Below are positions 1 to 64,000 of a stretch of DNA of 64,000 bases, one piece after another. The notes under the pieces are model-generated. The model saw nothing but the letters and a program-made list of their open reading frames with translations. It was not told the origin of the DNA and did no database searches. This stretch comes from Oscillospiraceae bacterium (GTDB taxonomy: Bacteria > Bacillota > Clostridia > Oscillospirales > Ruminococcaceae), in contig JAFUOD010000019.1 of the NCBI GenBank assembly GCA_017472735.1, positions 16,521 to 80,520 on the forward strand, read 5' to 3'. The translations under genes and the position numbers were made by a program. The first letter of the stretch is position 1. Each line of letters opens with the position of its first letter.

Positions 1-2
1 TT

Positions 3-425
3 GACGCAAACAACATGGGTGCCGCAATGGCGCCTGCGGCGTATTCAACCATCAAACAGTTTTTCGAGGATACGGGGCTTTTGCCTGACAGCTTTGATTT
101 TATTGTAACGGGAGATTTGGGACTTGTCGGCTCACGCTTGCTGATTGAGCTTGCCGAGGCGGACGGAATCGACTTGCGTTCGAGGCATCTTGACTGCGGT
201 AAAATGCTTTATGAAATTGACCGTCAGGACGTTCATGCAGGCGGCTCGGGCTGCGGGTGTGCGGCGAGTATGCTGTGCGGACACTTCTTGCCCTCGTTAA
301 AAAGCGGCAGGATGAAAAACATTTTGTTTGCGGCAACGGGCGCGCTTTTGTCGCCGACCTCGACCCAGCAGGGAAAATCGATTCCGGGAATATCGCACCT
401 TGCGTGGATCTCGGGCGAGGCGTAA
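3..425 (+). CDS. spoVAD: Stage V sporulation protein AD, C-terminal part
   Basis: SpoVAD is a thiolase-fold protein of the spoVA channel operon, needed for dipicolinic acid uptake into the forespore. The frame is open at the left window edge, so only about the last 140 residues are present. The glycine- and cysteine-rich stretch HAGGSGCGCAAS and the closing part with ATGALLSPTSTQQG match the conserved C-terminal half of this family. An in-frame ATG at position 15 is internal, not the start. The gene is followed after 26 bases by spoVAE, the usual spoVA operon order. Identification is firm; the N-terminus lies outside the window. Confidence 0.9.
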   Translation, partial: DANNMGAAMAPAAYSTIKQFFEDTGLLPDSFDFIVTGDLGLVGSRLLIELAEADGIDLRSRHLDCGKMLYEIDRQDVHAGGSGCGCAASMLCGHFLPSLKSGRMKNILFAATGALLSPTSTQQGKSIPGISHLAWISGEA

Positions 426-451
426 GTTTAAGATTTATAGGAGGACTTGTG

Positions 452-808
452 ATGCAATATTTGTGGGCGTTTTTGATTGGCGGTGCGTTTTGCACTATAG
501 GCCAGGTTTTAATAGACAAAACCAAGCTTACCCCTGCACGAATTCTTGTTTTGTTTGTTGTTGTCGGCGTTGTTTTGGGCGGACTTGGCGTTTATGATTA
601 TATTAAAGACGTAGGCGGTGCAGGAGCGACGGTGCCGCTTACGGGCTTTGGCAATCTACTTTCTGAGGGCGTGCGCGAAGCGGTTGATGAGAAGGGGCTC
701 TTGGGTGCCTTTACGGGCGGTCTTACTGCCTGTGCCGGCGGAGTAACAGCCGCAATGACGGCAGCGCTTGTGGCGGCATTGTTGTTCCGTTCAAAAAGCA
801 AGGCGTAA
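452..808 (+). CDS. spoVAE: Stage V sporulation protein AE
   Basis: This 118-residue hydrophobic protein is a membrane subunit of the SpoVA complex, which moves calcium-dipicolinate during spore formation and germination. Three membrane segments are visible (about residues 2-22, 30-50 and 95-114), with the conserved loop DYIKDVGGAGATVPLTGFG between the second and third. Length equals the family norm. The start is the ATG after GGAGG at 441-445; a longer in-frame reading reaches back into spoVAD and is not needed. It is the last gene of the operon: a GC-rich structured element follows. Confidence 0.92.
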   Translation: MQYLWAFLIGGAFCTIGQVLIDKTKLTPARILVLFVVVGVVLGGLGVYDYIKDVGGAGATVPLTGFGNLLSEGVREAVDEKGLLGAFTGGLTACAGGVTAAMTAALVAALLFRSKSKA

Positions 809-818
809 GCGGCAAGTG

Positions 819-927
819 TGCTGCGGGCGCAGCCCCGCCCTGCCTGCGGCAGGGCGTCCCCGAGCGCCGCAGGCGCTCGGGGCAGTCGGGCGACGAAGCC
901 GCCCGACCGGCTGCGCCTCATGCAGCA
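819..927. repeat. GC-rich cloverleaf inverted-repeat element, copy 1
   Basis: An intergenic sequence that can fold as a closed four-way junction. The basal stem pairs 819-824 with 922-927 (TGCTGC/GCAGCA), then 826-834 with 909-917 (GGCGCAGCC/GGCTGCGCC). Three perfect hairpins sit inside: 837-844/848-855, 858-868/872-882 and 885-892/900-907. A second element at 4192-4313 shares the inner basal stem and overall plan but has different arm sequences. It lies between spoVAE and the convergent MATE gene. No coding potential of its own; its nature (MITE/REP-like or RNA) is unknown. Confidence 0.75.
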
Positions 928-953
928 AACGTCAAAAAAGCGCTTTGTTACAT

Positions 954-989
954 AAAAAGCAAGCCCCCGACAGCCTTGCGGGAGCTTGC
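954..989 (-). terminator. Rho-independent terminator of the MATE gene
   Basis: 959-969 pairs with 979-989 (GCAAGC plus a C/G run), and on the minus strand the stem is followed by CTTTTT. It sits just past the stop of the MATE exporter. Confidence 0.75.
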
Positions 990-1002
990 ATCAAGCTTTA
1001 AG

Positions 1003-2418
1003 TTATACGGTTTGTTCGTCGTTAAAGGTCAAAGCCTCGCAACTTGCCTGCTTGCATATGTTTCGGTAATGGAACGCAAAGCAGAGTGTATGTGTCAGCG
1101 TTGCGGCTATCCACGAAATAGGATAGGAGATAAACAGCATAATAAAGCATTGCTCGGTGGTGTGCCCTGCTGCTTTATATGTATTGAACACCGTAAATAT
1201 CCACAAAATTCTAAAGCCGCATACACACGCAATAGATACGATCGTAGGTGTAATCGAATGTCCGATTCCTCTAAGCATGCCAACCATAACATCCATCGTG
1301 CCGCACAAAAAGTATGTTAGGGCAATAACGCTCATTCTTAAAACGCCAAACTCTATTTCGATAGGGTTATCTGTATATATAGACAAAAGCGCAGGCGCAA
1401 AAATTCTGCACAACGCACCCATGACAAACCCAACAGTTGCAACAAGCCCCATGCATTCTAAGCAAACGGTCTTAATTCGCTTATATTGCTTTGCGCCATA
1501 GTTCTGGCTTGTGAAGGTTATCGCCGCCTGATGGAGCGAGTTCATCGCAACATAAATAAATCCTTCAATATTTCCTGCGGCACCGCTGCCAGCCATAACC
1601 TCAGAGCCGAAGCCGTTAACCGAGGACTGGATAATTACGTTAGAGATAGAAAACAGCGAGCCCTGAATACCGGCAGGCAAACCAACGGCAATTATTCTCA
1701 GCAGCTTGTCTTTGTGAATCTTTATTTTGGAAATATAAAGCTTAATGGGCCCCTCCGACTTGATAAGACACCTGATGACTAAAAATGCTGAGATCGCCTG
1801 TGAGATTATTGTTGCCAAAGCAACACCTGCAACATCCATGTGAAAGACAATAACAAAAATAAGGTTTAAAACAACATTCATTATGCCCGAGAATGTTAAA
1901 TAATAAAGAGGTCTTTTTGTGTCTCCTACTGCACGCATAATTGCCGCACCGAAGTTATAAAGCATGTTTACAGGCATACCCAAAAAGAAGATCTTAACAT
2001 AAAGCGCCGAAAGGTCAATAACGTTTTCGGGCGAGTCCATAAGTCTTAACAAGCTTTTCGAGGCAAAAAAGCCGAATGCGCCAACAATAACACCGCTTAT
2101 AAGTGCAACGGCAATCGCAGTGTGCAAGGCTTCACTTACGTCCTTATATCTGCCTGCGCCAAAGTTTTGTGCAACGACTACCGACGCACCTACGGAAAAG
2201 CCCATGAACATGTTTACAATAAGGTTTATAAGCGCTCCTGTCGAGGTTACGGCGGCAAGCGAGTTGTCGCTGGCAAACTGACCTACAACAATAATGTCGG
2301 CAGCGTTATATAAAAGCTGCAAAGTGCCTGTTAAAAGCAGCGGCAGGGTAAATTTAAGAATATTCCCCAATATCGGCCCGCGGGTCATATCCATTGAATT
2401 CTTTACGGTGGTATTCAA
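1003..2418 (-). CDS. MATE family efflux transporter
   Basis: A 471-residue inner membrane exporter of the multidrug and toxin extrusion family, which couples drug or metabolite export to Na+ or H+ entry. Twelve membrane segments in two MatE repeats (about residues 14-175 and 240-400) are visible; the N-terminal DMTRGPILGNILKFTLPLLL is typical of clostridial members. The chosen start is TTG at 2416-2418 because AAAGGAAG lies seven bases upstream; the alternative is the ATG eight codons later, which matches the usual family N-terminus. Substrate cannot be told. It stands alone on the minus strand, convergent with spoVA and divergent from the 2656 gene. Confidence 0.9.
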   Translation of the reverse strand: MNTTVKNSMDMTRGPILGNILKFTLPLLLTGTLQLLYNAADIIVVGQFASDNSLAAVTSTGALINLIVNMFMGFSVGASVVVAQNFGAGRYKDVSEALHTAIAVALISGVIVGAFGFFASKSLLRLMDSPENVIDLSALYVKIFFLGMPVNMLYNFGAAIMRAVGDTKRPLYYLTFSGIMNVVLNLIFVIVFHMDVAGVALATIISQAISAFLVIRCLIKSEGPIKLYISKIKIHKDKLLRIIAVGLPAGIQGSLFSISNVIIQSSVNGFGSEVMAGSGAAGNIEGFIYVAMNSLHQAAITFTSQNYGAKQYKRIKTVCLECMGLVATVGFVMGALCRIFAPALLSIYTDNPIEIEFGVLRMSVIALTYFLCGTMDVMVGMLRGIGHSITPTIVSIACVCGFRILWIFTVFNTYKAAGHTTEQCFIMLFISYPISWIAATLTHTLCFAFHYRNICKQASCEALTFNDEQTV

Positions 2419-2570
2419 AATTGCACTTCCTTTTGCTGATAATACATTAAAATATATTCTACTCCTTTATTTAGCCGATTTCAATAGGTTTTTAAAAGAT
2501 TTTCTATTTCGCAAAATGCTCAAAGCGATTCTAAGTTATTTGTAGAATATGACGATATTAAAAACATTCA

Positions 2571-2599
2571 TTGACAAAACTAACACTCTATTTTATTAT
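2571..2599 (+). promoter_or_regulatory. Sigma-A type promoter for the glycosidase-like gene
   Basis: TTGACA at 2571-2576 and TATTAT at 2594-2599, 17 bases apart, 57 bases before the start codon. A small GCCG/CGGC hairpin lies in the leader. Confidence 0.7.
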
Positions 2600-2655
2600 G
2601 AATATAGCCGTAAAACGGCAAAGCTTCTTTAATTTTTGTTGGAGGATATGAAAAT

Positions 2656-4113
2656 ATGAAAGAAATGAAAATATATTCGTTACATATGGGCGAGGCTATC
2701 TGTTCACTCGACTTGGGCGACGGCTCTGAGCGAGGCGAATATGTAAACCAAGATTACATTTTAAACAAGCTTGGCAGACCTCATCGCGGCATTAACTTAA
2801 TGTATTGCTACTATCCCTTAGATGAAGGTTGGCCTGCACGTGCCTCTGAGGCTTTTGAAGCAACCGACAAAACCAACGCTTGGGCTTACCCTTATGACGA
2901 TTATTTCCCTTATAAGGGCGGACTTAACGGCGATAAGAACGACCCTGTTTTTGAGCAGTTCCGTGACATTCGCCGCCACGGACAGGATTTGGTGTTTACC
3001 CTCACCATCGACCCTCATGTAAGCGACGAGCATTTAATTGCAATTGCAAACGATCTTAAACCATATGGCAGAGTTTTAATGAGGATCAATCACGAAGCAA
3101 CAGGTTCCTGGTTCTCGTTTAACAAAAGGTGCACTTACCAAGAGGTTGCAGATTTCTTCTGCCGCTTCCACGATATTATTCACGAGCATGCACCCAACGT
3201 TAAAACCATTCTTTGTATTGGCGGCATTGAATGGGACGGTGCCGAAAAGATCGTTATGGAAGACATTTTTGCCGAGGCAGTAAGAAAGACAGATATCTTC
3301 TCGGTTGATAAATACATGGCGCTTCATTGGGGCTGGCCTAACGACGTGGCCGAGAAGGATTCGCCCGTAAAGAGCTATAAATATGACGGTGCCGAGGCTG
3401 TTTACAGACAAACAAAAGCCTCTTACTTTAGGTTTAAAGAGATTTGTGACGGTAAAGACAAGCCGATGGTAATGAGCGAATTCAACGCCGACGGCGACGT
3501 TACCGGTCCTTATGACCAATGCAAGGTTATTAAGCACTTCTGCGATAAGATTATTGAGGACGACGCTAAGTGGTTCTCGGGCTTCACCTTCTATCAGTTC
3601 CGTGACAGAGGCAGACTTGGCCTTGAATGGCAAGACCCCAACAACTCCGATGTCGGTATTGAACTGCCTGCCCTTGCGACATATAAAGAGATCTTGAACA
3701 ACGAATGGTTTATGCCAAAGATGGATATCGGCTCTGAATTAAGCTTGCCTGCAACACTTCGCTGGGGCGGTGCCGAGGACGCCGAAGGCTTGGCAATACC
3801 CGTTACGGTAGAAAAAGACCCTGTTTTTTGCGAGCTTACATTCGATGATGACGATGATTCGAACCTTATGATCGAGTTTGCCGGCAGATGGTTCTATAAG
3901 TCTCCTAAGGCAAGATTCATTGACCTTATGCCTGCATTCTTTGACAAGAAGCTTGACGGCGCGACTGACTATACTCTTAAGATCTTCGCTCCTCCTGCAT
4001 CGGGCGAGAACGACCTTAGCATTGAAGACGGCGATGTTAACACATATACCGTTATCAAGTCGCTTCCCAAGCTTCGATTAAGATATGAGGCGGTTATACC
4101 TTATTCCAACTGA
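2656..4113 (+). CDS. Putative clan GH-A-like glycoside hydrolase, cytosolic
   Basis: A 485-residue protein without signal peptide. The first 350 residues read as a (beta/alpha)8 barrel: the segment RVLMRINHEATGSW places Glu147 as a possible acid/base at a strand end, and KPMVMSEFN places Glu275 as a possible nucleophile, the spacing seen in GH26/GH39-like enzymes. The last 120 residues look like a beta-rich accessory domain with an acidic DDDDD turn. No enzyme family is recognised with certainty and the substrate is unknown. The start is the ATG ten bases after GGAGG; an ATG at 2648 opens only a three-codon frame. It has its own promoter and terminator, so it is monocistronic. Confidence 0.6.
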   Translation: MKEMKIYSLHMGEAICSLDLGDGSERGEYVNQDYILNKLGRPHRGINLMYCYYPLDEGWPARASEAFEATDKTNAWAYPYDDYFPYKGGLNGDKNDPVFEQFRDIRRHGQDLVFTLTIDPHVSDEHLIAIANDLKPYGRVLMRINHEATGSWFSFNKRCTYQEVADFFCRFHDIIHEHAPNVKTILCIGGIEWDGAEKIVMEDIFAEAVRKTDIFSVDKYMALHWGWPNDVAEKDSPVKSYKYDGAEAVYRQTKASYFRFKEICDGKDKPMVMSEFNADGDVTGPYDQCKVIKHFCDKIIEDDAKWFSGFTFYQFRDRGRLGLEWQDPNNSDVGIELPALATYKEILNNEWFMPKMDIGSELSLPATLRWGGAEDAEGLAIPVTVEKDPVFCELTFDDDDDSNLMIEFAGRWFYKSPKARFIDLMPAFFDKKLDGATDYTLKIFAPPASGENDLSIEDGDVNTYTVIKSLPKLRLRYEAVIPYSN

Positions 4114-4122
4114 TAAAACAAA

Positions 4123-4163
4123 GCGCCTGCTCCGAATTTTTGGGGCAGGTGCTGCTGTTTTTT
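4123..4163 (+). terminator. Rho-independent terminator
   Basis: 4123-4133 pairs with 4142-4152 (11 bp including two G-T pairs) and is followed closely by a T run at 4158-4163. Ends the 2656 gene. Confidence 0.8.
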
Positions 4164-4191
4164 AAAATATGGTTTTGTCAGGCAGAACAGA

Positions 4192-4313
4192 GTGCGAGGG
4201 CGCAGCCCCACCCGCGGCACGGAACGTGCCGCGGGTGCCCCGCGCTTCGCGCGGGGTCGTCCCCAGCCCCCGACGCAGTCGGGGGGCTGGGGACAGGGCT
4301 GCGCCTTACGCAC
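4192..4313. repeat. GC-rich cloverleaf inverted-repeat element, copy 2
   Basis: Same architecture as 819-927: basal stem 4192-4196/4309-4313 (GTGCG/CGCAC) and 4199-4208/4296-4305 (GGCGCAGCCC/GGGCTGCGCC), enclosing hairpins 4210-4220/4226-4236, 4238-4245/4249-4256 and 4260-4274/4278-4293 (15 bp, one bulge). The outer basal stem differs in sequence from copy 1 yet still pairs, which is compensatory change. Both copies are followed by a CATCAAAAAGC-like flank (copy 1 has CGTCAAAAAAGC). It lies between convergent genes. Confidence 0.75.
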
Positions 4314-4325
4314 ACATCAAAAGCA

Positions 4326-4832
4326 TCAGCAGCTGCGAGACCCGCTGCTTTTTATAATTCCACACATGATTTTCGAACCTGCGTTGCCCGATGGCTGCGA
4401 GGTAAAATCGTCTACGCCGTCGTGAACAATAACTGTTTTACCGATGATCTCCTCGATCATAAACCTGTTTGTTAAAAATACCGATACTGCTAAACCGCAG
4501 TTCGAGAATAAGGGCGGCAGGTCGCCTGCATGGTGTGGATGCCGGCACCCCTCGGGGTTATAGTGCGTCAGCGCATTGGCAAAGGGGTCTGTTTGGTTGC
4601 CCGAGCATTCACCGCCCTCGTGAATGTGAAAAGCAAAAATGCGTGACGAGCACATATCATCACTCTCGGGCAGCCCCATTATTTTTGCGGCAACCAGAAC
4701 ACCGTGCCGAGAGCTGTAAAAGTTCACTCTGCCCATGGCATTAGCGTGTGCTTCGTCGCCGGTAACGAGAGCATAGGCGTCGGGGCGGCGGTTAAGTATG
4801 TTTACTATGTCGTTAAAGTTAAAACAATGCAT
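4326..4832 (-). CDS. Cu/Zn superoxide dismutase family protein
   Basis: A 168-residue member of the copper/zinc superoxide dismutase family, which converts superoxide to oxygen and peroxide. All metal ligands can be placed: copper His69 and His71 (FHIHEGGEC), bridging His90, zinc His98 or His101 and Asp104 (HHAGDLPPL), and copper His137 (VIVHDGVDDF). Cys76 and Cys157 would form the conserved disulfide. The active-site arginine of the GNAG-S-R motif is Lys154 here. There is no signal peptide, so it would act in the cytosol, unlike most bacterial SodC. The start ATG follows AAAGGTG. The last codons run into a hairpin that may terminate the transcript. Confidence 0.88.
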   Translation of the reverse strand: MHCFNFNDIVNILNRRPDAYALVTGDEAHANAMGRVNFYSSRHGVLVAAKIMGLPESDDMCSSRIFAFHIHEGGECSGNQTDPFANALTHYNPEGCRHPHHAGDLPPLFSNCGLAVSVFLTNRFMIEEIIGKTVIVHDGVDDFTSQPSGNAGSKIMCGIIKSSGSRSC

Positions 4833-4955
4833 GGGTTCACCTTTCGTATTTCGTTGAATTTATTATGTTATTAATCACTATATGCCGCACATTACATGTC
4901 GGTGACAACAAGTTATGCCGTGGAAAAATTTTTGAGATTTTTTTGAACTTACCTC

Positions 4956-4984
4956 TTGACAAAACCGATGTGAAGCGTTACTAT
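4956..4984 (+). promoter_or_regulatory. Promoter of the sulfur amino acid operon leader
   Basis: TTGACA at 4956-4961 and TACTAT at 4979-4984 with a 17-base spacer. The transcript would start near 4991 and carry a leader of about 350 bases before metY. Confidence 0.75.
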
Positions 4985-5018
4985 ATTAACATCCTAAATT
5001 AAACGAAAGGAGAACAGC

Positions 5019-5144
5019 ATGATGAAAAAGGCAATTACTGCAGCAACAATGACTTCGATGATGTGCATGTGGACTTACTCTATGTGCATAATTTGTGATG
5101 CGCCTTTTTCCGATATGTTCTCAGATGCAAGTAAAAAATGTTGA
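5019..5144 (+). CDS. Met/Cys-rich leader peptide (putative attenuation uORF 1)
   Basis: A 41-codon frame with a good ribosome binding site (AAAGGAG, 7 bases before ATG). It contains 8 Met and 4 Cys, concentrated in the run MTSMMCMWTYSMCIIC. It lies in the leader of an operon that makes cysteine and methionine and is followed by a terminator at 5175-5209, the arrangement of an amino acid attenuator. Two ATGTGCAT octamers inside it (5061-5068, 5082-5089), both coding Met-Cys, are self-complementary and can pair with each other. The N-terminus MMKK followed by an uncharged stretch could also be read as a short membrane or secreted peptide. Confidence 0.65.
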   Translation: MMKKAITAATMTSMMCMWTYSMCIICDAPFSDMFSDASKKC

Positions 5145-5174
5145 TATTGATATCAGCAAATTAATTGCTTTTTT

Positions 5175-5209
5175 AACGAGAGACTTTATCGGAAGTCTTT
5201 CGTTTTTTG
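5175..5209 (+). terminator. Leader terminator (putative attenuator)
   Basis: 5175-5186 pairs with 5193-5204 (12 bp with one G-T pair), followed by TTTT. It lies between the two small leader frames and upstream of metY, so it must be read through for operon expression. A weaker stem with T run precedes it (AGCAA/TTGCT then TTTTTT, about 5158-5176). Confidence 0.7.
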
Positions 5210-5228
5210 TTTAAGGAGGGTTATTTAC

Positions 5229-5288
5229 ATGCAAAAGTTTTTTAAAGAACTTTTAAGAGAAAATTTCCGCTTCGGACGAATGTGTTAA
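5229..5288 (+). CDS. Short leader peptide ending Met-Cys (putative uORF 2)
   Basis: A 19-codon frame (MQKFFKELLRENFRFGRMC) with a strong AAGGAGGG site. The last two sense codons are Met and Cys, right at the stop. The stop codon is the first base group of an inverted repeat, TAATAAT at 5286-5292 with ATTATTA at 5305-5311, placed just before the metY ribosome binding site. A ribosome halted at the final codons would sit against this hairpin. Whether it is translated is not known. Confidence 0.5.
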   Translation: MQKFFKELLRENFRFGRMC

Positions 5289-5345
5289 TAATATGCGGTA
5301 AACCATTATTATTAAACATTTTGTTAACGAAAGGAAATTAAAACT

Positions 5346-6650
5346 ATGTCTAACCATGAATTTAATAAAAACTATAGATTTGAAACATTACAGCTACACG
5401 TGGGACAGGAGAACCCCGACCCCGCAACCGATGCACGCGCAGTTCCGATTTATGCAACCACCTCTTATGTATTCCGCGACTGCGATCATGCCGCTGCCCG
5501 TTTCGGGTTGCAGGATGCAGGTAATATTTACGGACGCTTGACCAATTCGACCCAGGACGTTTTTGAAAAACGCATTGCCGCACTCGAGGGCGGTGTTGCA
5601 GCTTTAGCTCTCGCTTCGGGTGCTGCAGCAATTACATATACCCTTCAGGCTTTGGGGCAAAACGGCGGACACATTGTTGCACAAAAAACAATTTACGGCG
5701 GCAGTTATAACCTGCTGGCACACACTTTGCCCAATTTCGGCATCACCGCAACTTTTGTAAATATCCATGACCTTGCCGAGGTTGAGAAGGCTATTCAAAA
5801 AAACACAAGAGCTATCTACATCGAAACTCTCGGCAACCCTAACAGCGACATTCCTGATATTGATGCATTGGCAGAGCTTGCTCACAAGCATGGCTTGCCG
5901 CTGGTTGTAGATAACACCTTTGGCACACCTTTCCTTATTCGACCGATAGAGCACGGAGCAGACATCGTTATTCATTCAGCTACAAAGTTTATCGGAGGAC
6001 ACGGAACCACTCTTGGCGGAATAATTGTTGATTCGGGAAAATTTGACTGGGCAGCGTCGGGCAACTATCCTGCAATTTCAGCTCCTAACCCCTCATATCA
6101 CGGGGTTGCTTTTACCGAAGCGGCCGGAGCTAGTGCATTTGTCACCTATATCCGTGCGGTTTTGCTTCGTGACACCGGAGCTTGCATTTCTCCTTTTGCG
6201 GCATTTTTGCTTTTGCAGGGAACAGAAACCTTGTCTTTGCGCCTTGAACGTCATGCACAGAATACGAAAAAAGTTGTTGAGTATCTTGCAAATCATCCGC
6301 TTGTAGAAAAGGTAAATCATCCGTCATTGCCGGAGCATCCTCAGCATGATCTATATGAGAAATATTTTCCCGACGGAGGAGCGTCCATATTCACTTTTGA
6401 GATTAAAGGCGGAGTCAGAGAAGCCCACAGATTTATCGACAATTTGAACATCTTCTCTCTTCTTGCAAATGTTGCAGATGTTAAGAGCTTGGTGATACAT
6501 CCCGCTACTACTACGCACAGTCAGCTTTCGGAAAGTGAGCTTGAAGAACAGGGAATTAAGCCAAACACCATCCGACTTTCCATTGGCACAGAACACGTTG
6601 ACGACATTATTGCCGACCTTGAAAATGGGTTTTCGGCTGTTAAAAACTGA
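5346..6650 (+). CDS. metY: O-acetylhomoserine sulfhydrylase
   Basis: A 434-residue PLP enzyme of the Cys/Met metabolism family. It joins sulfide to O-acetylhomoserine to give homocysteine, the direct sulfhydrylation route to methionine. The PLP lysine is Lys214 in HSATKFIGGHG, and Asp189 (VVDNTF) contacts the cofactor. Length and the N-terminal FETLQLHVGQ are typical of MetY rather than of the shorter MetB/MetC/MetZ enzymes. It is the first gene of the metY-cysK-metF-metH operon and is separated from cysK by 15 bases. Expression is probably controlled by the leader upstream. Confidence 0.93.
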   Translation: MSNHEFNKNYRFETLQLHVGQENPDPATDARAVPIYATTSYVFRDCDHAAARFGLQDAGNIYGRLTNSTQDVFEKRIAALEGGVAALALASGAAAITYTLQALGQNGGHIVAQKTIYGGSYNLLAHTLPNFGITATFVNIHDLAEVEKAIQKNTRAIYIETLGNPNSDIPDIDALAELAHKHGLPLVVDNTFGTPFLIRPIEHGADIVIHSATKFIGGHGTTLGGIIVDSGKFDWAASGNYPAISAPNPSYHGVAFTEAAGASAFVTYIRAVLLRDTGACISPFAAFLLLQGTETLSLRLERHAQNTKKVVEYLANHPLVEKVNHPSLPEHPQHDLYEKYFPDGGASIFTFEIKGGVREAHRFIDNLNIFSLLANVADVKSLVIHPATTTHSQLSESELEEQGIKPNTIRLSIGTEHVDDIIADLENGFSAVKN

Positions 6651-6665
6651 AAGGAGATTTTTAAA

Positions 6666-7598
6666 ATGACTAACATATATACCTCTGCCGAACAGCTTAT
6701 CGGCAAAACCCCTCTTTTAGAACTTACAAACCTTGAGCGTGAGCTTGGTTTAGAGGCTAAGCTTATTGCAAAGCTTGAATATTTCAACCCTACAGGCTCA
6801 GTTAAGGACAGAGCAGCACTTTCGATGATTAATGAGGCTGAAAAAAGCGGCAAGCTTAAAAAAGGCTCTGTAATAATCGAGCCGACAAGCGGAAACACAG
6901 GAATCGGTCTTGCTTCTGTTGCGGCTGCAAGAGGATACCGCATAATCATTGTAATGCCCGAAAGCATGTCGGTCGAGCGAAGAAAGCTTATTGCGGCATA
7001 TGGCGCCGAGCTTGTGTTGACAGACGGCAAGCTGGGCATGAAAGGTGCAATTGCCAAGGCTGAGGAATTAGCGCATGAAATCCCCGACAGCTTTATTCCC
7101 GGACAGTTTGAAAACCCTGCAAACGCACTTGCACACAAGCTTACAACAGGCCCCGAGATTTATGAAGACCTTGACGGAAGGATCGATATTTTTGTTGCAG
7201 GCGTTGGCACAGGCGGCACAATAACAGGCGTGGGCGAATATTTGAAATCGAAAGATCCTAACATTAAAATCGTAGCAGTCGAACCTAAGGACAGCCCGGT
7301 TTTATCAGGCGGCAAGGCAGGCCCGCACGGCTTGCAGGGCATTGGCGCAGGCTTTGTGCCCGAGGTACTTAACACCGAGGTTTATGACGAGATCATTACC
7401 GTTTCAACCGATGAGGCTTATGAAACATCACGGCTTATCGGCAAAAAAGAGGGTGTCTTGGTCGGCATATCCTCGGGCGCGGCGGCATTTGCAGCAGCTA
7501 AACTTGCAAAGCTTCCCGAAAACAAAGGCAAAACAATAGTTGCCCTTTTGCCCGATACAGGCGACAGATATCTTTCGACACCGTTATTTACAGAATAA
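6666..7598 (+). CDS. cysK: Cysteine synthase A
   Basis: O-acetylserine sulfhydrylase, 310 residues, PLP-dependent, making cysteine from O-acetylserine and sulfide. The PLP lysine is Lys47 ([10 protein letters not shown]), the substrate loop is TSGNTG (74-79) and the phosphate-binding loop is GVGTGGT (179-185). Length is normal. AAAGGAG precedes the ATG. Its place between metY and metF shows one operon that assimilates sulfide into both sulfur amino acids. No serine acetyltransferase gene is in the window. Confidence 0.95.
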
Positions 7599-7623
7599 AT
7601 AAAAACATATAGGAACGATAATT

Positions 7624-8499
7624 ATGAAATTGACAAAGCTTTTTAACAGCGATAAGCTTTCGCTTTCGTTCGAGGTTTTCCCTCCGAAAACCGACTCGGC
7701 ATTTGAAAGCGTTAAAATTGCAACCGAGGAGATTGCTCGTCTTAAGCCCTCGTTTATGAGCGTGACCTACGGCGCAGGCGGCGGCACAAGCCAATATACC
7801 TTAGACATTGCAAAAAATATTAAGGATAGCTATAACGTGCCCACTTTGGCGCACCTGACTTGTGTATCCTCGACCAAGGAGACTGTAAAGGCGAAGATTG
7901 CCGCAATGAAAGAAGCAGGCATTGAAAACGTTATGGCTTTGCGAGGGGATTTGACCCCCGAGCTTGAAAAGACCGATCGCAGCACATGGGCTTATCGTTA
8001 TGCGGTTGACCTTATTCATGATATTAAGGCAAGCGGTGCCGATTTTTGCATCGGTGGTGCGTGCTACCCCGAGATACACCCCGAGAGCTGCAATCAGGCA
8101 GAGGATATAAAACACCTTAAGGAAAAGGTTGACGCAGGCTGTGACTTTTTGACCACGCAGATGTTTTTTGACAACAACCTTCTTTACAACTTCCTTTACA
8201 AAATCCGCGAGGCAGGTATAACCGTGCCCGTAATGCCCGGCGTAATGCCGATTACAAATGCCAATCAGGTCGAGCGTGCAATAAAGCTTTCGGGCTCGTT
8301 CATGCCGCAGAGGTTTAAGAGCCTTGTTGATAAATTCGGTCACAGCCCCGAAGCCATGAAACAGGCGGGCATTGCATATGCGACCGACCAGATAATTGAT
8401 TTGTTTGCAAACGGAATAAGCAACGTTCACGTTTATTCGATGAACAAGCCCGACGTTGCCGAAAAGATTTTGAACAACCTTTCAAACATTTTGGGTTAA
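7624..8499 (+). CDS. metF: 5,10-methylenetetrahydrofolate reductase
   Basis: A 291-residue FAD enzyme with a TIM barrel that reduces methylene-THF to methyl-THF, the methyl donor for MetH. The N-terminal LSFEVFPPKTD carries the conserved Glu; other family segments are SVTYGAGGG, ALRGD and the DFLTTQMFFDN stretch near residue 180. Length fits the bacterial short form. It follows cysK by 25 bases and is directly followed by the MetH activation protein, so the methyl branch of the methionine pathway is encoded together. Confidence 0.94.
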   Translation: MKLTKLFNSDKLSLSFEVFPPKTDSAFESVKIATEEIARLKPSFMSVTYGAGGGTSQYTLDIAKNIKDSYNVPTLAHLTCVSSTKETVKAKIAAMKEAGIENVMALRGDLTPELEKTDRSTWAYRYAVDLIHDIKASGADFCIGGACYPEIHPESCNQAEDIKHLKEKVDAGCDFLTTQMFFDNNLLYNFLYKIREAGITVPVMPGVMPITNANQVERAIKLSGSFMPQRFKSLVDKFGHSPEAMKQAGIAYATDQIIDLFANGISNVHVYSMNKPDVAEKILNNLSNILG

Positions 8500-8501
8500 T
8501 T

Positions 8502-9179
8502 ATGAGCATGATTTACATAAAAAGCTTACTTCCTCCGCCCGTAAACAAAAAAGAAATTTTGCGTTATGCAGGGGCAAAGGAAGCTTTGCCCGAGCTTGAA
8601 GCGCTTTTGGAAGAATGTTTAACACTTGCAGAAGATAAGCTGATATATAAAGTGTGTTACACCGAGGTTTGTGTTAAGCGCAACGGTGATATCTTAACTC
8701 TTGACGGAATTGAAACATCATCTAAAGATTTGCAGAAAAATCTTGCAGGATGCGAGCGTGCTGTGATTTTTGCGGCAACGGTGGGTTTACCGCTCGACAG
8801 GCTTATAGCGCGCTTTGGCACGGTTGCACCGTCAAAGGCACTGATGCTTCAGGCAATAGGCGCCGAAAGGATAGAATCGCTTTGCGATGCCTTTAACGAT
8901 GAAATATCTAAAAAGGCTAAGGCAGAAGGCGAGGCTACACGTCCTCGCTTCAGCCCGGGTTACGGCGACCTGCCCCTTGAGCTGCAAAAGGATGTTTTTG
9001 CGCTTTTGGACTGCCAAAGAAAAATAGGCTTAACGCTTAATAAAAGCTTGCTTATGTCGCCCTCAAAATCGGTTACGGCAGTAATCGGCATAGGCAAGGG
9101 CAACTGCAACCGAAAAACAGGGTGCGAAGCCTGCAACAAAACAGACTGTTTATTTAGAGGAAAAAATGAAAATTACTGA
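8502..9179 (+). CDS. Methionine synthase activation-domain protein
   Basis: A 225-residue protein corresponding to the AdoMet-binding reactivation domain of MetH, here a separate polypeptide. That domain delivers a methyl group from AdoMet to oxidised cob(II)alamin so the enzyme can resume work. The motif RFSPGYGDLPLELQ matches the signature around the AdoMet site, and the C-terminal CEACNKTDCLFR cysteines are common in the clostridial stand-alone form. The gene begins two bases after metF and overlaps the start of metH by 14 bases, so the two are likely translationally coupled. ATG at 8508 is an alternative start. Confidence 0.88.
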   Translation: MSMIYIKSLLPPPVNKKEILRYAGAKEALPELEALLEECLTLAEDKLIYKVCYTEVCVKRNGDILTLDGIETSSKDLQKNLAGCERAVIFAATVGLPLDRLIARFGTVAPSKALMLQAIGAERIESLCDAFNDEISKKAKAEGEATRPRFSPGYGDLPLELQKDVFALLDCQRKIGLTLNKSLLMSPSKSVTAVIGIGKGNCNRKTGCEACNKTDCLFRGKNENY

Positions 9180-11568
9180 ATTTTTAAAAAACAACATACT
9201 TTATCTCGACGGCGGCATGGGCACGCTTTTGCAGGCCGAAGGGCTTGAAGCAGGCGAAAAGCCCGAGCGCTGGAACTTAGCCCATCCCGAGATCATTACA
9301 AGAATTCATAAGGAATATTTTGATGCAGGCAGTAACGTTGTAAGCACAAATACATTCGGCGCAAACTGTTTAAAGTTCAGCGACGACGAGCTTGAAGAGA
9401 TTATTAAAGCGGCGGTTTTAAACGCAAAAGCTGCAAAAGATACAAGTGTCAGCACCCAAGAAAAGTGGATAGCTTTAGATGTTGGCCCCACAGGCAGAAT
9501 GCTTGCACCATATGGCGACTTTGATTTTGAAGATGCTGTTGCTGCCTTTGCTAAAACCATCAAGCTGGGAGCTAAGCACGGCGTTGACCTTGTTTTGATT
9601 GAAACGATGAACGACAGCTACGAGACAAAGGCGGCGCTTTTGGCAGCAAAGGAAAACTGCGACCTGCCTGTTTTTGTCTCGAACGCTTATTCAGAAGACG
9701 GCAAGCTTTTAACAGGTGCCGACCCTGCGGCAATGGTTGCAATGCTCGAGGGTATGGGTGCCGACGCTATCGGCGTAAACTGTTCGCTGGGTCCTAAGGC
9801 GTTAACAGGTGTAATTGATGAATATTTAAAGCACGCTTCAATTCCTGTTATTTTAAAGCCAAATGCAGGCTTGCCAAGCGTTGTCGGCGGAAAAACTGTT
9901 TATGATGTTTTGGCAAACGAGTTCGCCCTCGACTGCGCTTTGCTTATTGAAAAGGGTGTGCGAATTGCAGGCGGCTGCTGCGGCACAACCCCCGATTATA
10001 TAAAGTCGCTGGTTTGTGCAAGCAAGCAAATTCCGCTTAAACCGATTGAGAAAAAGAACATGACTGTGGTGTCTTCTTATACCCATGCGGTCGCTTTCGG
10101 CGAAAATCCGATTCTTATCGGCGAGCGAATTAACCCCACGGGCAAAAAGCGTTTTAAAGAGGCACTAAAAGCAAACGATATCGACTATATTTTAAAAGAG
10201 GGTATTGCACAGCAGGAAAAAGGCGTGCATGTTTTAGATGTTAATGTCGGCTTGCCAGAAATTGACGAGGTCAGAATGCTTAAAACCGCTGTGTGCGAGC
10301 TTCAGGCGATTATTGACCTGCCCTTGCAGATAGATACCTCAAGCCCGAAAGCAATGGAGACCGCTTTGCGCTGTTATAACGGCAAGGCGATGATAAACTC
10401 GGTCAACGGCAAAAAAGAGAGTATGGAATCGGTTTTCCCTCTTGCAAAAAAATACGGCGGCGTTATTGTTGCGTTAACTCTTGATGAAAACGGTATTCCC
10501 CGGACTGCCGAGGGCAGACTTGAAATTGCAAAGAAAATTTTGCTTGAAGCTGAAAAATACGGTATTGATAAAAAAGACATTATTTTTGACCCGCTTACAT
10601 TAACCATAAGTGCCGACAGCACCGCCGCTAAAGAGACCCTGCGTGCTGTTTCGCTTATTAAAAACGAGCTTGGATGTCACACCTCGCTCGGCGTTTCAAA
10701 CGTTTCGTTTGGTTTACCGCAAAGGGATTTGGTTAACGGTACTTTCTTCTCGCTTGCTTTGGGGCAGGGGCTTTCGGCGGCGATAATGAACCCATATTCG
10801 CTTGAAATGATGAAAGCCTACCGCACCTATTGCGCCCTTATGGGAATTGACGACAACTGCACGGATTACATCGCTTTTGCACAGGATATGCCGCAGACAA
10901 TTGCCACATCAACGCAGGCTGTAAGCGTAAGCGCCCCTTCAGAGTTTAAATCCGAGCTTCAAAAAGCTGTTGTTAAGGGCATGAAGGATCTGGCGGCAGG
11001 GCTGACCGAAGAGCTTGTAAAAACCACGCCTGCGCTTGAAATTGTTCAGCAGGAGATCATTCCTGCGCTTGATATTGTGGGCAAGGGATTCGAGAATAAG
11101 ACTGTATATCTTCCTCAGCTTTTAATGAGTGCCGAGGCAGCAAGCGCCGCTTTTGAAAAGATAAAAGCAAGCATGCAGTCGGATAGTTCTGCAAGCAAAT
11201 GCCGCTTTGTAATTGCCACCGTTAAGGGCGATATTCACGATATTGGCAAAAACATTGTTAAGCTTTTGCTTGAAAACTATGGCTTCGAGGTCACAGACCT
11301 TGGCCGCGATGTACCGCCCGAAGCTGTTGTTGAGGCAGTAACAAGGTTTAAAGCGCCTCTTGCAGGCTTAAGTGCGCTTATGACAACTACAGTGCCTGCC
11401 ATGGAGGAAACCATTAAGCAGTTAAGGGCAAGCTGCCCGTGGTGCAAGGTGGTTGTCGGCGGTGCGGTTTTAACCGAGGAATACGCGATGTCCATCGGTG
11501 CCGATAAATATGCCCGTGATGCAATGGAAACGGTGCGTTATGCCGAAGAAATAAATAATAGTCTGTAA
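9166..11568 (+). CDS. metH: Cobalamin-dependent methionine synthase, without activation domain
   Basis: An 800-residue enzyme that transfers the methyl group of methyl-THF to homocysteine through cobalamin. Domains in order: homocysteine S-methyltransferase barrel (about 1-290) with zinc cysteines Cys206, Cys271 and Cys272; pterin-binding barrel (about 315-570, starting at GENPILIGERINPTGKK); cobalamin cap and Rossmann domain (about 590-800) with the axial ligand His691 in DIHDIGKNIV. The activation domain of full-length MetH is missing and is supplied by the preceding gene. Start is supported by AGAGGAAAAA before ATG. Last gene of the operon, ended by a strong terminator. Confidence 0.95.
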   Translation: MKITEFLKNNILYLDGGMGTLLQAEGLEAGEKPERWNLAHPEIITRIHKEYFDAGSNVVSTNTFGANCLKFSDDELEEIIKAAVLNAKAAKDTSVSTQEKWIALDVGPTGRMLAPYGDFDFEDAVAAFAKTIKLGAKHGVDLVLIETMNDSYETKAALLAAKENCDLPVFVSNAYSEDGKLLTGADPAAMVAMLEGMGADAIGVNCSLGPKALTGVIDEYLKHASIPVILKPNAGLPSVVGGKTVYDVLANEFALDCALLIEKGVRIAGGCCGTTPDYIKSLVCASKQIPLKPIEKKNMTVVSSYTHAVAFGENPILIGERINPTGKKRFKEALKANDIDYILKEGIAQQEKGVHVLDVNVGLPEIDEVRMLKTAVCELQAIIDLPLQIDTSSPKAMETALRCYNGKAMINSVNGKKESMESVFPLAKKYGGVIVALTLDENGIPRTAEGRLEIAKKILLEAEKYGIDKKDIIFDPLTLTISADSTAAKETLRAVSLIKNELGCHTSLGVSNVSFGLPQRDLVNGTFFSLALGQGLSAAIMNPYSLEMMKAYRTYCALMGIDDNCTDYIAFAQDMPQTIATSTQAVSVSAPSEFKSELQKAVVKGMKDLAAGLTEELVKTTPALEIVQQEIIPALDIVGKGFENKTVYLPQLLMSAEAASAAFEKIKASMQSDSSASKCRFVIATVKGDIHDIGKNIVKLLLENYGFEVTDLGRDVPPEAVVEAVTRFKAPLAGLSALMTTTVPAMEETIKQLRASCPWCKVVVGGAVLTEEYAMSIGADKYARDAMETVRYAEEINNSL

Positions 11569-11573
11569 AATTA

Positions 11574-11601
11574 AAAACCCGACTGATTTCAGTCGGGTTT
11601 T
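11574..11601. terminator. Bidirectional terminator
   Basis: Perfect 11-bp stem AAAACCCGACT/AGTCGGGTTTT (11574-11584 and 11591-11601) between metH and the convergent transporter gene; A and T runs on both sides make it work in both directions. Confidence 0.88.
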
Positions 11602-11622
11602 AGCTTTTGTTTAGATCAAGAA

Positions 11623-13101
11623 TTATTCGGCAATTTCGGGAACAACGTCAGCAGAGGAAGCTGATTCATGACGAGCTTCAAGATCTTCGTTCATCTTGCT
11701 AAGAGTCTTCTTATCAAGGTTGTAGATAAGACCGAGACCAACGAACTGCATAATAGCAGCAACGAGGAAGAGGATAGCAACCAAGGTACGGATCTGAATA
11801 GCGAAGTCCCAGGAAAGCAAGGTAACATCAATGTACTCGGCACCGGTTTCGGGGTCAACAGCGTTGTTAACATAGCCCATACCCTGCATAATGAGAAGAG
11901 CAACAGCAGGTCCTACGCCCTGTGCTAACTTTCTAAAGAAGGAATGGAGAGAATATACAACGCCTTCTTCACGCTTGCCGGTCTTCCATTCGTTATAGTC
12001 GATAGCGTCGCCCATCATAGCCCAAGAAACAGTGGAGTAGATGCCAAGACCCAAGCTGTAAACAAGCTGGCAAAGAATGTAGATGACAAGGTCGAGACCT
12101 GTGTTGTTAGGAGTAATGATGAACAAGCCGAGAGCGCCAATGATGGAGCAGACAGCACCAATGATCGAAAGCTCTTTCTTGCCGTATTTGGTAACCATCT
12201 TTCGGGCCAAAGGCGTGAAGAGGATGATGGGAATCATCGAGAAGAATTGAACGATACCCGAGATATCGGTGTTCTTGAAGTAGATCTGGAAAGTTACAGA
12301 AACAGCGGTTGCAGCGCCCTGCATGCCGATAAACATACCCATTGCGGCGATTGTAGCACCAACTGCGGGACGGTTGTGGATAAAGTTGTTAAGAGCTTCA
12401 AGCACGTTGAACTTGGGTTGGTCTTCGTTAAGGGTGATATCAGTGTCAACGCGAACCTCGGTGTTCTTGATCATGAACTGGAAGCAGATGAATCCGAGTA
12501 CACCCATAACAAGGGCAGCTATGAATACCATGTTACCGTTAAGCGATTCATCGTCGTTATAGATCAAGAAGGGGAGAATAACCATGGGGAGCATATTGCC
12601 GAGCATGGAGCCGATAGATCTCCACGCGGAGAGAGAAGCACGGTCCGCTGGGTCGTTAGAGATCAAAGAAAGAAGCGAGCCGTAAGGAACGTTTGCAATG
12701 GTGTAGAAAGCGTCCCAAATTACATAGCCTGCAATAAAGATGATCACCTTAGCCCAAACCGGTGCGCCGGGGAAAGGAAGGAAGCAACAAGCGCCGCCGA
12801 CAATAAGGCCGATCGAACCGAACCATATGTAAGCTAAGAACTTGTTTCTTTTATACTTGCGTTTGTCAGCATCGATCATAGAGCCGATCAACGGGTCGTT
12901 AATGGCATCCCATACCTGAACAATAATTAAAAGAAGCGAATACCATGCGCTCATACCCATAACCTGGGTCCAGAAAAGTGCCATGGTGCCCTTAAGTGCA
13001 AAGCTCATGTTGCAGCCCAAATCTCCGGCAGCATAAGCAACGCTGTCAAGAATGCCAAACTTGCGCTTGCCGTTTGCGTCAAGTTGAACCTTTTTTGCCA
13101 T
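11623..13101 (-). CDS. GPH-family sugar:cation symporter
   Basis: A 492-residue, twelve-segment membrane transporter of the glycoside-pentoside-hexuronide family within the MFS fold. Family marks include the N-terminal VAYAAGDLGCNMSFAL, the VWDAINDPLIGSMID loop after helix 2 and the ISNDPADRASLSAWRS region. Such proteins import oligosaccharides or glycosides with Na+ or H+; the substrate cannot be told. AAGGAGG precedes the ATG. A TetR-type regulator gene is transcribed divergently across a 220-base gap, so local control is plausible. Its codon use is strongly biased, which suggests high expression. Confidence 0.88.
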   Translation of the reverse strand: MAKKVQLDANGKRKFGILDSVAYAAGDLGCNMSFALKGTMALFWTQVMGMSAWYSLLLIIVQVWDAINDPLIGSMIDADKRKYKRNKFLAYIWFGSIGLIVGGACCFLPFPGAPVWAKVIIFIAGYVIWDAFYTIANVPYGSLLSLISNDPADRASLSAWRSIGSMLGNMLPMVILPFLIYNDDESLNGNMVFIAALVMGVLGFICFQFMIKNTEVRVDTDITLNEDQPKFNVLEALNNFIHNRPAVGATIAAMGMFIGMQGAATAVSVTFQIYFKNTDISGIVQFFSMIPIILFTPLARKMVTKYGKKELSIIGAVCSIIGALGLFIITPNNTGLDLVIYILCQLVYSLGLGIYSTVSWAMMGDAIDYNEWKTGKREEGVVYSLHSFFRKLAQGVGPAVALLIMQGMGYVNNAVDPETGAEYIDVTLLSWDFAIQIRTLVAILFLVAAIMQFVGLGLIYNLDKKTLSKMNEDLEARHESASSADVVPEIAE

Positions 13102-13255
13102 AACTAATTACCTCCTTAAAAACGGAGCCACGCTATGCTCCATGTTATTTATATTATAGCCGAAAACAGAGATAATAAACCAGTTCCAAAACGACATTTT
13201 TGTGACACCTGTTACCGAAGATATCGCTTTGTTTTAAGCAATTTAAACAAAACAA

Positions 13256-13284
13256 TTGAAAAATGTCAAAACATATGCTATAAT
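13256..13284 (+). promoter_or_regulatory. Promoter of the TetR-type gene
   Basis: TTGAAA at 13256-13261 and TATAAT at 13279-13284, spacer 17, about 40 bases before the start codon. Confidence 0.75.
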
Positions 13285-13322
13285 TTACACAATAGATTTC
13301 AACAAAAGTAAAGAGGGATTTT

Positions 13323-13892
13323 ATGTATAAACGTTGTGTTGCCGAACAGTCATCCAAGCGTCAGCGAGAGCTTGAATCGGGCTTGCTTAAAGCAATGAGC
13401 ACGCACAGATATGAAGATATAGCCATTAGCCAATTATGCGATGACATGAATGTGCCCAGAAAATCGTTTTACCGTTATTTCAGCAGCAAGGAGGGTGCTT
13501 TGTTCGCCTTAATAGACCACACCTGCATGGACTTTTTGGCAAGCTTTATGGGCGGTACCTCAAATGCAACAAGTGAAACAATGGTAGCGTTTTTCAAATT
13601 CTGGATGGAAAAAAGAACGCTTTTGGATGCGCTTATGCGTTCGGGGTTAAGCGGCGTGTTGGTGCAGCGCTCAATAGCCCTTGCCTCAACGGATAACACC
13701 GTTGCAAAATCTTTCTTCCCGTCTATCCCTGATAATCTCAGAAATCACGGATTGGTGTTTATGGTTTCGGGTCTTATGTCGCTGGTCATCGAATGGCATC
13801 ACTCGGGATTTAAAGACGACCCGAGGGAAATGGCTGATATTGCGGCAACATTGCTTACAAAACCGCTTTACCGTTCGGGCCTTGAAAAGTGA
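13323..13892 (+). CDS. TetR/AcrR family transcriptional regulator
   Basis: A 189-residue protein with a TetR-type helix-turn-helix near residues 20-65 (EDIAISQLCDDMNVPRKSF then YRYFSSKEGALFAL) and an unassigned ligand-binding C-terminal part. It stands divergent to the GPH symporter and most likely regulates it or itself, which is inference from position. The start ATG follows AAAGAGGG at good distance. A bidirectional terminator follows. Ligand unknown. Confidence 0.85.
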   Translation: MYKRCVAEQSSKRQRELESGLLKAMSTHRYEDIAISQLCDDMNVPRKSFYRYFSSKEGALFALIDHTCMDFLASFMGGTSNATSETMVAFFKFWMEKRTLLDALMRSGLSGVLVQRSIALASTDNTVAKSFFPSIPDNLRNHGLVFMVSGLMSLVIEWHHSGFKDDPREMADIAATLLTKPLYRSGLEK

Positions 13893-13898
13893 AAAAAC

Positions 13899-13930
13899 AA
13901 AAAGCCTTCTGAAATAAAGAAGGCTTTTTT
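13899..13930. terminator. Bidirectional terminator
   Basis: AAAAGCCTTCT pairs with AGAAGGCTTTT around a short loop; T runs on both strands. It separates the TetR gene from the convergent degV gene. Confidence 0.85.
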
Positions 13931-13945
13931 GTTTGTAGTTGTAAT

Positions 13946-14797
13946 TTATGCCAAGCAGGGCTTTTGAGCACCCTCGTAGCCAATTAAAAGACCGCCCGAT
14001 TCGGCGTAAAAGCTGCAAAGCGCACCCGTCTTTTCAATAATAACCGATGCCTTGGGAAATTTCTCCTTAATCATTTCAGCCAAGGTTTTTGCGGCGTCAG
14101 CGTTCTGGCAATGGTGAATTCTCACTCTGCCGCCGATGTAGCCGTTTGAAAGCATGTTTTTAAAAACAGTTGCGATTGCATTCTTGGCACCTCTTACCTT
14201 GTCGGTCAATTCAAGGGTGCCCTGCAAGCTTGCCTTGCCTATTGCGCGAATACCCAAAAGCCCTGCAAACTTTGCAACTGCCATGCTGCATCTGCCGTTG
14301 TTGGCAAGGTTTCTTAACGATTCGAGCGAGAAGATAAGGTGAGTTTTTGTTTTATACTCGCTTATTTTTGTCTTTATCTCCTCAAAATCAATGCCCGAGG
14401 TTATAAGGTCGCGAAGCTTTTCAATAATAAGCGCAATTTCGGGTCCTGCCGAGAGAGTATCTATAACACAGCCCTTTTTTTCGGGGTTTTTGCTTAAGTG
14501 GTCGTTAACTGCCATGTTTGCCGAGTTGCAGCTGCCCGAAAGCCCGCTGGTGATGGTAACGCAGAATACACCCTCATAGTCCTCAAACGAGTCTTCCCAG
14601 TCTTGGGTGTTTGGGCAAGAGGAGCGTGAAACGCCGCTGTATTTTTTAAGGTCTGTGACCATGCTGTCAACGTCAAGGTTAGCGGTGTCGATATATTCCT
14701 TTTCGTCGGTAATTATTTTAAGCGGCACGCTCGAAAAAGCGGTGTCGTTTAAGCTGAATAAGTCTGAAGATGAGTCGGAGATGATTTTATAGCGCAT
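13946..14797 (-). CDS. DegV family fatty-acid-binding protein
   Basis: A 283-residue DegV-family protein. Members bind a fatty acid and, as FakB, present it to the kinase FakA. The N-terminal YKIISDSSSDLFSL is the family's opening strand, and the SGLSGSCNSANMA segment matches the conserved loop that holds the acyl carboxylate. No fakA gene is in the window. The gene is flanked by convergent TetR and divergent DUF1836 genes, so it is probably monocistronic. Confidence 0.88.
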   Translation of the reverse strand: MRYKIISDSSSDLFSLNDTAFSSVPLKIITDEKEYIDTANLDVDSMVTDLKKYSGVSRSSCPNTQDWEDSFEDYEGVFCVTITSGLSGSCNSANMAVNDHLSKNPEKKGCVIDTLSAGPEIALIIEKLRDLITSGIDFEEIKTKISEYKTKTHLIFSLESLRNLANNGRCSMAVAKFAGLLGIRAIGKASLQGTLELTDKVRGAKNAIATVFKNMLSNGYIGGRVRIHHCQNADAAKTLAEMIKEKFPKASVIIEKTGALCSFYAESGGLLIGYEGAQKPCLA

Positions 14798-14909
14798 TTT
14801 TTAGCCTCACTTTGTTGGTGCTGGATATTCTATCATCGGTTTTTAAAAAACCGATAAATTAATTATAACGACTTCTTTAAAGATTGTCAACGAGTATTTT
14901 GAAAGCTTA

Positions 14910-14938
14910 TTGACAGGTTTATGAAATTATTATAAAAT
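14910..14938 (+). promoter_or_regulatory. Promoter very close to the DUF1836 start codon
   Basis: TTGACA at 14910-14915 and TAAAAT at 14933-14938 with a 17-base spacer. The start codon begins at 14945, only six bases after the -10 box, so transcription would start at or next to the ATG. Confidence 0.65.
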
Positions 14939-14944
14939 ATCCTC

Positions 14945-15460
14945 ATGGAAAAAGATATGAAAAGCCTGTTTGCCGAAAAGGTCGAGGGTTTCCGTTTGCC
15001 CCGATACGCCGAGCTGCCCAACATGGGTCTTTATTTGGAACAGGTAACAAAGTATATAAACGGAATTATTGTACCTTTGGGCTGCCCCGAGATGACATCG
15101 TCGATGGTCAGCAACTATGTTAAAAAGGGGGTTATCTCTGCTCCCGTAAAAAAGCAATATTACGCCGAGCAGATTGCATATTTATTCTTTATAAGCGTGG
15201 GCAAAAGTGTTTTGTCGATGGAAAACATAGCTGTTCTTTTTGAGCTGCAAAAAAAGACTTATGATGCCGAAACTGCTTATAATTATTTTTGCATGGAATT
15301 TGAAAATATGCTTTCTTATGTTGCGGGGCTTAAAGATAAAATTGAAAACATCGGCGTTACCAGCAGTGTGGCAAAAACCATGCTTCGCTCGGCAATTGTT
15401 GCGGCTTCGCATATTGTTTTTGTAAGCAATTGCTTTGAAGAGCTTGTTTTAAGCGAATAA
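14945..15460 (+). CDS. DUF1836 domain-containing protein
   Basis: A 171-residue protein of the DUF1836 family, found in Firmicutes and of unknown function. The segment FRLPRYAELPNMGLYLEQV near residue 17 and the following helix-turn-helix-like part with MTSSMVSNYVKKGVIS suggest a MerR-like DNA-binding fold (inference). The promoter lies so close that the mRNA may be leaderless; no ribosome binding site is visible before ATG 14945. A second in-frame ATG at 14957 is an alternative start. It is followed by the SCIFF gene with its own promoter. Confidence 0.8.
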   Translation: MEKDMKSLFAEKVEGFRLPRYAELPNMGLYLEQVTKYINGIIVPLGCPEMTSSMVSNYVKKGVISAPVKKQYYAEQIAYLFFISVGKSVLSMENIAVLFELQKKTYDAETAYNYFCMEFENMLSYVAGLKDKIENIGVTSSVAKTMLRSAIVAASHIVFVSNCFEELVLSE

Positions 15461-15475
15461 ATTTTTGCGCCGTGA

Positions 15476-15504
15476 TTGACTTATTTAAAGCAATGTGATA
15501 TAAT
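15476..15504 (+). promoter_or_regulatory. Promoter of the SCIFF gene cluster
   Basis: TTGACT at 15476-15481 and TATAAT at 15499-15504, spacer 17, with the SCIFF ATG 34 bases further on. Confidence 0.8.
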
Positions 15505-15538
15505 AAGGCAAATATTAATTCTTTGGAGGATTACAAAT

Positions 15539-15694
15539 ATGAAGCATATCAAGACTTTAGATACCAAGAACCTTTGTGACAGCACTAAGTGCGGCGGCTG
15601 CGGCGAATGCCAGACCTCTTGCCAGTCTGCTTGCAAGACAAGCTGCGGCATTGCTAACCAGCAGTGTGAAAACACAAAGAAGGAAGAAAAGTAA
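15539..15694 (+). CDS. SCIFF ranthipeptide precursor, eight-cysteine variant
   Basis: A 51-residue precursor peptide. The core CGECQTSCQSACKTSC with a last Cys at 43 is the hallmark of SCIFF (six cysteines in forty-five residues), a peptide almost universal in Clostridia and cross-linked by thioether bonds. The leader MKHIKTLDTKNL also fits. Besides the six usual cysteines (21, 24, 28, 32, 36, 43) there are Cys13 and Cys18. The start ATG follows TTGGAGGA. The maturase gene follows after an attenuator-like terminator. The physiological role of SCIFF is not established; a link to quorum sensing or redox signalling has been proposed for ranthipeptides. Confidence 0.93.
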   Translation: MKHIKTLDTKNLCDSTKCGGCGECQTSCQSACKTSCGIANQQCENTKKEEK

Positions 15695-15711
15695 TTTAGC
15701 TTTTGCACCTG

Positions 15712-15737
15712 ATGCCGCCTGATTGGCGGCATTTTTT
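15712..15737 (+). terminator. Terminator/attenuator between SCIFF and its maturase
   Basis: Perfect 8-bp stem ATGCCGCC/GGCGGCAT followed by TTTTT. It would make the peptide mRNA more abundant than that of the enzyme by partial read-through. Confidence 0.85.
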
Positions 15738-15774
15738 GCGATATGATCATTTACATAACAGGAGAAATTTTAAA

Positions 15775-17154
15775 ATGGTTCATTGTTACAAGCTTGGCGG
15801 ATTAAATATTGTTTTAGATATTTGCTCCGGTTCGGTTCATGTTGTGGACGAAGTGGCTTATGATATTATTGAGATGTTTGAGGATTTGGGACGTGATGAA
15901 ATCATTGCCCGAATTTTAGAAAAATATGCTGACAGGGAAGATGTAACTAAAGAAGAGGTTTTAGAGTGCATCGATCAGATCAACGAGCTTAAAGAAGCAG
16001 GCAAGCTTTTTACTCCCGACACTTTTGCCCCGATGGCAGATGCTTTGAAGCAAAAAACAGCAGGTGTTGTTAAGGCTTTGTGCCTGCATGTTGCACACAC
16101 CTGTAACTTAAACTGTGCTTATTGTTTTGCCTCTCAGGGGAAATATTCGGGCGACAGAGCGCTTATGAGCTTAGAGGTAGGTATGCGTGCCTTGGATTTC
16201 TTAATTGAAAATTCGGGGATAAGACGTAATTTAGAAGTTGACTTCTTTGGCGGTGAGCCTTTAATGAACTTTGACGTTGTTAAAGAGCTTGTTAAATATG
16301 CAAGAATGAGAGAAAAGGAAGCGGGCAAGAACTTCCGGTTTACCTTAACCACCAACGGCATGCTTGTTGATGACGATGTTATTGATTTCGCAAACCGTGA
16401 ATGCTCGAACGTGGTATTAAGCTTGGACGGCAGAAAAGAAGTTCACGACAGATACCGTGTTGACTATGCAGGCAACGGAAGCTGGGAGAAGATAGTTCCC
16501 AAGTTTCAGCGTTTTGTTGAGGCACGCGAAGGCAAAAATTATTATATGCGCGGCACATTCACCCATGCTAACCCCGATTTTTTGAACGATATTAAAGAAA
16601 TGCTTTCGTTAGGCTTTAACGAGCTTAGCATGGAGCCTGTTGTTTGTGCGCCCGATGACCCCTCGGCCTTAACAAACGAGGATCTGCCGATTGTTATGGA
16701 GCAGTATGAAAAGCTGGCAGAATTAATGCTTGAAAGACATAAAAGCGGCAACCCCTTTACATTTTATCATTACATGATCGACTTAAAGGGCGGACCGTGC
16801 ATTTATAAACGTGTTTCGGGTTGCGGCTCGGGCACCGAATATATGGCGGTCACCCCATGGGGCGATTTATACCCCTGCCACCAGTTTGTTGGTGATGAAA
16901 AGTTTAAGCTCGGCAACGTTTGGACGGGTGTTGACAACACTGAAATTCAGAATCAATTTTTGGCTTGCAATGTTTATGCCAGACCCGAATGTAATGACTG
17001 CTGGGCAAAGCTTTATTGCTCGGGCGGCTGTGCCGCAAATGCTTATCACGCAACCGGTGAAATAACGGGTATATATAAATATGGCTGTGAGCTGTTTAAA
17101 AAGAGGATGGAATGTGCCATTATGCTTGAAGCCGCAAAGGCTTTGGAAGAATGA
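15775..17154 (+). CDS. SCIFF radical SAM maturase (CteB-like)
   Basis: A 459-residue radical SAM/SPASM enzyme that forms thioether bonds in the SCIFF peptide. The N-terminal part (MVHCYKLGGLNIVLDICSG) is the peptide-binding RRE-like domain. The 4Fe-4S cysteines that bind AdoMet are Cys110, Cys114 and Cys117 (CNLNCAYC). The C-terminal SPASM domain is shown by CGSGTEYMAVTPWGDLYPCH and CNDCWAKLYCSGGC, which hold two auxiliary clusters. The start is the ATG after AGGAGAAATTTTAAA; a longer open frame upstream runs through the terminator and is rejected. It overlaps the next gene by four bases. Confidence 0.95.
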   Translation: MVHCYKLGGLNIVLDICSGSVHVVDEVAYDIIEMFEDLGRDEIIARILEKYADREDVTKEEVLECIDQINELKEAGKLFTPDTFAPMADALKQKTAGVVKALCLHVAHTCNLNCAYCFASQGKYSGDRALMSLEVGMRALDFLIENSGIRRNLEVDFFGGEPLMNFDVVKELVKYARMREKEAGKNFRFTLTTNGMLVDDDVIDFANRECSNVVLSLDGRKEVHDRYRVDYAGNGSWEKIVPKFQRFVEAREGKNYYMRGTFTHANPDFLNDIKEMLSLGFNELSMEPVVCAPDDPSALTNEDLPIVMEQYEKLAELMLERHKSGNPFTFYHYMIDLKGGPCIYKRVSGCGSGTEYMAVTPWGDLYPCHQFVGDEKFKLGNVWTGVDNTEIQNQFLACNVYARPECNDCWAKLYCSGGCAANAYHATGEITGIYKYGCELFKKRMECAIMLEAAKALEE

Positions 17155-18494
17155 TGAATACCCCGATTTGCGATTTTGTTAAAAAATATGCCGAGGATGA
17201 TAAGCTTAGGCTTCATATGCCGGGGCACAAGGGCAAAAGCTTTTTGGGACTTGAAAGCCTTGATATAACCGAAATCGACGGCGCCGATGTGCTATATAAT
17301 GCAAGGGGCATTATTAAGCAGAGCGAGGATAATGCCGCATCCCTCTTTAAAACCGAAAAGACGGTATATTCCTGCGAAGGATCGTCGCTTGCAATAAGAG
17401 CTATGCTTAATTTAGCTTTGCTTCACGCAAAAGCTATCGGTAAACGCCCGATTATAGCGGCAGGAAGAAACGCACACAAAACCTTTTTGACTGCGGCGGC
17501 ACTTTTGGATTTGGATGTTGAATGGATATACCCCAAAAAGCAGGAAAGCGTTGTGTGCTGCAAGATGACCCCCGACGATTTAGAGGCTTTTTTGCAGGAT
17601 TTAAACGAATTGCCCACGGCGGTTTATATAACCAGCCCCGATTATTTGGGCAACATGGCAGATATTAAATCACTTGCGAAAGTGTGTGAAAAGTATGATG
17701 TTTTATTGCTTGTTGATAATGCACACGGAGCATATTTAAGCTTTTTGGATAAGTCACAGCACCCGATTGCGTTGGGAGCCCATGCATGTTGCGATTCTGC
17801 ACACAAAACTCTGCCCGTATTAACAGGCGGCGCATATCTGCACATTTCGCCCAATGCGCCCAAGGTGTTCAGCGAGCAGGCAGAAAACGCAATGGCATTG
17901 TTTGCTTCAACCAGCCCGTCTTATTTAATTCTGCAATCGCTCGACTTGGCGAATAAATATTTGGCACAGGGTTATAACCGGCGCTTAAACAGCTTTGTTT
18001 TAAAGCTTGATTTGCTTAAAGAGGCTTTAGCAGAAGCCGGATATACTTTGATTGGAAACGAGCCGTTGAAGCTGACGATTTCGGCTAAGCCTTATGGCTA
18101 TACGGGTGATGAGCTTGCAAAATTATTGCTTAAAGAGGGGATAGTCTGTGAGTTTGCCGACCCCGATTATTTGGTGCTTATGCTTACGCCCGAAAACGAT
18201 GACGCAGATTTATCACGGCTTAAAAGCGCACTTTCGGCGATCCCTAAAAAAGAGGAATTTGAAGAAAGACCCTTGTTTAAGACAAGACCTGTTAAAAAGC
18301 TCAGGCCGAGAGAGGCTATGCTGTCACCCTCGAAAAAAGAAAAGGTTTATAACTGTGTTGGCAAGGTGCTGGCAAGCGCCAATGTAAGCTGTCCGCCTGC
18401 AATACCCATTGTTGTATGCGGCGAGGTTATTGATGAAAACGCCATAACCCTCTTGAATTATTACGGCATTGAAGAATGTGACGTTGTTATTTGA
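17151..18494 (+). CDS. Orn/Lys/Arg decarboxylase-family PLP enzyme
   Basis: A 447-residue PLP enzyme of fold type I in the ornithine/lysine/arginine decarboxylase group, like Bacillus YaaO/SpeA. LRLHMPGHKGK near residue 20, LLLVDNAHGAY for the cofactor aspartate and SAHKTLPVLTGG with Lys219 as the PLP lysine support this. Such enzymes decarboxylate basic amino acids for polyamine synthesis; the substrate is not fixed by sequence alone. Its ATG overlaps the maturase stop (ATGATG/TGA), showing translational coupling with the SCIFF pathway gene. Coupling does not prove a shared pathway. Confidence 0.85.
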   Translation: MMNTPICDFVKKYAEDDKLRLHMPGHKGKSFLGLESLDITEIDGADVLYNARGIIKQSEDNAASLFKTEKTVYSCEGSSLAIRAMLNLALLHAKAIGKRPIIAAGRNAHKTFLTAAALLDLDVEWIYPKKQESVVCCKMTPDDLEAFLQDLNELPTAVYITSPDYLGNMADIKSLAKVCEKYDVLLLVDNAHGAYLSFLDKSQHPIALGAHACCDSAHKTLPVLTGGAYLHISPNAPKVFSEQAENAMALFASTSPSYLILQSLDLANKYLAQGYNRRLNSFVLKLDLLKEALAEAGYTLIGNEPLKLTISAKPYGYTGDELAKLLLKEGIVCEFADPDYLVLMLTPENDDADLSRLKSALSAIPKKEEFEERPLFKTRPVKKLRPREAMLSPSKKEKVYNCVGKVLASANVSCPPAIPIVVCGEVIDENAITLLNYYGIEECDVVI

Positions 18495-18519
18495 TTTTTT
18501 ATAGATGGAGGAGAACAAT

Positions 18520-19137
18520 ATGAAAGTTTTACTTTTAAACGGCAGTCCCAAGGCAAACGGCAACACCGCTGTTGCCCTGCGTGAGATGGAAAAGATTTTT
18601 TTAGCCGAGGGCATTGATACCGAGATCGTTCATGTCGGCAACAAGGATATAAGAGGCTGTGTTGCATGTGTTAGCTGTTACCAAACAGGCAAGTGTTCTA
18701 TAAACGACATTGTTAACGAGCTTGCGCCTAAGCTTGAAGAAGCAGACGGTTTGGTTGTTGGCAGCCCTGTTTATTATGCAAGCGCAAACGCAACATTGGT
18801 GGCGCTTTTGCAAAGGCTTTTCTATTCGACCCATTTTGACAAGACAATGAAGGTTGGCGCAAGCGTTGCGGTTGCACGCAGAGGCGGGTGCTCCTCGACC
18901 TTTGACGAGCTTAACAAGTTCTTCACCATTTCGGGCATGCCTGTGGCCTCGAGCCAATATTGGAACAGCGTTCACGGTGCCGCTCCCGGTCAGGCAAACG
19001 AGGATGCCGAGGGTCTGCAGACAATGCGAACCTTAGCACGCAATATGACATTTTTAATGAAGAGCATTGCCTTGGGCAAAGAACAGTTTGGCTTGCCCGA
19101 AAAGGAAAGAAAGCAGGCAACTAATTTTATAAGATAA
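18520..19137 (+). CDS. Flavodoxin-fold NAD(P)H-dependent reductase
   Basis: A 205-residue FMN reductase-like protein. KVLLLNGSPKANGNTAVAL is the FMN phosphate loop, and CVACVSCYQTGKCSINDI is the CxxC-type segment of iron-sulfur flavoprotein relatives, though a full cluster motif is not complete. VVGSPVYYASANATL is the second flavin-binding stretch. The start ATG follows GGAGGAG. It comes 25 bases after the decarboxylase-like gene and probably shares its transcript. The electron acceptor is unknown. Confidence 0.87.
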   Translation: MKVLLLNGSPKANGNTAVALREMEKIFLAEGIDTEIVHVGNKDIRGCVACVSCYQTGKCSINDIVNELAPKLEEADGLVVGSPVYYASANATLVALLQRLFYSTHFDKTMKVGASVAVARRGGCSSTFDELNKFFTISGMPVASSQYWNSVHGAAPGQANEDAEGLQTMRTLARNMTFLMKSIALGKEQFGLPEKERKQATNFIR

Positions 19138-19142
19138 AAAAT

Positions 19143-19176
19143 GCCGGCACATTACTTTGTGTCGGCTTGTTTTTTA
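19143..19176 (+). terminator. Rho-independent terminator
   Basis: GCCGGCAC (19143-19150) pairs with GTGTCGGC (19159-19166) and is followed by TTGTTTTTTA. Ends the reductase gene. Confidence 0.82.
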
Positions 19177-19180
19177 TCTC

Positions 19181-19255
19181 GTGCATGAACGGCTCGCCCA
19201 CGCCGCCCTTCGGGCGGCACTCGGCTCGCCTTGCAACGACCAAAGCCGAGCGCAC
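19181..19255. repeat. GC-rich structured intergenic element
   Basis: Between convergent transcription units: GTGC/GCAC ends (19181-19184, 19252-19255) enclose a GCCGCCC-TTC-GGGCGGC hairpin (19202-19218) and a CTCGGCT/AGCCGAG stem (19220-19226, 19244-19250). CGGCTCGCC occurs twice. It resembles the cloverleaf elements in plan but is smaller and not the same sequence. Confidence 0.5.
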
Positions 19256-19276
19256 AAGTTAATTAAAATAATGCAT

Positions 19277-19306
19277 AAAAATCGGCTTGGATCGCTCCAA
19301 ACCGAT
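19277..19306 (-). terminator. Terminator of the murA-walJ-rlmH group
   Basis: ATCGGCTTGGA (19281-19291) pairs with TCCAAACCGAT (19296-19306); on the minus strand TTTTTATG follows. It lies right after the rlmH stop. Confidence 0.78.
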
Positions 19307-19310
19307 TGAA

Positions 19311-19796
19311 TTATTTATGGTATTTCGAGCCTGCATTAATTGCAAATGCACGGTATATTTGCTCCAAAGTTACAACTCTGGCAAGCTGGTGAGGGAGTGT
19401 CATTTTTGAAATTGAGAGCTTTAAATTCGCTTTTATTTTAATACCGTCGCAAAGTCCGAACGAACTTCCAATGAAGAAGTTTACCGTACTATCCCCCGAA
19501 ACCGAGGCTGAAGCTATTCTCTTTGCCAAATCCTCGCTTGAAAGCTGTGTGCCCTCGATACACATGGCAATGTTATAAGCGCCTTTTGTTTCGGCATATG
19601 GCATCATCATTCTGCCCTCAGCCTCTAATGCCTGCAAGATCTCTTTTTCACTAGGGTTGTCCGAAAGCCGCGATTCGTTAAGCTCAACAATTTTAAGCTT
19701 GCAATATGCACCCAAGCGTTTTGAATATTCGGCAATTGCATCACGCCAATAACCCTCTTTAAGCTTGCCTACGCAAACAATGTTAACAGCAATCAT
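19311..19796 (-). CDS. rlmH: 23S rRNA (pseudouridine(1915)-N3)-methyltransferase
   Basis: A 161-residue SPOUT methyltransferase that methylates pseudouridine 1915 in helix 69 of 23S rRNA using AdoMet. The C-terminal knot is shown by NFFIGSSFGLCDGI and by MTLPHQLARVVTLEQIYRAF; both are near-invariant in the family. Length is normal. It starts immediately after the MBL-fold gene stop (19797), so the two are co-transcribed, a common pairing in Firmicutes. Confidence 0.96.
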   Translation of the reverse strand: MIAVNIVCVGKLKEGYWRDAIAEYSKRLGAYCKLKIVELNESRLSDNPSEKEILQALEAEGRMMMPYAETKGAYNIAMCIEGTQLSSEDLAKRIASASVSGDSTVNFFIGSSFGLCDGIKIKANLKLSISKMTLPHQLARVVTLEQIYRAFAINAGSKYHK

Positions 19797-20594
19797 TTAA
19801 AACTCCACCGCCAATCCGTTGGTTTCAATGGGCGCAATATGTAAAACATAATCTCGGTCACGCACAAAATCGTCGCCAAGCTCGCGCATCAACGTGTTGG
19901 TTGCAACAACAGGCGTGTTGTTTTCTCGGCTTAAGTGACCTAAAATAATCTTTGCCGTGCCAAATTCTATCAAGCGTTTTACTTCTTTCGAGGACTCAAT
20001 GTTCGATAAATGCCCTCTTGGTGATAATATCCTTTGCTTAAGCACATAAGGGTAAGGTCCTGTTTTAAGCATATGCTCGTCATAGTTCGATTCTAACAGC
20101 ACCAAATCACTGCCCAAAAGGTGGGCGTCTATCTCCTCGGTTATGTGGCCGAGGTCTGTACAAAGGCAGATCGTTTTTCCATCCGGCGTTTTAATTTTAT
20201 AGCCAACGCTTCCCACTGCGTCATGCGGTGTGCTGAACGCTTTAACTGCAAAGCCAAAGCCTGTAATCTCCTTGTCGCCTGCGGCAATAAGGCGGCACTT
20301 GGGGTCAACGTGGTCGTGTTCTATCAAATATTCCAAAGTCTTTTCGCTTGATATAACAGGCACAGGGTGGCTTTTTGTGAAAATTTTAAGCCCTGCAATG
20401 TGGTCAGAGTGATCGTGCGTTATAAATATCGCTTTAACCGCCGATGGCGGAATATCGTTTTGACAAAGCGCCTGAGTCACTCTTTTACAGCTTACTCCTG
20501 CATCTATCAAAATGCCTGCTTCGGGAGTGCCGACAAAGTGCGAGTTCCCCGAGCTTGATGAAAACAAAGGGTATATTCTTGCCAAGTGCGGCAC
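19797..20594 (-). CDS. MBL-fold metallohydrolase, WalJ/YycJ-like
   Basis: A 265-residue metallo-beta-lactamase-fold protein. The metal motif is FITHDHSDHIAG, with further ligands in STPHDAVGS and the final ILGHLSRENN. The opening YPLFSSSSGNSHFVG is typical of WalJ (YycJ), a putative 5'-3' DNA exonuclease linked to the WalKR cell-wall regulon, and the neighbouring rlmH supports this. No walRK genes are in the window. The ATG follows AAAAAGGAGGTG. It is read between murA and rlmH on the minus strand. Confidence 0.88.
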   Translation of the reverse strand: MPHLARIYPLFSSSSGNSHFVGTPEAGILIDAGVSCKRVTQALCQNDIPPSAVKAIFITHDHSDHIAGLKIFTKSHPVPVISSEKTLEYLIEHDHVDPKCRLIAAGDKEITGFGFAVKAFSTPHDAVGSVGYKIKTPDGKTICLCTDLGHITEEIDAHLLGSDLVLLESNYDEHMLKTGPYPYVLKQRILSPRGHLSNIESSKEVKRLIEFGTAKIILGHLSRENNTPVVATNTLMRELGDDFVRDRDYVLHIAPIETNGLAVEF

Positions 20595-20667
20595 CTCCTT
20601 TTTAAATAAAATAGGGCAAAATAATGCGCCTTGCGCTGTTAACGCAAAGCGCAGAAAAATGTTAAAC

Positions 20668-21948
20668 TTAAATAGCCTTTCTTATAGGCTCATAATCGGT
20701 AACTCGCTTAATGTCGGCACCCAAGCCTCTTAACTTGTCGTCGATGTTTTCATATCCGCGTTCAATGTGGAAGATGTTTTCGATAACAGTCGTGCCCGAA
20801 GCCATCATGCCTGCAATTACAAGTGCCGCACCTGCTCGAAGGTCCGAGGCTCTTACAGTCGCGCCAGTTAAGCCGCTAACACCCTGAATAACGGCAGTCG
20901 TGCCGTCAACAGTAATGTCGGCACCCATTCGTCTTAGCTCGCTTACATATCTGAATCGGTTGTCGAAAATGTCGTCTGTCACAATGCTTGCGCCGTCTGC
21001 AACGGTCAAAAGGGTAGAAAACTGGGGCTGCATATCAGTCGGAAAACCGGGGTGGGGAAGAGTTTTAAGGGTGGTTTTCATCAACGGCCCCTCAACAAAA
21101 ACGTGAACGCTTTCATCAAACTCCTCAACCGTAACGCCAACCTTGCGAAGCTTGGCTGTAATGGATTCTAAGTGCTTGGGGATAACGTTTTTGATAAACA
21201 CGTCGCCCTTTGTGGCAGCTGCCGCTACCATATATGTGCCTGCTTCTATCTGGTCGGGAATAATAGCATAGGTTACGCCCTTTAAGCGTTTAACGCCTCT
21301 TATCTTAATAACGTCGGTTCCTGCGCCCATAATGTCTGCACCCATAGAGTTCAAAAAGTTAGCAAGGTCAACAATATGAGGCTCTTTTGCGGCGTTTTCA
21401 ATAACGGTTAAACCGTCAGCCTTAACTGCGGCAAAAATTGCGTTGATAGTTCCGCCAACGGTGTTAAAGTCAAAATAAATCTGGTTGCCCAAAAGGCTGT
21501 CAGCTCTAAGGCTTACAACGCCGCCGTCGATAGTGTGCTTAGCGCCCAAAGCATTAAATGCCTTAAGGTGCTGATCAATAGGTCTGTCGCCCAAATCACA
21601 GCCGCCGGGCATGGGCACATCGGCACGGTGAAATCTGCCCAAAAGGGTGCCCAAGAAATAGCTTGAAGCTCTCATCGAGCGGGCAAGCTCATAAGGCACA
21701 ACAGGGTCGGAAATGTTTCTTGTGTCGATTCTCATGGTGTTTTTATCTATTATTCTTACACCTGCACCCATTTCATAAAGAATTTTGAGGCAGATGCCGA
21801 TATCGCTGATCTCGGGTACGTTTTCCAAAACGCAGGGCTCGTCCGAAAGAATTGTTGCCGCAACAATTGCAACCGCCGCATTTTTAGCACCGCTTATAAC
21901 AACCTCACCCTTAAGGGGAAAGCCGCCGTTAATAACAAACTTGTCCAT
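20668..21948 (-). CDS. murA: UDP-N-acetylglucosamine 1-carboxyvinyltransferase
   Basis: A 426-residue EPSP-synthase-fold enzyme that adds enolpyruvate from PEP to UDP-GlcNAc, the first committed step of peptidoglycan synthesis. Lys22 in GAKNAA and the catalytic Cys117 in PGGCDLG (the fosfomycin target) are both present. Length is standard. AAGGAG precedes the ATG. It heads the minus-strand group murA-walJ-rlmH. Confidence 0.96.
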   Translation of the reverse strand: MDKFVINGGFPLKGEVVISGAKNAAVAIVAATILSDEPCVLENVPEISDIGICLKILYEMGAGVRIIDKNTMRIDTRNISDPVVPYELARSMRASSYFLGTLLGRFHRADVPMPGGCDLGDRPIDQHLKAFNALGAKHTIDGGVVSLRADSLLGNQIYFDFNTVGGTINAIFAAVKADGLTVIENAAKEPHIVDLANFLNSMGADIMGAGTDVIKIRGVKRLKGVTYAIIPDQIEAGTYMVAAAATKGDVFIKNVIPKHLESITAKLRKVGVTVEEFDESVHVFVEGPLMKTTLKTLPHPGFPTDMQPQFSTLLTVADGASIVTDDIFDNRFRYVSELRRMGADITVDGTTAVIQGVSGLTGATVRASDLRAGAALVIAGMMASGTTVIENIFHIERGYENIDDKLRGLGADIKRVTDYEPIRKAI

Positions 21949-22126
21949 TTATACTCCTTAAAGTGCGAACGTTTGTGCGCACGCACTGATGTTATTTTAT
22001 CATGTAATTATAATTTCTATTATTGTATCACACTTAAACAAAAATTACAATTACAATATTGTTACAAAACGCAAATATTTTTTAGAAATTCATTGGTTTT
22101 AGTCAATTAAAGTGAGGCAAGATTTC

Positions 22127-22155
22127 TTGACAAGCCTTATCCCTCGGGCTATAAT
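22127..22155 (+). promoter_or_regulatory. Consensus promoter of the FGGY kinase gene
   Basis: Perfect TTGACA (22127-22132) and TATAAT (22150-22155) with a 17-base spacer, 46 bases before the start codon. Confidence 0.88.
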
Positions 22156-22201
22156 TATAATGCGTAATAATGCTAAACTTTTTAAGAAAGGCTGACAACT
22201 T

Positions 22202-23776
22202 ATGAACATTTGCTTGGAAAAAACTTTTTTGGGCATTGAATTCGGCTCGACCCGAATTAAGGCTATTTTGATTGATGAAAACAATGCTGTTATCGCATCG
22301 GGCGCACACGACTGGGAAAACAGACTTGAAAACGGTATTTGGACCTATTCTTTAGACGACATTAAGAACGGTTTGCAGGACGCTTATGCCAAGCTTGCTT
22401 CTGATTTTGAGGCAAATTATAACGCAAAGCTTACAACCTTGGGCGGTCTTGGCTTCAGCGCAATGATGCACGGTTATATGGCATTTAATAAAGAGGGCGA
22501 GCTTTTGGTTCCTTTCAGAACATGGAGAAATACCATTACTGCCCAGGCTTCGGCAGAACTTTCGCCCTTGTTCGGCTTCAACATTCCTCAGCGTTGGAGC
22601 ATTGCACACCTTTATCAGGCAATTTTAAACGGCGAGGAACACGTTAAGGACATTGACTATGTTTTAACCCTTGCAGGCTACATTCACTTCATGCTTTCGG
22701 GCAAAAAGGTTTTGGGCGTGGGCGAAGCTTCGGGTATGTTCCCCATCGACTCGGTAACAGGTACATATGACGCTGAAATGGTTAAAAAGTTCAATGCGCT
22801 TATTGCACCCCGCGGCTTTGGCTGGACTTTAGACAGCGTTTTGCCCGAGGTTTTATATGCAGGCGAGAACGCAGGCTATTTGACCGAAGAAGGAGCTAAG
22901 TTCTTAGATCCCACAGGCACACTTAAGGCAGGCGTTCCCATGTGCCCTCCCGAGGGTGACGCCGGCACAGGCATGGTTGCAACAAACTCGGTGCGTGTAA
23001 GAACAGGTAACGTTTCGGCTGGTACATCCGTATTTGCAATGATCGTTTTAGAAAAAGCGCTTTCAAAGCTCTACCCCGAAATTGACATGGTAACCACTCC
23101 TGCCGGCATGCCTGTTGCAATGGTTCACTGCAATAACTGCTCCTCCGATCTTGACGCATGGATGAAGATATTCATGGAGTTTGCTAAGCTTTCGGGCACT
23201 GAAATTTCTAAGCCCGCACTTTATGACATGCTTTTAAATGCCGCTATGACAGGCGATGACGATTGCGGCGGTCTGGTTTCCTGCAACTATTTCTCGGGCG
23301 AGCATATCACCCACTTTGAAGAAGGCAGACCCATGCTTGTTCGTTCTCCCGAATCGAAGTTCACACTTGCAAATCTCATTCGCAACAACCTCTTCTCGGC
23401 TTTGGCAACACTTAAAATCGGTCTCGACATTCTTCTTGCCGAAAATGTCGAAATCGACAAGGTCTTGGGCCACGGCGGATACTTTAAGACTCAGGGAGTA
23501 GGTCAGAAGATTTTGGCTGCTGCCATGAAGACTCCTGTTTCTGTAATGGAAACCGCAGGCGAAGGCGGCGCTTGGGGCATGGCTGTTTTGGCTGGTTACA
23601 TGGCACTTAAGGCTGAAAATGAGACCTTAGAGGACTACCTCGACAACAAGGTATTTTCCGACATGAAGGCTATTACCGAAGAACCCGAGGCTTCTGATAT
23701 GGCAGGCTTCGACGCTTATATTGAAAGATATAAGAAGATGCTTGAAGCTGAAAAGGCTGCAGTTACTGCTCTTTAA
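22202..23776 (+). CDS. FGGY-family carbohydrate kinase
   Basis: A 524-residue kinase of the xylulokinase/ribulokinase/glycerol kinase superfamily, which phosphorylates a sugar with [19 protein letters not shown] is the N-terminal phosphate motif, and [15 protein letters not shown] plus [15 protein letters not shown] are the C-terminal ATP-site segments. Length is typical. The substrate is uncertain; it resembles the group annotated as xylulokinase- or ribulokinase-like in clostridia. It is monocistronic with a consensus promoter and a strong terminator, and its codon use suggests good expression. AAGAAAGG precedes the ATG. Confidence 0.87.
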
Positions 23777-23785
23777 TAAAAACAG

Positions 23786-23825
23786 TTTACCCTCTGCTCT
23801 TAACGGGCAGAGGGTTAAATTTTTA
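23786..23825 (+). terminator. Rho-independent terminator
   Basis: TTTACCCTCTGC (23786-23797) pairs with GCAGAGGGTTAAA (23807-23819), then TTTTTA. Confidence 0.88.
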
Positions 23826-23838
23826 TGTTTATTAGGAT

Positions 23839-24732
23839 TTATTTTGCCTTTCTCATAACGTTTAAAGCCTTGTGATAATTAACTATCTCGCTTTTTTGAT
23901 GTTCGCCGCCGTTTTCACCGTCAAGGGTCCACGCAAGGCCGTCATCACAGGTGATAGTCAGCCTGTTTGTTTTAAAATACTCCAAAGCGCCGCTCGAAAA
24001 ATCCCGCTTTAAAACATCCTGAGTTAAATTGTGCAGGTCGGTAAGCTTTTTCGGCGTTTTAATTAAAACGACCTCGAACAAGCCGTCGTCAAGCGAAATG
24101 TCATCGCTCATACGGTTTTTAATGCCTGCAACGTGCAGGGTGTTTGTAATAAGCCCCAAAAGGTAACTGCCCGAGCCCGAGCGTTCGTTGCACTCATAGC
24201 TTATATTATATTCCTTTATTGTAGGCAGTGAAGCGATGCCCTCTAAAACATAAGCCAAAAAGCCAAGTGCGTTTTTGGCATCCTGAGGGGTGCTGTATGA
24301 TACCTCGGTTAAGGCACCGAAGCCTGCAACATAAGTAAAATATCTGTCGTTATGCTTGCCGATATCGCAGGCAAATTCCTCGCCCGAAACAACGCATTCT
24401 GCGGCATCCATAGTCTTAAGAGGGATACCTACCGAGTGAGAAAAATCATTCGTCGAGCCGGCAGGGATATAACCGAAGGGCTTTTTGCAATCTGCCAGCA
24501 TCAAGCCGTTTACGGCTTCGTTAAGGGTTCCGTCACCGCCCGAAACAACTGTAATGTCAAACTCGTTACAGCATTGCTTTACGGTTTCAATGCAGTCTCC
24601 TCGTGACTGTGTGGGGTGGCAGGTAACGTCATAGCCGTGTTTGGTAAAAAGGTCAACAATGCCCGAAAGCTTGCGGGCAATAAGCTGTGTGCCCGAATGA
24701 GGATTGTAAACAAACAAAAGCTTTTTTCTCAT
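23839..24732 (-). CDS. Diacylglycerol kinase-family lipid kinase
   Basis: A 297-residue member of the DagK/YegS lipid kinase family, which phosphorylates diacylglycerol or a related lipid at the membrane. LFVYNPHSGTQ opens the nucleotide-binding domain, VVSGGDGTLNEAVNGL is the GGDG signature and GYIPAGSTNDFSHSVGIP is the second loop. The C-terminal beta domain carries DGLFEVVLI. Length is normal. It is the last gene of a minus-strand group with maf and a small unknown protein. Confidence 0.9.
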   Translation of the reverse strand: MRKKLLFVYNPHSGTQLIARKLSGIVDLFTKHGYDVTCHPTQSRGDCIETVKQCCNEFDITVVSGGDGTLNEAVNGLMLADCKKPFGYIPAGSTNDFSHSVGIPLKTMDAAECVVSGEEFACDIGKHNDRYFTYVAGFGALTEVSYSTPQDAKNALGFLAYVLEGIASLPTIKEYNISYECNERSGSGSYLLGLITNTLHVAGIKNRMSDDISLDDGLFEVVLIKTPKKLTDLHNLTQDVLKRDFSSGALEYFKTNRLTITCDDGLAWTLDGENGGEHQKSEIVNYHKALNVMRKAK

Positions 24733-24740
24733 TTTTATGC

Positions 24741-25061
24741 CTAAACCTTTCTGTAATAAAGATAATGTGCAACCACATATCTTTTTTCTTCCGTATAGTC
24801 GTCAATACCGCTTATTTCAACGCCGTTACCGCTTAAAAGCTCGGCAACCGTGGCACCTTCAATACGGCACCTGAAAACCTCTTTTGCCTCGCACATAACA
24901 ACAATAACGTCGTCTAAAACCGCAATTCCGCCGTTTTTGCCCAAAACACGCTCAACGCCGTCAACACGCTCAACTGCATATTGCAAGGGCTTGCCGTCGA
25001 ATCGTTCAAGCTGTTTTTTGTTTAAAGCATATTTATCCTTTTTCTTCTTAAAAAGTCCCAT
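24741..25061 (-). CDS. Conserved hypothetical protein, 106 residues
   Basis: A small soluble protein with a lysine-rich N-terminus (MGLFKKKKDKYALNKKQL) and no recognised domain. The middle, AVLDDVIVVMCEAKEVFRCRIEGATVAEL, alternates hydrophobic residues and looks like a beta-rich fold. It is placed 16 bases after maf and 8 bases before the lipid kinase gene, so it is co-transcribed with them. Codon use matches its neighbours, which supports a real gene. Function unknown. Confidence 0.7.
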   Translation of the reverse strand: MGLFKKKKDKYALNKKQLERFDGKPLQYAVERVDGVERVLGKNGGIAVLDDVIVVMCEAKEVFRCRIEGATVAELLSGNGVEISGIDDYTEEKRYVVAHYLYYRKV

Positions 25062-25077
25062 AAAAGTCGATCCTCTG

Positions 25078-25659
25078 TCAGTTAAATAGATTCAAAAACT
25101 TTTCAATCTCAAGCCTAAGTTTTGCAATGGGGAAGCCCACAACATTGTAATAATCTCCCGAAATGGATTCAACAAACAGTGCCGCACCGTCCTGAATACC
25201 GTAAGCACCTGCTTTATCAAGAGGAGAACCCGATTGAAGATATTTAATTATGTCTTCCTCTTTTAGCGGGTAGAATTTAACGTCGGTGTGTTGAGAAAAT
25301 GACATTGTTTTGCCTCTTAAGCACAAACAAACTCCGCTTACAACGGTGTGCGTATTGCCCGAAAGTCTGCAAAGCATGTTAAATGCATCAGCAATATCCT
25401 TGGGCTTGCCTAAAATCTCGCCGTTAATTATAACAACGGTGTCACAGCCTATAACAAGTGAGTCGGGGTGCGATTTTGCAACATCCAACGCTTTTCTTAC
25501 CGATAAAAACTCGGGCACCTCAAAAACATCCAAACCGTTCGGCACGGTTTCGTCACAGCTCGAGGGAATGACCTCGAACTCGTCGGTTATATATTTTAAA
25601 AGCTCGTTCCTTCGCGGAGATTTTGAAGCTAAAATTACTTTTACGTCGTTAAAATTCAT
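25078..25659 (-). CDS. maf: Maf-like nucleotide pyrophosphatase
   Basis: A 193-residue Maf family protein, a house-cleaning pyrophosphatase for dTTP/UTP and modified nucleotides. The N-terminal VILASKSPRRNELLK is the substrate loop, and SLVIGCDTVVIING carries the metal-binding aspartate. KAGAYGIQDGAALFVESISGDYYNVVGFP is the typical C-terminal region. Length is standard. First gene of the maf group on the minus strand. Confidence 0.94.
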   Translation of the reverse strand: MNFNDVKVILASKSPRRNELLKYITDEFEVIPSSCDETVPNGLDVFEVPEFLSVRKALDVAKSHPDSLVIGCDTVVIINGEILGKPKDIADAFNMLCRLSGNTHTVVSGVCLCLRGKTMSFSQHTDVKFYPLKEEDIIKYLQSGSPLDKAGAYGIQDGAALFVESISGDYYNVVGFPIAKLRLEIEKFLNLFN

Positions 25660-25784
25660 GGCAGTAACACCTCGCTAACGTTTCTATATTAAAATAATAG
25701 CACAACAGTTCAGCAAAATCAACTTGACAGATTGCGAAAACTTGAATTATAATAAGATGATTTTATAATTTAAAAGGAGAAAGC

Positions 25785-26639
25785 ATGGACCACTTTTTTG
25801 AGATTTTATCGCACACATTTTTAGATACGGTTAAAATGCTGCCGTTTTTATTCGGCGTTTATCTGCTTATTGAATTTTTAGAGCACAAGGCGACAGGCAA
25901 GCTTGCAAATGTTTTACGCAGGTTAGGTCCCTTTGGCCCTGTTGGAGGGGCAGCGCTAGGCTGTCTGCCTCAGTGCGGATTTTCGGTTGCGGCATCGAAT
26001 TTATATTCGGGCAGGCTGATAAGCCTTGGCACACTTTTGGCAGTGTTTATTGCAACAAGCGATGAAGCTATTCCGATTTTACTTTCGAGCCCGAACAGTA
26101 TGGGCGATGTGTGGAAGCTTATTTTGGCAAAGGTTATTATTGCGATAATTGCAGGTCTTTTTGTCGATGGTGTTATACGCTTTTTTAAACGCAGAAGCAA
26201 CGAAGAAGCCGAGCCTTATGTTGACCTTTGCGAAAACTGCGGGTGTGAAAACCACGGAATCTGGCTTTCGGCATTAAAGCACACTTTGCAGATATTTATT
26301 TTCTTGTTCGCTATAGCGCTTGCATTAGAGGCGCTTATGCACATTGCAGGCGAGGAGCTTTTGAGCAAAATTTTAATGCAAAACTCGATTTTCCAGCCGA
26401 TTTTAGCTGCACTTATCGGGCTTATACCAAACTGTGCGCCCTCGGTTGTTTTAACCGATCTTTATGTAAACGGAAACCTTTCATTCGGTTCGGTTGTTGC
26501 CGGACTTTCGACAGGTGCAGGCATGGGCTTGGTGGTTCTTTTTAAGGTGAATAAGAACCTAAAGCAGAACGTGGCTATTGTTGGTGTTTTATATGTGATC
26601 GGTGCGCTTTCGGGCATGATAATTGATCTGGTGTTTTAA
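25785..26639 (+). CDS. ArsP_2-type permease (putative arsenic or manganese exporter)
   Basis: A 284-residue membrane protein with about eight segments in two repeats. Each repeat has a conserved proline/cysteine motif: GCLPQCGFS at the start and LIPNCAPSVVLTDLY in the second half, as in the ArsP_2 family called putative manganese transporter or arsenic efflux protein. The hydrophilic middle loop holds a CENCGCENHG cluster that could bind metal. AAAAGGAG precedes the ATG. Substrate is not proven. A stable terminator follows. Confidence 0.82.
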   Translation: MDHFFEILSHTFLDTVKMLPFLFGVYLLIEFLEHKATGKLANVLRRLGPFGPVGGAALGCLPQCGFSVAASNLYSGRLISLGTLLAVFIATSDEAIPILLSSPNSMGDVWKLILAKVIIAIIAGLFVDGVIRFFKRRSNEEAEPYVDLCENCGCENHGIWLSALKHTLQIFIFLFAIALALEALMHIAGEELLSKILMQNSIFQPILAALIGLIPNCAPSVVLTDLYVNGNLSFGSVVAGLSTGAGMGLVVLFKVNKNLKQNVAIVGVLYVIGALSGMIIDLVF

Positions 26640-26647
26640 AAAAGTAA

Positions 26648-26692
26648 CCCTGCAAGGACTTATACGGTCTTGCAGGGCTTTGCGCTTTTTTA
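26648..26692 (+). terminator. Rho-independent terminator
   Basis: CCCTGCAAG pairs with CTTGCAGGG (26648-26656, 26669-26677) and a T run follows at 26686-26691. Confidence 0.78.
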
Positions 26693-26858
26693 GGGGGCGG
26701 CGTGCCCACCGCCACGCCGCAGGCGTGAGTGGCGGAGCGTGCCGCCTTCCGTTTTCAGCTTTTTCCGCTTCTTGAAAAACTGCGCTTCAAGGCGCCTCCA
26801 CCGCCTTATCCTGTCCCTTTCGGGACGCATAAGCCGACGTCGGCGCTTGAAAACCGCT
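26693..26858. repeat. GC-rich multi-hairpin intergenic element
   Basis: Contains a nested stem: GGCGGC/GCCGCC (26696-26701, 26741-26746) enclosing 26709-26718 paired to 26722-26735 around a GCA loop. A second hairpin, GTCCC-TTTC-GGGAC flanked by CTTAT/ATAAG arms, lies near 26806-26833. No coding frame with gene-like composition. It lies between convergent genes, like the cloverleaf elements, but the sequence differs. Confidence 0.5.
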
Positions 26859-26862
26859 GATT

Positions 26863-27585
26863 TTATTTATACGGCTCAATATACGAAACAGGGTCTATCC
26901 ATTCGTTGCCGTATTTAAGCGCAAAGTGCAAATGCGGCTCCATGTCCGATTCAATATCGGCGGTGTTGCCTACTGTGCCAATGATCTGACCTGCCGATAC
27001 CTCGTCACCTGCGGTTACGTTGATCTGCGGGTCAAGCCCGAAGTAATAGCCGCTGATCCCGTCGTTGTGGTCTATAACAACGCAGTTTCCCCACAACGAA
27101 TCTGTGTAGACCTCGTTAACTGTGCCTGCTGTCATCGCCTTTACCTCGGTGCCTATCTCGGCTTTAATGTCAACGCCGTCATGCGTTCTCCACACACCGC
27201 TTGGCGACTTGACCAACTCGCCGTCCGAGAACTCGTTGATGATCTCACCGTTTACCGGCATATATACTGCCTGCTCATAAAAAAGTGTTTCAAGGTCAGA
27301 TGTAATGTCCTGGGGAGGAGTCTGTGTGTCTGTTTCGCTTTGTTCCTTTTCAATGTCAGAAAGTACGGCGTCAACCTCACTGAAATCAAGGTCGGGAATG
27401 ACGTGCTGTTCATCGTCGGCAGCAAGGCCTTCAGTCAACGAATTGACCGCAATTTTATAGCCGGCGGCTGTTACAGCCGAAACAGCCAGCACACCCACGC
27501 AGAGCATGATATACAGCCCTTTGCCGCCAAATATATTTCGTCCTGACTTGACTTTTTTCATAATTGTACTCGCTTTCTCCGGCAT
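26863..27585 (-). CDS. M23 family metallopeptidase, SpoIIQ-like
   Basis: A 240-residue protein with one N-terminal membrane segment (about residues 24-48) and an outer LytM-type endopeptidase domain. The zinc motif is intact: THDGVDI (His and Asp) and PHLHFAL (HxH). This layout is that of SpoIIQ, the forespore anchor of the engulfment and channel complex; clostridial SpoIIQ keeps the zinc ligands, as here. Assignment to SpoIIQ rather than to another wall endopeptidase is inference, supported by the spore-forming background. The start could be the ATG at 27585 or the ATG eight codons later (27561); neither has a strong ribosome binding site. Confidence 0.8.
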   Translation of the reverse strand: MPEKASTIMKKVKSGRNIFGGKGLYIMLCVGVLAVSAVTAAGYKIAVNSLTEGLAADDEQHVIPDLDFSEVDAVLSDIEKEQSETDTQTPPQDITSDLETLFYEQAVYMPVNGEIINEFSDGELVKSPSGVWRTHDGVDIKAEIGTEVKAMTAGTVNEVYTDSLWGNCVVIDHNDGISGYYFGLDPQINVTAGDEVSAGQIIGTVGNTADIESDMEPHLHFALKYGNEWIDPVSYIEPYK

Positions 27586-27693
27586 ATGTTATTTTTCGGG
27601 AATTCCTGTGCCGGCAGGGAAATCTAAGTTAAGTATTCACTCAAATTATGAATTTATGCAGTCAAGACGAAATTTTTGCGGTGTTTTGCTTGC

Positions 27694-27722
27694 TTGACAA
27701 TTTGTGCGGACGGTAGTATTAT
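27694..27722 (+). promoter_or_regulatory. Promoter of queT
   Basis: TTGACA at 27694-27699 and TATTAT at 27717-27722 with a 17-base spacer, directly upstream of the riboswitch. Confidence 0.8.
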
Positions 27723-27740
27723 ATCTTTGTCAATTTAATA

Positions 27741-27786
27741 TATGAGGTGTACCTGCTAACCACCTCAAAACAAATTAAAACAGGAG
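27741..27786 (+). promoter_or_regulatory. preQ1 riboswitch (class I-like), translational
   Basis: Stem GAGGTG (27744-27749)/CACCTC (27761-27766) closes the loop TACCTGCTAAC. An A-rich strand follows and ends in CAGG (27781-27784), which can pair with the loop CCTG (27752-27755), the H-type pseudoknot of preQ1-I aptamers. CAGGAG is also the ribosome binding site of queT, so ligand binding would hide it. The layout resembles the Thermoanaerobacter aptamer. The downstream gene, a queuosine precursor transporter, fits. Confidence 0.75.
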
Positions 27787-27795
27787 ATTATTAAA

Positions 27796-28275
27796 ATGAA
27801 AAAGTATTCGCTCACTCGGCTTGCACGTCTTTCAATCGTCGCATCGGTTTATGTTGTTTTAACACTCGGTCTTGGGTTTATGTCTTTTGGAGGGATCCAG
27901 TTCAGAATCGCCGAGGCGTTGATGCTTTTGTGTTTTTATAAAAAAGATTACGGTATATCGCTTATCATAGGCTGTTTAATAGCCAATATGTTCAGCCCTA
28001 TGGCGGCACTCGATATGGTTTTCGGCACACTTGCAACAGCAATTGCCGTTTTGCTTATTTACATTTCGCCGAATATCTATGCGGCTTCTTTAGCGCCTGT
28101 TATTACAAACGGATTTATAATTGCCGCCGAGCTTAAGTATGCATTCGACCTGCCGTTTTGGTTAAGCGCATTGCAGGTTGCTTTCGGAGAATTTGTGTGT
28201 GTAACAATTCTGGGCGTAGTCATGTTCAAATCCCTCGAGAAAAACAAGCGCTTTATGGAGCTTATAACAAAATAG
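27796..28275 (+). CDS. queT: QueT family queuosine-precursor transporter
   Basis: A 159-residue integral membrane protein of the QueT family, an ECF-type substrate component thought to import preQ1 or related precursors. Five or six hydrophobic segments are visible and FGGIQFRIAEALMLLCF with the following Pro/Met-rich stretch NMFSPMAALDMVFG is characteristic. Control by the preQ1 riboswitch directly upstream supports the substrate. No other queuosine gene is in the window, so this organism may rely on salvage, though that cannot be judged from 64 kb. Confidence 0.92.
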   Translation: MKKYSLTRLARLSIVASVYVVLTLGLGFMSFGGIQFRIAEALMLLCFYKKDYGISLIIGCLIANMFSPMAALDMVFGTLATAIAVLLIYISPNIYAASLAPVITNGFIIAAELKYAFDLPFWLSALQVAFGEFVCVTILGVVMFKSLEKNKRFMELITK

Positions 28276-28286
28276 AAAAAATAAAT

Positions 28287-28325
28287 CCGCGGGTGCAATA
28301 TTTTAGCACTCGCGGTTGTATTATT
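28287..28325 (+). terminator. Rho-independent terminator of queT
   Basis: CCGCGGGTGC (28287-28296) pairs with GCACTCGCGG (28306-28315), followed by TTGTATTATTT. Confidence 0.75.
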
Positions 28326-28420
28326 TCATGAAGAGCCTTTTAGGTCAGACACTGTCCTAACTTATTCTTCGTTGTTCATGTTTCGGCGCTCCCTCGCTTA
28401 CCAAAGCGGGGGAGTTTGCT

Positions 28421-29275
28421 TTATAAAGCTGTAAACTCGCAATATAATTCGTACACTTTTTCAATATCATAGTTTATCATATCATCAAAGCTATGCGTTT
28501 TAAGCAAATGATGCACGAACTCAGCACCCAAATAATACCCAACATCGCCTTTTCCGCAATAATCGCACCAGTCTCCGAAATAGCGCTGGTTAAACTGTGT
28601 CATGCTGTCTAAATCGCTGTTGAAATCACGCTTGATTTGAGGTAAATGCTCGCGGCACCAGTCATTCCAACCGTTAATGTCTTGGTGATAATAATTCAAA
28701 TCGCCTACCAAAGCCTGCTCAAAATACATAGCAACTCCTTCGGTAAAAAGCTGCCAAACAAAGTTTGATCTACTGTCACTCGATTCACGCTCGAGGATTC
28801 CGTGCTGCATCTGATAAACGTGCCCAAGCTCGTGGTAGATAAGCCCTCGCATAGAGTTAATATCTTGCCAGTTAAGCTCTAAGATCTTCTCAACGCCCAA
28901 AAGAACTGTAACTCTGCCGCTTAAGCTTGTAACCCAACCTGCGGCATTGCACAGGCCAAGATATAAAATGATATGTACATCAAGTTCTTTCCCGAATCGG
29001 CAGACGACTTTTTGGTTGAGGTTATCGGTCACTTTAACAAACGAATCGTGCAAAGTGCCAAGCTTGTTGTTGGTGCAAACATTGTTTATAATGGGCAAAA
29101 AGTCCTTTTCAAAGGTGTATTTGCCTGTTGCAATATATTCGTTCATATCGCTTAAAAGCATATCAGCAAGCCCAAAGTGTATGCCGTCAGCATACTCTTT
29201 CCACCTTTCAAGGTTGAAAGTTCCGCTGTTATAAAGGTTTTTAACCAAAGAAAACGTATCTGTAATTTTAATCAT
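28421..29275 (-). CDS. Putative gluzincin-type metalloprotease
   Basis: A 284-residue soluble protein without signal peptide. The motif YHELGHVYQMQH puts His148 and His152 as zinc ligands and Glu149 as the catalytic base; LFTEGVAMYFEQ about 31 residues later offers Glu179 as third ligand, the gluzincin pattern. The family is not recognised beyond this. The start is the ATG at 29273-29275 with GGTGA six bases upstream; a GTG three codons earlier is less likely. Substrate and role unknown. Confidence 0.7.
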   Translation of the reverse strand: MIKITDTFSLVKNLYNSGTFNLERWKEYADGIHFGLADMLLSDMNEYIATGKYTFEKDFLPIINNVCTNNKLGTLHDSFVKVTDNLNQKVVCRFGKELDVHIILYLGLCNAAGWVTSLSGRVTVLLGVEKILELNWQDINSMRGLIYHELGHVYQMQHGILERESSDSRSNFVWQLFTEGVAMYFEQALVGDLNYYHQDINGWNDWCREHLPQIKRDFNSDLDSMTQFNQRYFGDWCDYCGKGDVGYYLGAEFVHHLLKTHSFDDMINYDIEKVYELYCEFTAL

Positions 29276-29293
29276 AATAATCACCGTGTGTTA

Positions 29294-29324
29294 AAACACC
29301 CTCGCCTTAAAAACGAGGGTGTTT
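29294..29324 (-). terminator. Terminator after the isomerase-like gene
   Basis: AAACACCCTCG pairs perfectly with CGAGGGTGTTT (29294-29304, 29314-29324). On the minus strand TTTTAAC follows. Confidence 0.75.
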
Positions 29325-29327
29325 GCT

Positions 29328-30146
29328 TTATATGTTGTATTTGTTTATATATTCTTTAACCGTATTAATGCTTTGATTTAACTGCACAAAATCCACTTCT
29401 CCGCTTTGGTTAAACGAGGTTGCCTCAACGGTGAAATCGCCGTTATAGCCAATGCTTGAGAGCTGTGAAAAGAAGCCGTCGAAATCAATATTTCCCTTGC
29501 CGATGTGAAGTGTTTTAAGATTTGCCCAATCCATGTGACCGCCGCGGTAATCGTTAACGTGAATATGACAGATGTTTTGCCAAAAATGCCTGTTTTCTTC
29601 AAAAAATATATCGTAAAGCTGAGAGTGAAAAGCTGCCATTTTTGTGTCAAATGTAAAGCCTATGTCGTCATACTCCTGCTTAAGCTCTTTAAGATGAGTC
29701 ATTGGGTCGCGGCGGTTGCAAACAACATTTTCGCATGTAAGCTTTAAACCAAAATCGTTTGCAATTTTGTTAAGCGTGGGGTATGCCAAAATGTTTCTTT
29801 CAATTACACTGTCCGACACCATGCCGTTCCAAAGATGAAGAACCAGTGCTTTTGAACCGATATTCGAGGCGCACTCGCAGTTGATCTTAAAGTTCTCAAG
29901 CGCTTTTGCGGTTTCGCCTGCACTTATAAGTTCGCCAATGCTTTTCTCACAGTGCAAGGTCGGAAAGACTAAATCAAGCGAACAAAGATATTTCGTCAGC
30001 TCGTCGCACCTTTCTAACCAATCCGAGTAAAACATAAGCTCATAGCCGTCGCAGTTGATTTTTTGAGAGAATTCGCCCAAAAGATAAAAGTTGCGGTTAA
30101 CAGGTCTGCCGATTATGCAGCCCGTAGAACATAAAACCTTTTTCAT
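29328..30146 (-). CDS. Sugar phosphate isomerase/epimerase (AP endonuclease 2-like barrel)
   Basis: A 272-residue TIM-barrel protein of the xylose isomerase-like superfamily. Metal-binding positions typical of the fold are seen in LTCENVVCNRRDP (Glu), GFTFDTKMAAFHS (Asp), HIHVNDYRGG (His) and DFTVEATSF near the end (Glu). Members isomerise sugars or act on inositol-type compounds; the substrate cannot be told. The ATG follows AAAAAGGG. It lies 24 bases downstream of the DUF-type exporter gene on the same strand and may share its transcript. Confidence 0.8.
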   Translation of the reverse strand: MKKVLCSTGCIIGRPVNRNFYLLGEFSQKINCDGYELMFYSDWLERCDELTKYLCSLDLVFPTLHCEKSIGELISAGETAKALENFKINCECASNIGSKALVLHLWNGMVSDSVIERNILAYPTLNKIANDFGLKLTCENVVCNRRDPMTHLKELKQEYDDIGFTFDTKMAAFHSQLYDIFFEENRHFWQNICHIHVNDYRGGHMDWANLKTLHIGKGNIDFDGFFSQLSSIGYNGDFTVEATSFNQSGEVDFVQLNQSINTVKEYINKYNI

Positions 30147-30170
30147 GTTAATCCCTTTTTAAAAAATCAT

Positions 30171-30650
30171 TCAGAACAGGAATGTAAAGCCGTAAGAAAC
30201 AGCGGTCATAATAAATCCCGCAATCAAAACTCCTGCAAAAATGGAAAGTATCGACTTCTTTTTGCTTATTCCCAAAACTCCTGCCGCCATCGCACCTGTC
30301 CATGCGCCTGTACCCGGCAAGGGTATTGCAACGAATATTAAAAGACCGAACACCTTATATTTCTCGATTTTTTCTTGGTTGCGGTAAGCTTTTCTTTCAA
30401 GCCATTCCGCAAATTTTGCAAAAGAACCGCCCATGCGCTTTAAAATTTCAAAAACCTTATCTACAAAAAAGAGGATGAACGGCACGGGCACCATGTTACC
30501 CAAAACCGCAACAGCAAAAGCTACCCATGGGTCAAGCCCGAAGCCGACGCCGTAGGGTATGCCTCCTCTAAGCTCGACAACGGGGAGCATTGAAATTATA
30601 AAAGTGGCAACAAGCTTGCCGATATATGATTGAGTGAGCCAAGCTAACAT
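30171..30650 (-). CDS. Small multi-drug export protein family (COG2426)
   Basis: A 159-residue membrane protein. The segments LPVVELRGGIPYG and AIPLPGTGAWTGAMAAGVLGI are the signature of the Sm_multidrug_ex family, related to DedA-type folds with re-entrant loops. Four or five membrane segments. The family name comes from an old assignment and its transported substrate is doubtful. The start follows AAAGGATGC. It is first of a two-gene minus-strand unit with the isomerase-like gene. Confidence 0.85.
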   Translation of the reverse strand: MLAWLTQSYIGKLVATFIISMLPVVELRGGIPYGVGFGLDPWVAFAVAVLGNMVPVPFILFFVDKVFEILKRMGGSFAKFAEWLERKAYRNQEKIEKYKVFGLLIFVAIPLPGTGAWTGAMAAGVLGISKKKSILSIFAGVLIAGFIMTAVSYGFTFLF

Positions 30651-30758
30651 AAAAGCATCCTTTCAAAAGTACTAACTGATATAATACTATGTTTTCGGCT
30701 TGCGGTCAAGAATAATATATGTTATCATTACATTAATTAACAGGCTGGAGGTCTTGAT

Positions 30759-31250
30759 ATGTCAGATGTGAAGAAAAACGTTGAGCTTACCCGATGGGTG
30801 CCAAAGGGCAAATACCGTCATAAAAAAGGCAACGAATACGAAGTTATCGGTTATGCCAAGCACTCGGAGACTTTAGAGGATATGATTATCTATAAAGCTC
30901 TTTACGGCGAGGGGCTGACGTGGGTAAGACCTGCCGGAATGTTTTTGGACGAAGGCAGATTTACATATTTAGGCGAGGAAGAAGTTGAATCACGCTGCGG
31001 CTTGCACTGCAAAACCTGCGAGTGGCGTGAGCCTTGCAACTGCGGCGGATGTATTGAAACAATGGGCAAGCCTTTTCACGGTGAATGCCCTGTGGCAGTT
31101 TGCTGCCAAAGCAAGGGAATTGAGCATTGCGGAGAGTGTGAAAACATCCCCTGCGAGCTGTTAACGCAATATTCCTGCGACCCCGAACACGGTGACACCC
31201 CAAAGGGCGCACGAATTGCACAGTGCAAACGCTGGAAATGCCGACACTGA
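30759..31250 (+). CDS. DUF1653-DUF3795 fusion protein
   Basis: A 163-residue protein with two domains. Residues 12-75 are DUF1653 (PKGKYRHKKGNEYEVIGYAK and WVRPAGMF), a small beta fold usually found alone. Residues 83-163 are a cysteine-rich DUF3795-like domain with fourteen cysteines, starting CGLHCKTCEW, likely to bind zinc or an iron-sulfur cluster. Function of both is unknown. GGAGG precedes the ATG and a TTGCGG-17-TATCAT promoter is plausible at about 30696-30724. Single gene. Confidence 0.82.
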   Translation: MSDVKKNVELTRWVPKGKYRHKKGNEYEVIGYAKHSETLEDMIIYKALYGEGLTWVRPAGMFLDEGRFTYLGEEEVESRCGLHCKTCEWREPCNCGGCIETMGKPFHGECPVAVCCQSKGIEHCGECENIPCELLTQYSCDPEHGDTPKGARIAQCKRWKCRH

Positions 31251-31375
31251 TATTTATTGTCTGTTAAGGCGGGATTTATCCCTCCGCCGCCTTCTGCGGA
31301 ACCTCCCTTTTAAAAAGTGGGGCTGATTGCAAGAGAACCGCAAAAGCTTTAGCTATTTAAATTACTGATTTTTTG

Positions 31376-31404
31376 TTGCAACACGGCTAAGGATATGCTA
31401 TAAT
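31376..31404 (+). promoter_or_regulatory. Promoter of the YiiX-like gene
   Basis: TTGCAA at 31376-31381 and TATAAT at 31399-31404 with a 17-base spacer. The same TTGCAA variant is used at 40403. Confidence 0.75.
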
Positions 31405-31455
31405 TTAAAAGTTGAAAAAACGCACATTTGTAAGATTATAGGAGTATCCCGATTA

Positions 31456-32013
31456 ATGAAGTCCGTTTACATATTTTTAACACGAACCCAAAGCATTGTT
31501 TCAAAAATTGTCAGCTTTTTCACAAACGAAACATATACCCACGCCGCAATAGCCTTTGACGAAAACCTTGTTTTTCTTTACAGCTCCGCCCGAAAAGACG
31601 GGCTTAAAATGTTCCCCGCAGGCCCGTGCCGTGAATACTTGAACCGAGGTTTTTACACCCGAGTCGGCAAAACCCCTTGTGCTGTTTATGAGCTTAAGGT
31701 GAGCGACGAGGCTTATGAACGTGCAAGAGCTGAGATCGAATGGTTCATGGAGCATCAGGATGAGTTTAAGTTCAATGCGCTTGGAATTGTTGCCTGCAAA
31801 TTCGGCATTGCGTGGCAAAGAGACAATAAGTATTTCTGCTCGGAATTTGTGGCAGAGGTTTTGCGCAAAAGCGAATGCGCCGAACTGCCCAAGCGTGATT
31901 GCCTTATGCGCCCGAGCGATTATATGACCTTGCCTGAAATAACCAAGATTTTCGAGGGGGACGTTGGCGAGCTTTATTTGCAACAGCAGAGCGTATTATC
32001 CTCTATACTGTAA
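31456..32013 (+). CDS. YiiX-like permuted papain-fold amidase/hydrolase
   Basis: A 185-residue protein of the permuted NlpC/P60 (YiiX/YebB) superfamily, in which the catalytic histidine comes before the cysteine. His29 lies in YTHAAIAF and Cys128 in KYFCSEFVAEVL. No signal peptide, so it would act inside the cell. Such proteins are cysteine hydrolases or transpeptidase relatives acting on amide or lipid-linked bonds; the substrate is unknown. A ribosome binding site, ATAGGAG, precedes the ATG. Monocistronic with a bidirectional terminator. Confidence 0.78.
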   Translation: MKSVYIFLTRTQSIVSKIVSFFTNETYTHAAIAFDENLVFLYSSARKDGLKMFPAGPCREYLNRGFYTRVGKTPCAVYELKVSDEAYERARAEIEWFMEHQDEFKFNALGIVACKFGIAWQRDNKYFCSEFVAEVLRKSECAELPKRDCLMRPSDYMTLPEITKIFEGDVGELYLQQQSVLSSIL

Positions 32014-32025
32014 CCTATAAAAAAA

Positions 32026-32069
32026 TAACCGACTGAAACGGCTGGTCGCCTGCTTCGGTCGGTTTTTGT
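32026..32069. terminator. Bidirectional terminator
   Basis: ACCGACTGAA (32028-32037) pairs with TTCGGTCGGT (32054-32063); TTTTTG on the plus side and TTATTTTTTT on the minus side. Lies between convergent genes. Confidence 0.78.
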
Positions 32070-32692
32070 TATCTAATTATTCTTTTCACCGCTTCAAGCA
32101 CATCTTTAGCAACTTCCTCGGGCTTGCGAGAAGCGTTTATTATTGCTATGTTATGCCCATCTAACAGAGAGAACACCTCGACATACTTGTCTCTTATTCT
32201 TGTAATGGTTTCAACGCCCGATTCATAAATCTCGCGCTGGGCACGGCCCTTTTCAATTCTTGCATCACACTCAGCAGGAGGGACATCTAAGAAAATGCAC
32301 AGGTCGGGCTGTAAAATGTCGGGGCAGTTAAGGTTCTGGTCCATTACCCATTTAAGGTCGGTATCCATGCCCTGATAAGCAAACGACGAGTAATAATACC
32401 TGTCGCAAATTACGGTAACACCGTTTTCAATAAGCTTTTTTATTCCGCTTACAGGGTTCGAGCAGTGCGAGATCCTGTCGGCTAAAAAAAGCGAAGCCAG
32501 CTCGCATGGGGTGCGCTTTGTCATGCCGCACAAAGCGTCACGAATCAAGCCGCCTGTTGCGTGCTCGGTCGGCTCGCAGGTGCGGTGAAGGCTAACGCCC
32601 ATTTCTCTTAGCTTATTCTCTAAAAGGGTTATTTGCGTGCCCTTGCCCGAGCCGTCAAGCCCTTCGATAACAATGAATTTTCCATCAGCCAT
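32069..32692 (-). CDS. tmk: Thymidylate kinase
   Basis: A 207-residue dTMP kinase that makes dTDP with ATP. The P-loop is EGLDGSGKGT (residues 9-18), the DRY-type nucleotide motif is TVICDRYYYSSFAYQG, and the LID begins at KGRAQREIYE. The Asp-Arg-Tyr pattern and length are those of bacterial Tmk. The acyl position after the P-loop has Gly-Lys-Gly-Thr, as in the gram-positive form. It ends at a bidirectional terminator and is divergent from sigK. Confidence 0.95.
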   Translation of the reverse strand: MADGKFIVIEGLDGSGKGTQITLLENKLREMGVSLHRTCEPTEHATGGLIRDALCGMTKRTPCELASLFLADRISHCSNPVSGIKKLIENGVTVICDRYYYSSFAYQGMDTDLKWVMDQNLNCPDILQPDLCIFLDVPPAECDARIEKGRAQREIYESGVETITRIRDKYVEVFSLLDGHNIAIINASRKPEEVAKDVLEAVKRIIR

Positions 32693-32801
32693 AATAACAG
32701 TCCTTTTCGGTGTTGTTAAAATATATTATATTCTTAAGTGTGAATTAAGTCAAGCCACCGACTAATAGAATAAACTGATAAAACAACAGGAGAGAGTGGC
32801 T

Positions 32802-33485
32802 ATGTTTACTTCGCTTTTAAGCATGATCTTTCAAAGCATTTTGTGGTTTGCTTTGCACATCGAGGATAAGAATACGTTTCCTAAACCTCTGCCCGCACAA
32901 AAAGAGCTTGAGCTTTTTAAGTTAGCCTCAACAGGCAACAAAGAGGCCAAAGACAAGCTGATCTTGCACAATTTAAGACTGGTTGCACACATCGTAAAAA
33001 AGTATTACGCTTCGGGCGAGGACCCCGAGGAGCTTATCTCCATCGGCACGATAGGGCTTATTAAGGCGGTATCGACCTTCGACCACGAAAAAGGCAACCG
33101 CTTTGCCGCATATGGCTCGAGGTGTATTGATAACGAAATTTTAATGTATTTCAGGGCGATTAAAAAGGCGGGCGGCAACGTTCACTTTGATGAGCCGATT
33201 GACGTTGATAAAGACGGCAACCAGCTTACGCTGATCGACATTATTGCTTCGGAGGGGGATTTGTGCGACGAGGTAGATCTGAAGATACACTCTGAGGAGC
33301 TTAAGGCGCACGTTAATACACTGCTTGACGACAGAGAGAGGGAGATTATCATTCTGCGATATGGGCTTTGCGGCGCAAGGCCGTTAACCCAAAGGGAATG
33401 TGCAGATTTGTTGGGGATTTCGAGGAGCTATGTATCACGCATTGAAAAGCGTGCAATTGAAAAGCTTGCTGCGAAGATGAGGTAG
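32802..33485 (+). CDS. sigK: Sporulation sigma factor SigK, uninterrupted
   Basis: The late mother-cell sigma factor of sporulation, 227 residues. The hydrophobic N-terminus (FTSLLSMIFQSILWFALHI, about 20 residues) is the pro-sequence removed by SpoIVFB. Region 2 is shown by HNLRLVAHIVKKYYASGEDP and the SIGTIGLIKAV stretch, region 4 by GISRSYVSRIEKRAIEKL. The gene is whole: no skin-type element splits it. The start is the ATG nine bases after GGAG; the upstream GTG at 32796 is too close to the binding site. Divergent from tmk. Confidence 0.95.
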   Translation: MFTSLLSMIFQSILWFALHIEDKNTFPKPLPAQKELELFKLASTGNKEAKDKLILHNLRLVAHIVKKYYASGEDPEELISIGTIGLIKAVSTFDHEKGNRFAAYGSRCIDNEILMYFRAIKKAGGNVHFDEPIDVDKDGNQLTLIDIIASEGDLCDEVDLKIHSEELKAHVNTLLDDREREIIILRYGLCGARPLTQRECADLLGISRSYVSRIEKRAIEKLAAKMR

Positions 33486-33724
33486 AAACCTGCAGCAGTT
33501 CTTCTTTGAAAATTTGATGACAATAATAGTGTTAAAACCATACTTGTTGATGAATGGTTGATAGAGTTTGCGTGTGATATAGTTAGGCGAAAATAGTTTT
33601 ATTTATAAATTCTGATTGGGGTTGTAAATATCATTTCTTCATCACGGCAACCTTGTTTCTAAAGCCAAATGTGCAAACGCTGCCAGCCACATTGGAGCAA
33701 CATGGTTTAGCAAATAAGTAAGCC
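33486..33724. other. Intergenic stretch after sigK
   Basis: About 240 bases without a supported gene. One short frame (about 33516-33596, plus strand) reads DDNNSVKTILVDEWLIEFAC and then six further residues to a stop; it has no start signal and could be the tail of a lost gene. No terminator-like T run was found directly after sigK. Confidence 0.4.
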
Positions 33725-33753
33725 GCACAAGTCCGTTATTAACGGACTTGTGC
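33725..33753. terminator. Perfect 13-bp hairpin, possible terminator of the NdvB-like gene
   Basis: GCACAAGTCCGTT-ATT-AACGGACTTGTGC. It directly follows the stop of the minus-strand giant gene but has no long T run, so it may act in mRNA protection as well. Confidence 0.6.
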
Positions 33754-33755
33754 AG

Positions 33756-36700
33756 CTATGCTTGAGGGCCTGAGTTTTGTGACGAAGCCAAGCGGCGATA
33801 ATACCAACCGGCGGCAGTGTTAAAAATCGGGTCGCCTCCTCTGCCATAACAGTTTTTGTTAGTGTAAATCTCGCCGCAGATATAATAAGGCTCTTGCTTG
33901 TAACCGGGCGTTTTCGCCACTTCCTCGGGCTTAAGTGCATTAAAAATGCTGTCAGCCTCGGGCAAAAGGCCTGCTTGCTTAAGCGCATTGGCAAACCAAA
34001 TTGCGGCGGCGGTATTTTGCCCGCCGTTTTGTTTAATGCCTTGAGGAAGGTATCTTACTTCATCGGGTGATTCCTCGCTGTCGGGGTCAAAAGGCGGTGA
34101 AAAAAGCTTTGTCACCCCGCGCTTTGGGTCGCACAGCATGCTGTATGCCTGCAAAAGTGCACCTTTGTCAAAATGGGCGTCAAGCCCTGCAAACAGTGCA
34201 AGCACCTGCGGCAGAAGGCTGATTTTGCAGGCATCGTTTTTTGTGCTACCCCATGTTTTGCCCGAGGGCAGATATCCGCCGATATATTGACTTGAATCTC
34301 TGCAATAGGCTTTAACGGTGTCACGCAAAGATTTAGCCGTGTGCATGAGCTGTGCCGAGTAGATATTATCTCCCTTGCGGCGTGATATCTCGCAAAAGCT
34401 ATCAAGTACAATAATAAAGAATTCGCTTAACCACACCGATTCGCGCTCGTGGCTATCAAGCATAAGCCCGTGTGAGCCTTTTTTGTCAATGCTTATGTCT
34501 ATCGCTCGGCGGCAGTGTTCATAAACGCTCTCTTTTTGCGAGGGCAAATCACAGTAGTTTACTGCGATATCTAAAAATCTGAAGTCGTCGGTCTGCTTTA
34601 TATATTCGCTTACCGCAAGAGGCAACCACAAATGTGCAAGCGAGCTTTTGGTTCGCTTATTTTTATTAAAAGCACTTTGCTTTGAAAATTCGGCGCAGGC
34701 ATCACCGTCAGAGAACTGGTGATAAGCGCACCTTAAAATCTCGGCCTTGCCCCTGGCGGGAAAAACGTCTGCAATGGCGCAGGCGTCCTGCAAAAGCTCG
34801 TCGAATTTATAGCATCCTTCGCCGTCTCCCAAATAAATACGTCCGTTTAAAAGCTGATATTTTGCCCACAAAAGCTCTCGCTCGTGCTTGGTTTTTGCTT
34901 CAGCCTTTTTGGAAGTACAGAACAGCGACGGCATTTTTGTTACAGCCTTTTCGCTTGCACCGAATGACAGATAAAAGCTTACTTCCTCGGCACCCGAAAG
35001 CTCTAAAACCAAAGCGCAGAAATCAATATTGCCGCTTACAGGCTGTGATTGCCACCTGCCGGCAAAAAACGCTTCTTTATCAAAGATAAAGTGCGGCAGC
35101 TTGTCGGCACTTATGCTTGCAAGTCTTTTTTTAAGATCAAATAAAGCGGCATATCCCGATTGATTTATAAGCCTTGCACCCTTTGCTTGGAACAGATAAG
35201 CTAAACGGCACTTTCGGTCTGCTATTATTTTAACCTTGCTTTGTTTGCACATGCCCTTTTTAGAAACACTTACCTTAACCTCGCTTTTAAAGCCCTCACC
35301 GAATGCCTTATAGCTTGCAAAGTCGGGCGAAAAGCACGCCGCAGCACCGTTTATAATATCATAATAGCTGCCGTCATATTCTAAAACAAGGCGCTCGTTA
35401 AAGTTGCCAAACGAGGTCTTGCCAAGCGAAGCGTTTTCGACAACGGCACCGAATACCGGGTTAGAAAGAACGTGCTGCCATTTTGCCTGCGGCCGCTCGT
35501 TGATTATATATTCGGTATTCATAAATCCGCCGCACGAGACAGCTTCTTCCACTGTTTGAGCTTGGGGACTTACCTTTTTTATTTCTATTCTTTCATAGGG
35601 TTGGCTGTCGGGCGGGTTAGAGATGATCTCGTCAGATGCTGTATAAGCTGCAAGGCGATATATGTCGTTGACTGTTTTGACATTAAATGCAAATTCATCA
35701 ATGGGTATAATACCGCCTTTTGTATAGATGAATCCTAAGGTGTCGCATTGCTTCGATGCCTCTAACAGCTTTGAATAAAAAATCCGCTCGGGTCTGCCGC
35801 TGTCGTTAAAGATTACAGCCATTTGCACCGAAATGCCGGCCTCGCGAAGAACTTTATATGCACCTAAAAAAGCATACAGCTTTTCGTCATCGTTTTTGTT
35901 GTTAAGCCTAAGAATTATAAGCGGAATATTTGGCAAAAGCCCGATGTCTGAAGCAAACGAGGTGTCAATTGGTTCATGTCTGCCAAAAAGGATGCTTGGT
36001 GCAATAATCTGTGCCAAAACAAGCTCTTTTGTGCTTTTTTGAATATGAGGGGTCAAAGACCGACCTCGCAGGGTGTTAATATCGGCGCTTAGCTTATCCA
36101 TGCTGTCGGCGCACAAAATAAACAGCGATTCTATCTGCTCGGCGCCTGCGTTAAGATGGATTTTTTGCTTTATAAACACACATGGCTCGGGCTCTGAAAC
36201 AAGGCTTGGCGCAATGCTATCACAGTTATTAAACACGTCTTTTACATCATCACAGCCCGAAAAAACGTTTTCTTTATCAAAGCTTGAATATGCAAAAGTG
36301 TCATTCAAAAATCCGATTGCCAATACTTGAGAGCAGTTATTATCTGCCCGTGAAACAGTTATAACACGCTGTTTGTCATCACGTTCAAGACGCAGGCTTA
36401 AACGATTTCTTTGGGTGTTGTCCTCGTAAGGCTTTAAAAGTGTTGGCTCAAGATATATAAGCAATGTGAGGTCAATGTCGATATTTGTTAAATTTTTAAG
36501 CTTAAACTGCCTTATTTCGCATGAAAGCGATGGGTGCAGCATAATATTAACGCTTGCTGAAATTTCGCTGTCACATTTTTTATAGCTTGCGCCGCAGTCG
36601 GTAAATTCGCCTTGCATACGGTCGGGCATATCAAGCATTATCAGGTTGCTTTGTGTTTTTACGCCCATAAAAATTCCGCGCTTGTTAAACGAAGGCTCAC

Positions 36701-39700
36701 GCGTGATTTCATAAATGCTCATGCCGTGGCTTAAGGCAATCGAAACGCCGCTGTCGGTTAATGCCAGCGAGTAACCGTCGTTACTTAACAGCTTAATTTT
36801 TGGGTCAGAGGCTGAAACGCTTAAAAACTTCTCTTTTGCCAAGCTTTCGCAGACATAAAGTGCCTTTGGCTTTCTTAGTGCCTTATAAACGGGCAACGAG
36901 CGTTCCTCTAAAAGCTCGAGCGCGCCTAAAATGTGCTTATTCTTTGCTGTGCGCCTTTGCAAAATGCCTTTGTTAAGGGCGTTAGAGCAGCTTGCGATCA
37001 TCTGACCAACATGGCGCGAGGCAAGAAGCTTTACCACCGACTGATTATCGTTCGAGGTATAGTCAACCGCCTCAAAAAAGCCAAAATTGCCGTATGCTCC
37101 CGCTTTTTTAAGCTTAAGGAGGTTTTCGGTGCAGGCGTGTGTGCCGAAATCAAGCGCCAACATTGCTGAATGAGGCGAAACCGAGTAGATAGACGTGTTT
37201 GTGGGGGATATTGCTGCTTTTGCCGCACCAAGATTTTGTGTGCGGTAATTAAGGCCCGAGTCAAAAAGGCAGACGCCGCTTTTGCTCAACCCAAACGGCA
37301 GCCCTTTTGAGATGCCAAGCTTTTTGCTGACATAAAGCGCAAACTTTAAGCTTTCATAAAATATTGAGCCTTGCGGACTTTTTATGAAGATCTCGGGCAA
37401 AAAAAATTCCTCGGCACTGCCGTGCGGCGACCCAAGACCACTGTAAAATCCGCACTTAAGGGTTTCTCGTCTTAGACTTTGCCAGTGACTTTTCGGCACG
37501 TTTTTCGAGGCAACAGCATAAAATGAGCAAAGGCGTGAAGCACTCATCAGGTGTTGATGATGCTCGCATCCCGAAGTAAGCGTTTGGCAGTCAAAGCTTT
37601 TGCACATTAAGCCGCTTACGCCGTCATAAAAAACGCTAAGGTCAATCAGGTCTATCATTCTGTCAAGCCGTTCTGCTAAAATCTGAGCTTTGTCATATAC
37701 TTTGCCAAGCTTTCTCAGCCCCTCGCTTAAGCAAACAAGCGAAGTTACATATATGCCCATGTCCTCGCTTAAAGCAACGCTTGATTCAGCGGTTAAAGTA
37801 AGTGTGCTGTAGCTTTCAAACAAACAGCCATCGAATTTGTCAAGTCTGTCAACCGAGTCGAGGCAGGTCTCGACCCTTGAAGCCATTGCCTGTGCCGTTA
37901 TAAGCTTTAAGTCGTATGCTGACAGGCAGGAAATAAGATACAGCCCGATTTCCGCCGGACCTGTCGAGTGCGAAATTCTGTATACAGGTGAGAATTGCAC
38001 GCTTTTTGGAGGAAGGTTGTTGTCAGCCTCGGTGACATATTCGTTAAAGAACTTCCACGAGTCCTTTGCATATTGCAATAAGTCTTTAGTTTCTTTAAAC
38101 GAGAGACGGTGTTCTTTTTTTGAGACTTCGTGTTCGCTTAATGCTAAAACAGCAGGCATAAGTGCAAAAAACAGTGCAAAAAGCCTTATTGTATATCCGG
38201 GCGAGCGAAACAGAATTAAGCTTATAAGCATTGGTGCAATATAAAAGCTCAGTGGGTCGGATGCTGTCAGGTTTTCACTTAAAAGGCGCTTGCGGGTCAA
38301 CCCTCGAACCAAAGCCGAAGATATAGCCCAAAGCGATTTTTGGGCGAGTGTCGGAAGCATCACAATGCTGTAAACGGCATTTTTAATGCCCCATGCCGAA
38401 TTTGCCCAAAGCTTTGACTTTAAAGCCGTAAGTGCCAAGGGCAAAAGCCACATAACAATGCCCAAAAGTGCGGCAAATTCTGCGGTGGGCGGATAAAGAA
38501 AGAATACAAAATACATATTTGCCATTAAACTTAAGGGCAACAATGCGTTTAAAAAGCTTCCTATTATTTTCATTCGCGAGGCTAAGCAGACCTGCCGTCT
38601 AAAAGCATGCCCAAGGTTATATACCGCCCCTCGCACCTGTGTTATTTTTTTGCGGTAAAACCGCTGAGGAATGTCGGGGAAGGTGTCATAAAACATGGCA
38701 TCAGCCGCCTTAACGCACTTAAGGCTTTCACCGTCTAAAGCTTCGGCAGTGTGTGCTTTTTCCAAGGTGCTTGCGCTTAGTTCGTTATAATAAAGTTCGG
38801 TGTTTATAAGCCCTATGCCGTTAAACGTGGCCATGCCGAAAAGCTCGCTGAAAACATCCTCTCTTTCTGACTTAACAGAAAACACCCTTGAAAAGCCGCT
38901 TGCAAGCGCACTTTCAAGCTTTGGACCGGTGTTTGGCACAATGATTCCAAAGCCTTTTATAATTTTGCCGTCTTTAACACGGGGCAGGTTGCAGGGGTGC
39001 ATAGCGATCTGCAAAAGGGTACCGACTGCGTCAAGCTCGGGGGTGCAGTTGTTGTCCATAATTGCCATAAAGCGTGTGCCGATAAGGCTTTCGCTGTCGC
39101 CAAATATGGCATAAAAATCATGTGCGCCGTTTTGCAAAAAGCTTGACAGTTCAAAAAGCGCACCACGCTTGCCGCCTGCACCCATATATTCCTCTTGCGA
39201 CTTTGAAAAACTGCGCTTGCGAATTATTCCGACATATCTTCCTTTTTCGCTTTCGTTAAGACTTGTAATCATCTCCTGCGCCGAATTAAGAGTGGGAGTG
39301 TCGTCGGGGATCGTGGGTGCTTGTTCGGGCAAAAGGTCAATAAGACATACAACTTTTGCATCTAATCCGCTTACGGTGCTTGAAAGCTTTTTAAGACGGT
39401 CGGATATTCGGCTTATATCAACGCTTTCGCTTAACATGGTGTAACAAACTATTGCAAGCTTTTCGCTTTTAACCTTGTCCGAGGTTTCACTCAGCCGCCA
39501 CAGATAATTCGGCTTTTGCCCCCAAAGCACAACGCTGTCGACAATTGCCTTTGCGGCGCAAAGCGAGGGTAAAAACAGCATGGGTGCCACCCACCATTCA
39601 AGTGTTAAAAGGCTAAAGCCTGCTGAAAGCGAAACAGCAATTGAAAGATAACAAACCGCAAGAATTATTGCTTTTGCCGCTGTGCGGTGATAGGTCGGCA

Positions 39701-40328
39701 GTAAAACCTCGCTTAAATCAAGGGCGTGCATTTTTGCGTGCTCTAAAAGCTCTTTTGCAGCTTCAACTTCATCATTTGGCGCTGTTCTGTAAATAATACG
39801 GCGATATTGACGCTGGGTTTTCAAGTCGCTTTCGCAATAGGTCTCATCGTTTTCGGTCAAATAGTTATGCAAAGGGTCGCACGACGAGGTTACAGCATTA
39901 AAATCGATCTGCTTAACGCTTTGATAAAGGCTTAAAGAATCGGCTTCTTCATTGCTTTTTAATGTGTTGCAAATTGATGTTATCAGCTCGACAAGCAAAG
40001 CGTTTTTAAGCGTATCAATTTCAATCGAGGTCACACGGCGCTGCGCCATTACACCGCTTATTATCATTATAATTTTTTCTGTGCTTTCAAAGCAGCTGCC
40101 GCTGTGACTTATTATCTCTTGTGCAAGACTCATATCCTGCGGCAGATCTTCTTTTAAAACCGTTAGCTCGGCTATATCCCTGCTTATATCGGGATATAGA
40201 TAAGTGAACAGACGTTGACAGGCTGTAAGATTATCTTTGCGGCAAAGCAAAAAATATTCCTGCTTTAAAGCTCTGCCTGCTTTTTTTAGCTGCCTTAATG
40301 CCGCCTGCATTTTAATAGACCCTTTCAT
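33756..40328 (-). CDS. NdvB-like giant protein (GT84/GH94 type) with eroded active-site motifs
   Basis: A 2190-residue protein with the layout of cyclic beta-1,2-glucan synthases. An N-terminal cytosolic part and membrane segments (about 205-255) precede a GT84-like domain (about 330-590), further membrane segments (about 600-665 and 720-760), a glucoamylase-like middle (about 850-1200) and a GH94 phosphorylase-like C-terminus (about 1300-2190). Conserved motifs are changed: where GH94 proteins have GDWNDG between SHGL and ESVWL, this one reads SHGLMLDSHERESVWLSEFF (about 1952-1971), lacking the catalytic Asp segment. The MAHHQGMSL motif appears as LASRHVGQMIASC. AAAGGCGG precedes the ATG. 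Either a pseudoenzyme or an enzyme of changed specificity. Confidence 0.75.
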   Translation of the reverse strand: MKGSIKMQAALRQLKKAGRALKQEYFLLCRKDNLTACQRLFTYLYPDISRDIAELTVLKEDLPQDMSLAQEIISHSGSCFESTEKIIMIISGVMAQRRVTSIEIDTLKNALLVELITSICNTLKSNEEADSLSLYQSVKQIDFNAVTSSCDPLHNYLTENDETYCESDLKTQRQYRRIIYRTAPNDEVEAAKELLEHAKMHALDLSEVLLPTYHRTAAKAIILAVCYLSIAVSLSAGFSLLTLEWWVAPMLFLPSLCAAKAIVDSVVLWGQKPNYLWRLSETSDKVKSEKLAIVCYTMLSESVDISRISDRLKKLSSTVSGLDAKVVCLIDLLPEQAPTIPDDTPTLNSAQEMITSLNESEKGRYVGIIRKRSFSKSQEEYMGAGGKRGALFELSSFLQNGAHDFYAIFGDSESLIGTRFMAIMDNNCTPELDAVGTLLQIAMHPCNLPRVKDGKIIKGFGIIVPNTGPKLESALASGFSRVFSVKSEREDVFSELFGMATFNGIGLINTELYYNELSASTLEKAHTAEALDGESLKCVKAADAMFYDTFPDIPQRFYRKKITQVRGAVYNLGHAFRRQVCLASRMKIIGSFLNALLPLSLMANMYFVFFLYPPTAEFAALLGIVMWLLPLALTALKSKLWANSAWGIKNAVYSIVMLPTLAQKSLWAISSALVRGLTRKRLLSENLTASDPLSFYIAPMLISLILFRSPGYTIRLFALFFALMPAVLALSEHEVSKKEHRLSFKETKDLLQYAKDSWKFFNEYVTEADNNLPPKSVQFSPVYRISHSTGPAEIGLYLISCLSAYDLKLITAQAMASRVETCLDSVDRLDKFDGCLFESYSTLTLTAESSVALSEDMGIYVTSLVCLSEGLRKLGKVYDKAQILAERLDRMIDLIDLSVFYDGVSGLMCKSFDCQTLTSGCEHHQHLMSASRLCSFYAVASKNVPKSHWQSLRRETLKCGFYSGLGSPHGSAEEFFLPEIFIKSPQGSIFYESLKFALYVSKKLGISKGLPFGLSKSGVCLFDSGLNYRTQNLGAAKAAISPTNTSIYSVSPHSAMLALDFGTHACTENLLKLKKAGAYGNFGFFEAVDYTSNDNQSVVKLLASRHVGQMIASCSNALNKGILQRRTAKNKHILGALELLEERSLPVYKALRKPKALYVCESLAKEKFLSVSASDPKIKLLSNDGYSLALTDSGVSIALSHGMSIYEITREPSFNKRGIFMGVKTQSNLIMLDMPDRMQGEFTDCGASYKKCDSEISASVNIMLHPSLSCEIRQFKLKNLTNIDIDLTLLIYLEPTLLKPYEDNTQRNRLSLRLERDDKQRVITVSRADNNCSQVLAIGFLNDTFAYSSFDKENVFSGCDDVKDVFNNCDSIAPSLVSEPEPCVFIKQKIHLNAGAEQIESLFILCADSMDKLSADINTLRGRSLTPHIQKSTKELVLAQIIAPSILFGRHEPIDTSFASDIGLLPNIPLIILRLNNKNDDEKLYAFLGAYKVLREAGISVQMAVIFNDSGRPERIFYSKLLEASKQCDTLGFIYTKGGIIPIDEFAFNVKTVNDIYRLAAYTASDEIISNPPDSQPYERIEIKKVSPQAQTVEEAVSCGGFMNTEYIINERPQAKWQHVLSNPVFGAVVENASLGKTSFGNFNERLVLEYDGSYYDIINGAAACFSPDFASYKAFGEGFKSEVKVSVSKKGMCKQSKVKIIADRKCRLAYLFQAKGARLINQSGYAALFDLKKRLASISADKLPHFIFDKEAFFAGRWQSQPVSGNIDFCALVLELSGAEEVSFYLSFGASEKAVTKMPSLFCTSKKAEAKTKHERELLWAKYQLLNGRIYLGDGEGCYKFDELLQDACAIADVFPARGKAEILRCAYHQFSDGDACAEFSKQSAFNKNKRTKSSLAHLWLPLAVSEYIKQTDDFRFLDIAVNYCDLPSQKESVYEHCRRAIDISIDKKGSHGLMLDSHERESVWLSEFFIIVLDSFCEISRRKGDNIYSAQLMHTAKSLRDTVKAYCRDSSQYIGGYLPSGKTWGSTKNDACKISLLPQVLALFAGLDAHFDKGALLQAYSMLCDPKRGVTKLFSPPFDPDSEESPDEVRYLPQGIKQNGGQNTAAAIWFANALKQAGLLPEADSIFNALKPEEVAKTPGYKQEPYYICGEIYTNKNCYGRGGDPIFNTAAGWYYRRLASSQNSGPQA

Positions 40329-40402
40329 GCATCATGCCGCCTTTCTGCAAAAAATGCTTCAAAATATTATTGCCTCGATTGGCAAGAAATATTATATTTT
40401 TG

Positions 40403-40431
40403 TTGCAATTTGCAAGAGAGTGTGTTATAAT
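40403..40431 (+). promoter_or_regulatory. Promoter of the apgM gene
   Basis: TTGCAA at 40403-40408 and TATAAT at 40426-40431, spacer 17, 59 bases before the start codon. Confidence 0.8.
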
Positions 40432-40490
40432 TTTATCAATCTCACTTTATTTGTGTGAAGCTTTAACTTATAAAATCGGAGCTGATTTAT

Positions 40491-41708
40491 ATGAAATATG
40501 TTGTACTTTTATGCGACGGCATGGCTGACTATCAGGTGCCCGAGCTTGGAAATTTAACCCCTATGCAAAAAGCTTATAAGCCTAACATGGATATGCTTGC
40601 TAAAAAGTCGGAGGTTGGGCTTGTAAAATCGGTTGCAGACGGATTAAAGCCCGGCAGCGATGTTGCAAACCTTTCTGTTTTGGGCTATGACCCGATGGTT
40701 TACTATTCGGGACGTTCACCGTTAGAGGCCGGCTCTATCGGCATTGATATGAAGCCGACTGATGTATCTTTCAGATGCAATTTGGTGACCTTAAGCGACG
40801 AGGAAAACTATGACGACAAGACGATCATTGACTATTGTGCAGGCGATATTTCAACCGAGGAAGCCGCAGTTTTAGTTAAATATCTTGCCGAGAATTTTGA
40901 TAACGATGAGTTTCGACTTTATGCAGGTGTCAGCTATCGCCACTGCTTGATTTGGAATAACGGCACTATGGATGTCGGCACGCTTACCCCTCCGCACGAC
41001 ATTACGGGCAAGCCGATCAAAGAGCATTTGCCCACCCACCCCAACGTTAAAAAGCTTTATGAGATGATGAAAAAGAGCTATGACCTTTTAAAAGACCACC
41101 CTCTTAACAAAGAACGTGAAGCCAGAGGCGAGCGCCCTGCAAACTCAATGTGGTTCTGGGGTGAGGGAGTTAAAAAGCCTCTTGCCTCGTTTAAAGATAA
41201 ATACGGTGTTAACGGCTCGATGATCTCGGCGGTTGACCTTTTAAAGGGAATCGGCAAGTTCTCGGGCATGAAGGTTGTAAATGTGCCCGGCGCAACGGGA
41301 TATTTAGACACCAACTTTGAGGGAAAAGCGCAGGCTTGCATCGACGAGCTTAAATCGGGACAGGACTTTGTTTACATTCATGTTGAGGCACCCGACGAGT
41401 GCGGTCACCGTTATGAGATCGAAAACAAGGTTAAGGCGATTGAGATTATTGATGAAAAGATCCTCGGCCCTGTTTTGGCGGCGCTCGAGGAATATGATGA
41501 CTATAAGATTTTAATTATGCCCGACCACGCAACACCCCTTTGCTTAAAAACCCACACCAATGACCCGATACCTTACCTTATCTATCACAAAAAGGGCGAG
41601 GTTGCAGGGCCCGACAGCTTTAGCGAAGAAACAGCTAAACAGGGCGGCATTTTTGTCGAAATCGGTCATACGGTTATGGATAAGTTTATTGGAAGACAGG
41701 AAATATGA
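40491..41708 (+). CDS. apgM: Cofactor-independent phosphoglycerate mutase, archaeal type
   Basis: A 405-residue metal-dependent enzyme of the alkaline phosphatase superfamily that interconverts 3- and 2-phosphoglycerate. VVLLCDGMADYQVPELG carries the first metal aspartate, GSDVANLSVLGYDP the serine nucleophile loop and ILIMPDHATPLCLKTHTNDPIP the C-terminal metal ligands. This ApgM type differs from the larger GpmI and is common in clostridia beside homoserine metabolism genes. The stop overlaps the following GNAT gene by four bases. Confidence 0.93.
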   Translation: MKYVVLLCDGMADYQVPELGNLTPMQKAYKPNMDMLAKKSEVGLVKSVADGLKPGSDVANLSVLGYDPMVYYSGRSPLEAGSIGIDMKPTDVSFRCNLVTLSDEENYDDKTIIDYCAGDISTEEAAVLVKYLAENFDNDEFRLYAGVSYRHCLIWNNGTMDVGTLTPPHDITGKPIKEHLPTHPNVKKLYEMMKKSYDLLKDHPLNKEREARGERPANSMWFWGEGVKKPLASFKDKYGVNGSMISAVDLLKGIGKFSGMKVVNVPGATGYLDTNFEGKAQACIDELKSGQDFVYIHVEAPDECGHRYEIENKVKAIEIIDEKILGPVLAALEEYDDYKILIMPDHATPLCLKTHTNDPIPYLIYHKKGEVAGPDSFSEETAKQGGIFVEIGHTVMDKFIGRQEI

Positions 41709-42316
41709 ATGCGGTTTTTAAAATAAACGGAGTACAAATTGAAACGGATAGACTTATATTGAGAGCATTCAGGCAATCCGACTTAGACGATTTTTATGAA
41801 TATGCATCGGTTGAAGGCGTTGGCGAAATGGCAGGATGGAAGCATCACGAAAATAAAGAAAAAAGCCAGGAAATATTAGGTGGATTTATCAGCAACGATA
41901 AGACATTTGCTATTTGCTTTAAGGAAAACAATAAAGTGATTGGGTCATTGGGCGTTGAAGAATATGGAATGGAACAAGCATTAACTGAGTTCAACAATTA
42001 TAAAGGCAGAGAACTTGGCTTTGTGTTAAGTAAAGATTATTGGGGCAAAGGTATAATGCCCGAGGCGGTAAAAGCTGTAATTGACTATTTGTTTAATGAT
42101 TTAGACTTGGACTTTTTAACTTGTGGCTATTATGATTTCAACCGCCAGTCTGAAAGAGTTCAAGAAAAATGCGGTTTTAAGCCATATAGAAAGCTTGAAT
42201 TTGAAACAAGGCTTGGAACGAAGGAACAATCGACTTTAAATCTTCTCATCAATCCAAATAAAAAGATCACCTTTAATTTTTCTCACCCCGAGACCTTAAT
42301 TTATAAAGAGGATTAA
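41705..42316 (+). CDS. GNAT family N-acetyltransferase
   Basis: A 203-residue acetyltransferase like RimJ/RimL, which acetylates protein N-termini or small molecules using acetyl-CoA. ETDRLILRAFRQSDLDDFYEY is the typical opening and GFVLSKDYWGKGIMPEAVKAVIDYLF contains the acyl-CoA loop. Its ATG overlaps the apgM stop. The sequence is more AT-rich than its neighbours, which may point to acquisition. Substrate unknown. Confidence 0.86.
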   Translation: MNAVFKINGVQIETDRLILRAFRQSDLDDFYEYASVEGVGEMAGWKHHENKEKSQEILGGFISNDKTFAICFKENNKVIGSLGVEEYGMEQALTEFNNYKGRELGFVLSKDYWGKGIMPEAVKAVIDYLFNDLDLDFLTCGYYDFNRQSERVQEKCGFKPYRKLEFETRLGTKEQSTLNLLINPNKKITFNFSHPETLIYKED

Positions 42317-42332
42317 CTTATCAAAACAAAAC

Positions 42333-42366
42333 CCCCGACAGAGTTTAGTCTGTCGGGGCTGTTATT
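42333..42366 (+). terminator. Rho-independent terminator
   Basis: CCCCGACAGA (42333-42342) pairs with TCTGTCGGGG (42349-42358), then CTGTTATTTG. Confidence 0.78.
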
Positions 42367-42405
42367 TGTGTTCGGAAAATTCAAAGTTATCGTTCTGCTT
42401 TTCTA

Positions 42406-43446
42406 TTAGTCCTCCCAAGTATCCTCGGGCAGTGACTCTAAGAAGGCTTTAAGCTCGTTTGCCATTTCTTCTTGTTCTGCAACACGGGGATGACCCGGGG
42501 TTGCCTTGCCGCAACGCGAATATACAAAGTGATAGACCTTGTTTTCCTCGCCGCCCATGCGGTTTTTAATATCCTCCATGGCGTTGTCCCAAATCTCGTC
42601 GTGGTTTAAAACAGTCATTGCAAAAATAACTGTTGCATTTGGCGAGTGTGAACGTGCGCTGTTTGCAATTTCAATATATTTATCTGTCCACTTCTTGTAA
42701 TAATCGGGCTTTCTAAGGCAATCGGGGTCGGGGTTATGGTCGTTCTGACCAACCGCAAACACAATTACATGAGGCTTAAAGCTCCAGTTCCATGGGGTAA
42801 GAGGTTTGTCGATGCAGTAAGCCAGCTTGTCATAGCACGACTCAACGCCGCGCATATTAGGCATTTCAAAATAGCCTGTCTTATCAAAAATTGCAATGCC
42901 GCCCTGCGAGGTCACAAAAACCTCGGCAGGCAGGATTCGTGAAAGAATTAAAGGATAAGCGTGCCACGAGTTATCATAAAAACCGCCGTGGTTTTCAGGG
43001 TCGAAGGTGCCTAAATACTCATTGCAGTCAACAACCGAGCCTGCCGAAACCGAGTCGCCGTAAACCTCAATTCTCTTTTTAGGTTTTGCCGAGGGGGTTA
43101 ACAGTTCGGCGTTATCGTTAACTAAAAGCCGATCAAGGGTTACATAGTGTCCCTCCATGCGCTTGTAAATATAAACCTCGTGGGGTTTGTCCTCTAAATT
43201 CTCGGCAAGCATTAAGGTTTGCTCTCCGTCGCACATTGGCAGGCAGCGCTCGTCGCCGTCGATAACAACGCCTAAAAATCTGCCAACCCAAAATCGGTGG
43301 TTATTAAGCTTAAGCGAAAGGTGCGTGCCCTTAAACTGAAATCTTACATAACTTCCCGGCCAAATAAGCATGGGGCTTTCGGGGTTAGTTATATCAATTC
43401 TGCCTGTAAGCTGAAATCTCGGGTCGTTAAATGATATTGCTTTCAT
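42406..43446 (-). CDS. SGNH/GDSL esterase with CE2-like N-domain
   Basis: A 346-residue enzyme with an N-terminal jelly-roll (about 1-115) and a C-terminal SGNH hydrolase domain, the layout of carbohydrate esterase family 2 (acetyl-xylan or acetyl-mannan esterases). Ser132 in YGDSVSAG is the nucleophile, VFAVGQNDHNPDP is block III and TPGHPRVAEQEEMA carries the catalytic histidine. No signal peptide is seen, so it would remove acetyl groups from imported oligosaccharides in the cytosol (inference). AGGAGG precedes the ATG. Confidence 0.85.
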   Translation of the reverse strand: MKAISFNDPRFQLTGRIDITNPESPMLIWPGSYVRFQFKGTHLSLKLNNHRFWVGRFLGVVIDGDERCLPMCDGEQTLMLAENLEDKPHEVYIYKRMEGHYVTLDRLLVNDNAELLTPSAKPKKRIEVYGDSVSAGSVVDCNEYLGTFDPENHGGFYDNSWHAYPLILSRILPAEVFVTSQGGIAIFDKTGYFEMPNMRGVESCYDKLAYCIDKPLTPWNWSFKPHVIVFAVGQNDHNPDPDCLRKPDYYKKWTDKYIEIANSARSHSPNATVIFAMTVLNHDEIWDNAMEDIKNRMGGEENKVYHFVYSRCGKATPGHPRVAEQEEMANELKAFLESLPEDTWED

Positions 43447-43526
43447 TAGTAGTGCCTCCTTAAAATACTTAATCGTCAGATAAAGTATACCGCACGAACA
43501 AGACTATTTCAAGTGCAACAAAACAA

Positions 43527-43558
43527 AAAATGCCCGACTATTAACAGTCGAGCATTTT
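43527..43558 (-). terminator. Terminator of the CofE-like gene
   Basis: AAAATGCCCGACT pairs with AGTCGAGCATTTT with one mismatch; on the minus strand T residues follow. It lies just past the stop at 43568. Confidence 0.72.
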
Positions 43559-43567
43559 ATTTTTATA

Positions 43568-44767
43568 TTAGTTAGTGTAGTTATCAAAGTAGCCCTGAAC
43601 CAAAACAACGGGTGTGCCCTTGTCGCCCGAGCCCGAGGTAAGGTCGCAAAGCGAGCCGATAAGGTCGGTAAGCTGACGGGGCGTTGTACCCTCGGATGCC
43701 ATCTGACCGACAAGGTCGGAATCCTTTTCGCGGATGCTCTTTTCGATAGCCTTTTTAAGCTCATCGCCCGAGAGATCCTTAAAGTCGTTGTCTGCAAGAT
43801 ATTTAAGCTTAAGCTCGTTGGGTGTGCCAACAAGACCCTTTGTGTGGGCAGGAGAAACAACGGGGTCAGCAAGCTCCCAAATCTTGCCCTGAGGATCTTT
43901 AAAGGCACCGTCGCCGTAAACCATAACTTCAACATGCTTGCCGGTTCTTTCCAAAACCTTAGCCTGAATATCTAAAACAAGCTGTGTGCATTCACGAGGG
44001 AAGAGCTTGATCTGATTCTCGGTAGACTTGTTAGAGCCTAAAAGACCGTAATTTTCGTTGCAGCCCGAGCCGTTAACGGGTGCATTAAGAATATCGTCAA
44101 GACCAAGCACTACATCTGCGCCTGCAGCCTTTAAAATTCTCTTTGTTCTCTTTCTTGTGTGAATGTCGCAGGTGATTACGCTTTTGGTATAATTAAGAAT
44201 TGCCTTGGGCTGGTTAGCAAAAACAACCTCGACCTCGGCGCCTGCTTCACGAACGATAGAGCTGTAATAATCAACATAGTCAACGCCGGTGAACTCGTGC
44301 TTGTTAACACCAAAAAGCTCACGGTATTTTTCAAGCGTAAGAACATCGCTGTAAGGGTTAACGCCTGCTTCGTCAAGCTTATCCAAGCTTACAAGCTCGT
44401 TACCCACTTCGTCAGAAGGGTAAGAGAGCATTAAAACAACCTTTTTAACACCCATTGCAATGCCCTTTAAGCAGATAGCAAAGCGGTTTCTTGACAAAAT
44501 GGGGAAGATAACGCCCACAGTATCGCCCATAACCTTTGCTTTAACATCGGCGGCAATGTCGTCAACGGTTGCATAGTTGCCCTGAGCACGTGCTACGATA
44601 GATTCGGTGATAGAGATAACGTCGCGGTCTCTAAGCTCAAATCCCTCATACTCGGCAGCTTCAATTACGCTGTCGGTAACTATCTTCGCAAGGTCATCGC
44701 CCTGACGGATGATAGGGCAGCGGATACCTCTTGAAACAGTGCCTACTCTACGTTCATGGTTTTTCAT
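43568..44767 (-). CDS. CofE-family (F420-0:gamma-glutamyl ligase-like) protein
   Basis: A 399-residue protein related to coenzyme F420-0:L-glutamate ligase CofE. RVGTVSRGIRCPIIRQGDDL opens the domain, DVISITESIVARAQGNYA is the second conserved strand and TCDIHTRKRTKRILKAAGAD is also well kept. Clostridia of this kind are not known to make F420, so the true substrate is uncertain. The start is the ATG with AAAGGACTT upstream; an open frame runs 50 codons further but its AT-rich composition is that of the promoter region. Monocistronic. Codon bias suggests good expression. Confidence 0.83.
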   Translation of the reverse strand: MKNHERRVGTVSRGIRCPIIRQGDDLAKIVTDSVIEAAEYEGFELRDRDVISITESIVARAQGNYATVDDIAADVKAKVMGDTVGVIFPILSRNRFAICLKGIAMGVKKVVLMLSYPSDEVGNELVSLDKLDEAGVNPYSDVLTLEKYRELFGVNKHEFTGVDYVDYYSSIVREAGAEVEVVFANQPKAILNYTKSVITCDIHTRKRTKRILKAAGADVVLGLDDILNAPVNGSGCNENYGLLGSNKSTENQIKLFPRECTQLVLDIQAKVLERTGKHVEVMVYGDGAFKDPQGKIWELADPVVSPAHTKGLVGTPNELKLKYLADNDFKDLSGDELKKAIEKSIREKDSDLVGQMASEGTTPRQLTDLIGSLCDLTSGSGDKGTPVVLVQGYFDNYTN

Positions 44768-44992
44768 ATTTACAAGTCCTTTCAGAATGGATTGGAAACA
44801 TAACTTAAGGTTTTTAAAATACAGTATTTCAAAAACAAAATGTATTATATCACTTTTATTTAAAGGTTTCAATATTTTTTTACTGCCAATTTTGCGATTT
44901 TTTATAATTTTATGCAATATTACATATTGTAAACCGTAGCGCTTTAAATATCTAAAAAATTTGACGAAAACTTTTTAGTAAATATTATATAA

Positions 44993-46492
44993 TTACAAAT
45001 TGTAAAGAGATGTATATTTGCTCACAAGATAATCGGTGTAATAATTCGGGTCAAATTCACCGCCGCAGGCGTTTTTAACAATCTCCGAGGGTTCTTTTAA
45101 GCAGCCGTACTTGTGAACCTTATCTTTAAGCCATTCAGTAACATGGCTGATGCTGCCGTTTTCGATGCCTCCCCAAACATCAATTTCTTTTTCCATGTTT
45201 GCAAGCATCTGTGCGCCGTAAGCACTGCCTAAAGCGTAAGAGGGGAAGTAGCCGAAGCTTCCGCCCGACCAGTGAGAATCCTGCAAACAGCCGTGCTTGT
45301 CATCGGGAACGTCAACACCCAAATATTCTTTATAAAGGCTGTTCCATGTTTCGGGGATATCCTTAACAGCCAATTCACCGCTTATAAGCTGCTTTTCGAT
45401 TTCGTATCTTATCATAACATGGAAGCAGTAGGTCAGCTCATCTGCTTCTGTTCTTATTAACGAGGGCTGAGCTTTGTTGATCGCCTTATAGAACATATCG
45501 GCATCAACGCCGTTAAGCTGTTCGGGGAAGAATTCTTTAACTTTGGGGTAGATTGCCTTAACAAAGGCTTCGCTTCTGCCAACGATGTTTTCATAAAATC
45601 TTGACTGGCTTTCGTGCACACCCATTGAAACACCGCCCGCAAGACAGGTGTAATCAAGCTCGCGGTCAACGCCAAGCTCATAAAGCGCATGACCGCCCTC
45701 GTGAATTACCGAGTACATTGAATCGGCAAGGCTGTTTTCATCATAGTTTGTGGTAATTCTAACGTCCTGCGAGCTAAAATTAAGGGTGAACGGGTGCTCG
45801 GTCTCGCCAATTGTGCAGTGGTTGCGGTCAAGCCCCATCACCTCCATTAAATAATCGGAAAACTTGCGCTGAACCTCGGCAGGGTAGTGCTTGTGCAAAA
45901 AGCTGTCATCTATCTGAGGCTTTTGAGAGATCGCCTTAATAACAGGCACAAGCTTGTTGCGAAGGGTATTAAAGAAGTTATCTAAATACTTCATATCAAC
46001 GCCGCGCTCATATTCGTTTAAAAGCGCATCATAAGGCAATTTGGAAGAATCGTAATAACCTGCAAATTTAATGTTAAAGGCTACAAGCTTTTCAAGGTAA
46101 GGTTCAAAAATCGAGAAGTCGCTTGTTTCCTTTGCACGGTGCCAGATATCGCTTGCATCGTTTGTCAGTCTGGCATATTCCATATATTCATCGGCAGGTA
46201 TTTTTGAAAGCATGCCATAATCTCTTTTTAAAAGTTCAACTCTGCGGTTAAGCTTTTCGTCAAGCTCCTGCTTGTTTTCGCCTAAAAAGTCAAGCAGGGC
46301 CTTAGTCTCCTCGCACGCAAAAAGCTTGTGGCTTTCGCCTGCCAGAATGCCCAAAGCAACACCTCTGCCTTCGGCAGTATCTTTGGGTGCAACGGTTGCA
46401 CCGTCGAGATAAAGCGCCGACTCTGCCGACGCATAAGCATACATTTTTGTTTCAAGCTCGTTAAGCTTTTCGATCGCCGTGGTTACGTTCAT
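44993..46492 (-). CDS. M32 family carboxypeptidase
   Basis: A 499-residue zinc carboxypeptidase of family M32 (thermostable carboxypeptidase 1 type), which trims amino acids from peptide C-termini in the cytosol. The zinc motif is HEGGH at His264-His268 (SVIHEGGHALYELG), with the third ligand in GVHESQSRFYENI. SSQDVRITTNY and IRTEADELTYCFHVMIRYE are further family segments. The start is the ATG after AAGGAGG; the longer reading lacks any signal. It begins one base before the stop of the nucleoside hydrolase gene and is thus coupled to it. Confidence 0.93.
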   Translation of the reverse strand: MNVTTAIEKLNELETKMYAYASAESALYLDGATVAPKDTAEGRGVALGILAGESHKLFACEETKALLDFLGENKQELDEKLNRRVELLKRDYGMLSKIPADEYMEYARLTNDASDIWHRAKETSDFSIFEPYLEKLVAFNIKFAGYYDSSKLPYDALLNEYERGVDMKYLDNFFNTLRNKLVPVIKAISQKPQIDDSFLHKHYPAEVQRKFSDYLMEVMGLDRNHCTIGETEHPFTLNFSSQDVRITTNYDENSLADSMYSVIHEGGHALYELGVDRELDYTCLAGGVSMGVHESQSRFYENIVGRSEAFVKAIYPKVKEFFPEQLNGVDADMFYKAINKAQPSLIRTEADELTYCFHVMIRYEIEKQLISGELAVKDIPETWNSLYKEYLGVDVPDDKHGCLQDSHWSGGSFGYFPSYALGSAYGAQMLANMEKEIDVWGGIENGSISHVTEWLKDKVHKYGCLKEPSEIVKNACGGEFDPNYYTDYLVSKYTSLYNL

Positions 46493-46493
46493 G

Positions 46494-47384
46494 TTACTTT
46501 GCCTCCTTAGGATAGTTGATTTTAAGCTTTGCAAAGAAGTCCTCTAAAATAAAGCGCTTGTCAATAACATCATAAACCCTTATTTCGCGATTTGTATCAC
46601 ATTCAATATAGTTAGCGTTTTGGTCAAACAAAGGCGCTTTGCGGGTGTAGAAAGTTCCGCAGTTATGATTCATGGCAAGCCCGATTGCAGGGGAGTCGCC
46701 GAGCGCCCAGCTTTCTCCGTTTATCCAGCCGGCGGTCTCTCCGAGGATTACAAGCTGGTCAAACAGATATTTACCGATTTTTCCGCACGGCATAACCTTT
46801 GCCTGAAGCTCGGCATAGCTTACCTGCATCTGAATATAACTGCTCATCGGCACCTGCCAAAGCTCGAGCGAGGACCTCATAACGGTGTTTGCGGCAATAA
46901 TATCGTTTGTTGAGTTAAATTCCCAGCCGCCGTTCGGATATGCTCCGCCGCCTATCCATACACAGGTAAATCTTCCTGCGATTTCGGGGCATTTGATAAG
47001 CGCCGCACCGACATCGGTAATCGAACCCTGGCAAAGAACAAACAGTGGCTTATCATCCTCTTTTAAAGCCTCGTTTATAATAAAATCAACGCCCTCGTTG
47101 TCAACGACCTCAGTGTCACTTTCAAGAGGTAAGTCGTGCCCTGCGTAAAGCGGCACGCCGCTTGTTCCCATAAGGTCAAAAATCTTTTCGACCTCTTCTT
47201 TACCCTCCATAACAGTCGGATATCTGTTTTGTCCGCCCCACTGTGCCACAACAATGCCCTTAACATCAAATTTTGGGGTAAGCAAGGCATGAACAATTGC
47301 ATATTGGTCGTCAGCCTCGCACTTGGCATCTGTCGAAAGAATTACTCTTACCCTTTTAGCTTCCTGTACTTTGAATTTATACAT
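46494..47384 (-). CDS. Nucleoside hydrolase family protein
   Basis: A 296-residue protein of the inosine/uridine-preferring nucleoside hydrolase family, which splits the N-glycosidic bond of ribonucleosides. The calcium-binding N-terminal cluster appears as STDAKCEADDQYAI, and EFNSTNDIIAANTV is the second substrate/metal stretch. The usual DTDxGxDDA pattern has a changed spacing (Asp-Ala-Lys-Cys-Glu-Ala-Asp-Asp), so substrate preference may differ. It is the first gene of a two-gene unit with the M32 peptidase. Confidence 0.82.
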   Translation of the reverse strand: MYKFKVQEAKRVRVILSTDAKCEADDQYAIVHALLTPKFDVKGIVVAQWGGQNRYPTVMEGKEEVEKIFDLMGTSGVPLYAGHDLPLESDTEVVDNEGVDFIINEALKEDDKPLFVLCQGSITDVGAALIKCPEIAGRFTCVWIGGGAYPNGGWEFNSTNDIIAANTVMRSSLELWQVPMSSYIQMQVSYAELQAKVMPCGKIGKYLFDQLVILGETAGWINGESWALGDSPAIGLAMNHNCGTFYTRKAPLFDQNANYIECDTNREIRVYDVIDKRFILEDFFAKLKINYPKEAK

Positions 47385-47510
47385 ATAAGCTCACCTCTTT
47401 TAAAAATTAAACGCCGTTTATAAAATTATTATACTACACTTTTGCGCCGATTGGAAGAGAATTTATATAATACATTTTGCATATTATTCTAAAAACCGCA
47501 GGAGGGCTTT

Positions 47511-48092
47511 ATGAATTTGGTTTATTACCTTGACAAAACAAAAATCGTTGCCTGGGCACGAGAGAATTTTAATAAATATCAGCCGCAAAGCGGTAACCCT
47601 GTTTGGGTACCGAGCTATCTTAACTTCTCGTTTATCGGCGAGGATAATTACGATTGCACAAACTTTGTCTCGCACGCAATTCTGGCAGGAGGCACACCCA
47701 CATTCGATACGGGCGGTTGGGGAATTTCTTCTACGGGTTGGTATTTTCGTGATATTGTTAACCGTTCATCATCGTGGTCGGGCGTGGCGCCTCTTTTTGA
47801 TTTTTTAACACATAACGAGGTCAGAGGACCGTTTGGAGAATACCGCCGATATGAGGACATTTACAGCGGTGTTTTCGATTTTGAAGAGGGTGATATAATT
47901 CAGTTTAATAACGGAGATTTTTGGCGGCACACAGGCATTATAACAGGCTTTGGTTATTCGCCCGAGGGCAGGCTTGAAGCGCTTGTTACGGGAAGGACCG
48001 ACACAGGCAACTATAACGACAATACCATAGCGTCAGAGATATATCCAAACCTGCCCCGAAGGGTAATTAAACTTTTGGGATATTACAAATGA
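47511..48092 (+). CDS. Amidase_6-type cysteine hydrolase
   Basis: A 193-residue protein matching the putative amidase domain found in clostridial and bacillar wall hydrolases. Cys49 lies in NYDCTNFVSHAILAGG and His140 in FWRHTGIITG, the order of the NlpC/CHAP fold. Normally the domain sits in secreted proteins, but here there is no signal peptide or wall-binding repeat, so the site of action is unclear. AGGAGG precedes the ATG. No partner gene. Confidence 0.82.
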   Translation: MNLVYYLDKTKIVAWARENFNKYQPQSGNPVWVPSYLNFSFIGEDNYDCTNFVSHAILAGGTPTFDTGGWGISSTGWYFRDIVNRSSSWSGVAPLFDFLTHNEVRGPFGEYRRYEDIYSGVFDFEEGDIIQFNNGDFWRHTGIITGFGYSPEGRLEALVTGRTDTGNYNDNTIASEIYPNLPRRVIKLLGYYK

Positions 48093-48157
48093 GATATACA
48101 AATCCTTTAAAGTGTGGTATAATAATTTAAAGAATTGTATTTTTTTAGGAGGGTAAA

Positions 48158-48823
48158 ATGGAACTTTTGGAAGCAATGAAAAAACGTCACAGCGTGCGGC
48201 AGTATATTGACAAGCCTATTGAGGGCGAGGTGCTTAATGAACTTCAAAAAGAGATCGACGCCTGCAATAACGAGGGCGGACTTAACATTCAGCTTGTGTT
48301 AAACGAACCTAAGGCATTTGACAGCTTTATGGCGCATTACGGAAATTTTAAGGGCGTTAACAACTATCTTGCTTTGGTGGGCAAAAAATGCAAAGATTTA
48401 GATGAAAAGTGCGGTTATTACGGCGAAAGGCTGGTGCTTAAAGCTCAGCAGTTGGGGCTTAACACCTGTTGGGTTGCGCTTACTTATAAAAAGATTGCAA
48501 ACGCTTTTAAAATTGAAAATGACGAGAAATTTACGGTTGTTATTTCAATAGGCTATGGCAGAAACCGAGGCTTAAAGCGCAAATCTAAAACCGCCGAGCA
48601 GGTGAGTAACATCAGTTCTTCCTCGCCCGAGTGGTTTAAAAACGGCGTTGAGGCGGCGCTTTTGGCACCGACTGCCGTTAACCAGCAAAAGTTTAATTTA
48701 ACCCTTAACGGAAATAAGGTAAAGGCAAAGGCAGGACTTGGCCCATGTGCCAAGATGGACCTTGGAATTGTTAAATATCACTTTGAAATTGGCGCAGGCA
48801 AAGAAAATTTCGAGTGGGAATAA
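48158..48823 (+). CDS. Nitroreductase family protein
   Basis: A 221-residue FMN-binding nitroreductase-fold protein. MKKRHSVRQYIDKPIEG is the typical N-terminal Arg-rich FMN loop, and the middle segment YGERLVLKAQQLGLNTCWVAL with the tail VEAALLAPTAVNQQKF matches the putative TM-nitroreductase subgroup common in clostridia. It likely reduces quinones or nitro compounds with NAD(P)H; the real substrate is unknown. AGGAGGG precedes the ATG. A bidirectional terminator follows. Confidence 0.88.
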   Translation: MELLEAMKKRHSVRQYIDKPIEGEVLNELQKEIDACNNEGGLNIQLVLNEPKAFDSFMAHYGNFKGVNNYLALVGKKCKDLDEKCGYYGERLVLKAQQLGLNTCWVALTYKKIANAFKIENDEKFTVVISIGYGRNRGLKRKSKTAEQVSNISSSSPEWFKNGVEAALLAPTAVNQQKFNLTLNGNKVKAKAGLGPCAKMDLGIVKYHFEIGAGKENFEWE

Positions 48824-48829
48824 AAAAAT

Positions 48830-48856
48830 AAAGCCACCGGGTCGACCGATGGCTTT
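48830..48856. terminator. Bidirectional terminator
   Basis: AAAGCCACCGG pairs with CCGATGGCTTT with one mismatch; A/T runs on both sides. It separates the nitroreductase gene from the convergent M28 peptidase gene. Confidence 0.78.
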
Positions 48857-48872
48857 TAATATGTAACAAATT

Positions 48873-49790
48873 TTACAGTGTGCTTACAAACTGTGCCAAA
48901 CCGTTTGCAATAAAGTCAAGGTTTTCCTGCTCGCAAACAGTGTCTTTATTAGTGTGAATTTTGTCGCAGTAATATTCGATGATTTTTGCCTTTTTGCAGG
49001 CGCAAACTGCAATGCCGTGCTTAAACTGGCTCTGGTCCGAGGGGTAGATGCAGCCCTCCATATTGTTCATCAAAAGATTTCTGCCGGCCTGAGCCTGCAT
49101 TGCCGAAACAAGCTTTTCGTAAAAGGGGAGCGCACGGGTCTCTTTTTTGGTGAAGAAAAGAATGTTTTCACCCTCACCAACGCAGTCCATATTTATAATA
49201 AGCTTTTCTTTTTTTACAACTTTATGTTCTCTAGCATAAGCGCCCGAGCCTCTCATGCCCTTTTCCTCGTTATCAAAAAGAATAAAAGCAACCTTGCCTC
49301 TCTGTTCCGCAGGTATGCGTGCCATAAGCTCGAAAACTGAAGCCACGCCCGAGGTGTTGTCGTTTACGTTATTTTTGTTTGCAGGGCCCAATAGCATAAG
49401 CAAAAGTACCAGCCAATAAAACAAAAGCCCCACATCATAACCGATTTCACGGCTGTTTGTGAAGTGCTCGACTGCAGCACCGATTCCTAAGCATATGGCA
49501 AGTAAAACAAGCACAATGCCAATTTGATAAATAAGATAGAATAGAATATTTTTTGGTGTTATAAAATTCGGAACAGGCATAACAGGCGGGGTATCGTAAT
49601 GTGCGGTAAAAACAGTCGCGGCTGTTTCGGGGTTGCCCACAACCACGTTATTGTTGCCCGTGTTCCACTCTGTTTTCGCGTCATAGCCTAAGCTGTTAGC
49701 CTCGTTAACAGCCCATTCACAAAAGCTTTCTTTTTGTTTTTTGTTTTTTCGAACAGGAAACTGTTCGACTAATGTATCAATGTAACTCAT
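48873..49790 (-). CDS. M28 family aminopeptidase-like protein with inserted membrane hairpin
   Basis: A 305-residue zinc peptidase of the M28 family. Zinc ligands can be placed: His64 (TAHYDTPP), bridging Asp144 (NDNTSGVA), Glu175-Glu176 (FDNEEKG), Asp202 (NMDCVGEG) and His279. Between His64 and Asp144, where soluble members have a short loop, there are two hydrophobic segments (about 81-105 and 119-136) that would anchor it in the membrane. The start ATG at 49788-49790 follows AGAGGA; the longer open frame is not supported. Substrate unknown. Confidence 0.83.
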   Translation of the reverse strand: MSYIDTLVEQFPVRKNKKQKESFCEWAVNEANSLGYDAKTEWNTGNNNVVVGNPETAATVFTAHYDTPPVMPVPNFITPKNILFYLIYQIGIVLVLLAICLGIGAAVEHFTNSREIGYDVGLLFYWLVLLLMLLGPANKNNVNDNTSGVASVFELMARIPAEQRGKVAFILFDNEEKGMRGSGAYAREHKVVKKEKLIINMDCVGEGENILFFTKKETRALPFYEKLVSAMQAQAGRNLLMNNMEGCIYPSDQSQFKHGIAVCACKKAKIIEYYCDKIHTNKDTVCEQENLDFIANGLAQFVSTL

Positions 49791-49833
49791 TATTGTGTCA
49801 GTCCTCTGAAATAAATGTTTTGTAAGAGAAAAA

Positions 49834-49864
49834 CAGTGCAGCAAGTGTAATACCTGCCGCACTG
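49834..49864 (-). terminator. Terminator of the 78-residue protein gene
   Basis: CAGTGCAGCA (49834-49843) pairs with TGCCGCACTG (49855-49864), one mismatch, followed on the minus strand by TTTTTCTC. Confidence 0.75.
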
Positions 49865-49877
49865 CTTTTGCTTTAAT

Positions 49878-50114
49878 TTAGAAACCGTGTGCGGCTTTCC
49901 ATTCGTTAACTTTGGTCTGTGCGAGGCGTTTAATGTTCTCTTCGGGATAAATCGATTCGGCACCGCCGTTAACGTAAATGAAATACTTGCCGTCAGCAGT
50001 TTTGTAAAGGCTTTCCTCATATCCTGCGGGGTCGCCCATTTCACCGCTGGTGAACTTGGCAACAAGCTCAGCAGTCTCGGTGTCATACTCTACTTTGCAA
50101 ATAATCTTTTTCAT
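49878..50114 (-). CDS. Small conserved hypothetical protein, 78 residues
   Basis: A short acidic protein beginning MKKIICKVEYDTETAELVAK with a beta-rich pattern and no recognised domain. AAAGGA lies upstream of the ATG, codon use fits the neighbours and a terminator follows, so it is a real gene. It resembles small proteins often seen in Ruminococcaceae genomes, but the function is unknown. It stands alone between the M28 peptidase and esterase genes on the same strand. Confidence 0.72.
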   Translation of the reverse strand: MKKIICKVEYDTETAELVAKFTSGEMGDPAGYEESLYKTADGKYFIYVNGGAESIYPEENIKRLAQTKVNEWKAAHGF

Positions 50115-50168
50115 CTTTTATTAATCCTTTCTATTTTAACACTTATGCTTTAAAAGCGTTAAGTGCTT

Positions 50169-51764
50169 TTATCTTGTAAACTTAGACATAAACTGCCATG
50201 CGTGGTCGCAGGTGTGGTGGCGGCACTCGTGACCCTGACCGCTTATGCTTGCGAATGCTGTGCGATAAACGCCGTCTTCGCTTTCAAAATAGTTAATTGT
50301 CAAAACGCTTCCGCGAGAGGGGTCGTCGATCTTTTCAACCTTGTCGCCGCTTATGCCCCAAATACGGTCGGGCCATGTTTCTCTGTCCTCAAACTTAACG
50401 TCATAAGGCGTTTTGCACTTGTTGATCTCAAATACATATCTCATTCTGTCCCAGCACTTTTCACCCTGGAAGGGAAGCTCCGGCAAAGGTGTTATCTCAC
50501 CGCCCGAATAGAACACAGGAACAGGAATGTCACGGTTTACCCTTGGTGCAGGTCTGCCATAGGTGTTATAGCCAACGTCAAATGTAGCGTCCATCGGTGC
50601 AAGTGCTGCAAAAACTTCGGGGTATTCCTGACAAAGATCCCACGATTTGCAGCCGCCCATCGAGAAGCCGCTTGCATAAATACGATGCTCGTCGATCGAG
50701 TATTTATTCTTAAGCTTGCCGATTAATTCGATCATTTCGGTTGCGGTGCTGTTTAAGTGATTCTCGACAGCAACAAGCAAGAAACCGTATTTTTGTGCAA
50801 CACGGTACCAGCCCGAAACATGAGAAATGTAATAAGAAGAATCTCCGCCGCCGTGGAAAGCAAGAAGAAGCGGTACAGGTCCGTTATCAAAAAGGCCCTT
50901 GTTGTAATAAGCAATGTAACCCACGCGGTGAGTGGCCGTTCCCTTGTCGTCGCCGCAGTTATCGGGCGAGGTGGCAACAACTTCGTAACCGGGTTCTTCA
51001 ACCATACCTATCTCGTCCATATAAGGCTCGTTTTCCAAAACGCCACACCAGCGCTTGAAGCGGTAAACAAAGCTTTCAAAGTCGCCTTTAATGTCAGAGG
51101 TTTCTTTAACCAGAACGTGCTCGCAAGAGGATTTTAATGCCTCGTTTATATCATTACTGTTTGCAACCGAAACAACAGCAAAATCCTTTCTTTCGGGCGA
51201 GGGAATAACCGAGAGGTTTTCAAGTGTTACAACGGCAGGGGTAATTTCGCCGGGCCCCCAAAGAAACTGACCGTTTACGGTTTTTAAATAGTTTTTAGCA
51301 ATAAAGTCTGCCGATTTTCCGTATCCGTAAAGAAAAGCTCTGAAAATTGCGCCTCTGATAAAGCAGTCGCCCAGTTCACCGGTAAAGCGGTTTCTGTAAG
51401 TAACGATTCCGTCACGGAAGTACTGATGGATTCTCGACTCGGCAATCAGGTCAACAAACAGCTCATAAGGAGCGTTGTCCCAGCCGCCCTCGCAGGTGGG
51501 AGAAACAAATACAACGCTTGTTGAATATTTTGCCGCGATCTCGGTAAAGCCGTTTTTATCGGCAAATTCAACAGCCTCGTCAGCGGTCATTTCATTTTCC
51601 TCAAAAACCAAAAGATAAGGCGCCTTAAAGCCAAAGTTAACAATGTCAGCCAAAGGGTTGCCCTCGGGAACGTATACCTTAACCTTGAAATTTTCAAACG
51701 AATGTGCCCAGAATTTTGCGCCGTTTTTAAGCGTTGTAACTGCGGGTATATTTTTCATGCCCAT
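50169..51764 (-). CDS. Large alpha/beta hydrolase (PHB depolymerase/feruloyl esterase-like)
   Basis: A 531-residue protein. The N-terminal 230 residues have no clear family. The C-terminal 300 residues are an alpha/beta hydrolase: VPLLLAFHGGGDSSY is the oxyanion strand, RIYASGFSMGGCKSWDLC contains the nucleophile Ser in GFSMGG, and the end GQGHECRHHTC gives the catalytic histidine. The arrangement recalls esterase D/poly(3-hydroxybutyrate) depolymerase-like enzymes that act on plant esters. No signal peptide. The start is the ATG seven bases after AGGAGG. Substrate unknown. Confidence 0.8.
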   Translation of the reverse strand: MGMKNIPAVTTLKNGAKFWAHSFENFKVKVYVPEGNPLADIVNFGFKAPYLLVFEENEMTADEAVEFADKNGFTEIAAKYSTSVVFVSPTCEGGWDNAPYELFVDLIAESRIHQYFRDGIVTYRNRFTGELGDCFIRGAIFRAFLYGYGKSADFIAKNYLKTVNGQFLWGPGEITPAVVTLENLSVIPSPERKDFAVVSVANSNDINEALKSSCEHVLVKETSDIKGDFESFVYRFKRWCGVLENEPYMDEIGMVEEPGYEVVATSPDNCGDDKGTATHRVGYIAYYNKGLFDNGPVPLLLAFHGGGDSSYYISHVSGWYRVAQKYGFLLVAVENHLNSTATEMIELIGKLKNKYSIDEHRIYASGFSMGGCKSWDLCQEYPEVFAALAPMDATFDVGYNTYGRPAPRVNRDIPVPVFYSGGEITPLPELPFQGEKCWDRMRYVFEINKCKTPYDVKFEDRETWPDRIWGISGDKVEKIDDPSRGSVLTINYFESEDGVYRTAFASISGQGHECRHHTCDHAWQFMSKFTR

Positions 51765-51872
51765 AAGTGTTCCTCCTGTCAAGTTAATTATGTTTAATGC
51801 CGGTTAACAGTCATATTATAAACGATTTTGCAAAAGAATTCAAGATGCTGACATAGATTGTTAATTTTGAGG

Positions 51873-51907
51873 TAAAAAAACAAGGGTGCCGGCAAGCGAC
51901 ACCCTTT
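51873..51907 (-). terminator. Terminator of the two-component operon
   Basis: AAGGGTG (51882-51888) pairs with CACCCTT (51900-51906); on the minus strand GTTTTTTTACC follows. Confidence 0.78.
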
Positions 51908-51912
51908 AGGGG

Positions 51913-52320
51913 TTATTTCATCAGTTCATCTGTAAGCCGAATAATTTCGGGAGCGATGCGTTCACGCTCTTTTTTGATGATGCGGTTATAGATTGGGTAT
52001 GCAAGGGCGATAAGTATCATTCCCAGGACACCGAGCGCAATTCCGATAAGCATTGTAAGGCTTGAAAGCGCCCCGAGGATCTCGCCCAATTCGGTCATCA
52101 AAAGGCTCATTCCCGTTCCCATAATCAGTGCGCCGATGATGCCGATTATTAAGGAAACGACAGAAGCCTTTTTTGTGACGCTTGCATCAAGTCTGCGAAG
52201 CTGCTCCATTTTGTCGATTTCCTGCTCGTTTGGTGCAATGTAACGTTCGCGGATCTTCTTGATCTCTTCCTGCTCCTTTGCGCAGTAAGTATAGTTAAAG
52301 GATCTGTTTTCTTCGGTCAT
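51913..52320 (-). CDS. Small membrane protein with two transmembrane segments
   Basis: A 135-residue protein with a charged N-terminal half (AKEQEEIKKIRERYIAPNEQ), which probably forms a coiled helix, and two membrane segments (about residues 54-75 and 85-110). No family recognised. The start ATG follows AGGGAG and overlaps the stop of the preceding membrane protein gene by four bases. It is the fourth gene of the response regulator-kinase operon, so it may act in the same sensory output (inference). Confidence 0.72.
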   Translation of the reverse strand: MTEENRSFNYTYCAKEQEEIKKIRERYIAPNEQEIDKMEQLRRLDASVTKKASVVSLIIGIIGALIMGTGMSLLMTELGEILGALSSLTMLIGIALGVLGMILIALAYPIYNRIIKKERERIAPEIIRLTDELMK

Positions 52321-53204
52321 TTTTGTTCTCCCTTTATCTTTTTTATCTCTTTGGTAGAGCGCGCGATCATATAAATAGCCATAATTATAATAAACAAGCA
52401 AACAACGGCTCCAGTTGCTCCAAGCATGATCTTTCTCGTCAGCATATCGGTTGTTCCGTCATCGAAAGTTGTCAGCATGGTTGATTCCAGCGTCAGCATC
52501 GAAACACAGGCAGCGGCAAGGCTGATAGCCTTAGATGCTGAGTAAACGGGGCTTTCATATTTGCGGTATTTCACGATGCTGATAATAGCCATTGTAAAAG
52601 CGGTAAATGTATATGCCGCCATTGCAATGGTGGTAATTTCGTGATGGTTGAAGGTGCGGTTCCAATAGACCATAAAGAAAACCATAAGTGAAAGAGCCAA
52701 GTTCATGATCAGAAACACAATACCGCAGGCGCGGTACTTTTTCAGTTCCTCATCCAATCGCTCACCCGAACTGTATTTTCTTGTGTGTCGTATCAAATAA
52801 AACCGCATCAGCGCTAAGCAGATGTAATATCCCGCCAGCGAGAAAAACCAAAAGGACGAATGGAAAAAGCCAAGCCCTAACTGAAAGACAGCGTATGCCG
52901 AGTTCCAGAAAAACGAGCCGTAAAGAGATACATTTACTCTCAGACGAGTATCCTCGTGCCAACGCTTGATATAGCGATTTTCGTTCTTGAAATTTTTAAA
53001 GTAATGTATCAATTTAGGTGTGCGAAGGCACCACACCGTTAATGTATAAAAAGCAAGCAAATAAGAAACAATGGCAGCAACCGAGTCTGTCCCCATAAAC
53101 ACCATGGAATATACAAGAAAGACCGTTGCTATGGGTATGAGTACGATCATAATTGCAATATGCGGAAACAACAAAGCTTTACCTAGTTTCTTCCAGCCCA
53201 TCAT
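52317..53204 (-). CDS. Polytopic membrane protein of a two-component operon
   Basis: A 295-residue protein with about eight hydrophobic segments and a short positively charged tail (RSTKEIKKIKGEQK). No transporter family is recognised. Four-base overlaps with the histidine kinase gene upstream and the 135-residue membrane protein downstream show one translationally coupled operon. It could be a sensor partner or the target of the system. Function unknown. Confidence 0.75.
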   Translation of the reverse strand: MMGWKKLGKALLFPHIAIMIVLIPIATVFLVYSMVFMGTDSVAAIVSYLLAFYTLTVWCLRTPKLIHYFKNFKNENRYIKRWHEDTRLRVNVSLYGSFFWNSAYAVFQLGLGFFHSSFWFFSLAGYYICLALMRFYLIRHTRKYSSGERLDEELKKYRACGIVFLIMNLALSLMVFFMVYWNRTFNHHEITTIAMAAYTFTAFTMAIISIVKYRKYESPVYSASKAISLAAACVSMLTLESTMLTTFDDGTTDMLTRKIMLGATGAVVCLFIIIMAIYMIARSTKEIKKIKGEQK

Positions 53205-54280
53205 ATTGTGTTCCTCCGAATCTTTACGGTAAAGGTAGTGCCTTTGCCTAATTCGCTCTCTACCGAAATATCGCTTCCGGTAATGTCGATAACACGCTTG
53301 ACAAGGGCAAGCCCCAGACCGTTGCCCTGCGTTGCGTGAGAGGTATCGCCCTGATAGAATTTATCAAACATACGCTTGCCGACCTCGGCAGAAATACCGC
53401 AGCCTGTGTCGCTTATTTTTACAACGGCATAATCATCATCCGACTTTATAGACAAAGAAACGGTACCGTTTCTTTCGGTAAATTTGATGGCATTTGAAAA
53501 CAGGTTATTCCAAACAAGGCTCATCATTTCGGCATCTGATTTAACGGTAACGCCGTCCTCAATGTCGGTTTTAATATCAAGCTCTTTCTTTTCCCACGCT
53601 TCTTCAAAACCGAGTAAGCACTCGCACACCTGCTCGCTCAGGTCGTATTCCTCAAACTGTGGTATGATCTGCTGGTTTTCCAGTTTATTCAGCTTCAGTA
53701 TGTTAGTGATTAGATTTGCAAGACGGCGTGAAGCATCAGTGATAGCCTTAGCGTATTCCACACGATTTTCATCCGGCAAATTCGGTTGCTGCAGCAATGT
53801 TCCATAGTTCTGCATCACAGCAAGGGGCGTTTTTAATTCGTGAGATACATTTGCCACAAAATCGGTACGTAATGTTTCGGTCGATGACAGTTCCTCTGCC
53901 ATTTTGTTAAAACAATCAATTACTCTGTTAAAGGTATCGTCTGTACCTAATTTGTTTTGCGGCTTAACACGAACGGTAAAATCACCTTGAACGATCTTTT
54001 CTGCCGCTTCGGTAATTCGCTTTACGGGGCGTTCAACGGTCAGCTTTCTGCGGACGGTGTCGAATACCGTAAATATCAAGCTTAAAAGCGCAACATTCCA
54101 GAATGTAAGCTTAGCTGCAGCACTGATATTTGCGTCGGTAAGTGTTATCTCCAAGGTTTCTCTTAATGTAGACACAAAAAGCATTGTGCAGCAGGTTATA
54201 ACAAAGGCAACAAGCAAAAAGAACACGAAATAATGATTAAACCACTTTAGAATGCGTTTTATTAAGGTGTATTTTTTCAT
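53201..54280 (-). CDS. Sensor histidine kinase
   Basis: A 359-residue membrane kinase. Two membrane segments (about 15-37 and 55-72) are close together, so the outer sensing loop is very short. A HAMP domain (about 78-130) follows, then HisKA with the phospho-accepting histidine in NVSHELKTPLAVMQNYG and HATPase_c with DTGCGISAEVGKRMFDKFY and GNGLGLALVKR. Short-loop kinases of this sort usually sense the membrane or a partner protein; the two downstream membrane proteins are candidates. Overlaps the response regulator gene by four bases. Confidence 0.92.
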   Translation of the reverse strand: MKKYTLIKRILKWFNHYFVFFLLVAFVITCCTMLFVSTLRETLEITLTDANISAAAKLTFWNVALLSLIFTVFDTVRRKLTVERPVKRITEAAEKIVQGDFTVRVKPQNKLGTDDTFNRVIDCFNKMAEELSSTETLRTDFVANVSHELKTPLAVMQNYGTLLQQPNLPDENRVEYAKAITDASRRLANLITNILKLNKLENQQIIPQFEEYDLSEQVCECLLGFEEAWEKKELDIKTDIEDGVTVKSDAEMMSLVWNNLFSNAIKFTERNGTVSLSIKSDDDYAVVKISDTGCGISAEVGKRMFDKFYQGDTSHATQGNGLGLALVKRVIDITGSDISVESELGKGTTFTVKIRRNTI

Positions 54281-54948
54281 TTTATCACCGCCTTATAGCC
54301 AAGGCCGTGAACAGTCACGATCTCAAACGCATCGCAACTGCTTAATTTTGAACGGAGTTTAGTCATATATACATCTACCGTTCTCGTTCCCGACTCGGTG
54401 TCCGCATCCCAAAACTCGTCCATAAGCTGTGTACGGGTAAAGGTCTTTTTGGGATAGGACAGGAGCTTATAAAGCAGATTGAACTCTCTTTGTGTGAGGG
54501 GGATCTCATCGCCGTCAAGGTAAGCTGTGTGCTCATCGGAATCCATTGTAAAATTGCCGACTTCAAGTCTGCGGCTGGATGCGATTTTCGCACGGCGCAA
54601 AAGCGCACCGATGCGCAAAAACAGTTCGTCCAAATCAATGGGCTTTACCATATAATCATCTACGCCCACACGGTAGCCACGCTGCTTAGATGCAAAATCA
54701 TCACGGGCGGTCATAAACAGAATGGGGATGTTTTCATTTAATGTGCGTACGGTCTTTACAAACTCAAAGCCGTCAATGTTCGGCATCATAATATCCGATA
54801 TGATCAGGTCAAATACTGTTTCATACATCACGTCATATGCTTCCTCGGCAAAAAGGCATCCCGTTGCTTCATATCCGCTTTGATTAAGGAAAGAACATAC
54901 ACTGCGATTCAGTTCTCTGTCATCTTCAACAACTAATATTTTAAACAT
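54277..54948 (-). CDS. OmpR-family response regulator
   Basis: A 223-residue regulator. The receiver domain (1-115) has the acidic pair in VVEDD, the phosphorylation Asp in LIISDIMMPN and the Lys in MVKPIDLDE. The C-terminal winged helix carries LTQREFNLLYKLLSYPKKTF and TVDVYMTKLRSKL. The start is the ATG eight bases after GGAGGT; the GTG two codons earlier is too close to that site. First gene of the four-gene operon running to 51913. Confidence 0.94.
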   Translation of the reverse strand: MFKILVVEDDRELNRSVCSFLNQSGYEATGCLFAEEAYDVMYETVFDLIISDIMMPNIDGFEFVKTVRTLNENIPILFMTARDDFASKQRGYRVGVDDYMVKPIDLDELFLRIGALLRRAKIASSRRLEVGNFTMDSDEHTAYLDGDEIPLTQREFNLLYKLLSYPKKTFTRTQLMDEFWDADTESGTRTVDVYMTKLRSKLSSCDAFEIVTVHGLGYKAVIK

Positions 54949-54977
54949 AGGCACATACCTCCATATTGCTATCTATC

Positions 54978-55006
54978 ATTATACACTATAACACCCAAAT
55001 GTTAAA
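54978..55006 (-). promoter_or_regulatory. Promoter of the two-component operon
   Basis: On the minus strand TTTAAC (55001-55006) and TATAAT (54978-54983) with a 17-base spacer, 29 bases before the response regulator start. Confidence 0.72.
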
Positions 55007-55044
55007 GTTTTGTTTGCGTTTTATTGCCTTTTGAACACTTCTTT

Positions 55045-55076
55045 TAAAAAACAGAGCCGATAAGATATCGACTCTG
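55045..55076 (-). terminator. Terminator after the single-domain GNAT gene
   Basis: CAGAGCCGATA pairs with TATCGACTCTG (one G-T-like mismatch) and TTTTTT follows on the minus strand. It lies about 120 bases beyond the stop at 55195. Confidence 0.72.
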
Positions 55077-55194
55077 CAATAAAATCAAACCAAACTTGAA
55101 TATGACCCATTACAATATTGGTGTAAAAATTCTAACAACCGCTGACAGTATGGATTTGTTTGCGGCATCAACTGACCGACGAATTGGAATCTGT

Positions 55195-55704
55195 TTATTT
55201 TACATTCAGCACATAGTTGCCGCCTTGAAATGAAAAAGCATTGTTAAACGACACAGTTTCAGTCGATACACAAGTGAAGCCTAACTTTTCCAACAATCTG
55301 CAAGAGGGTATGTTGTCAACCGCTGTTCCTGCCGTAAAACGGGTTGCACCACATTCAGAAACAAAATATTCAACAAGTGCTTTTGTGCTTTCATAGGCGT
55401 AACCCTTGCCGTGATATGCGGAGTGAAAGCAATAGCCGATCTCGTAGCCCGCTTCGGTCTTGTGCGCGTCGATATAGCCAATGACGGTATCATCAAGGCA
55501 GACGGCAAGAAATATATGCTCAAAGCTACCGTTTGTCGTCTCCCATCTCATCACCCTCGCACGAACATCCTCGTCATCGGTATCGTGCGGCACGTCGTAC
55601 TGTGAAAGGGCGGAAGTGTTAAAGTCCACCCATATTTCTTTTATCATCTTCCAATCGTCCGCAACGATGCGGCGGATGGTGAGTCTTTCTGTTTTTAGTA
55701 TCAT
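55195..55704 (-). CDS. GNAT family N-acetyltransferase
   Basis: A 169-residue RimJ/RimL-like acetyltransferase. LKTERLTIRRIVADDWKMIK opens the fold and YEIGYCFHSAYHGKGYAYESTKAL contains the acetyl-CoA loop. RLLEKLGFTCV is the closing motif. Substrate unknown. The gene is close to a second, tandem GNAT gene on the same strand, separated by a strong hairpin, so the two are transcribed separately. Confidence 0.87.
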   Translation of the reverse strand: MILKTERLTIRRIVADDWKMIKEIWVDFNTSALSQYDVPHDTDDEDVRARVMRWETTNGSFEHIFLAVCLDDTVIGYIDAHKTEAGYEIGYCFHSAYHGKGYAYESTKALVEYFVSECGATRFTAGTAVDNIPSCRLLEKLGFTCVSTETVSFNNAFSFQGGNYVLNVK

Positions 55705-55727
55705 AGTTTTTTCCTAATTTAGAAGTA

Positions 55728-55757
55728 GGCGGCGACTCGGCGAACCGAATCGCCGCC
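55728..55757 (-). terminator. Terminator after the tandem GNAT gene
   Basis: GGCGGCGA-CTCGG pairs with CCGAA-TCGCCGCC around a GCGAA-type loop, immediately after the stop at 55768. Confidence 0.7.
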
Positions 55758-55767
55758 CTTGTGTTAG

Positions 55768-56697
55768 TTATTCAATGTGTGCGAAAGTTGTACCCAAGCC
55801 AATATCAAAGCCAAGTGCTTGATACATTTTTTCATCACACGGCGCACAGCATACCGTTAAGCTCGATATACCATTATCCTTGCACCATAGTTGTGACGCT
55901 TGTGCCAATTTCCTAGCAATGCCTTTGCCACGGAAAGCCGGTTCGATGTAAAAATCCTCATATATGCCAGTATCCGAGCAAGAGAAGGTAGAATAGCATT
56001 TTGCAACGCTACACATACCGACAGCCCGGTATCCACGCTTTGCAACAAAGAAGGTGATCTTGCCGTCTTTGATAGCTTGCTGAAGCTGTTTCTGCATTTC
56101 CTCCGTGAGCGATTCTTCACCGATGTCTTTTTTGAAGCCGTTTTCCAATTTCAATAGCTGCCAATCGGTTGGATTGTCCAAGACCTCTACGGTGAAAGGC
56201 GTTTCATCGTTTGGTGGCAAAATCATCAACGGCTCGCCCCATTCGTCAACACCGTTCTCAATGAAACCTACACTTTTCCAAAAGCGCAGGCGGCGATCAT
56301 TACTGCCATAATTCAATTCGGCATAGAGTGCGCCGTTTTCCTCTGCCCAATTCAACAGAACTTTGGCACATTTTTTGCCTGTACCGTTTCCACGATATTC
56401 CGGATATACGCAGTATTCCATAATGAAGCATTTGCCATCCTCGGAAGTGTAGATTACGGGCAGGGCAAAGCCTATGTCTTGTCCGTTCCGCTGAAAGAAC
56501 AGGTAGTAGCACCGATCTTGCGGTCTGTCGTGGATTTCCTGCATCGTAGTTCGGTATTCATCACTGAGGAAGTAATCTCTTTCCTCTGCGTTCGGGTCGG
56601 GAAACATATCCCGCTTGTAATAGGTGTGAAGCTGCTCCCAAAAGAGCGCAACGTCGTTTTCCATGATCGCTTCACGGATGGTGATTTGGTTTTCCAT
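55768..56697 (-). CDS. Tandem GNAT-domain acetyltransferase
   Basis: A 309-residue protein with two GNAT folds in a row. The first (about 1-150) has the acetyl-CoA loop in EYCVYPEYRGNGTGKKCAK, the second (about 165-309) in EDFYIEPAFRGKGIARKLAQ. Both loops are intact, so both may bind acetyl-CoA. Tandem GNAT proteins include aminoglycoside and peptide acetyltransferases; no substrate can be named. AGGAAACAAA precedes the ATG. A 460-base gene-free gap lies upstream. Confidence 0.85.
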   Translation of the reverse strand: MENQITIREAIMENDVALFWEQLHTYYKRDMFPDPNAEERDYFLSDEYRTTMQEIHDRPQDRCYYLFFQRNGQDIGFALPVIYTSEDGKCFIMEYCVYPEYRGNGTGKKCAKVLLNWAEENGALYAELNYGSNDRRLRFWKSVGFIENGVDEWGEPLMILPPNDETPFTVEVLDNPTDWQLLKLENGFKKDIGEESLTEEMQKQLQQAIKDGKITFFVAKRGYRAVGMCSVAKCYSTFSCSDTGIYEDFYIEPAFRGKGIARKLAQASQLWCKDNGISSLTVCCAPCDEKMYQALGFDIGLGTTFAHIE

Positions 56698-57162
56698 TTT
56701 GTTTCCTCCAAAATTTTATTCGGAGGGTTAGGAAGCGTGAACCCTCCATACACGATTCATTTTCATATGTCATCACCCTTTCTATAAATTTAGTTTGTAT
56801 TCACACATCAAGTATGATGTTGATACCCAAAAGTATTGTGCAGTACTATTTTTTGGTATAGTACCTCGTATAAGAAATTCATGGTATCAATTTGGTGTTA
56901 CTTGCGGTATCAATAAGCTGATGTTTTCCAAAAGTGTCCGAAAATACTGGGATTTTCGGACACTTGTAAGCCATATGGTATTATTCCCACTCGCTTTTGA
57001 AATCCATAACTTAAACAATTTTGTATGGGCATTTTAGCTTGTGGTATTTGTCACATCTGTATTATCCATAATGTATGGACTATCAGATTTTTTGTTGCCA
57101 TAGTGTTGCCACGCAACATAGATATTATAGCCGATACAAAGAATAATTGCAAGGGGTTTTCA
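56698..57162. other. Gene-free interval with a repeat shared with 63.2 kb
   Basis: No supported coding frame. It holds a perfect 14-bp hairpin (56932-56945 with 56952-56965; core TCCGAAAAT/ATTTTCGGA) and, 15 bases on, the 15-mer TTATTCCCACTCGCT at 56981-56995. The same 15-mer follows a related hairpin at 63159-63216. The rest is AT-rich and unremarkable. Confidence 0.6.
56981..56995. repeat. Direct repeat, left copy (possible attachment-site core)
   Basis: TTATTCCCACTCGCT, identical to 63202-63216 in the same orientation. Reverse complement reads as the end of a frame (Glu-Trp-Glu-stop), as at the 3' end of guaA, a known integration site; no guaA coding sequence is visible here. Confidence 0.45.
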
Positions 57163-58809
57163 TTAAAACACAACCTTTACAGTCGTACCTTTTCCAAGTT
57201 CGCTTTCAAGCGTGACTTTTCCGCTATGGTAGGCTACAGCGTGTTTTACGATGGAAAGACCGAGACCCGTGCCGCCTGTTTCTTTGGAGTGGCTCTTATC
57301 CACACGGTAGAAGCGTTCAAAGATACGGGACTGATGTTCCGGTGCAATGCCGATACCGGTATCGCTGACGGATACAGCAGTACGACCATTTTCTTTTCCG
57401 ATGCTGATAGCTACCTTGCCGCCGTCTACGTTATAACGAATCGCATTATCGCAGAGATTATAGATAATCTCATAAATGTAACGGCGTACACCATAGATGG
57501 TTTGTGGTTCTCCCTCAATGTTAAGGGTAACATTCCTTTTTGCCGCTGAGACGGTCAGCACCTCGACAACCTCTTTTGAAACATCCATAAGATCCACCGT
57601 TTCGGTTGCAGGCTCGTGATTTTCGTCAAGCTGAGAAAGACGGATAATATCGTTAATAAGGCTGACAAGCCGTGTAGCTTCTTTACGGATATTACCTACA
57701 AATCTGCTTGTGTCCTCCGGCTTAACAAGTCCGTTTTCCAAAAGCTCGGCACTTCCGATAATGGATTGAAGCGGTGTTTTCAATTCGTGCGTAACATTAG
57801 CGGTAAATTCCTGTCGGTTGCGCTCGGCAAACGCCTTGTCAGTAATATCAAAGGCAAGAATAACCGCACCCAAAGTCTTTCCGTCAGATACAATGGGGTT
57901 AATGTTAAACTGATACTCATTGCCGTTTCTTTGTGTTTTAAACTCACTGTGTTTTCCTGAAAAAGCGCCTTCGACCGCCTTGCTCATATCGGTGGTTCTG
58001 TCAAACACAAGAAAATCCTTACCTACGGCGCTTTCTTTCACAGAAAAAATACTTGCCGCCGCCGTATTCATACTGAGTACCATTCCATGTTCGTCAAGCA
58101 AAACAAGTCCTTCGCTCATAGAGGATATGATCTGTTCAAACTCGTCGGATTTACGGTGCAAAGTCTCCATCTGTGATTTTATTTGCTTATGCTGCTTATG
58201 AATTTTAGTAAGAATGGGACTTAGTTCTTCGTATGAATTGTTATCTTCGGGGTGTTCCAAATCAAGATTCAATAGCGGCTCAGTTACCTTCTTTGCCATT
58301 CTATGTGACAAAACAAGTGCAACAATAACAGCAACGATAACGATCGCACAGATTGCAGGAAGCATACTGAGGATCAAAGCACCTACAGTCAACTGACTGA
58401 CCGAGATACGAAGCACGTTTCCGTCATCCAACAATACCGCTTCATAAAATGTCTTTTCAGTAAGGGTAGAGGAATTTCTTGCACTGCTGCCTTTGCCGTG
58501 CTCTATTGCTTCTTTGATTTCCTCTCGGTCTACGTGGTTTTCCATCTCGCTTGCATCGGCTTCGGTGTCATACAGCACCTTGCCATCTGCAGCTACCACG
58601 GTGAAACGAAAAACGGTGGAATCGAAATTATCAAAATATTCTATCCCTACATCGTTTACCGTATCGGCAACAAGGGAAAGTTCGGCTTTTAGCTGTGACA
58701 CCTGCGTTTGATTGAAATAATCGTACAAAAACGTCGTTGCGATCACAAGGCTTGAGAGCAGTACGATCAAAGCGACGGATATAATGGAGCGAAATATTTT
58801 CTTTGTCAT
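57163..58809 (-). CDS. phoR: PhoR-like sensor histidine kinase
   Basis: A 548-residue kinase. Membrane segments at about 8-30 and 165-187 flank a periplasmic-type outer domain of about 130 residues. A linker and a PAS domain (about 225-330, SEGLVLLDEHGMVLSMNTAA) follow, then HisKA with NVTHELKTPLQSIIGSAELL and HATPase_c with SDTGIGIAPEHQSRIFERFY and GTGLGLSIVKH. The TM-outer-TM-PAS layout is that of gram-positive PhoR, the phosphate sensor. Gene order pstB'-phoU-RR-HK supports it. It overlaps the regulator gene by four bases. Confidence 0.87.
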   Translation of the reverse strand: MTKKIFRSIISVALIVLLSSLVIATTFLYDYFNQTQVSQLKAELSLVADTVNDVGIEYFDNFDSTVFRFTVVAADGKVLYDTEADASEMENHVDREEIKEAIEHGKGSSARNSSTLTEKTFYEAVLLDDGNVLRISVSQLTVGALILSMLPAICAIVIVAVIVALVLSHRMAKKVTEPLLNLDLEHPEDNNSYEELSPILTKIHKQHKQIKSQMETLHRKSDEFEQIISSMSEGLVLLDEHGMVLSMNTAAASIFSVKESAVGKDFLVFDRTTDMSKAVEGAFSGKHSEFKTQRNGNEYQFNINPIVSDGKTLGAVILAFDITDKAFAERNRQEFTANVTHELKTPLQSIIGSAELLENGLVKPEDTSRFVGNIRKEATRLVSLINDIIRLSQLDENHEPATETVDLMDVSKEVVEVLTVSAAKRNVTLNIEGEPQTIYGVRRYIYEIIYNLCDNAIRYNVDGGKVAISIGKENGRTAVSVSDTGIGIAPEHQSRIFERFYRVDKSHSKETGGTGLGLSIVKHAVAYHSGKVTLESELGKGTTVKVVF

Positions 58810-59480
58810 ACTTCACTCTCCAATCTGTACCCAACGCCGATGACCGTCTTGATCTGACCGCCTGCTTCTCCCAATTTCTGACGGAGCGTTTTGATGTGCA
58901 TATCAACGGTACGGGTTTCGCCTATGTAGTCCGAACCCCATACCTCACTCATCAGCTTATCCCTTGAAAAAACAATGTTGGGATTTTGCATAAACAGACG
59001 AAGCATATCAAATTCCTTGTGGGTAAGCTCTATCTTGTCATCACCTACAATAACAAGATGTTCTTTTTCTTTCAGCGTGATATTACCAACCGTAAGTTCG
59101 TCAGCAGAAGCATTTTTATCCGTGCGGCGAAGCACGGCATTGACACGGGCAACCATTTCCATAACGCCAAAAGGCTTTACAAGGTAATCATCTGCACCTG
59201 AATTTAGTCCGGAAATTTTGTCCATCTCCGTACCTTTTGCCGTAGCCATAATGACGGGAATGCTCTTGTACTTCGTGTCATTACGGAGTTTTTTCAGTAT
59301 CTCCACGCCGTCCATACCTGGAAGCATAATATCAAGGATTATCAGCTTCGGAATTTCGGTTTTCAGCGCCTCAAACATAGAAGCACCGTCAGCAAAGCCA
59401 CGAGCGGAAAATCCCGTCTGTTCTAAAGTATAAACTTCAATGTCACGGATGGTATTGTCGTCATCAACACACCAAATCAT
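58806..59480 (-). CDS. phoB: PhoB/PhoP-like response regulator
   Basis: A 224-residue OmpR-type regulator. WCVDDDNTIRDIEVYTLEQTG opens the receiver, LIILDIMLPGMDG has the phosphorylation Asp, YLVKPFGVMEM the Lys. The winged helix has LTHKEFDMLRLFMQNPNIVF and TVDMHIKTLRQKLGEAGG. Its place between phoU and a PhoR-like kinase makes phosphate control likely. Three bases separate it from phoU. Confidence 0.88.
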   Translation of the reverse strand: MIWCVDDDNTIRDIEVYTLEQTGFSARGFADGASMFEALKTEIPKLIILDIMLPGMDGVEILKKLRNDTKYKSIPVIMATAKGTEMDKISGLNSGADDYLVKPFGVMEMVARVNAVLRRTDKNASADELTVGNITLKEKEHLVIVGDDKIELTHKEFDMLRLFMQNPNIVFSRDKLMSEVWGSDYIGETRTVDMHIKTLRQKLGEAGGQIKTVIGVGYRLESEV

Positions 59481-59483
59481 ATA

Positions 59484-60128
59484 CTACTCTCCTTTGTGAG
59501 TACCCGTCACGGAGAACTCCACCCACTCTGCAATATTTACAGCGTGGTCGCCGATACGCTCGAAGTATTTAGCGATCATAAGAAGGTCAACGGCGTATTC
59601 TCCGTCAGCGGTATTTTCACTTATCATTTTTATCAAAGTATCCTTAACTCTACTGAAAGCATCGTCCACAACGTCATCGTGCTCGCAAACATGCCGGGCA
59701 AGGGTAAGATCCTGCTTTACATAGGCATCAATGCTGTCCGTCACCATTTTGCAGGTGGCTTCTGCCATAGGCTTAAAGTCGGCAAGTTCTGCACCGGTTC
59801 TGCCGTCAAGGAAGGGGATAATTTCAGCAATATCCTCCGCCTGATCGCCGATACGCTCCATATCGGTAATCATTTTAAGGGCGGCGGAAATAACACGAAG
59901 GTCACGGGCAACAGGCTGTTGCTGAAGCAGGAGCTTTAAGCAGATGGACTCGATTTCTCTCTCCATTTGGTCAATTTCGTGTCCTTTTGTCTTTGCTTCA
60001 TTTGCGCCTTTACTGTCACCGTTCAGAAGTGCTTTCGCAACAAGTGCAATCAGTTCTTCGCACTGTGCGCCCATTTCTATCATTTTCTTATTCAGCATCA
60101 AAAGCTGTTCATCAAATCTGTTTCTCAT
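59484..60128 (-). CDS. phoU: Phosphate signalling protein PhoU
   Basis: A 214-residue all-helical protein with two PhoU repeats (about 8-95 and 112-205). Each has the acidic metal-binding pattern, visible in DMERIGDQAEDIAEI and YFERIGDHAVNIAEWVEFS. PhoU links the Pst transporter to PhoR and dampens signalling. The start is the ATG at 60126-60128; an in-frame TTG four codons earlier would overlap the ribosome binding region. The upstream pstB is only a remnant. Confidence 0.94.
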   Translation of the reverse strand: MRNRFDEQLLMLNKKMIEMGAQCEELIALVAKALLNGDSKGANEAKTKGHEIDQMEREIESICLKLLLQQQPVARDLRVISAALKMITDMERIGDQAEDIAEIIPFLDGRTGAELADFKPMAEATCKMVTDSIDAYVKQDLTLARHVCEHDDVVDDAFSRVKDTLIKMISENTADGEYAVDLLMIAKYFERIGDHAVNIAEWVEFSVTGTHKGE

Positions 60129-60132
60129 ATTA

Positions 60133-60273
60133 TTAACCAAACCTTCCCGTAATGTAATCTTCCGTTCTCTTATCCTTGGGAGTCGAGAACATTTTCTCGG
60201 TGTCGCCGTACTCTACAAGCTCACCGAGCAGGAAAAAGGCGGTCTTATCCGAGATACGAACAGCCTGCTGCAT
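60133..60273 (-). pseudogene. pstB: pstB remnant (C-terminal 46 codons of the phosphate ABC ATPase)
   Basis: The minus strand reads [20 protein letters not shown] and on to EDYITGRFG and a stop, which is the C-terminal end of PstB, directly before phoU as in pst-phoU operons. Walker A, the signature motif and Walker B are all absent because the sequence upstream of 60273 belongs to another gene. The break lies within a shared CAGCAGGC/TATGCA context. It shows that this phoU segment lost its pst genes by rearrangement, or that the contig was joined there in error. Confidence 0.85.
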
Positions 60274-60613
60274 AGGCAAGCTGTGCCATGAAGAACGACT
60301 TGCCAACCTTGGGCGCTCCTGCGAACAGGTAGGTGCCGGAGTAGAGCAGACCGTCTATGACGGGCGGTCTGCTCTGATATACTGTTTCGTACAGCTCATT
60401 CATGGACACCGTATGCAGATATGCCGGGTCATTCATTTGCTGCATCTGACGGTAGATTTCTTCAAGATTTTCCGAAGAATTTTCACCGGGGTAATTGATT
60501 TCTGAGTTTTCAGTTGTTATAATATCCGTGTTACATAGTTGAATTGACTGCCTTTCATCTGCGCCAACAGATGTTGCAAGGGCAGTCTTTTCTTTTGCAT
60601 CAATCATTCGCAT
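60245..60613 (-). pseudogene. Truncated AAA_25/RepA-like ATPase of a mobile element
   Basis: The 122-codon frame contains an N-terminal regulatory part and a RecA-type P-loop, [20 protein letters not shown], as in the AAA_25 ATPases of integrative and mobilizable elements. Full proteins run about 300 residues more, with Walker B and further motifs. Here the frame runs straight into pstB sequence after MAQLAY and stops nine codons later. It begins inside the MobC-like gene end (overlap 14 bases), the usual gene order of such elements. Confidence 0.8.
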
Positions 60614-60932
60614 CCTCTCCTTTCAGTCCCTGCATGGTGACGGCAATGAGGTCGATGGTACTGAGCAGTTCGTCGGGTACGCTGTCCCCGGCGGCGATAC
60701 GCTCAAGTTCTGCGAGGATTGCCGCCATTTGGGTTTTGAGTGCTTTGTGCACTCTCGGATTGGGCTGTACCACCACTTCACGCCCCATGCACTTGCGGTA
60801 GCAATATTCCTGTTTGGGAAGTCCCGACAGGGCTACGGCTCTGTTCAGTTCTTCCTGTTCTTCCGGCGATACTCGGAAGCCCACCGTAATGCTGCGAAAA
60901 CGGTTGTGTTTGTCTACGTTCTTTGCTGACAT
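60600..60932 (-). CDS. MobC-like plasmid mobilization relaxosome protein
   Basis: A 110-residue protein. RFRSITVGFRVSPEEQEELN is the ribbon-helix-helix type DNA-binding start and VVVQPNPRVHKALKTQMAAI the conserved second half of small MobC-like proteins in clostridial integrative elements. It would help a relaxase nick the transfer origin. The start is the ATG with AAAGGAG ten bases upstream; a GTG three codons earlier is too near. It overlaps the integrase stop upstream and the ATPase start downstream, so the three form one operon. Confidence 0.78.
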   Translation of the reverse strand: MSAKNVDKHNRFRSITVGFRVSPEEQEELNRAVALSGLPKQEYCYRKCMGREVVVQPNPRVHKALKTQMAAILAELERIAAGDSVPDELLSTIDLIAVTMQGLKGEDAND

Positions 60933-60937
60933 CAATA

Positions 60938-62014
60938 TCACGCTCCTTTGCTAAGATCGTCCAGCTTGCTTGCCATCTCTTTCTGCTTGGAAGGGAACAG
61001 GTGGGCATATCGGTAGGTGATCTCTATGCTTTCGTGTCCCACTCTGTCGGCAATGGCTACCGCAGAGAATCCCATGTCGATCAGCAAACTGATGTGGCTG
61101 TGTCTCAAATCGTGGATTCTGATACGCTTAACCCCTGCGGCTTCTGCTCCTCTGTCCATTTCTCTGTGCAAGTAGCCCTTGTTGATGGTGAAAATACGGT
61201 CTTTCTTTTTCAGCCCGTATTGCATTTTGAAGAACTCTTGCATTTCCTCACAGAGAAAATCCGGCATTTGGATGGTACGATTGCTTTTCTTGGTCTTGGG
61301 AGAAGTAATCACATCCTTTCCTTTCAATCTCTGATAGGTCTTGTTGATTTTTACTGTTCCTCGCTCAAAATCGAAATCTGCTGGGGTCAGAGCCAACAGC
61401 TCGCCCTCACGGATGCCCGTCCAATAAAGCATCTGAAATGCGTAGTAGGAAACAGGCTTGTCCATCATTTCTTCCGCAAATTTCTGATATTCCTCTTTCG
61501 TCCAGAACAGCATTTCTTTGCGTTCCTCACTGCCCATGTTTCCGGCCTTCGCTGCCGGATTGGAGCGCAGATCGTAAAATCGTACTGCGTGGTTGAAAAT
61601 GGCGGAGAGCTGATTGTGCAGCGTTTTGAGGTAGCTCTGGGAATAGGGCTTGTGCTTTTCATCACGGTAGGCAAGCAGTTCGTTCTGCCACGCAATTACA
61701 TCCTTGGTGGTGATCTCATTGATCTTGCGCTTGCCGAAATAGGGGATGATCTTTGTCTGGATGATATTCTCCTTGGTTTGCCAGGTACTCTCTTTCAGCC
61801 TTGCTTTGAGATCAGCGGTATAAATCTCCACAAAGGCTTCAAAGCTCATATCCAAGTCCCCGGCGCTCTGCTGCTGGAACTTCTGCTCCCATTCCTGAGC
61901 TTCGCGGCGGGTATTGAATCCTCGCTTGCATTTTTGCTTTCTTGCTCCTGTCCAGTCTGTATACTGAGTGACCACATACCATTTTCCACTTTCTTTGTTC
62001 TTATAAGCAGGCAT
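60938..62014 (-). CDS. int: Tyrosine-type site-specific integrase
   Basis: A 358-residue phage/ICE-type integrase. An AP2-like arm-binding N-terminus (KNKESGKWYVVTQYTDWTG) and a SAM-like core-binding domain (about 55-160) precede the catalytic domain. Catalytic residues are seen: Arg in YWTGIREGELLAL, His-x-x-Arg in RIHDLRHSHISLL, His in RVGHESIEITY and Tyr in YRYAHL. AAAGGAG lies eight bases before the ATG. It overlaps the small HTH gene upstream by 14 bases. It would integrate and excise the element. Confidence 0.95.
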   Translation of the reverse strand: MPAYKNKESGKWYVVTQYTDWTGARKQKCKRGFNTRREAQEWEQKFQQQSAGDLDMSFEAFVEIYTADLKARLKESTWQTKENIIQTKIIPYFGKRKINEITTKDVIAWQNELLAYRDEKHKPYSQSYLKTLHNQLSAIFNHAVRFYDLRSNPAAKAGNMGSEERKEMLFWTKEEYQKFAEEMMDKPVSYYAFQMLYWTGIREGELLALTPADFDFERGTVKINKTYQRLKGKDVITSPKTKKSNRTIQMPDFLCEEMQEFFKMQYGLKKKDRIFTINKGYLHREMDRGAEAAGVKRIRIHDLRHSHISLLIDMGFSAVAIADRVGHESIEITYRYAHLFPSKQKEMASKLDDLSKGA

Positions 62015-62201
62015 TTTCTTCGCTCCTTTCTGCTCCGTAGAGCCTTTCGTTGAAATACTGACGGTTGACACGTCCGGCGATGGTGATATAACCTTTCGCT
62101 TTCAGTTCTTCGTTGAGCTGGCGCATAATCTTGTATGCGTGTGTCGTTGACACATCCAGCTCCTTTGCGACTTCATCCACTCGGATAAACTTCTTGTCCA
62201 T
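62001..62201 (-). CDS. Excisionase-like helix-turn-helix protein
   Basis: A 66-residue protein starting MDKKFIRVDEVAKELDVSTT, a winged-helix/MerR-type fold seen in Xis proteins and DNA-binding accessory proteins of integrative elements. It is directly upstream of and overlapping int, the normal place for xis. AAAGGAGG precedes the ATG. It may steer integrase to excision (inference). Confidence 0.78.
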   Translation of the reverse strand: MDKKFIRVDEVAKELDVSTTHAYKIMRQLNEELKAKGYITIAGRVNRQYFNERLYGAERSEENACL

Positions 62202-62242
62202 TCAAATCCTCCTTTCTTGATTTTTGGGTATACTATTCCTTA

Positions 62243-62413
62243 TTTAGTGTCGGAATACTTTCTGGCCGCCATCCGATTTGCCCGGGCGGACATCCTTAAA
62301 CATATTCGCTTAAGTCTGCATCATCAGTATACTAAACAAATTCCGTTATGTCAAGCGGTTTTGGAGAAAATATTAAATAATTTTGTTTAGCCTATCTTGA
62401 CACACACTAAACA
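62243..62413. promoter_or_regulatory. Intergenic control region with four CTAAACA-type sites
   Basis: Between the divergent xis-int and XRE genes the motif CTAAACA or close variants occurs four times: TTTAGTG at 62243-62249 (minus), ACTAAACA at 62331-62338, TTGTTTAG at 62383-62390 (minus), ACTAAACA at 62406-62413. The last two flank the -35 box of the XRE gene. Likely operators of the XRE repressor. Confidence 0.55.
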
Positions 62414-62426
62414 TTTATGTTATACT
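62397..62426 (+). promoter_or_regulatory. Promoter of the XRE regulator
   Basis: TTGACA at 62397-62402 and TATACT at 62421-62426 with an 18-base spacer; the spacer carries a CTAAACA site. Confidence 0.75.
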
Positions 62427-62457
62427 AACGACAACAATCCGAAAGGGAGAGAAGACT

Positions 62458-62982
62458 ATGGCAATCGGTGAAAGAATCCGTTTTATACGCAATCTGCGTG
62501 GTATGACGCAGAAGTGGCTCGGTCAAGCCGTGGGATTTCCCGAAAAGACCGCTGATATTCGCATGGCACAGTATGAGTCCGGCTCCAGAACACCCAAGGA
62601 AGATTTGGTAAAAGCTCTTGCGAATGTTCTGGAAGTTTCTCCTTTGGCTCTGAACATCCCCGATATTGACAGCGATCTGGGCTTTATTCATACGCTTTTC
62701 GCTATCGAGGACATTCATGGTGTAAGAGCAGAGAAGCAAGGGGACGAGGTACATATTGTCTTTGATGGCAGTAAGCGCACAATGAATGATTCCGTTTTCA
62801 AAATGCTTTCCGCATGGGCTGACCAAGCCGAAAAGCTGAGAAACGGCGAAATCAGCAAAGATCAGTATGACCGTTGGCGTTATACATTCCCGGCAGAGGA
62901 CACCACGCAGCGCTGGGTGAAAGTTCCTTCGCAGGAACTCAGCGATATGCTGATAAAAGCCTTCAAAAAGGATCTGAAATAA
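62458..62982 (+). CDS. XRE-family transcriptional regulator of the mobile element
   Basis: A 174-residue protein. The N-terminal Cro/C1-type helix-turn-helix spans about residues 5-68 (RIRFIRNLRGMTQKWLGQAV and MAQYESGSRTPKEDLVKALA). The C-terminal 100 residues, which include TLFAIEDIHGVRA, are a conserved extension of regulators found beside integrases in Firmicutes elements. GAAAGGGAG precedes the ATG. It is divergent from xis-int and probably represses them through the CTAAACA sites. Confidence 0.88.
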   Translation: MAIGERIRFIRNLRGMTQKWLGQAVGFPEKTADIRMAQYESGSRTPKEDLVKALANVLEVSPLALNIPDIDSDLGFIHTLFAIEDIHGVRAEKQGDEVHIVFDGSKRTMNDSVFKMLSAWADQAEKLRNGEISKDQYDRWRYTFPAEDTTQRWVKVPSQELSDMLIKAFKKDLK

Positions 62983-63631
62983 TCTCCAATAGACGACAAA
63001 AAGCCCGTACTGACATCCGATCAGTACGGGCTAAAATGTTAATATGGGTATTATGTGAGATGGTCGAAATTATTCTTTACTCACAAGCCACTCGCAACGC
63101 AGAATAATTGCATTGCGGCGGAATCTTATCAAAACCTTATCAGAAGAAGTGAGCGAAGTCCGAAAACCGTTGCAATTACTGGGTTTTTCGGATTTTTCGT
63201 TTTATTCCCACTCGCTAACCATTTTTGTCTCTGGTGTCTACAAGTAAGAATTTGGGTCATTTTCTATGGCATTTCGGGTCAAAATTGCACGTTTTTCTCA
63301 CCTGTTTCAGAGGTCTACAGGCATTTGACCTCATTTTGACCTCACGATTTGTCCTCAATTATGGGAGATGTAAGCGTTGATCACTAACTTGGAGTAATGA
63401 GGACTGTCTCTGAAATCTCTCAGGTGGCTTGTGGGTGTTGTTTCGTCTCACAAACGAAAACCGATTATTGTGTGCAATGTTGTCTGATGGCTTGCAGGTA
63501 ATACCTCCTGTAAGCGTCCTCATTATATCACAAATTCGGCAAAATTACAACTATCCCAGATGTAACTAATTTATGAACGGCAAAAAGAGCCTCCAGCGAA
63601 CTGCAAGCTCTTTTGCGAGAATGGGTATTTA
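62983..63631. other. Gene-free interval right of the XRE gene
   Basis: No supported coding frame. It has a perfect 12-bp hairpin at 63002-63032 (AGCCCGTACTGA/TCAGTACGGGCT; T run only on the minus side), a terminator-like stem at 63159-63192 followed by TTTTTCG, and the 15-mer repeat at 63202-63216. The remainder is AT-rich. Confidence 0.6.
63159..63216 (+). repeat. Hairpin plus direct repeat, right copy
   Basis: TCCGAAAA (63159-63166) pairs with TTTTTCGGA (63184-63192) around a TACTGGG-containing loop, then TTATTCCCACTCGCT at 63202-63216. The same order, hairpin with TACTGGG loop followed by the 15-mer, occurs at 56932-56995. Confidence 0.55.
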
Positions 63632-64000
63632 TTATTTCCGACGATGCTTCAAAATGTAGTCGTAACCAAGGTGGCGGCATCTATCGCAGGGTTCCTTTTC
63701 TTTCTGGAACGGGTCTCGTCTGGTGATAATGTACTCGTTGCTGTCTCTATATTCATCCAGGCATCTTTTACAGAGACAACGCACGTCGTCCTTGGGCGCA
63801 TGATAAACCCACAACCCATAGGTCTTTTTCAGCGCCTTGGAAATCGCATTGAGTGTGGCATGATCTTCTACGGTTCCGATATAAGGACCCAACTCATTTT
63901 GATTTACTGTGCGGATTTGTTCCAACATAACGGTGGATGGACGATCAAGCCCGTAACGCTCACCAAGGAAAATATGCGAAGGAAGATACATCCCTTTCTG
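63632..64000 (-). CDS. MazF/PemK-like protein with C-terminal cysteine cluster, cut by the window edge
   Basis: The frame stays open to the right edge, so the N-terminus is missing. Residues near the ATG at 63991 (YLPSHIFLGERYGLDRPSTV, then MLEQIRTVNQNELG) match the C-terminal half of MazF-type endoribonuclease toxins. After it come about 75 residues with CLCKRCLDEY and CDRCRHLGYDYIL, which look like a zinc ribbon and are not part of ordinary MazF. Such hybrid proteins are frequent in clostridial integrative elements. An antitoxin gene, if any, would lie outside the window. Confidence 0.65.
   Translation of the reverse strand, partial: QKGMYLPSHIFLGERYGLDRPSTVMLEQIRTVNQNELGPYIGTVEDHATLNAISKALKKTYGLWVYHAPKDDVRCLCKRCLDEYRDSNEYIITRRDPFQKEKEPCDRCRHLGYDYILKHRRK

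Follow-up and report, generated by a model that had tools for sequence, protein, structure and literature searches.

Among the described systems close to the elements presented here are the REPs and their derivatives. An excerpt of PMC8266576 defines a REP by a conserved tetranucleotide, mostly GTAG, placed before a palindrome, and REPINs proper consist of two inverted REPs moved by a RAYT transposase (Y1 HUH). Palindromes can also be shaped by template switching, whose signatures, in the part of PMC8794818 considered here, are loop inversion and two-sided change. Among the papers listed by searches of an open-access library, none showed a description of the cloverleaf family reported below, two copies of which lie in the window, i.e., the whole stretch of 64,000 nucleotides from an Oscillospiraceae bacterium that was analysed.

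Two cloverleaf elements in the window

Both elements fold as four-way-junction cloverleafs, and their coordinates and stems are as given in the preliminary description (Table 1). Copy 1 has an outer stem (TGCTGC, 819-824, with GCAGCA, 922-927), an inner stem in which GGCGCAGCC (826-834) pairs with GGCTGCGCC (909-917), and three hairpins. Copy 2 carries the same inner stem and three hairpins within another outer stem (GTGCG, 4192-4196, with CGCAC, 4309-4313). Both fold far better than shuffled sequences, with z of -7.1 (copy 1) and -11.3 (copy 2) for RNA folds against dinucleotide shuffles and, for DNA folds on the two strands, of -7.5/-8.0 and -12.7/-12.5, 0/200 shuffles equalling either element. 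Copy 1 is flanked by a SpoVAEB-like gene and a MatE gene in convergent orientation; copy 2 lies 3' of an ORF of 485 aa and of a hairpin resembling a terminator (4122-4153).

Table 1. Positions of the two cloverleaf elements and of their parts in the window.
Feature	Position	Strand	Basis or description
Cloverleaf element copy 1	819..927	no strand	folds; covariance-model match 817-925, 33.2 bits
Copy 1 basal stem, 5' side	825..834	no strand	GGGC-GCA-GCC, mini-hairpin in itself
Copy 1 arm 1	836..856	no strand	9 bp, loop TGC
Copy 1 arm 2	858..882	no strand	11 bp, loop GCA
Copy 1 arm 3	885..907	no strand	8 bp, 7-nt loop
Copy 1 basal stem, 3' side	909..918	no strand	fold
Cloverleaf element copy 2	4192..4313	no strand	folds; covariance-model match 4191-4313, 45.2 bits
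Copy 2 inner basal stem, 5' side	4197..4208	no strand	fold
Copy 2 arm 1	4209..4237	no strand	13 bp, loop GAA
Copy 2 arm 2	4238..4256	no strand	8 bp, loop TTC
Copy 2 arm 3	4259..4294	no strand	16 bp, one bulged base
Copy 2 inner basal stem, 3' side	4296..4307	no strand	fold

The right flank, which had been presented as partly shared, is alike only approximately (CGTCAAAAAAGCG in copy 1, CATCAAAAGC in copy 2). Two islands at 19181 and 26693 had been proposed as relatives, which they are not: they have z of -2.0 and -2.9 and no three-armed fold, and a covariance model built from one own copy matches nothing in the window but the two elements above.

Architecture, pairing and loops

The ends of the element are inverted mini-hairpins, mostly 5' GGGC-GNA-GCCC ... 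GGGC-TNC-GCCC 3', which pair with each other as the base. This basal stem corresponds to terminal inverted repeats, mostly GGGCGMAGCCC/GGGCTKCGCCC, with a GGC-GAA-GCC core in 102/142 cases. Between the ends stand three GC-rich, near-perfect hairpins, mostly with C-GNA-G or C-TNC-G triloops, the number of three arms per copy being partly imposed by the design of the search. The outer stem is not a constant feature of the family: it reaches at least 4 bp in 33% of 139 anchored copies versus 25% with shuffled partners.

Copies were catalogued with a geometric finder and filters, from DNA fetched mostly for loci holding matches, and the filter (at least 88% Watson-Crick pairs, G+C above 60%) favours clean copies. 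A few entries from G018 and G019 are a second, different three-hairpin repeat and, among the 27 entries of the own genome, L187:3025 is a second reading, at the edge of a locus, of a portion of the C25:96033 copy.

Arm pairing is almost purely Watson-Crick. In the arm columns of the alignment, 18 of 1142 cells are G-U and 30 are unpaired. Overall, 96.2% of cells are paired versus 59.1% in shuffles and double changes are found in 48/50 pairs, in an alignment that was itself fitted to the structure and that holds both strands of most copies. Of the triloops, 367/451 are GNA or its complement TNC and 436/451 are closed by C-G, whereas among hairpins outside the elements (464 kb of the own genome) 5/20 triloops are GNA/TNC (Fisher p 1.7e-7). 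GNA loops are stabilisers of DNA hairpins.

Selection for a structured RNA (a small RNA, a 3'-UTR stabiliser or a terminator) would fit the strong RNA folds and the position of the own copies, most of which follow a gene at short distance and lie between tandem genes (gaps counted with the elements masked: 18 tandem, 4 convergent, 2 divergent and 3 unclassified). It is nevertheless improbable, G-U pairs being few and the loop class changing freely. Furthermore, the window has no Rfam match at gathering scores and, in six loci searched permissively, all Rfam matches fall below gathering except two tRNAs. As for termination, copy 2 sits behind a separate terminator-like hairpin, the sole terminator-like call on it is a 6-bp one at its edge (4211-4194, - strand), and shuffled sequences give calls of this kind about as often (6 in the elements versus 5.0). 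The structured RNA that had been listed among the candidates is thus disfavoured by the pairing, the loops and the Rfam result.

Copies and distribution

The recurrence of the family in its own genome exceeds chance. At least 28 copies were found there: model R2, searched over the whole genome, matches 25 places at E<=0.002, to which are added window copy 1 and C7:62748 (model R1) and C8:79800 (geometry). In the same way, GGCGCAGCC occurs in 29 places versus 2 for the reversed pattern, and GGGCGAAGCC, a second form of the stem, in 33 versus 4. Further copies are thus numerous and have kept their arms paired, so that neither of the refuting outcomes named beforehand (no more copies, arms no longer pairing) was seen. 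The elements belong, as had been proposed, to a structured non-coding repeat family that keeps its fold and not its sequence. The initial observation is confirmed as real, and its interpretation is partly supported.

In relatives, pattern matches reach 205 (G019), 157 (G018) and 74 (G021), the reversed-pattern control giving 0 in all 31 genus genomes. Any match is present in 18/31 of these genomes and at least three in 15/31, the own genome being counted by model. This threshold of three defines the element-bearing genomes of the tree and of the association tests, in which the own genome is labelled 29. In a MurA tree made from 30 loci, from which G022 is absent, a single clade holds 14 of the 15 element-bearing genomes, the exception being the genome of the window. 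Stricter filters applied in the model searches that covered more than 40 genomes, and one of these searches missed G015, which has 15 pattern matches; G031 was matched in one multi-genome model search and not in another.

Across 398 genomes of the phylum, the strict pattern picks out a single one, the own genome. Among more distant relatives (80 loci kept, of 275 relatives; 0.86 Mb), six three-armed folds were found, none with the base of the family, and 0 after shuffling. Within the genomes searched, the family is essentially confined to one genus. Carriage by phages was rejected: in viral_contigs, the strict pattern matched three stretches, none of them a cloverleaf by the geometric finder, and the pattern read backwards matched one, itself a different three-hairpin stretch.

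Four-way junction geometry and GNA loops would also be expected of an extruded cruciform selected as a junction mimic bound by a nucleoid or junction-binding protein. Divergent contexts are few in the own genome (2/24 versus 35/128 background gaps, the latter taken with a slightly different ORF limit; p 0.067), but they are not rare in relatives (21/102 classified). A copy number ranging from 3 to 205 within the clade is easier to reconcile with a selfish repeat than with a function for the host, and the protein site listed beforehand is a very unlikely candidate.

Relationships with REPINs and their transposase

The family shares with REPINs inverted hairpin-forming ends and a variable, pairing middle, and it also forms tandem arrays, such as the four copies held in about 430 bp at L261. 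Y1_Tnp (RAYT, PF01797) is present in 8/30 genus genomes, 7/15 element-bearing ones versus 1/15 others (p 0.035), an association confounded by clade membership. However, among 278 outer flanks the REP tag was found as GTAG in 4 and as CGTC in 3, and Y1_Tnp is matched neither in the own genome nor in G003, G005, G007, G010, G021, G023 and G028. Twelve fetched Y1 loci have no complete cloverleaf nearby, with a basal-stem sequence in 3/12, and three of them, examined at their ends, have the size of an IS200 and carry end hairpins of their own. Since both the tag and an own-genome RAYT are missing, the family is unlikely to be a REPIN proper with an oddly folded middle. RAYT was likewise rejected as the mover, having no match in the own genome and no linkage to cloverleafs elsewhere.

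Arms that change and still pair

In the own genome, 70/81 arms are perfect while their sequences are unrelated: the copies have 24 arm 8-mers in common, versus a mean of 20.2 and a maximum of 38 for shuffled stems. In G010 (14 versus 11.1, maximum 22) and G004 (12 versus 5.6, maximum 14), sharing likewise stays within the range of the shuffles, whereas it is far higher in G018 (436 versus 23) and G019 (145 versus 8). Some relatives carry near-identical copies at differing places of the genome.

Loops change on stems that do not. For example, the middle stem is identical in 12/12 copies of G019, from six contigs, and bears the loops TTC (6), GAA (3), GCA (1), GCC (1) and GGA (1), GAA and TTC being exact inversions of each other on this invariant stem. 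At the orthologous site L225:4597/L235:2534, the stems of arms 1 and 3 are identical, one loop passes from TTC to GAA and arm 2 is rewritten on both sides; the orthologous L193/L209 show one compensated pair and a rewritten arm 2. Loop flips are only modestly frequent: 104 triloop comparisons on identical stems gave 21 flipped, 36 same and 47 other, and pairs with all three stems identical gave 9 flips, 88 same and 52 other, the comparisons being non-independent in both cases.

Compensated and rewritten arms, inverted loops and the unrelated arm sequences of the own genome are what template switching would produce if it made and kept palindromes by itself, without mobility or function. Such a purely mutational product is hard to credit: conserved inverted ends, three arms each time and near-identical dispersed subfamilies need a copying process, and 14/15 bearers fall in one clade. 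Template switching alone does not account either for orthologs that keep their stems unchanged between flanks of about 83% identity, so that selection on the stems or conversion is also needed.

A probable non-autonomous repeat acting as folded DNA

Any explanation must account for an architecture that recurs, for almost no G-T pairs, for loops that change on unchanged stems and for the near-identical dispersed copies of some relatives. The family is probably a non-coding, non-autonomous, REPIN-like repeat that acts as folded DNA and whose palindromes are kept perfect partly by template switching. Its working form would be DNA, either single-stranded and folded or extruded as a cruciform, rather than RNA, and copies would move as folded DNA with the help of a putative enzyme acting in trans, a spread that appears clearest in G018, G019, G021 and G015. 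Thereafter, the palindromes could be kept perfect by template switching from one side of an arm to the other at the replication fork, which would invert loops and rewrite a stem on both sides together, whether or not the fold is also under selection. Spreading appears to have come to a halt in the genome of the window, where the arms would therefore have drifted beyond recognition while retaining their pairing.

Mobilisation in trans had already been suggested in the preliminary description. The near-identical copies of relatives give it partial support, but no mobilising enzyme for the cloverleafs and no RAYT-type gene of the own genome were found, and neither a clean empty site nor a target duplication was obtained: several candidate element-lacking sites were seen, none clean, and other species without the element have unalignable intergenic DNA, their flanks being too diverged. 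Loss of the hairpin nuclease SbcD was rejected as a permissive cause, the trend being opposite (SbcD above cut-off in 9/15 element-bearing versus 2/16 other genomes, p 0.009; an association confounded by clade membership).

A bolder and more doubtful proposal is that of a kind of mobile DNA that would be inherited as a fold and not as a sequence. The cloverleaf would be recognised by its shape and its GNA mini-hairpins and copied folded, and its arms could be rewritten, inverted or exchanged by template switching provided that they still pair.

With the cloverleafs, nature provides an uncommon opportunity to test how palindromes in DNA spread and remain intact. Compensatory change is commonly taken as a sign of RNA function; for a DNA repeat with extreme compensation and very few G-U pairs, this inference would fail. 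Template switching in bacteria would be readily recorded by the many near-identical copies in which the stems are constant and the loops change and are sometimes inverted. If copies do spread as folded DNA, this would suggest that Clostridia have an enzyme, as yet undescribed, that recognises structure.

Comparison with known systems

The cloverleafs resemble REPINs and BIMEs by their size of about 100 bp, their non-coding nature, their inverted hairpin-forming ends, their tandem clusters, their high copy number in some genomes and a middle that varies with compensatory changes yet pairs. They differ from them by a middle made of three separate hairpins, by ends that are mostly GNA mini-hairpins devoid of a GTAG/CGTC tag, by an own genome without a Y1_Tnp match and by own arms that have drifted beyond recognition. 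Like MITEs, they are small and non-coding, have inverted ends and occupy many places. However, the copies have largely lost sequence identity and kept pairing, no target duplication was obtained, and no related insertion sequence was found among the Y1/IS200 units looked at, whose ends differ.

The hairpins attributed to template switching in the portion of PMC8794818 drawn on here have the same perfect stems, simultaneous two-sided changes and inverted loops; those treated there are in RNA genes and their loop inversions are rare, whereas the cloverleafs are non-coding repeats whose loops change often. Lastly, the subterminal hairpins of IS200/IS605 elements also have short GC-rich stems and three-base loops, and in the IS200-like units of the genus itself they resemble single cloverleaf arms. 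Nevertheless, IS200/IS605 hairpins are single end hairpins belonging to a transposase-carrying element, while the cloverleaf is a three-hairpin junction with a base.

Cloverleaves of the window and further copies in the genome

The preliminary description placed both elements correctly, and each folds as a base with three hairpins. DNA folding of the two copies, on both strands, gives z values from -7.5 to -12.7, which none of 200 shuffles equals. The islands at 19181 and 26693, proposed then as possible relatives, are not related to them, as judged by folding and by the covariance-model search. Copy 2 sits behind a separate terminator-like hairpin. The 485-aa ORF next to it has no Pfam match at E<=0.001; its 80 kept relatives, from which the search tool possibly omitted the nearest records, share 62-67% identity and come, by record titles, mostly from uncultured Clostridia, Ruminococcus and Oscillospiraceae.

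Positions of features in the window
Feature	Position	Strand	Remarks
Cloverleaf copy 1	819-927		between a SpoVAEB-like gene and a MatE gene convergent with it
Terminator-like hairpin	4122-4153		separate from copy 2
Cloverleaf copy 2	4192-4313		flanked by the 485-aa ORF and by the Cu/Zn superoxide dismutase ORF, which is convergent
Cu/Zn superoxide dismutase ORF	4329-4832	-	PF00080 match; host is a clostridial genome
2190-aa ORF	33756-40328	-	very large

The inner stem GGCGCAGCC occurs at 29 places in the source genome (2 for the reversed pattern) and the stem form GGGCGAAGCC gives 33 matches (4 reversed). With a geometric finder, the first loci yielded 10 distinct elements with three arms. At score >=35 there are 11 places (1 AT-rich) in 464 kb of this genome, and a single local dinucleotide shuffle has none. 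Positions 1-200000 of the 431-kb contig C29 (L032-L041) hold no GC-rich cloverleaf scoring >=35; the remaining 264 kb of the scan, partly chosen for holding matches, hold ten. A covariance model seeded with one copy recovers most known copies, and model R2, built on the first model's result, finds 26 places genome-wide, 25 of them at E<=0.002. Window copy 1 and C7:62748 (both by the first model) and C8:79800 (geometric finder) are missing from the R2 list, so that the genome holds at least 28 copies. Of the outcomes that the preliminary description named as refuting, neither occurred: further copies exist, and in them the arms still pair.

Anatomy of the elements

The two sides of the base each form, in most cases, a mini-hairpin of their own (GGGC-GAA-GCCC or GGGC-GCA-GCCC); the GGC-GAA-GCC core is found in 102 of 142 copies of the finder's catalogue, whose filters (>=88% Watson-Crick, G+C >60%) favour clean copies. 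A base of this kind equals its reverse complement, and the two strands therefore read the same. The outer stem also described for the two window copies has weak support across the family.

Arms pair perfectly or almost so, and 489 of 597 are fully Watson-Crick. Triloops are GNA or TNC in 367 of 451 and C-G closed in 436 of 451, whereas only 5 of 20 comparison triloop hairpins outside the elements (464 kb, own genome) are GNA/TNC. Among the first 142 copies, 259 of 325 triloops are of this type (loop-letter shuffles: mean 41, maximum 61). In DNA, triloops of the GNA type are exceptionally stable. The own-genome arms are C-rich on their 5' side and G-rich on their 3' side (5' strands of 81 arms: C 475, G 238).

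Pairing and the evolution of arms

The elements probably work as DNA and not as RNA. In an alignment of 37 rows fitted to the structure, with both strands for most copies, 96.2% of cells are paired, where shuffles reach 59.1%, and two-sided changes are seen in 48 of the 50 pairs. Its arm columns contain 18 G-U and 30 unpaired among 1142 cells. A G-U intermediate is an A-C mismatch on the opposite strand, hence a DNA palindrome would be expected to contain few of them. At the Rfam gathering score, the window yields no family and six loci only two tRNAs.

According to PMC8794818, template switching leaves inverted loops and two-sided changes, and loop inversions are rare in RNA genes. When triloops on identical stems are compared, 36 are unchanged, 21 inverted and 47 otherwise different; in pairs identical in all three stems, 88 are the same, 9 inverted and 52 other. 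Twelve copies from six contigs of G019, picked by base and stems of arms 1 and 3, all have the same middle stem, with TTC (6), GAA (3), GCA, GCC or GGA (1 each) as middle loop, GAA throughout in arm 1 and TGC (8) or TTC (4) in arm 3. The stems are probably too short for short-read assembly to invert.

Arms also change at orthologous sites. At L225:4597/L235:2534 (G005/G011; flank identity 83-84%), arms 1 and 3 have identical stems, with loops changed from TTC to TCC and from TTC to GAA, and arm 2 is rewritten with pairing kept. Between L193 and L209, one pair of arm 1 is compensated and arm 2 is rewritten; L207/L210 have similar arms with altered loops. At L225:2459/L235:406, the order of arms seems reversed against the flanks, apparently by inversion or independent insertion.

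Between-copy sharing of arm 8-mers is well over that of shuffled stems in G018 (436 vs 23), G019 (145 vs 8), G021 (47 vs 4) and G015 (19 vs 3), and exceeds it in G005 (7 vs 1.3, maximum 4). It is not over shuffles in G010 (14 vs 11.1) and G004 (12 vs 5.6, maximum 14). The 81 catalogued own-genome arms share 24, again not over shuffled stems (mean 20.2, maximum 38), though 70 of them pair perfectly. Young subfamilies are thus present in some genomes, and drifted yet pairing copies in the own genome.

Distribution and mobility

R2 matches occur in 16 of 60 genomes, own included: 15 of the 31 of the genus, among them G027 with a single weak match of poor fold, and G031 from another genus of the family, where L205:1509 is a single cloverleaf-like match whose base reads GGCGCAGC/GCTGCGCC. 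A family sample of 119 gives matches in the own genome and G023, and a strict pattern matches the own genome alone among 398 of the phylum. A looser pattern matches 18 of the 31 genus genomes, its reversed control none. In G008, G002 and G029 it matches once or twice, with no three clean arms by eye in the part of the matches listed; the remaining 15 range from 3 (G016) to 205 (G019), with 6 in the own genome. In a MurA tree of 30 genomes, a 100/100 branch sets off 14 bearers (>=3 pattern matches) on one side; the own genome lies on the opposite side, where its exact position lacks resolution. Two changes are enough to explain presence on this tree, against a mean of 10.2 for shuffled labels.

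Subfamilies at differing places, tandem arrays and sites that carry the element in one species but not in another support mobility of the cloverleaves without proving it. For example, L225:2459 and L235:406 are occupied where L244 of another species lacks the element; alignment at sites differing in presence gives no clean junction. No mover was found: Y1_Tnp has no match in the own genome and is patchy in others of the genus (ten matches in G004, two in G019), and its association with the element (p 0.035) is confounded by clade. IS200-like units carry single hairpins similar to one arm, which is a lead and no more. Those of L280-L291 are ~730-745 bp long with Y1_Tnp.

Own copies lie in 18 tandem, 4 convergent, 2 divergent and 3 unclassified gaps (background gaps of this genome: 77, 16 and 35 for the first three), and those of relatives in 58, 23, 21 and 13.

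Comparison with known repeats

A second three-hairpin repeat with another base (e.g., AAGGGGATTTCGC ... CCTTTT), apparently common to two species and conserved in its arms, is seen at L211:1846 and L271:3237 (G018) and at L297:2951 and L342:16523 (G019). Short arrays like GACTTCTGACTTCTGACC(T)CTG lie next to several cloverleaves in G019 (L194, L297, L299 and others).

The open-access literature, as far as searched and among the records listed, holds no account of the cloverleaf family. REPINs, as outlined in PMC3116915, have inverted hairpin ends and a variable pairing middle and form clusters. Unlike them, the cloverleaves lack the REP tag as defined in PMC8266576 (GTAG in 4 and CGTC in 3 of 278 outer flanks) and no RAYT is found in the own genome; both having been looked for, the family is not classed as REPIN. 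It is nevertheless REPIN-like in working, with its inverted hairpin ends, its variable yet pairing middle and its clustering.
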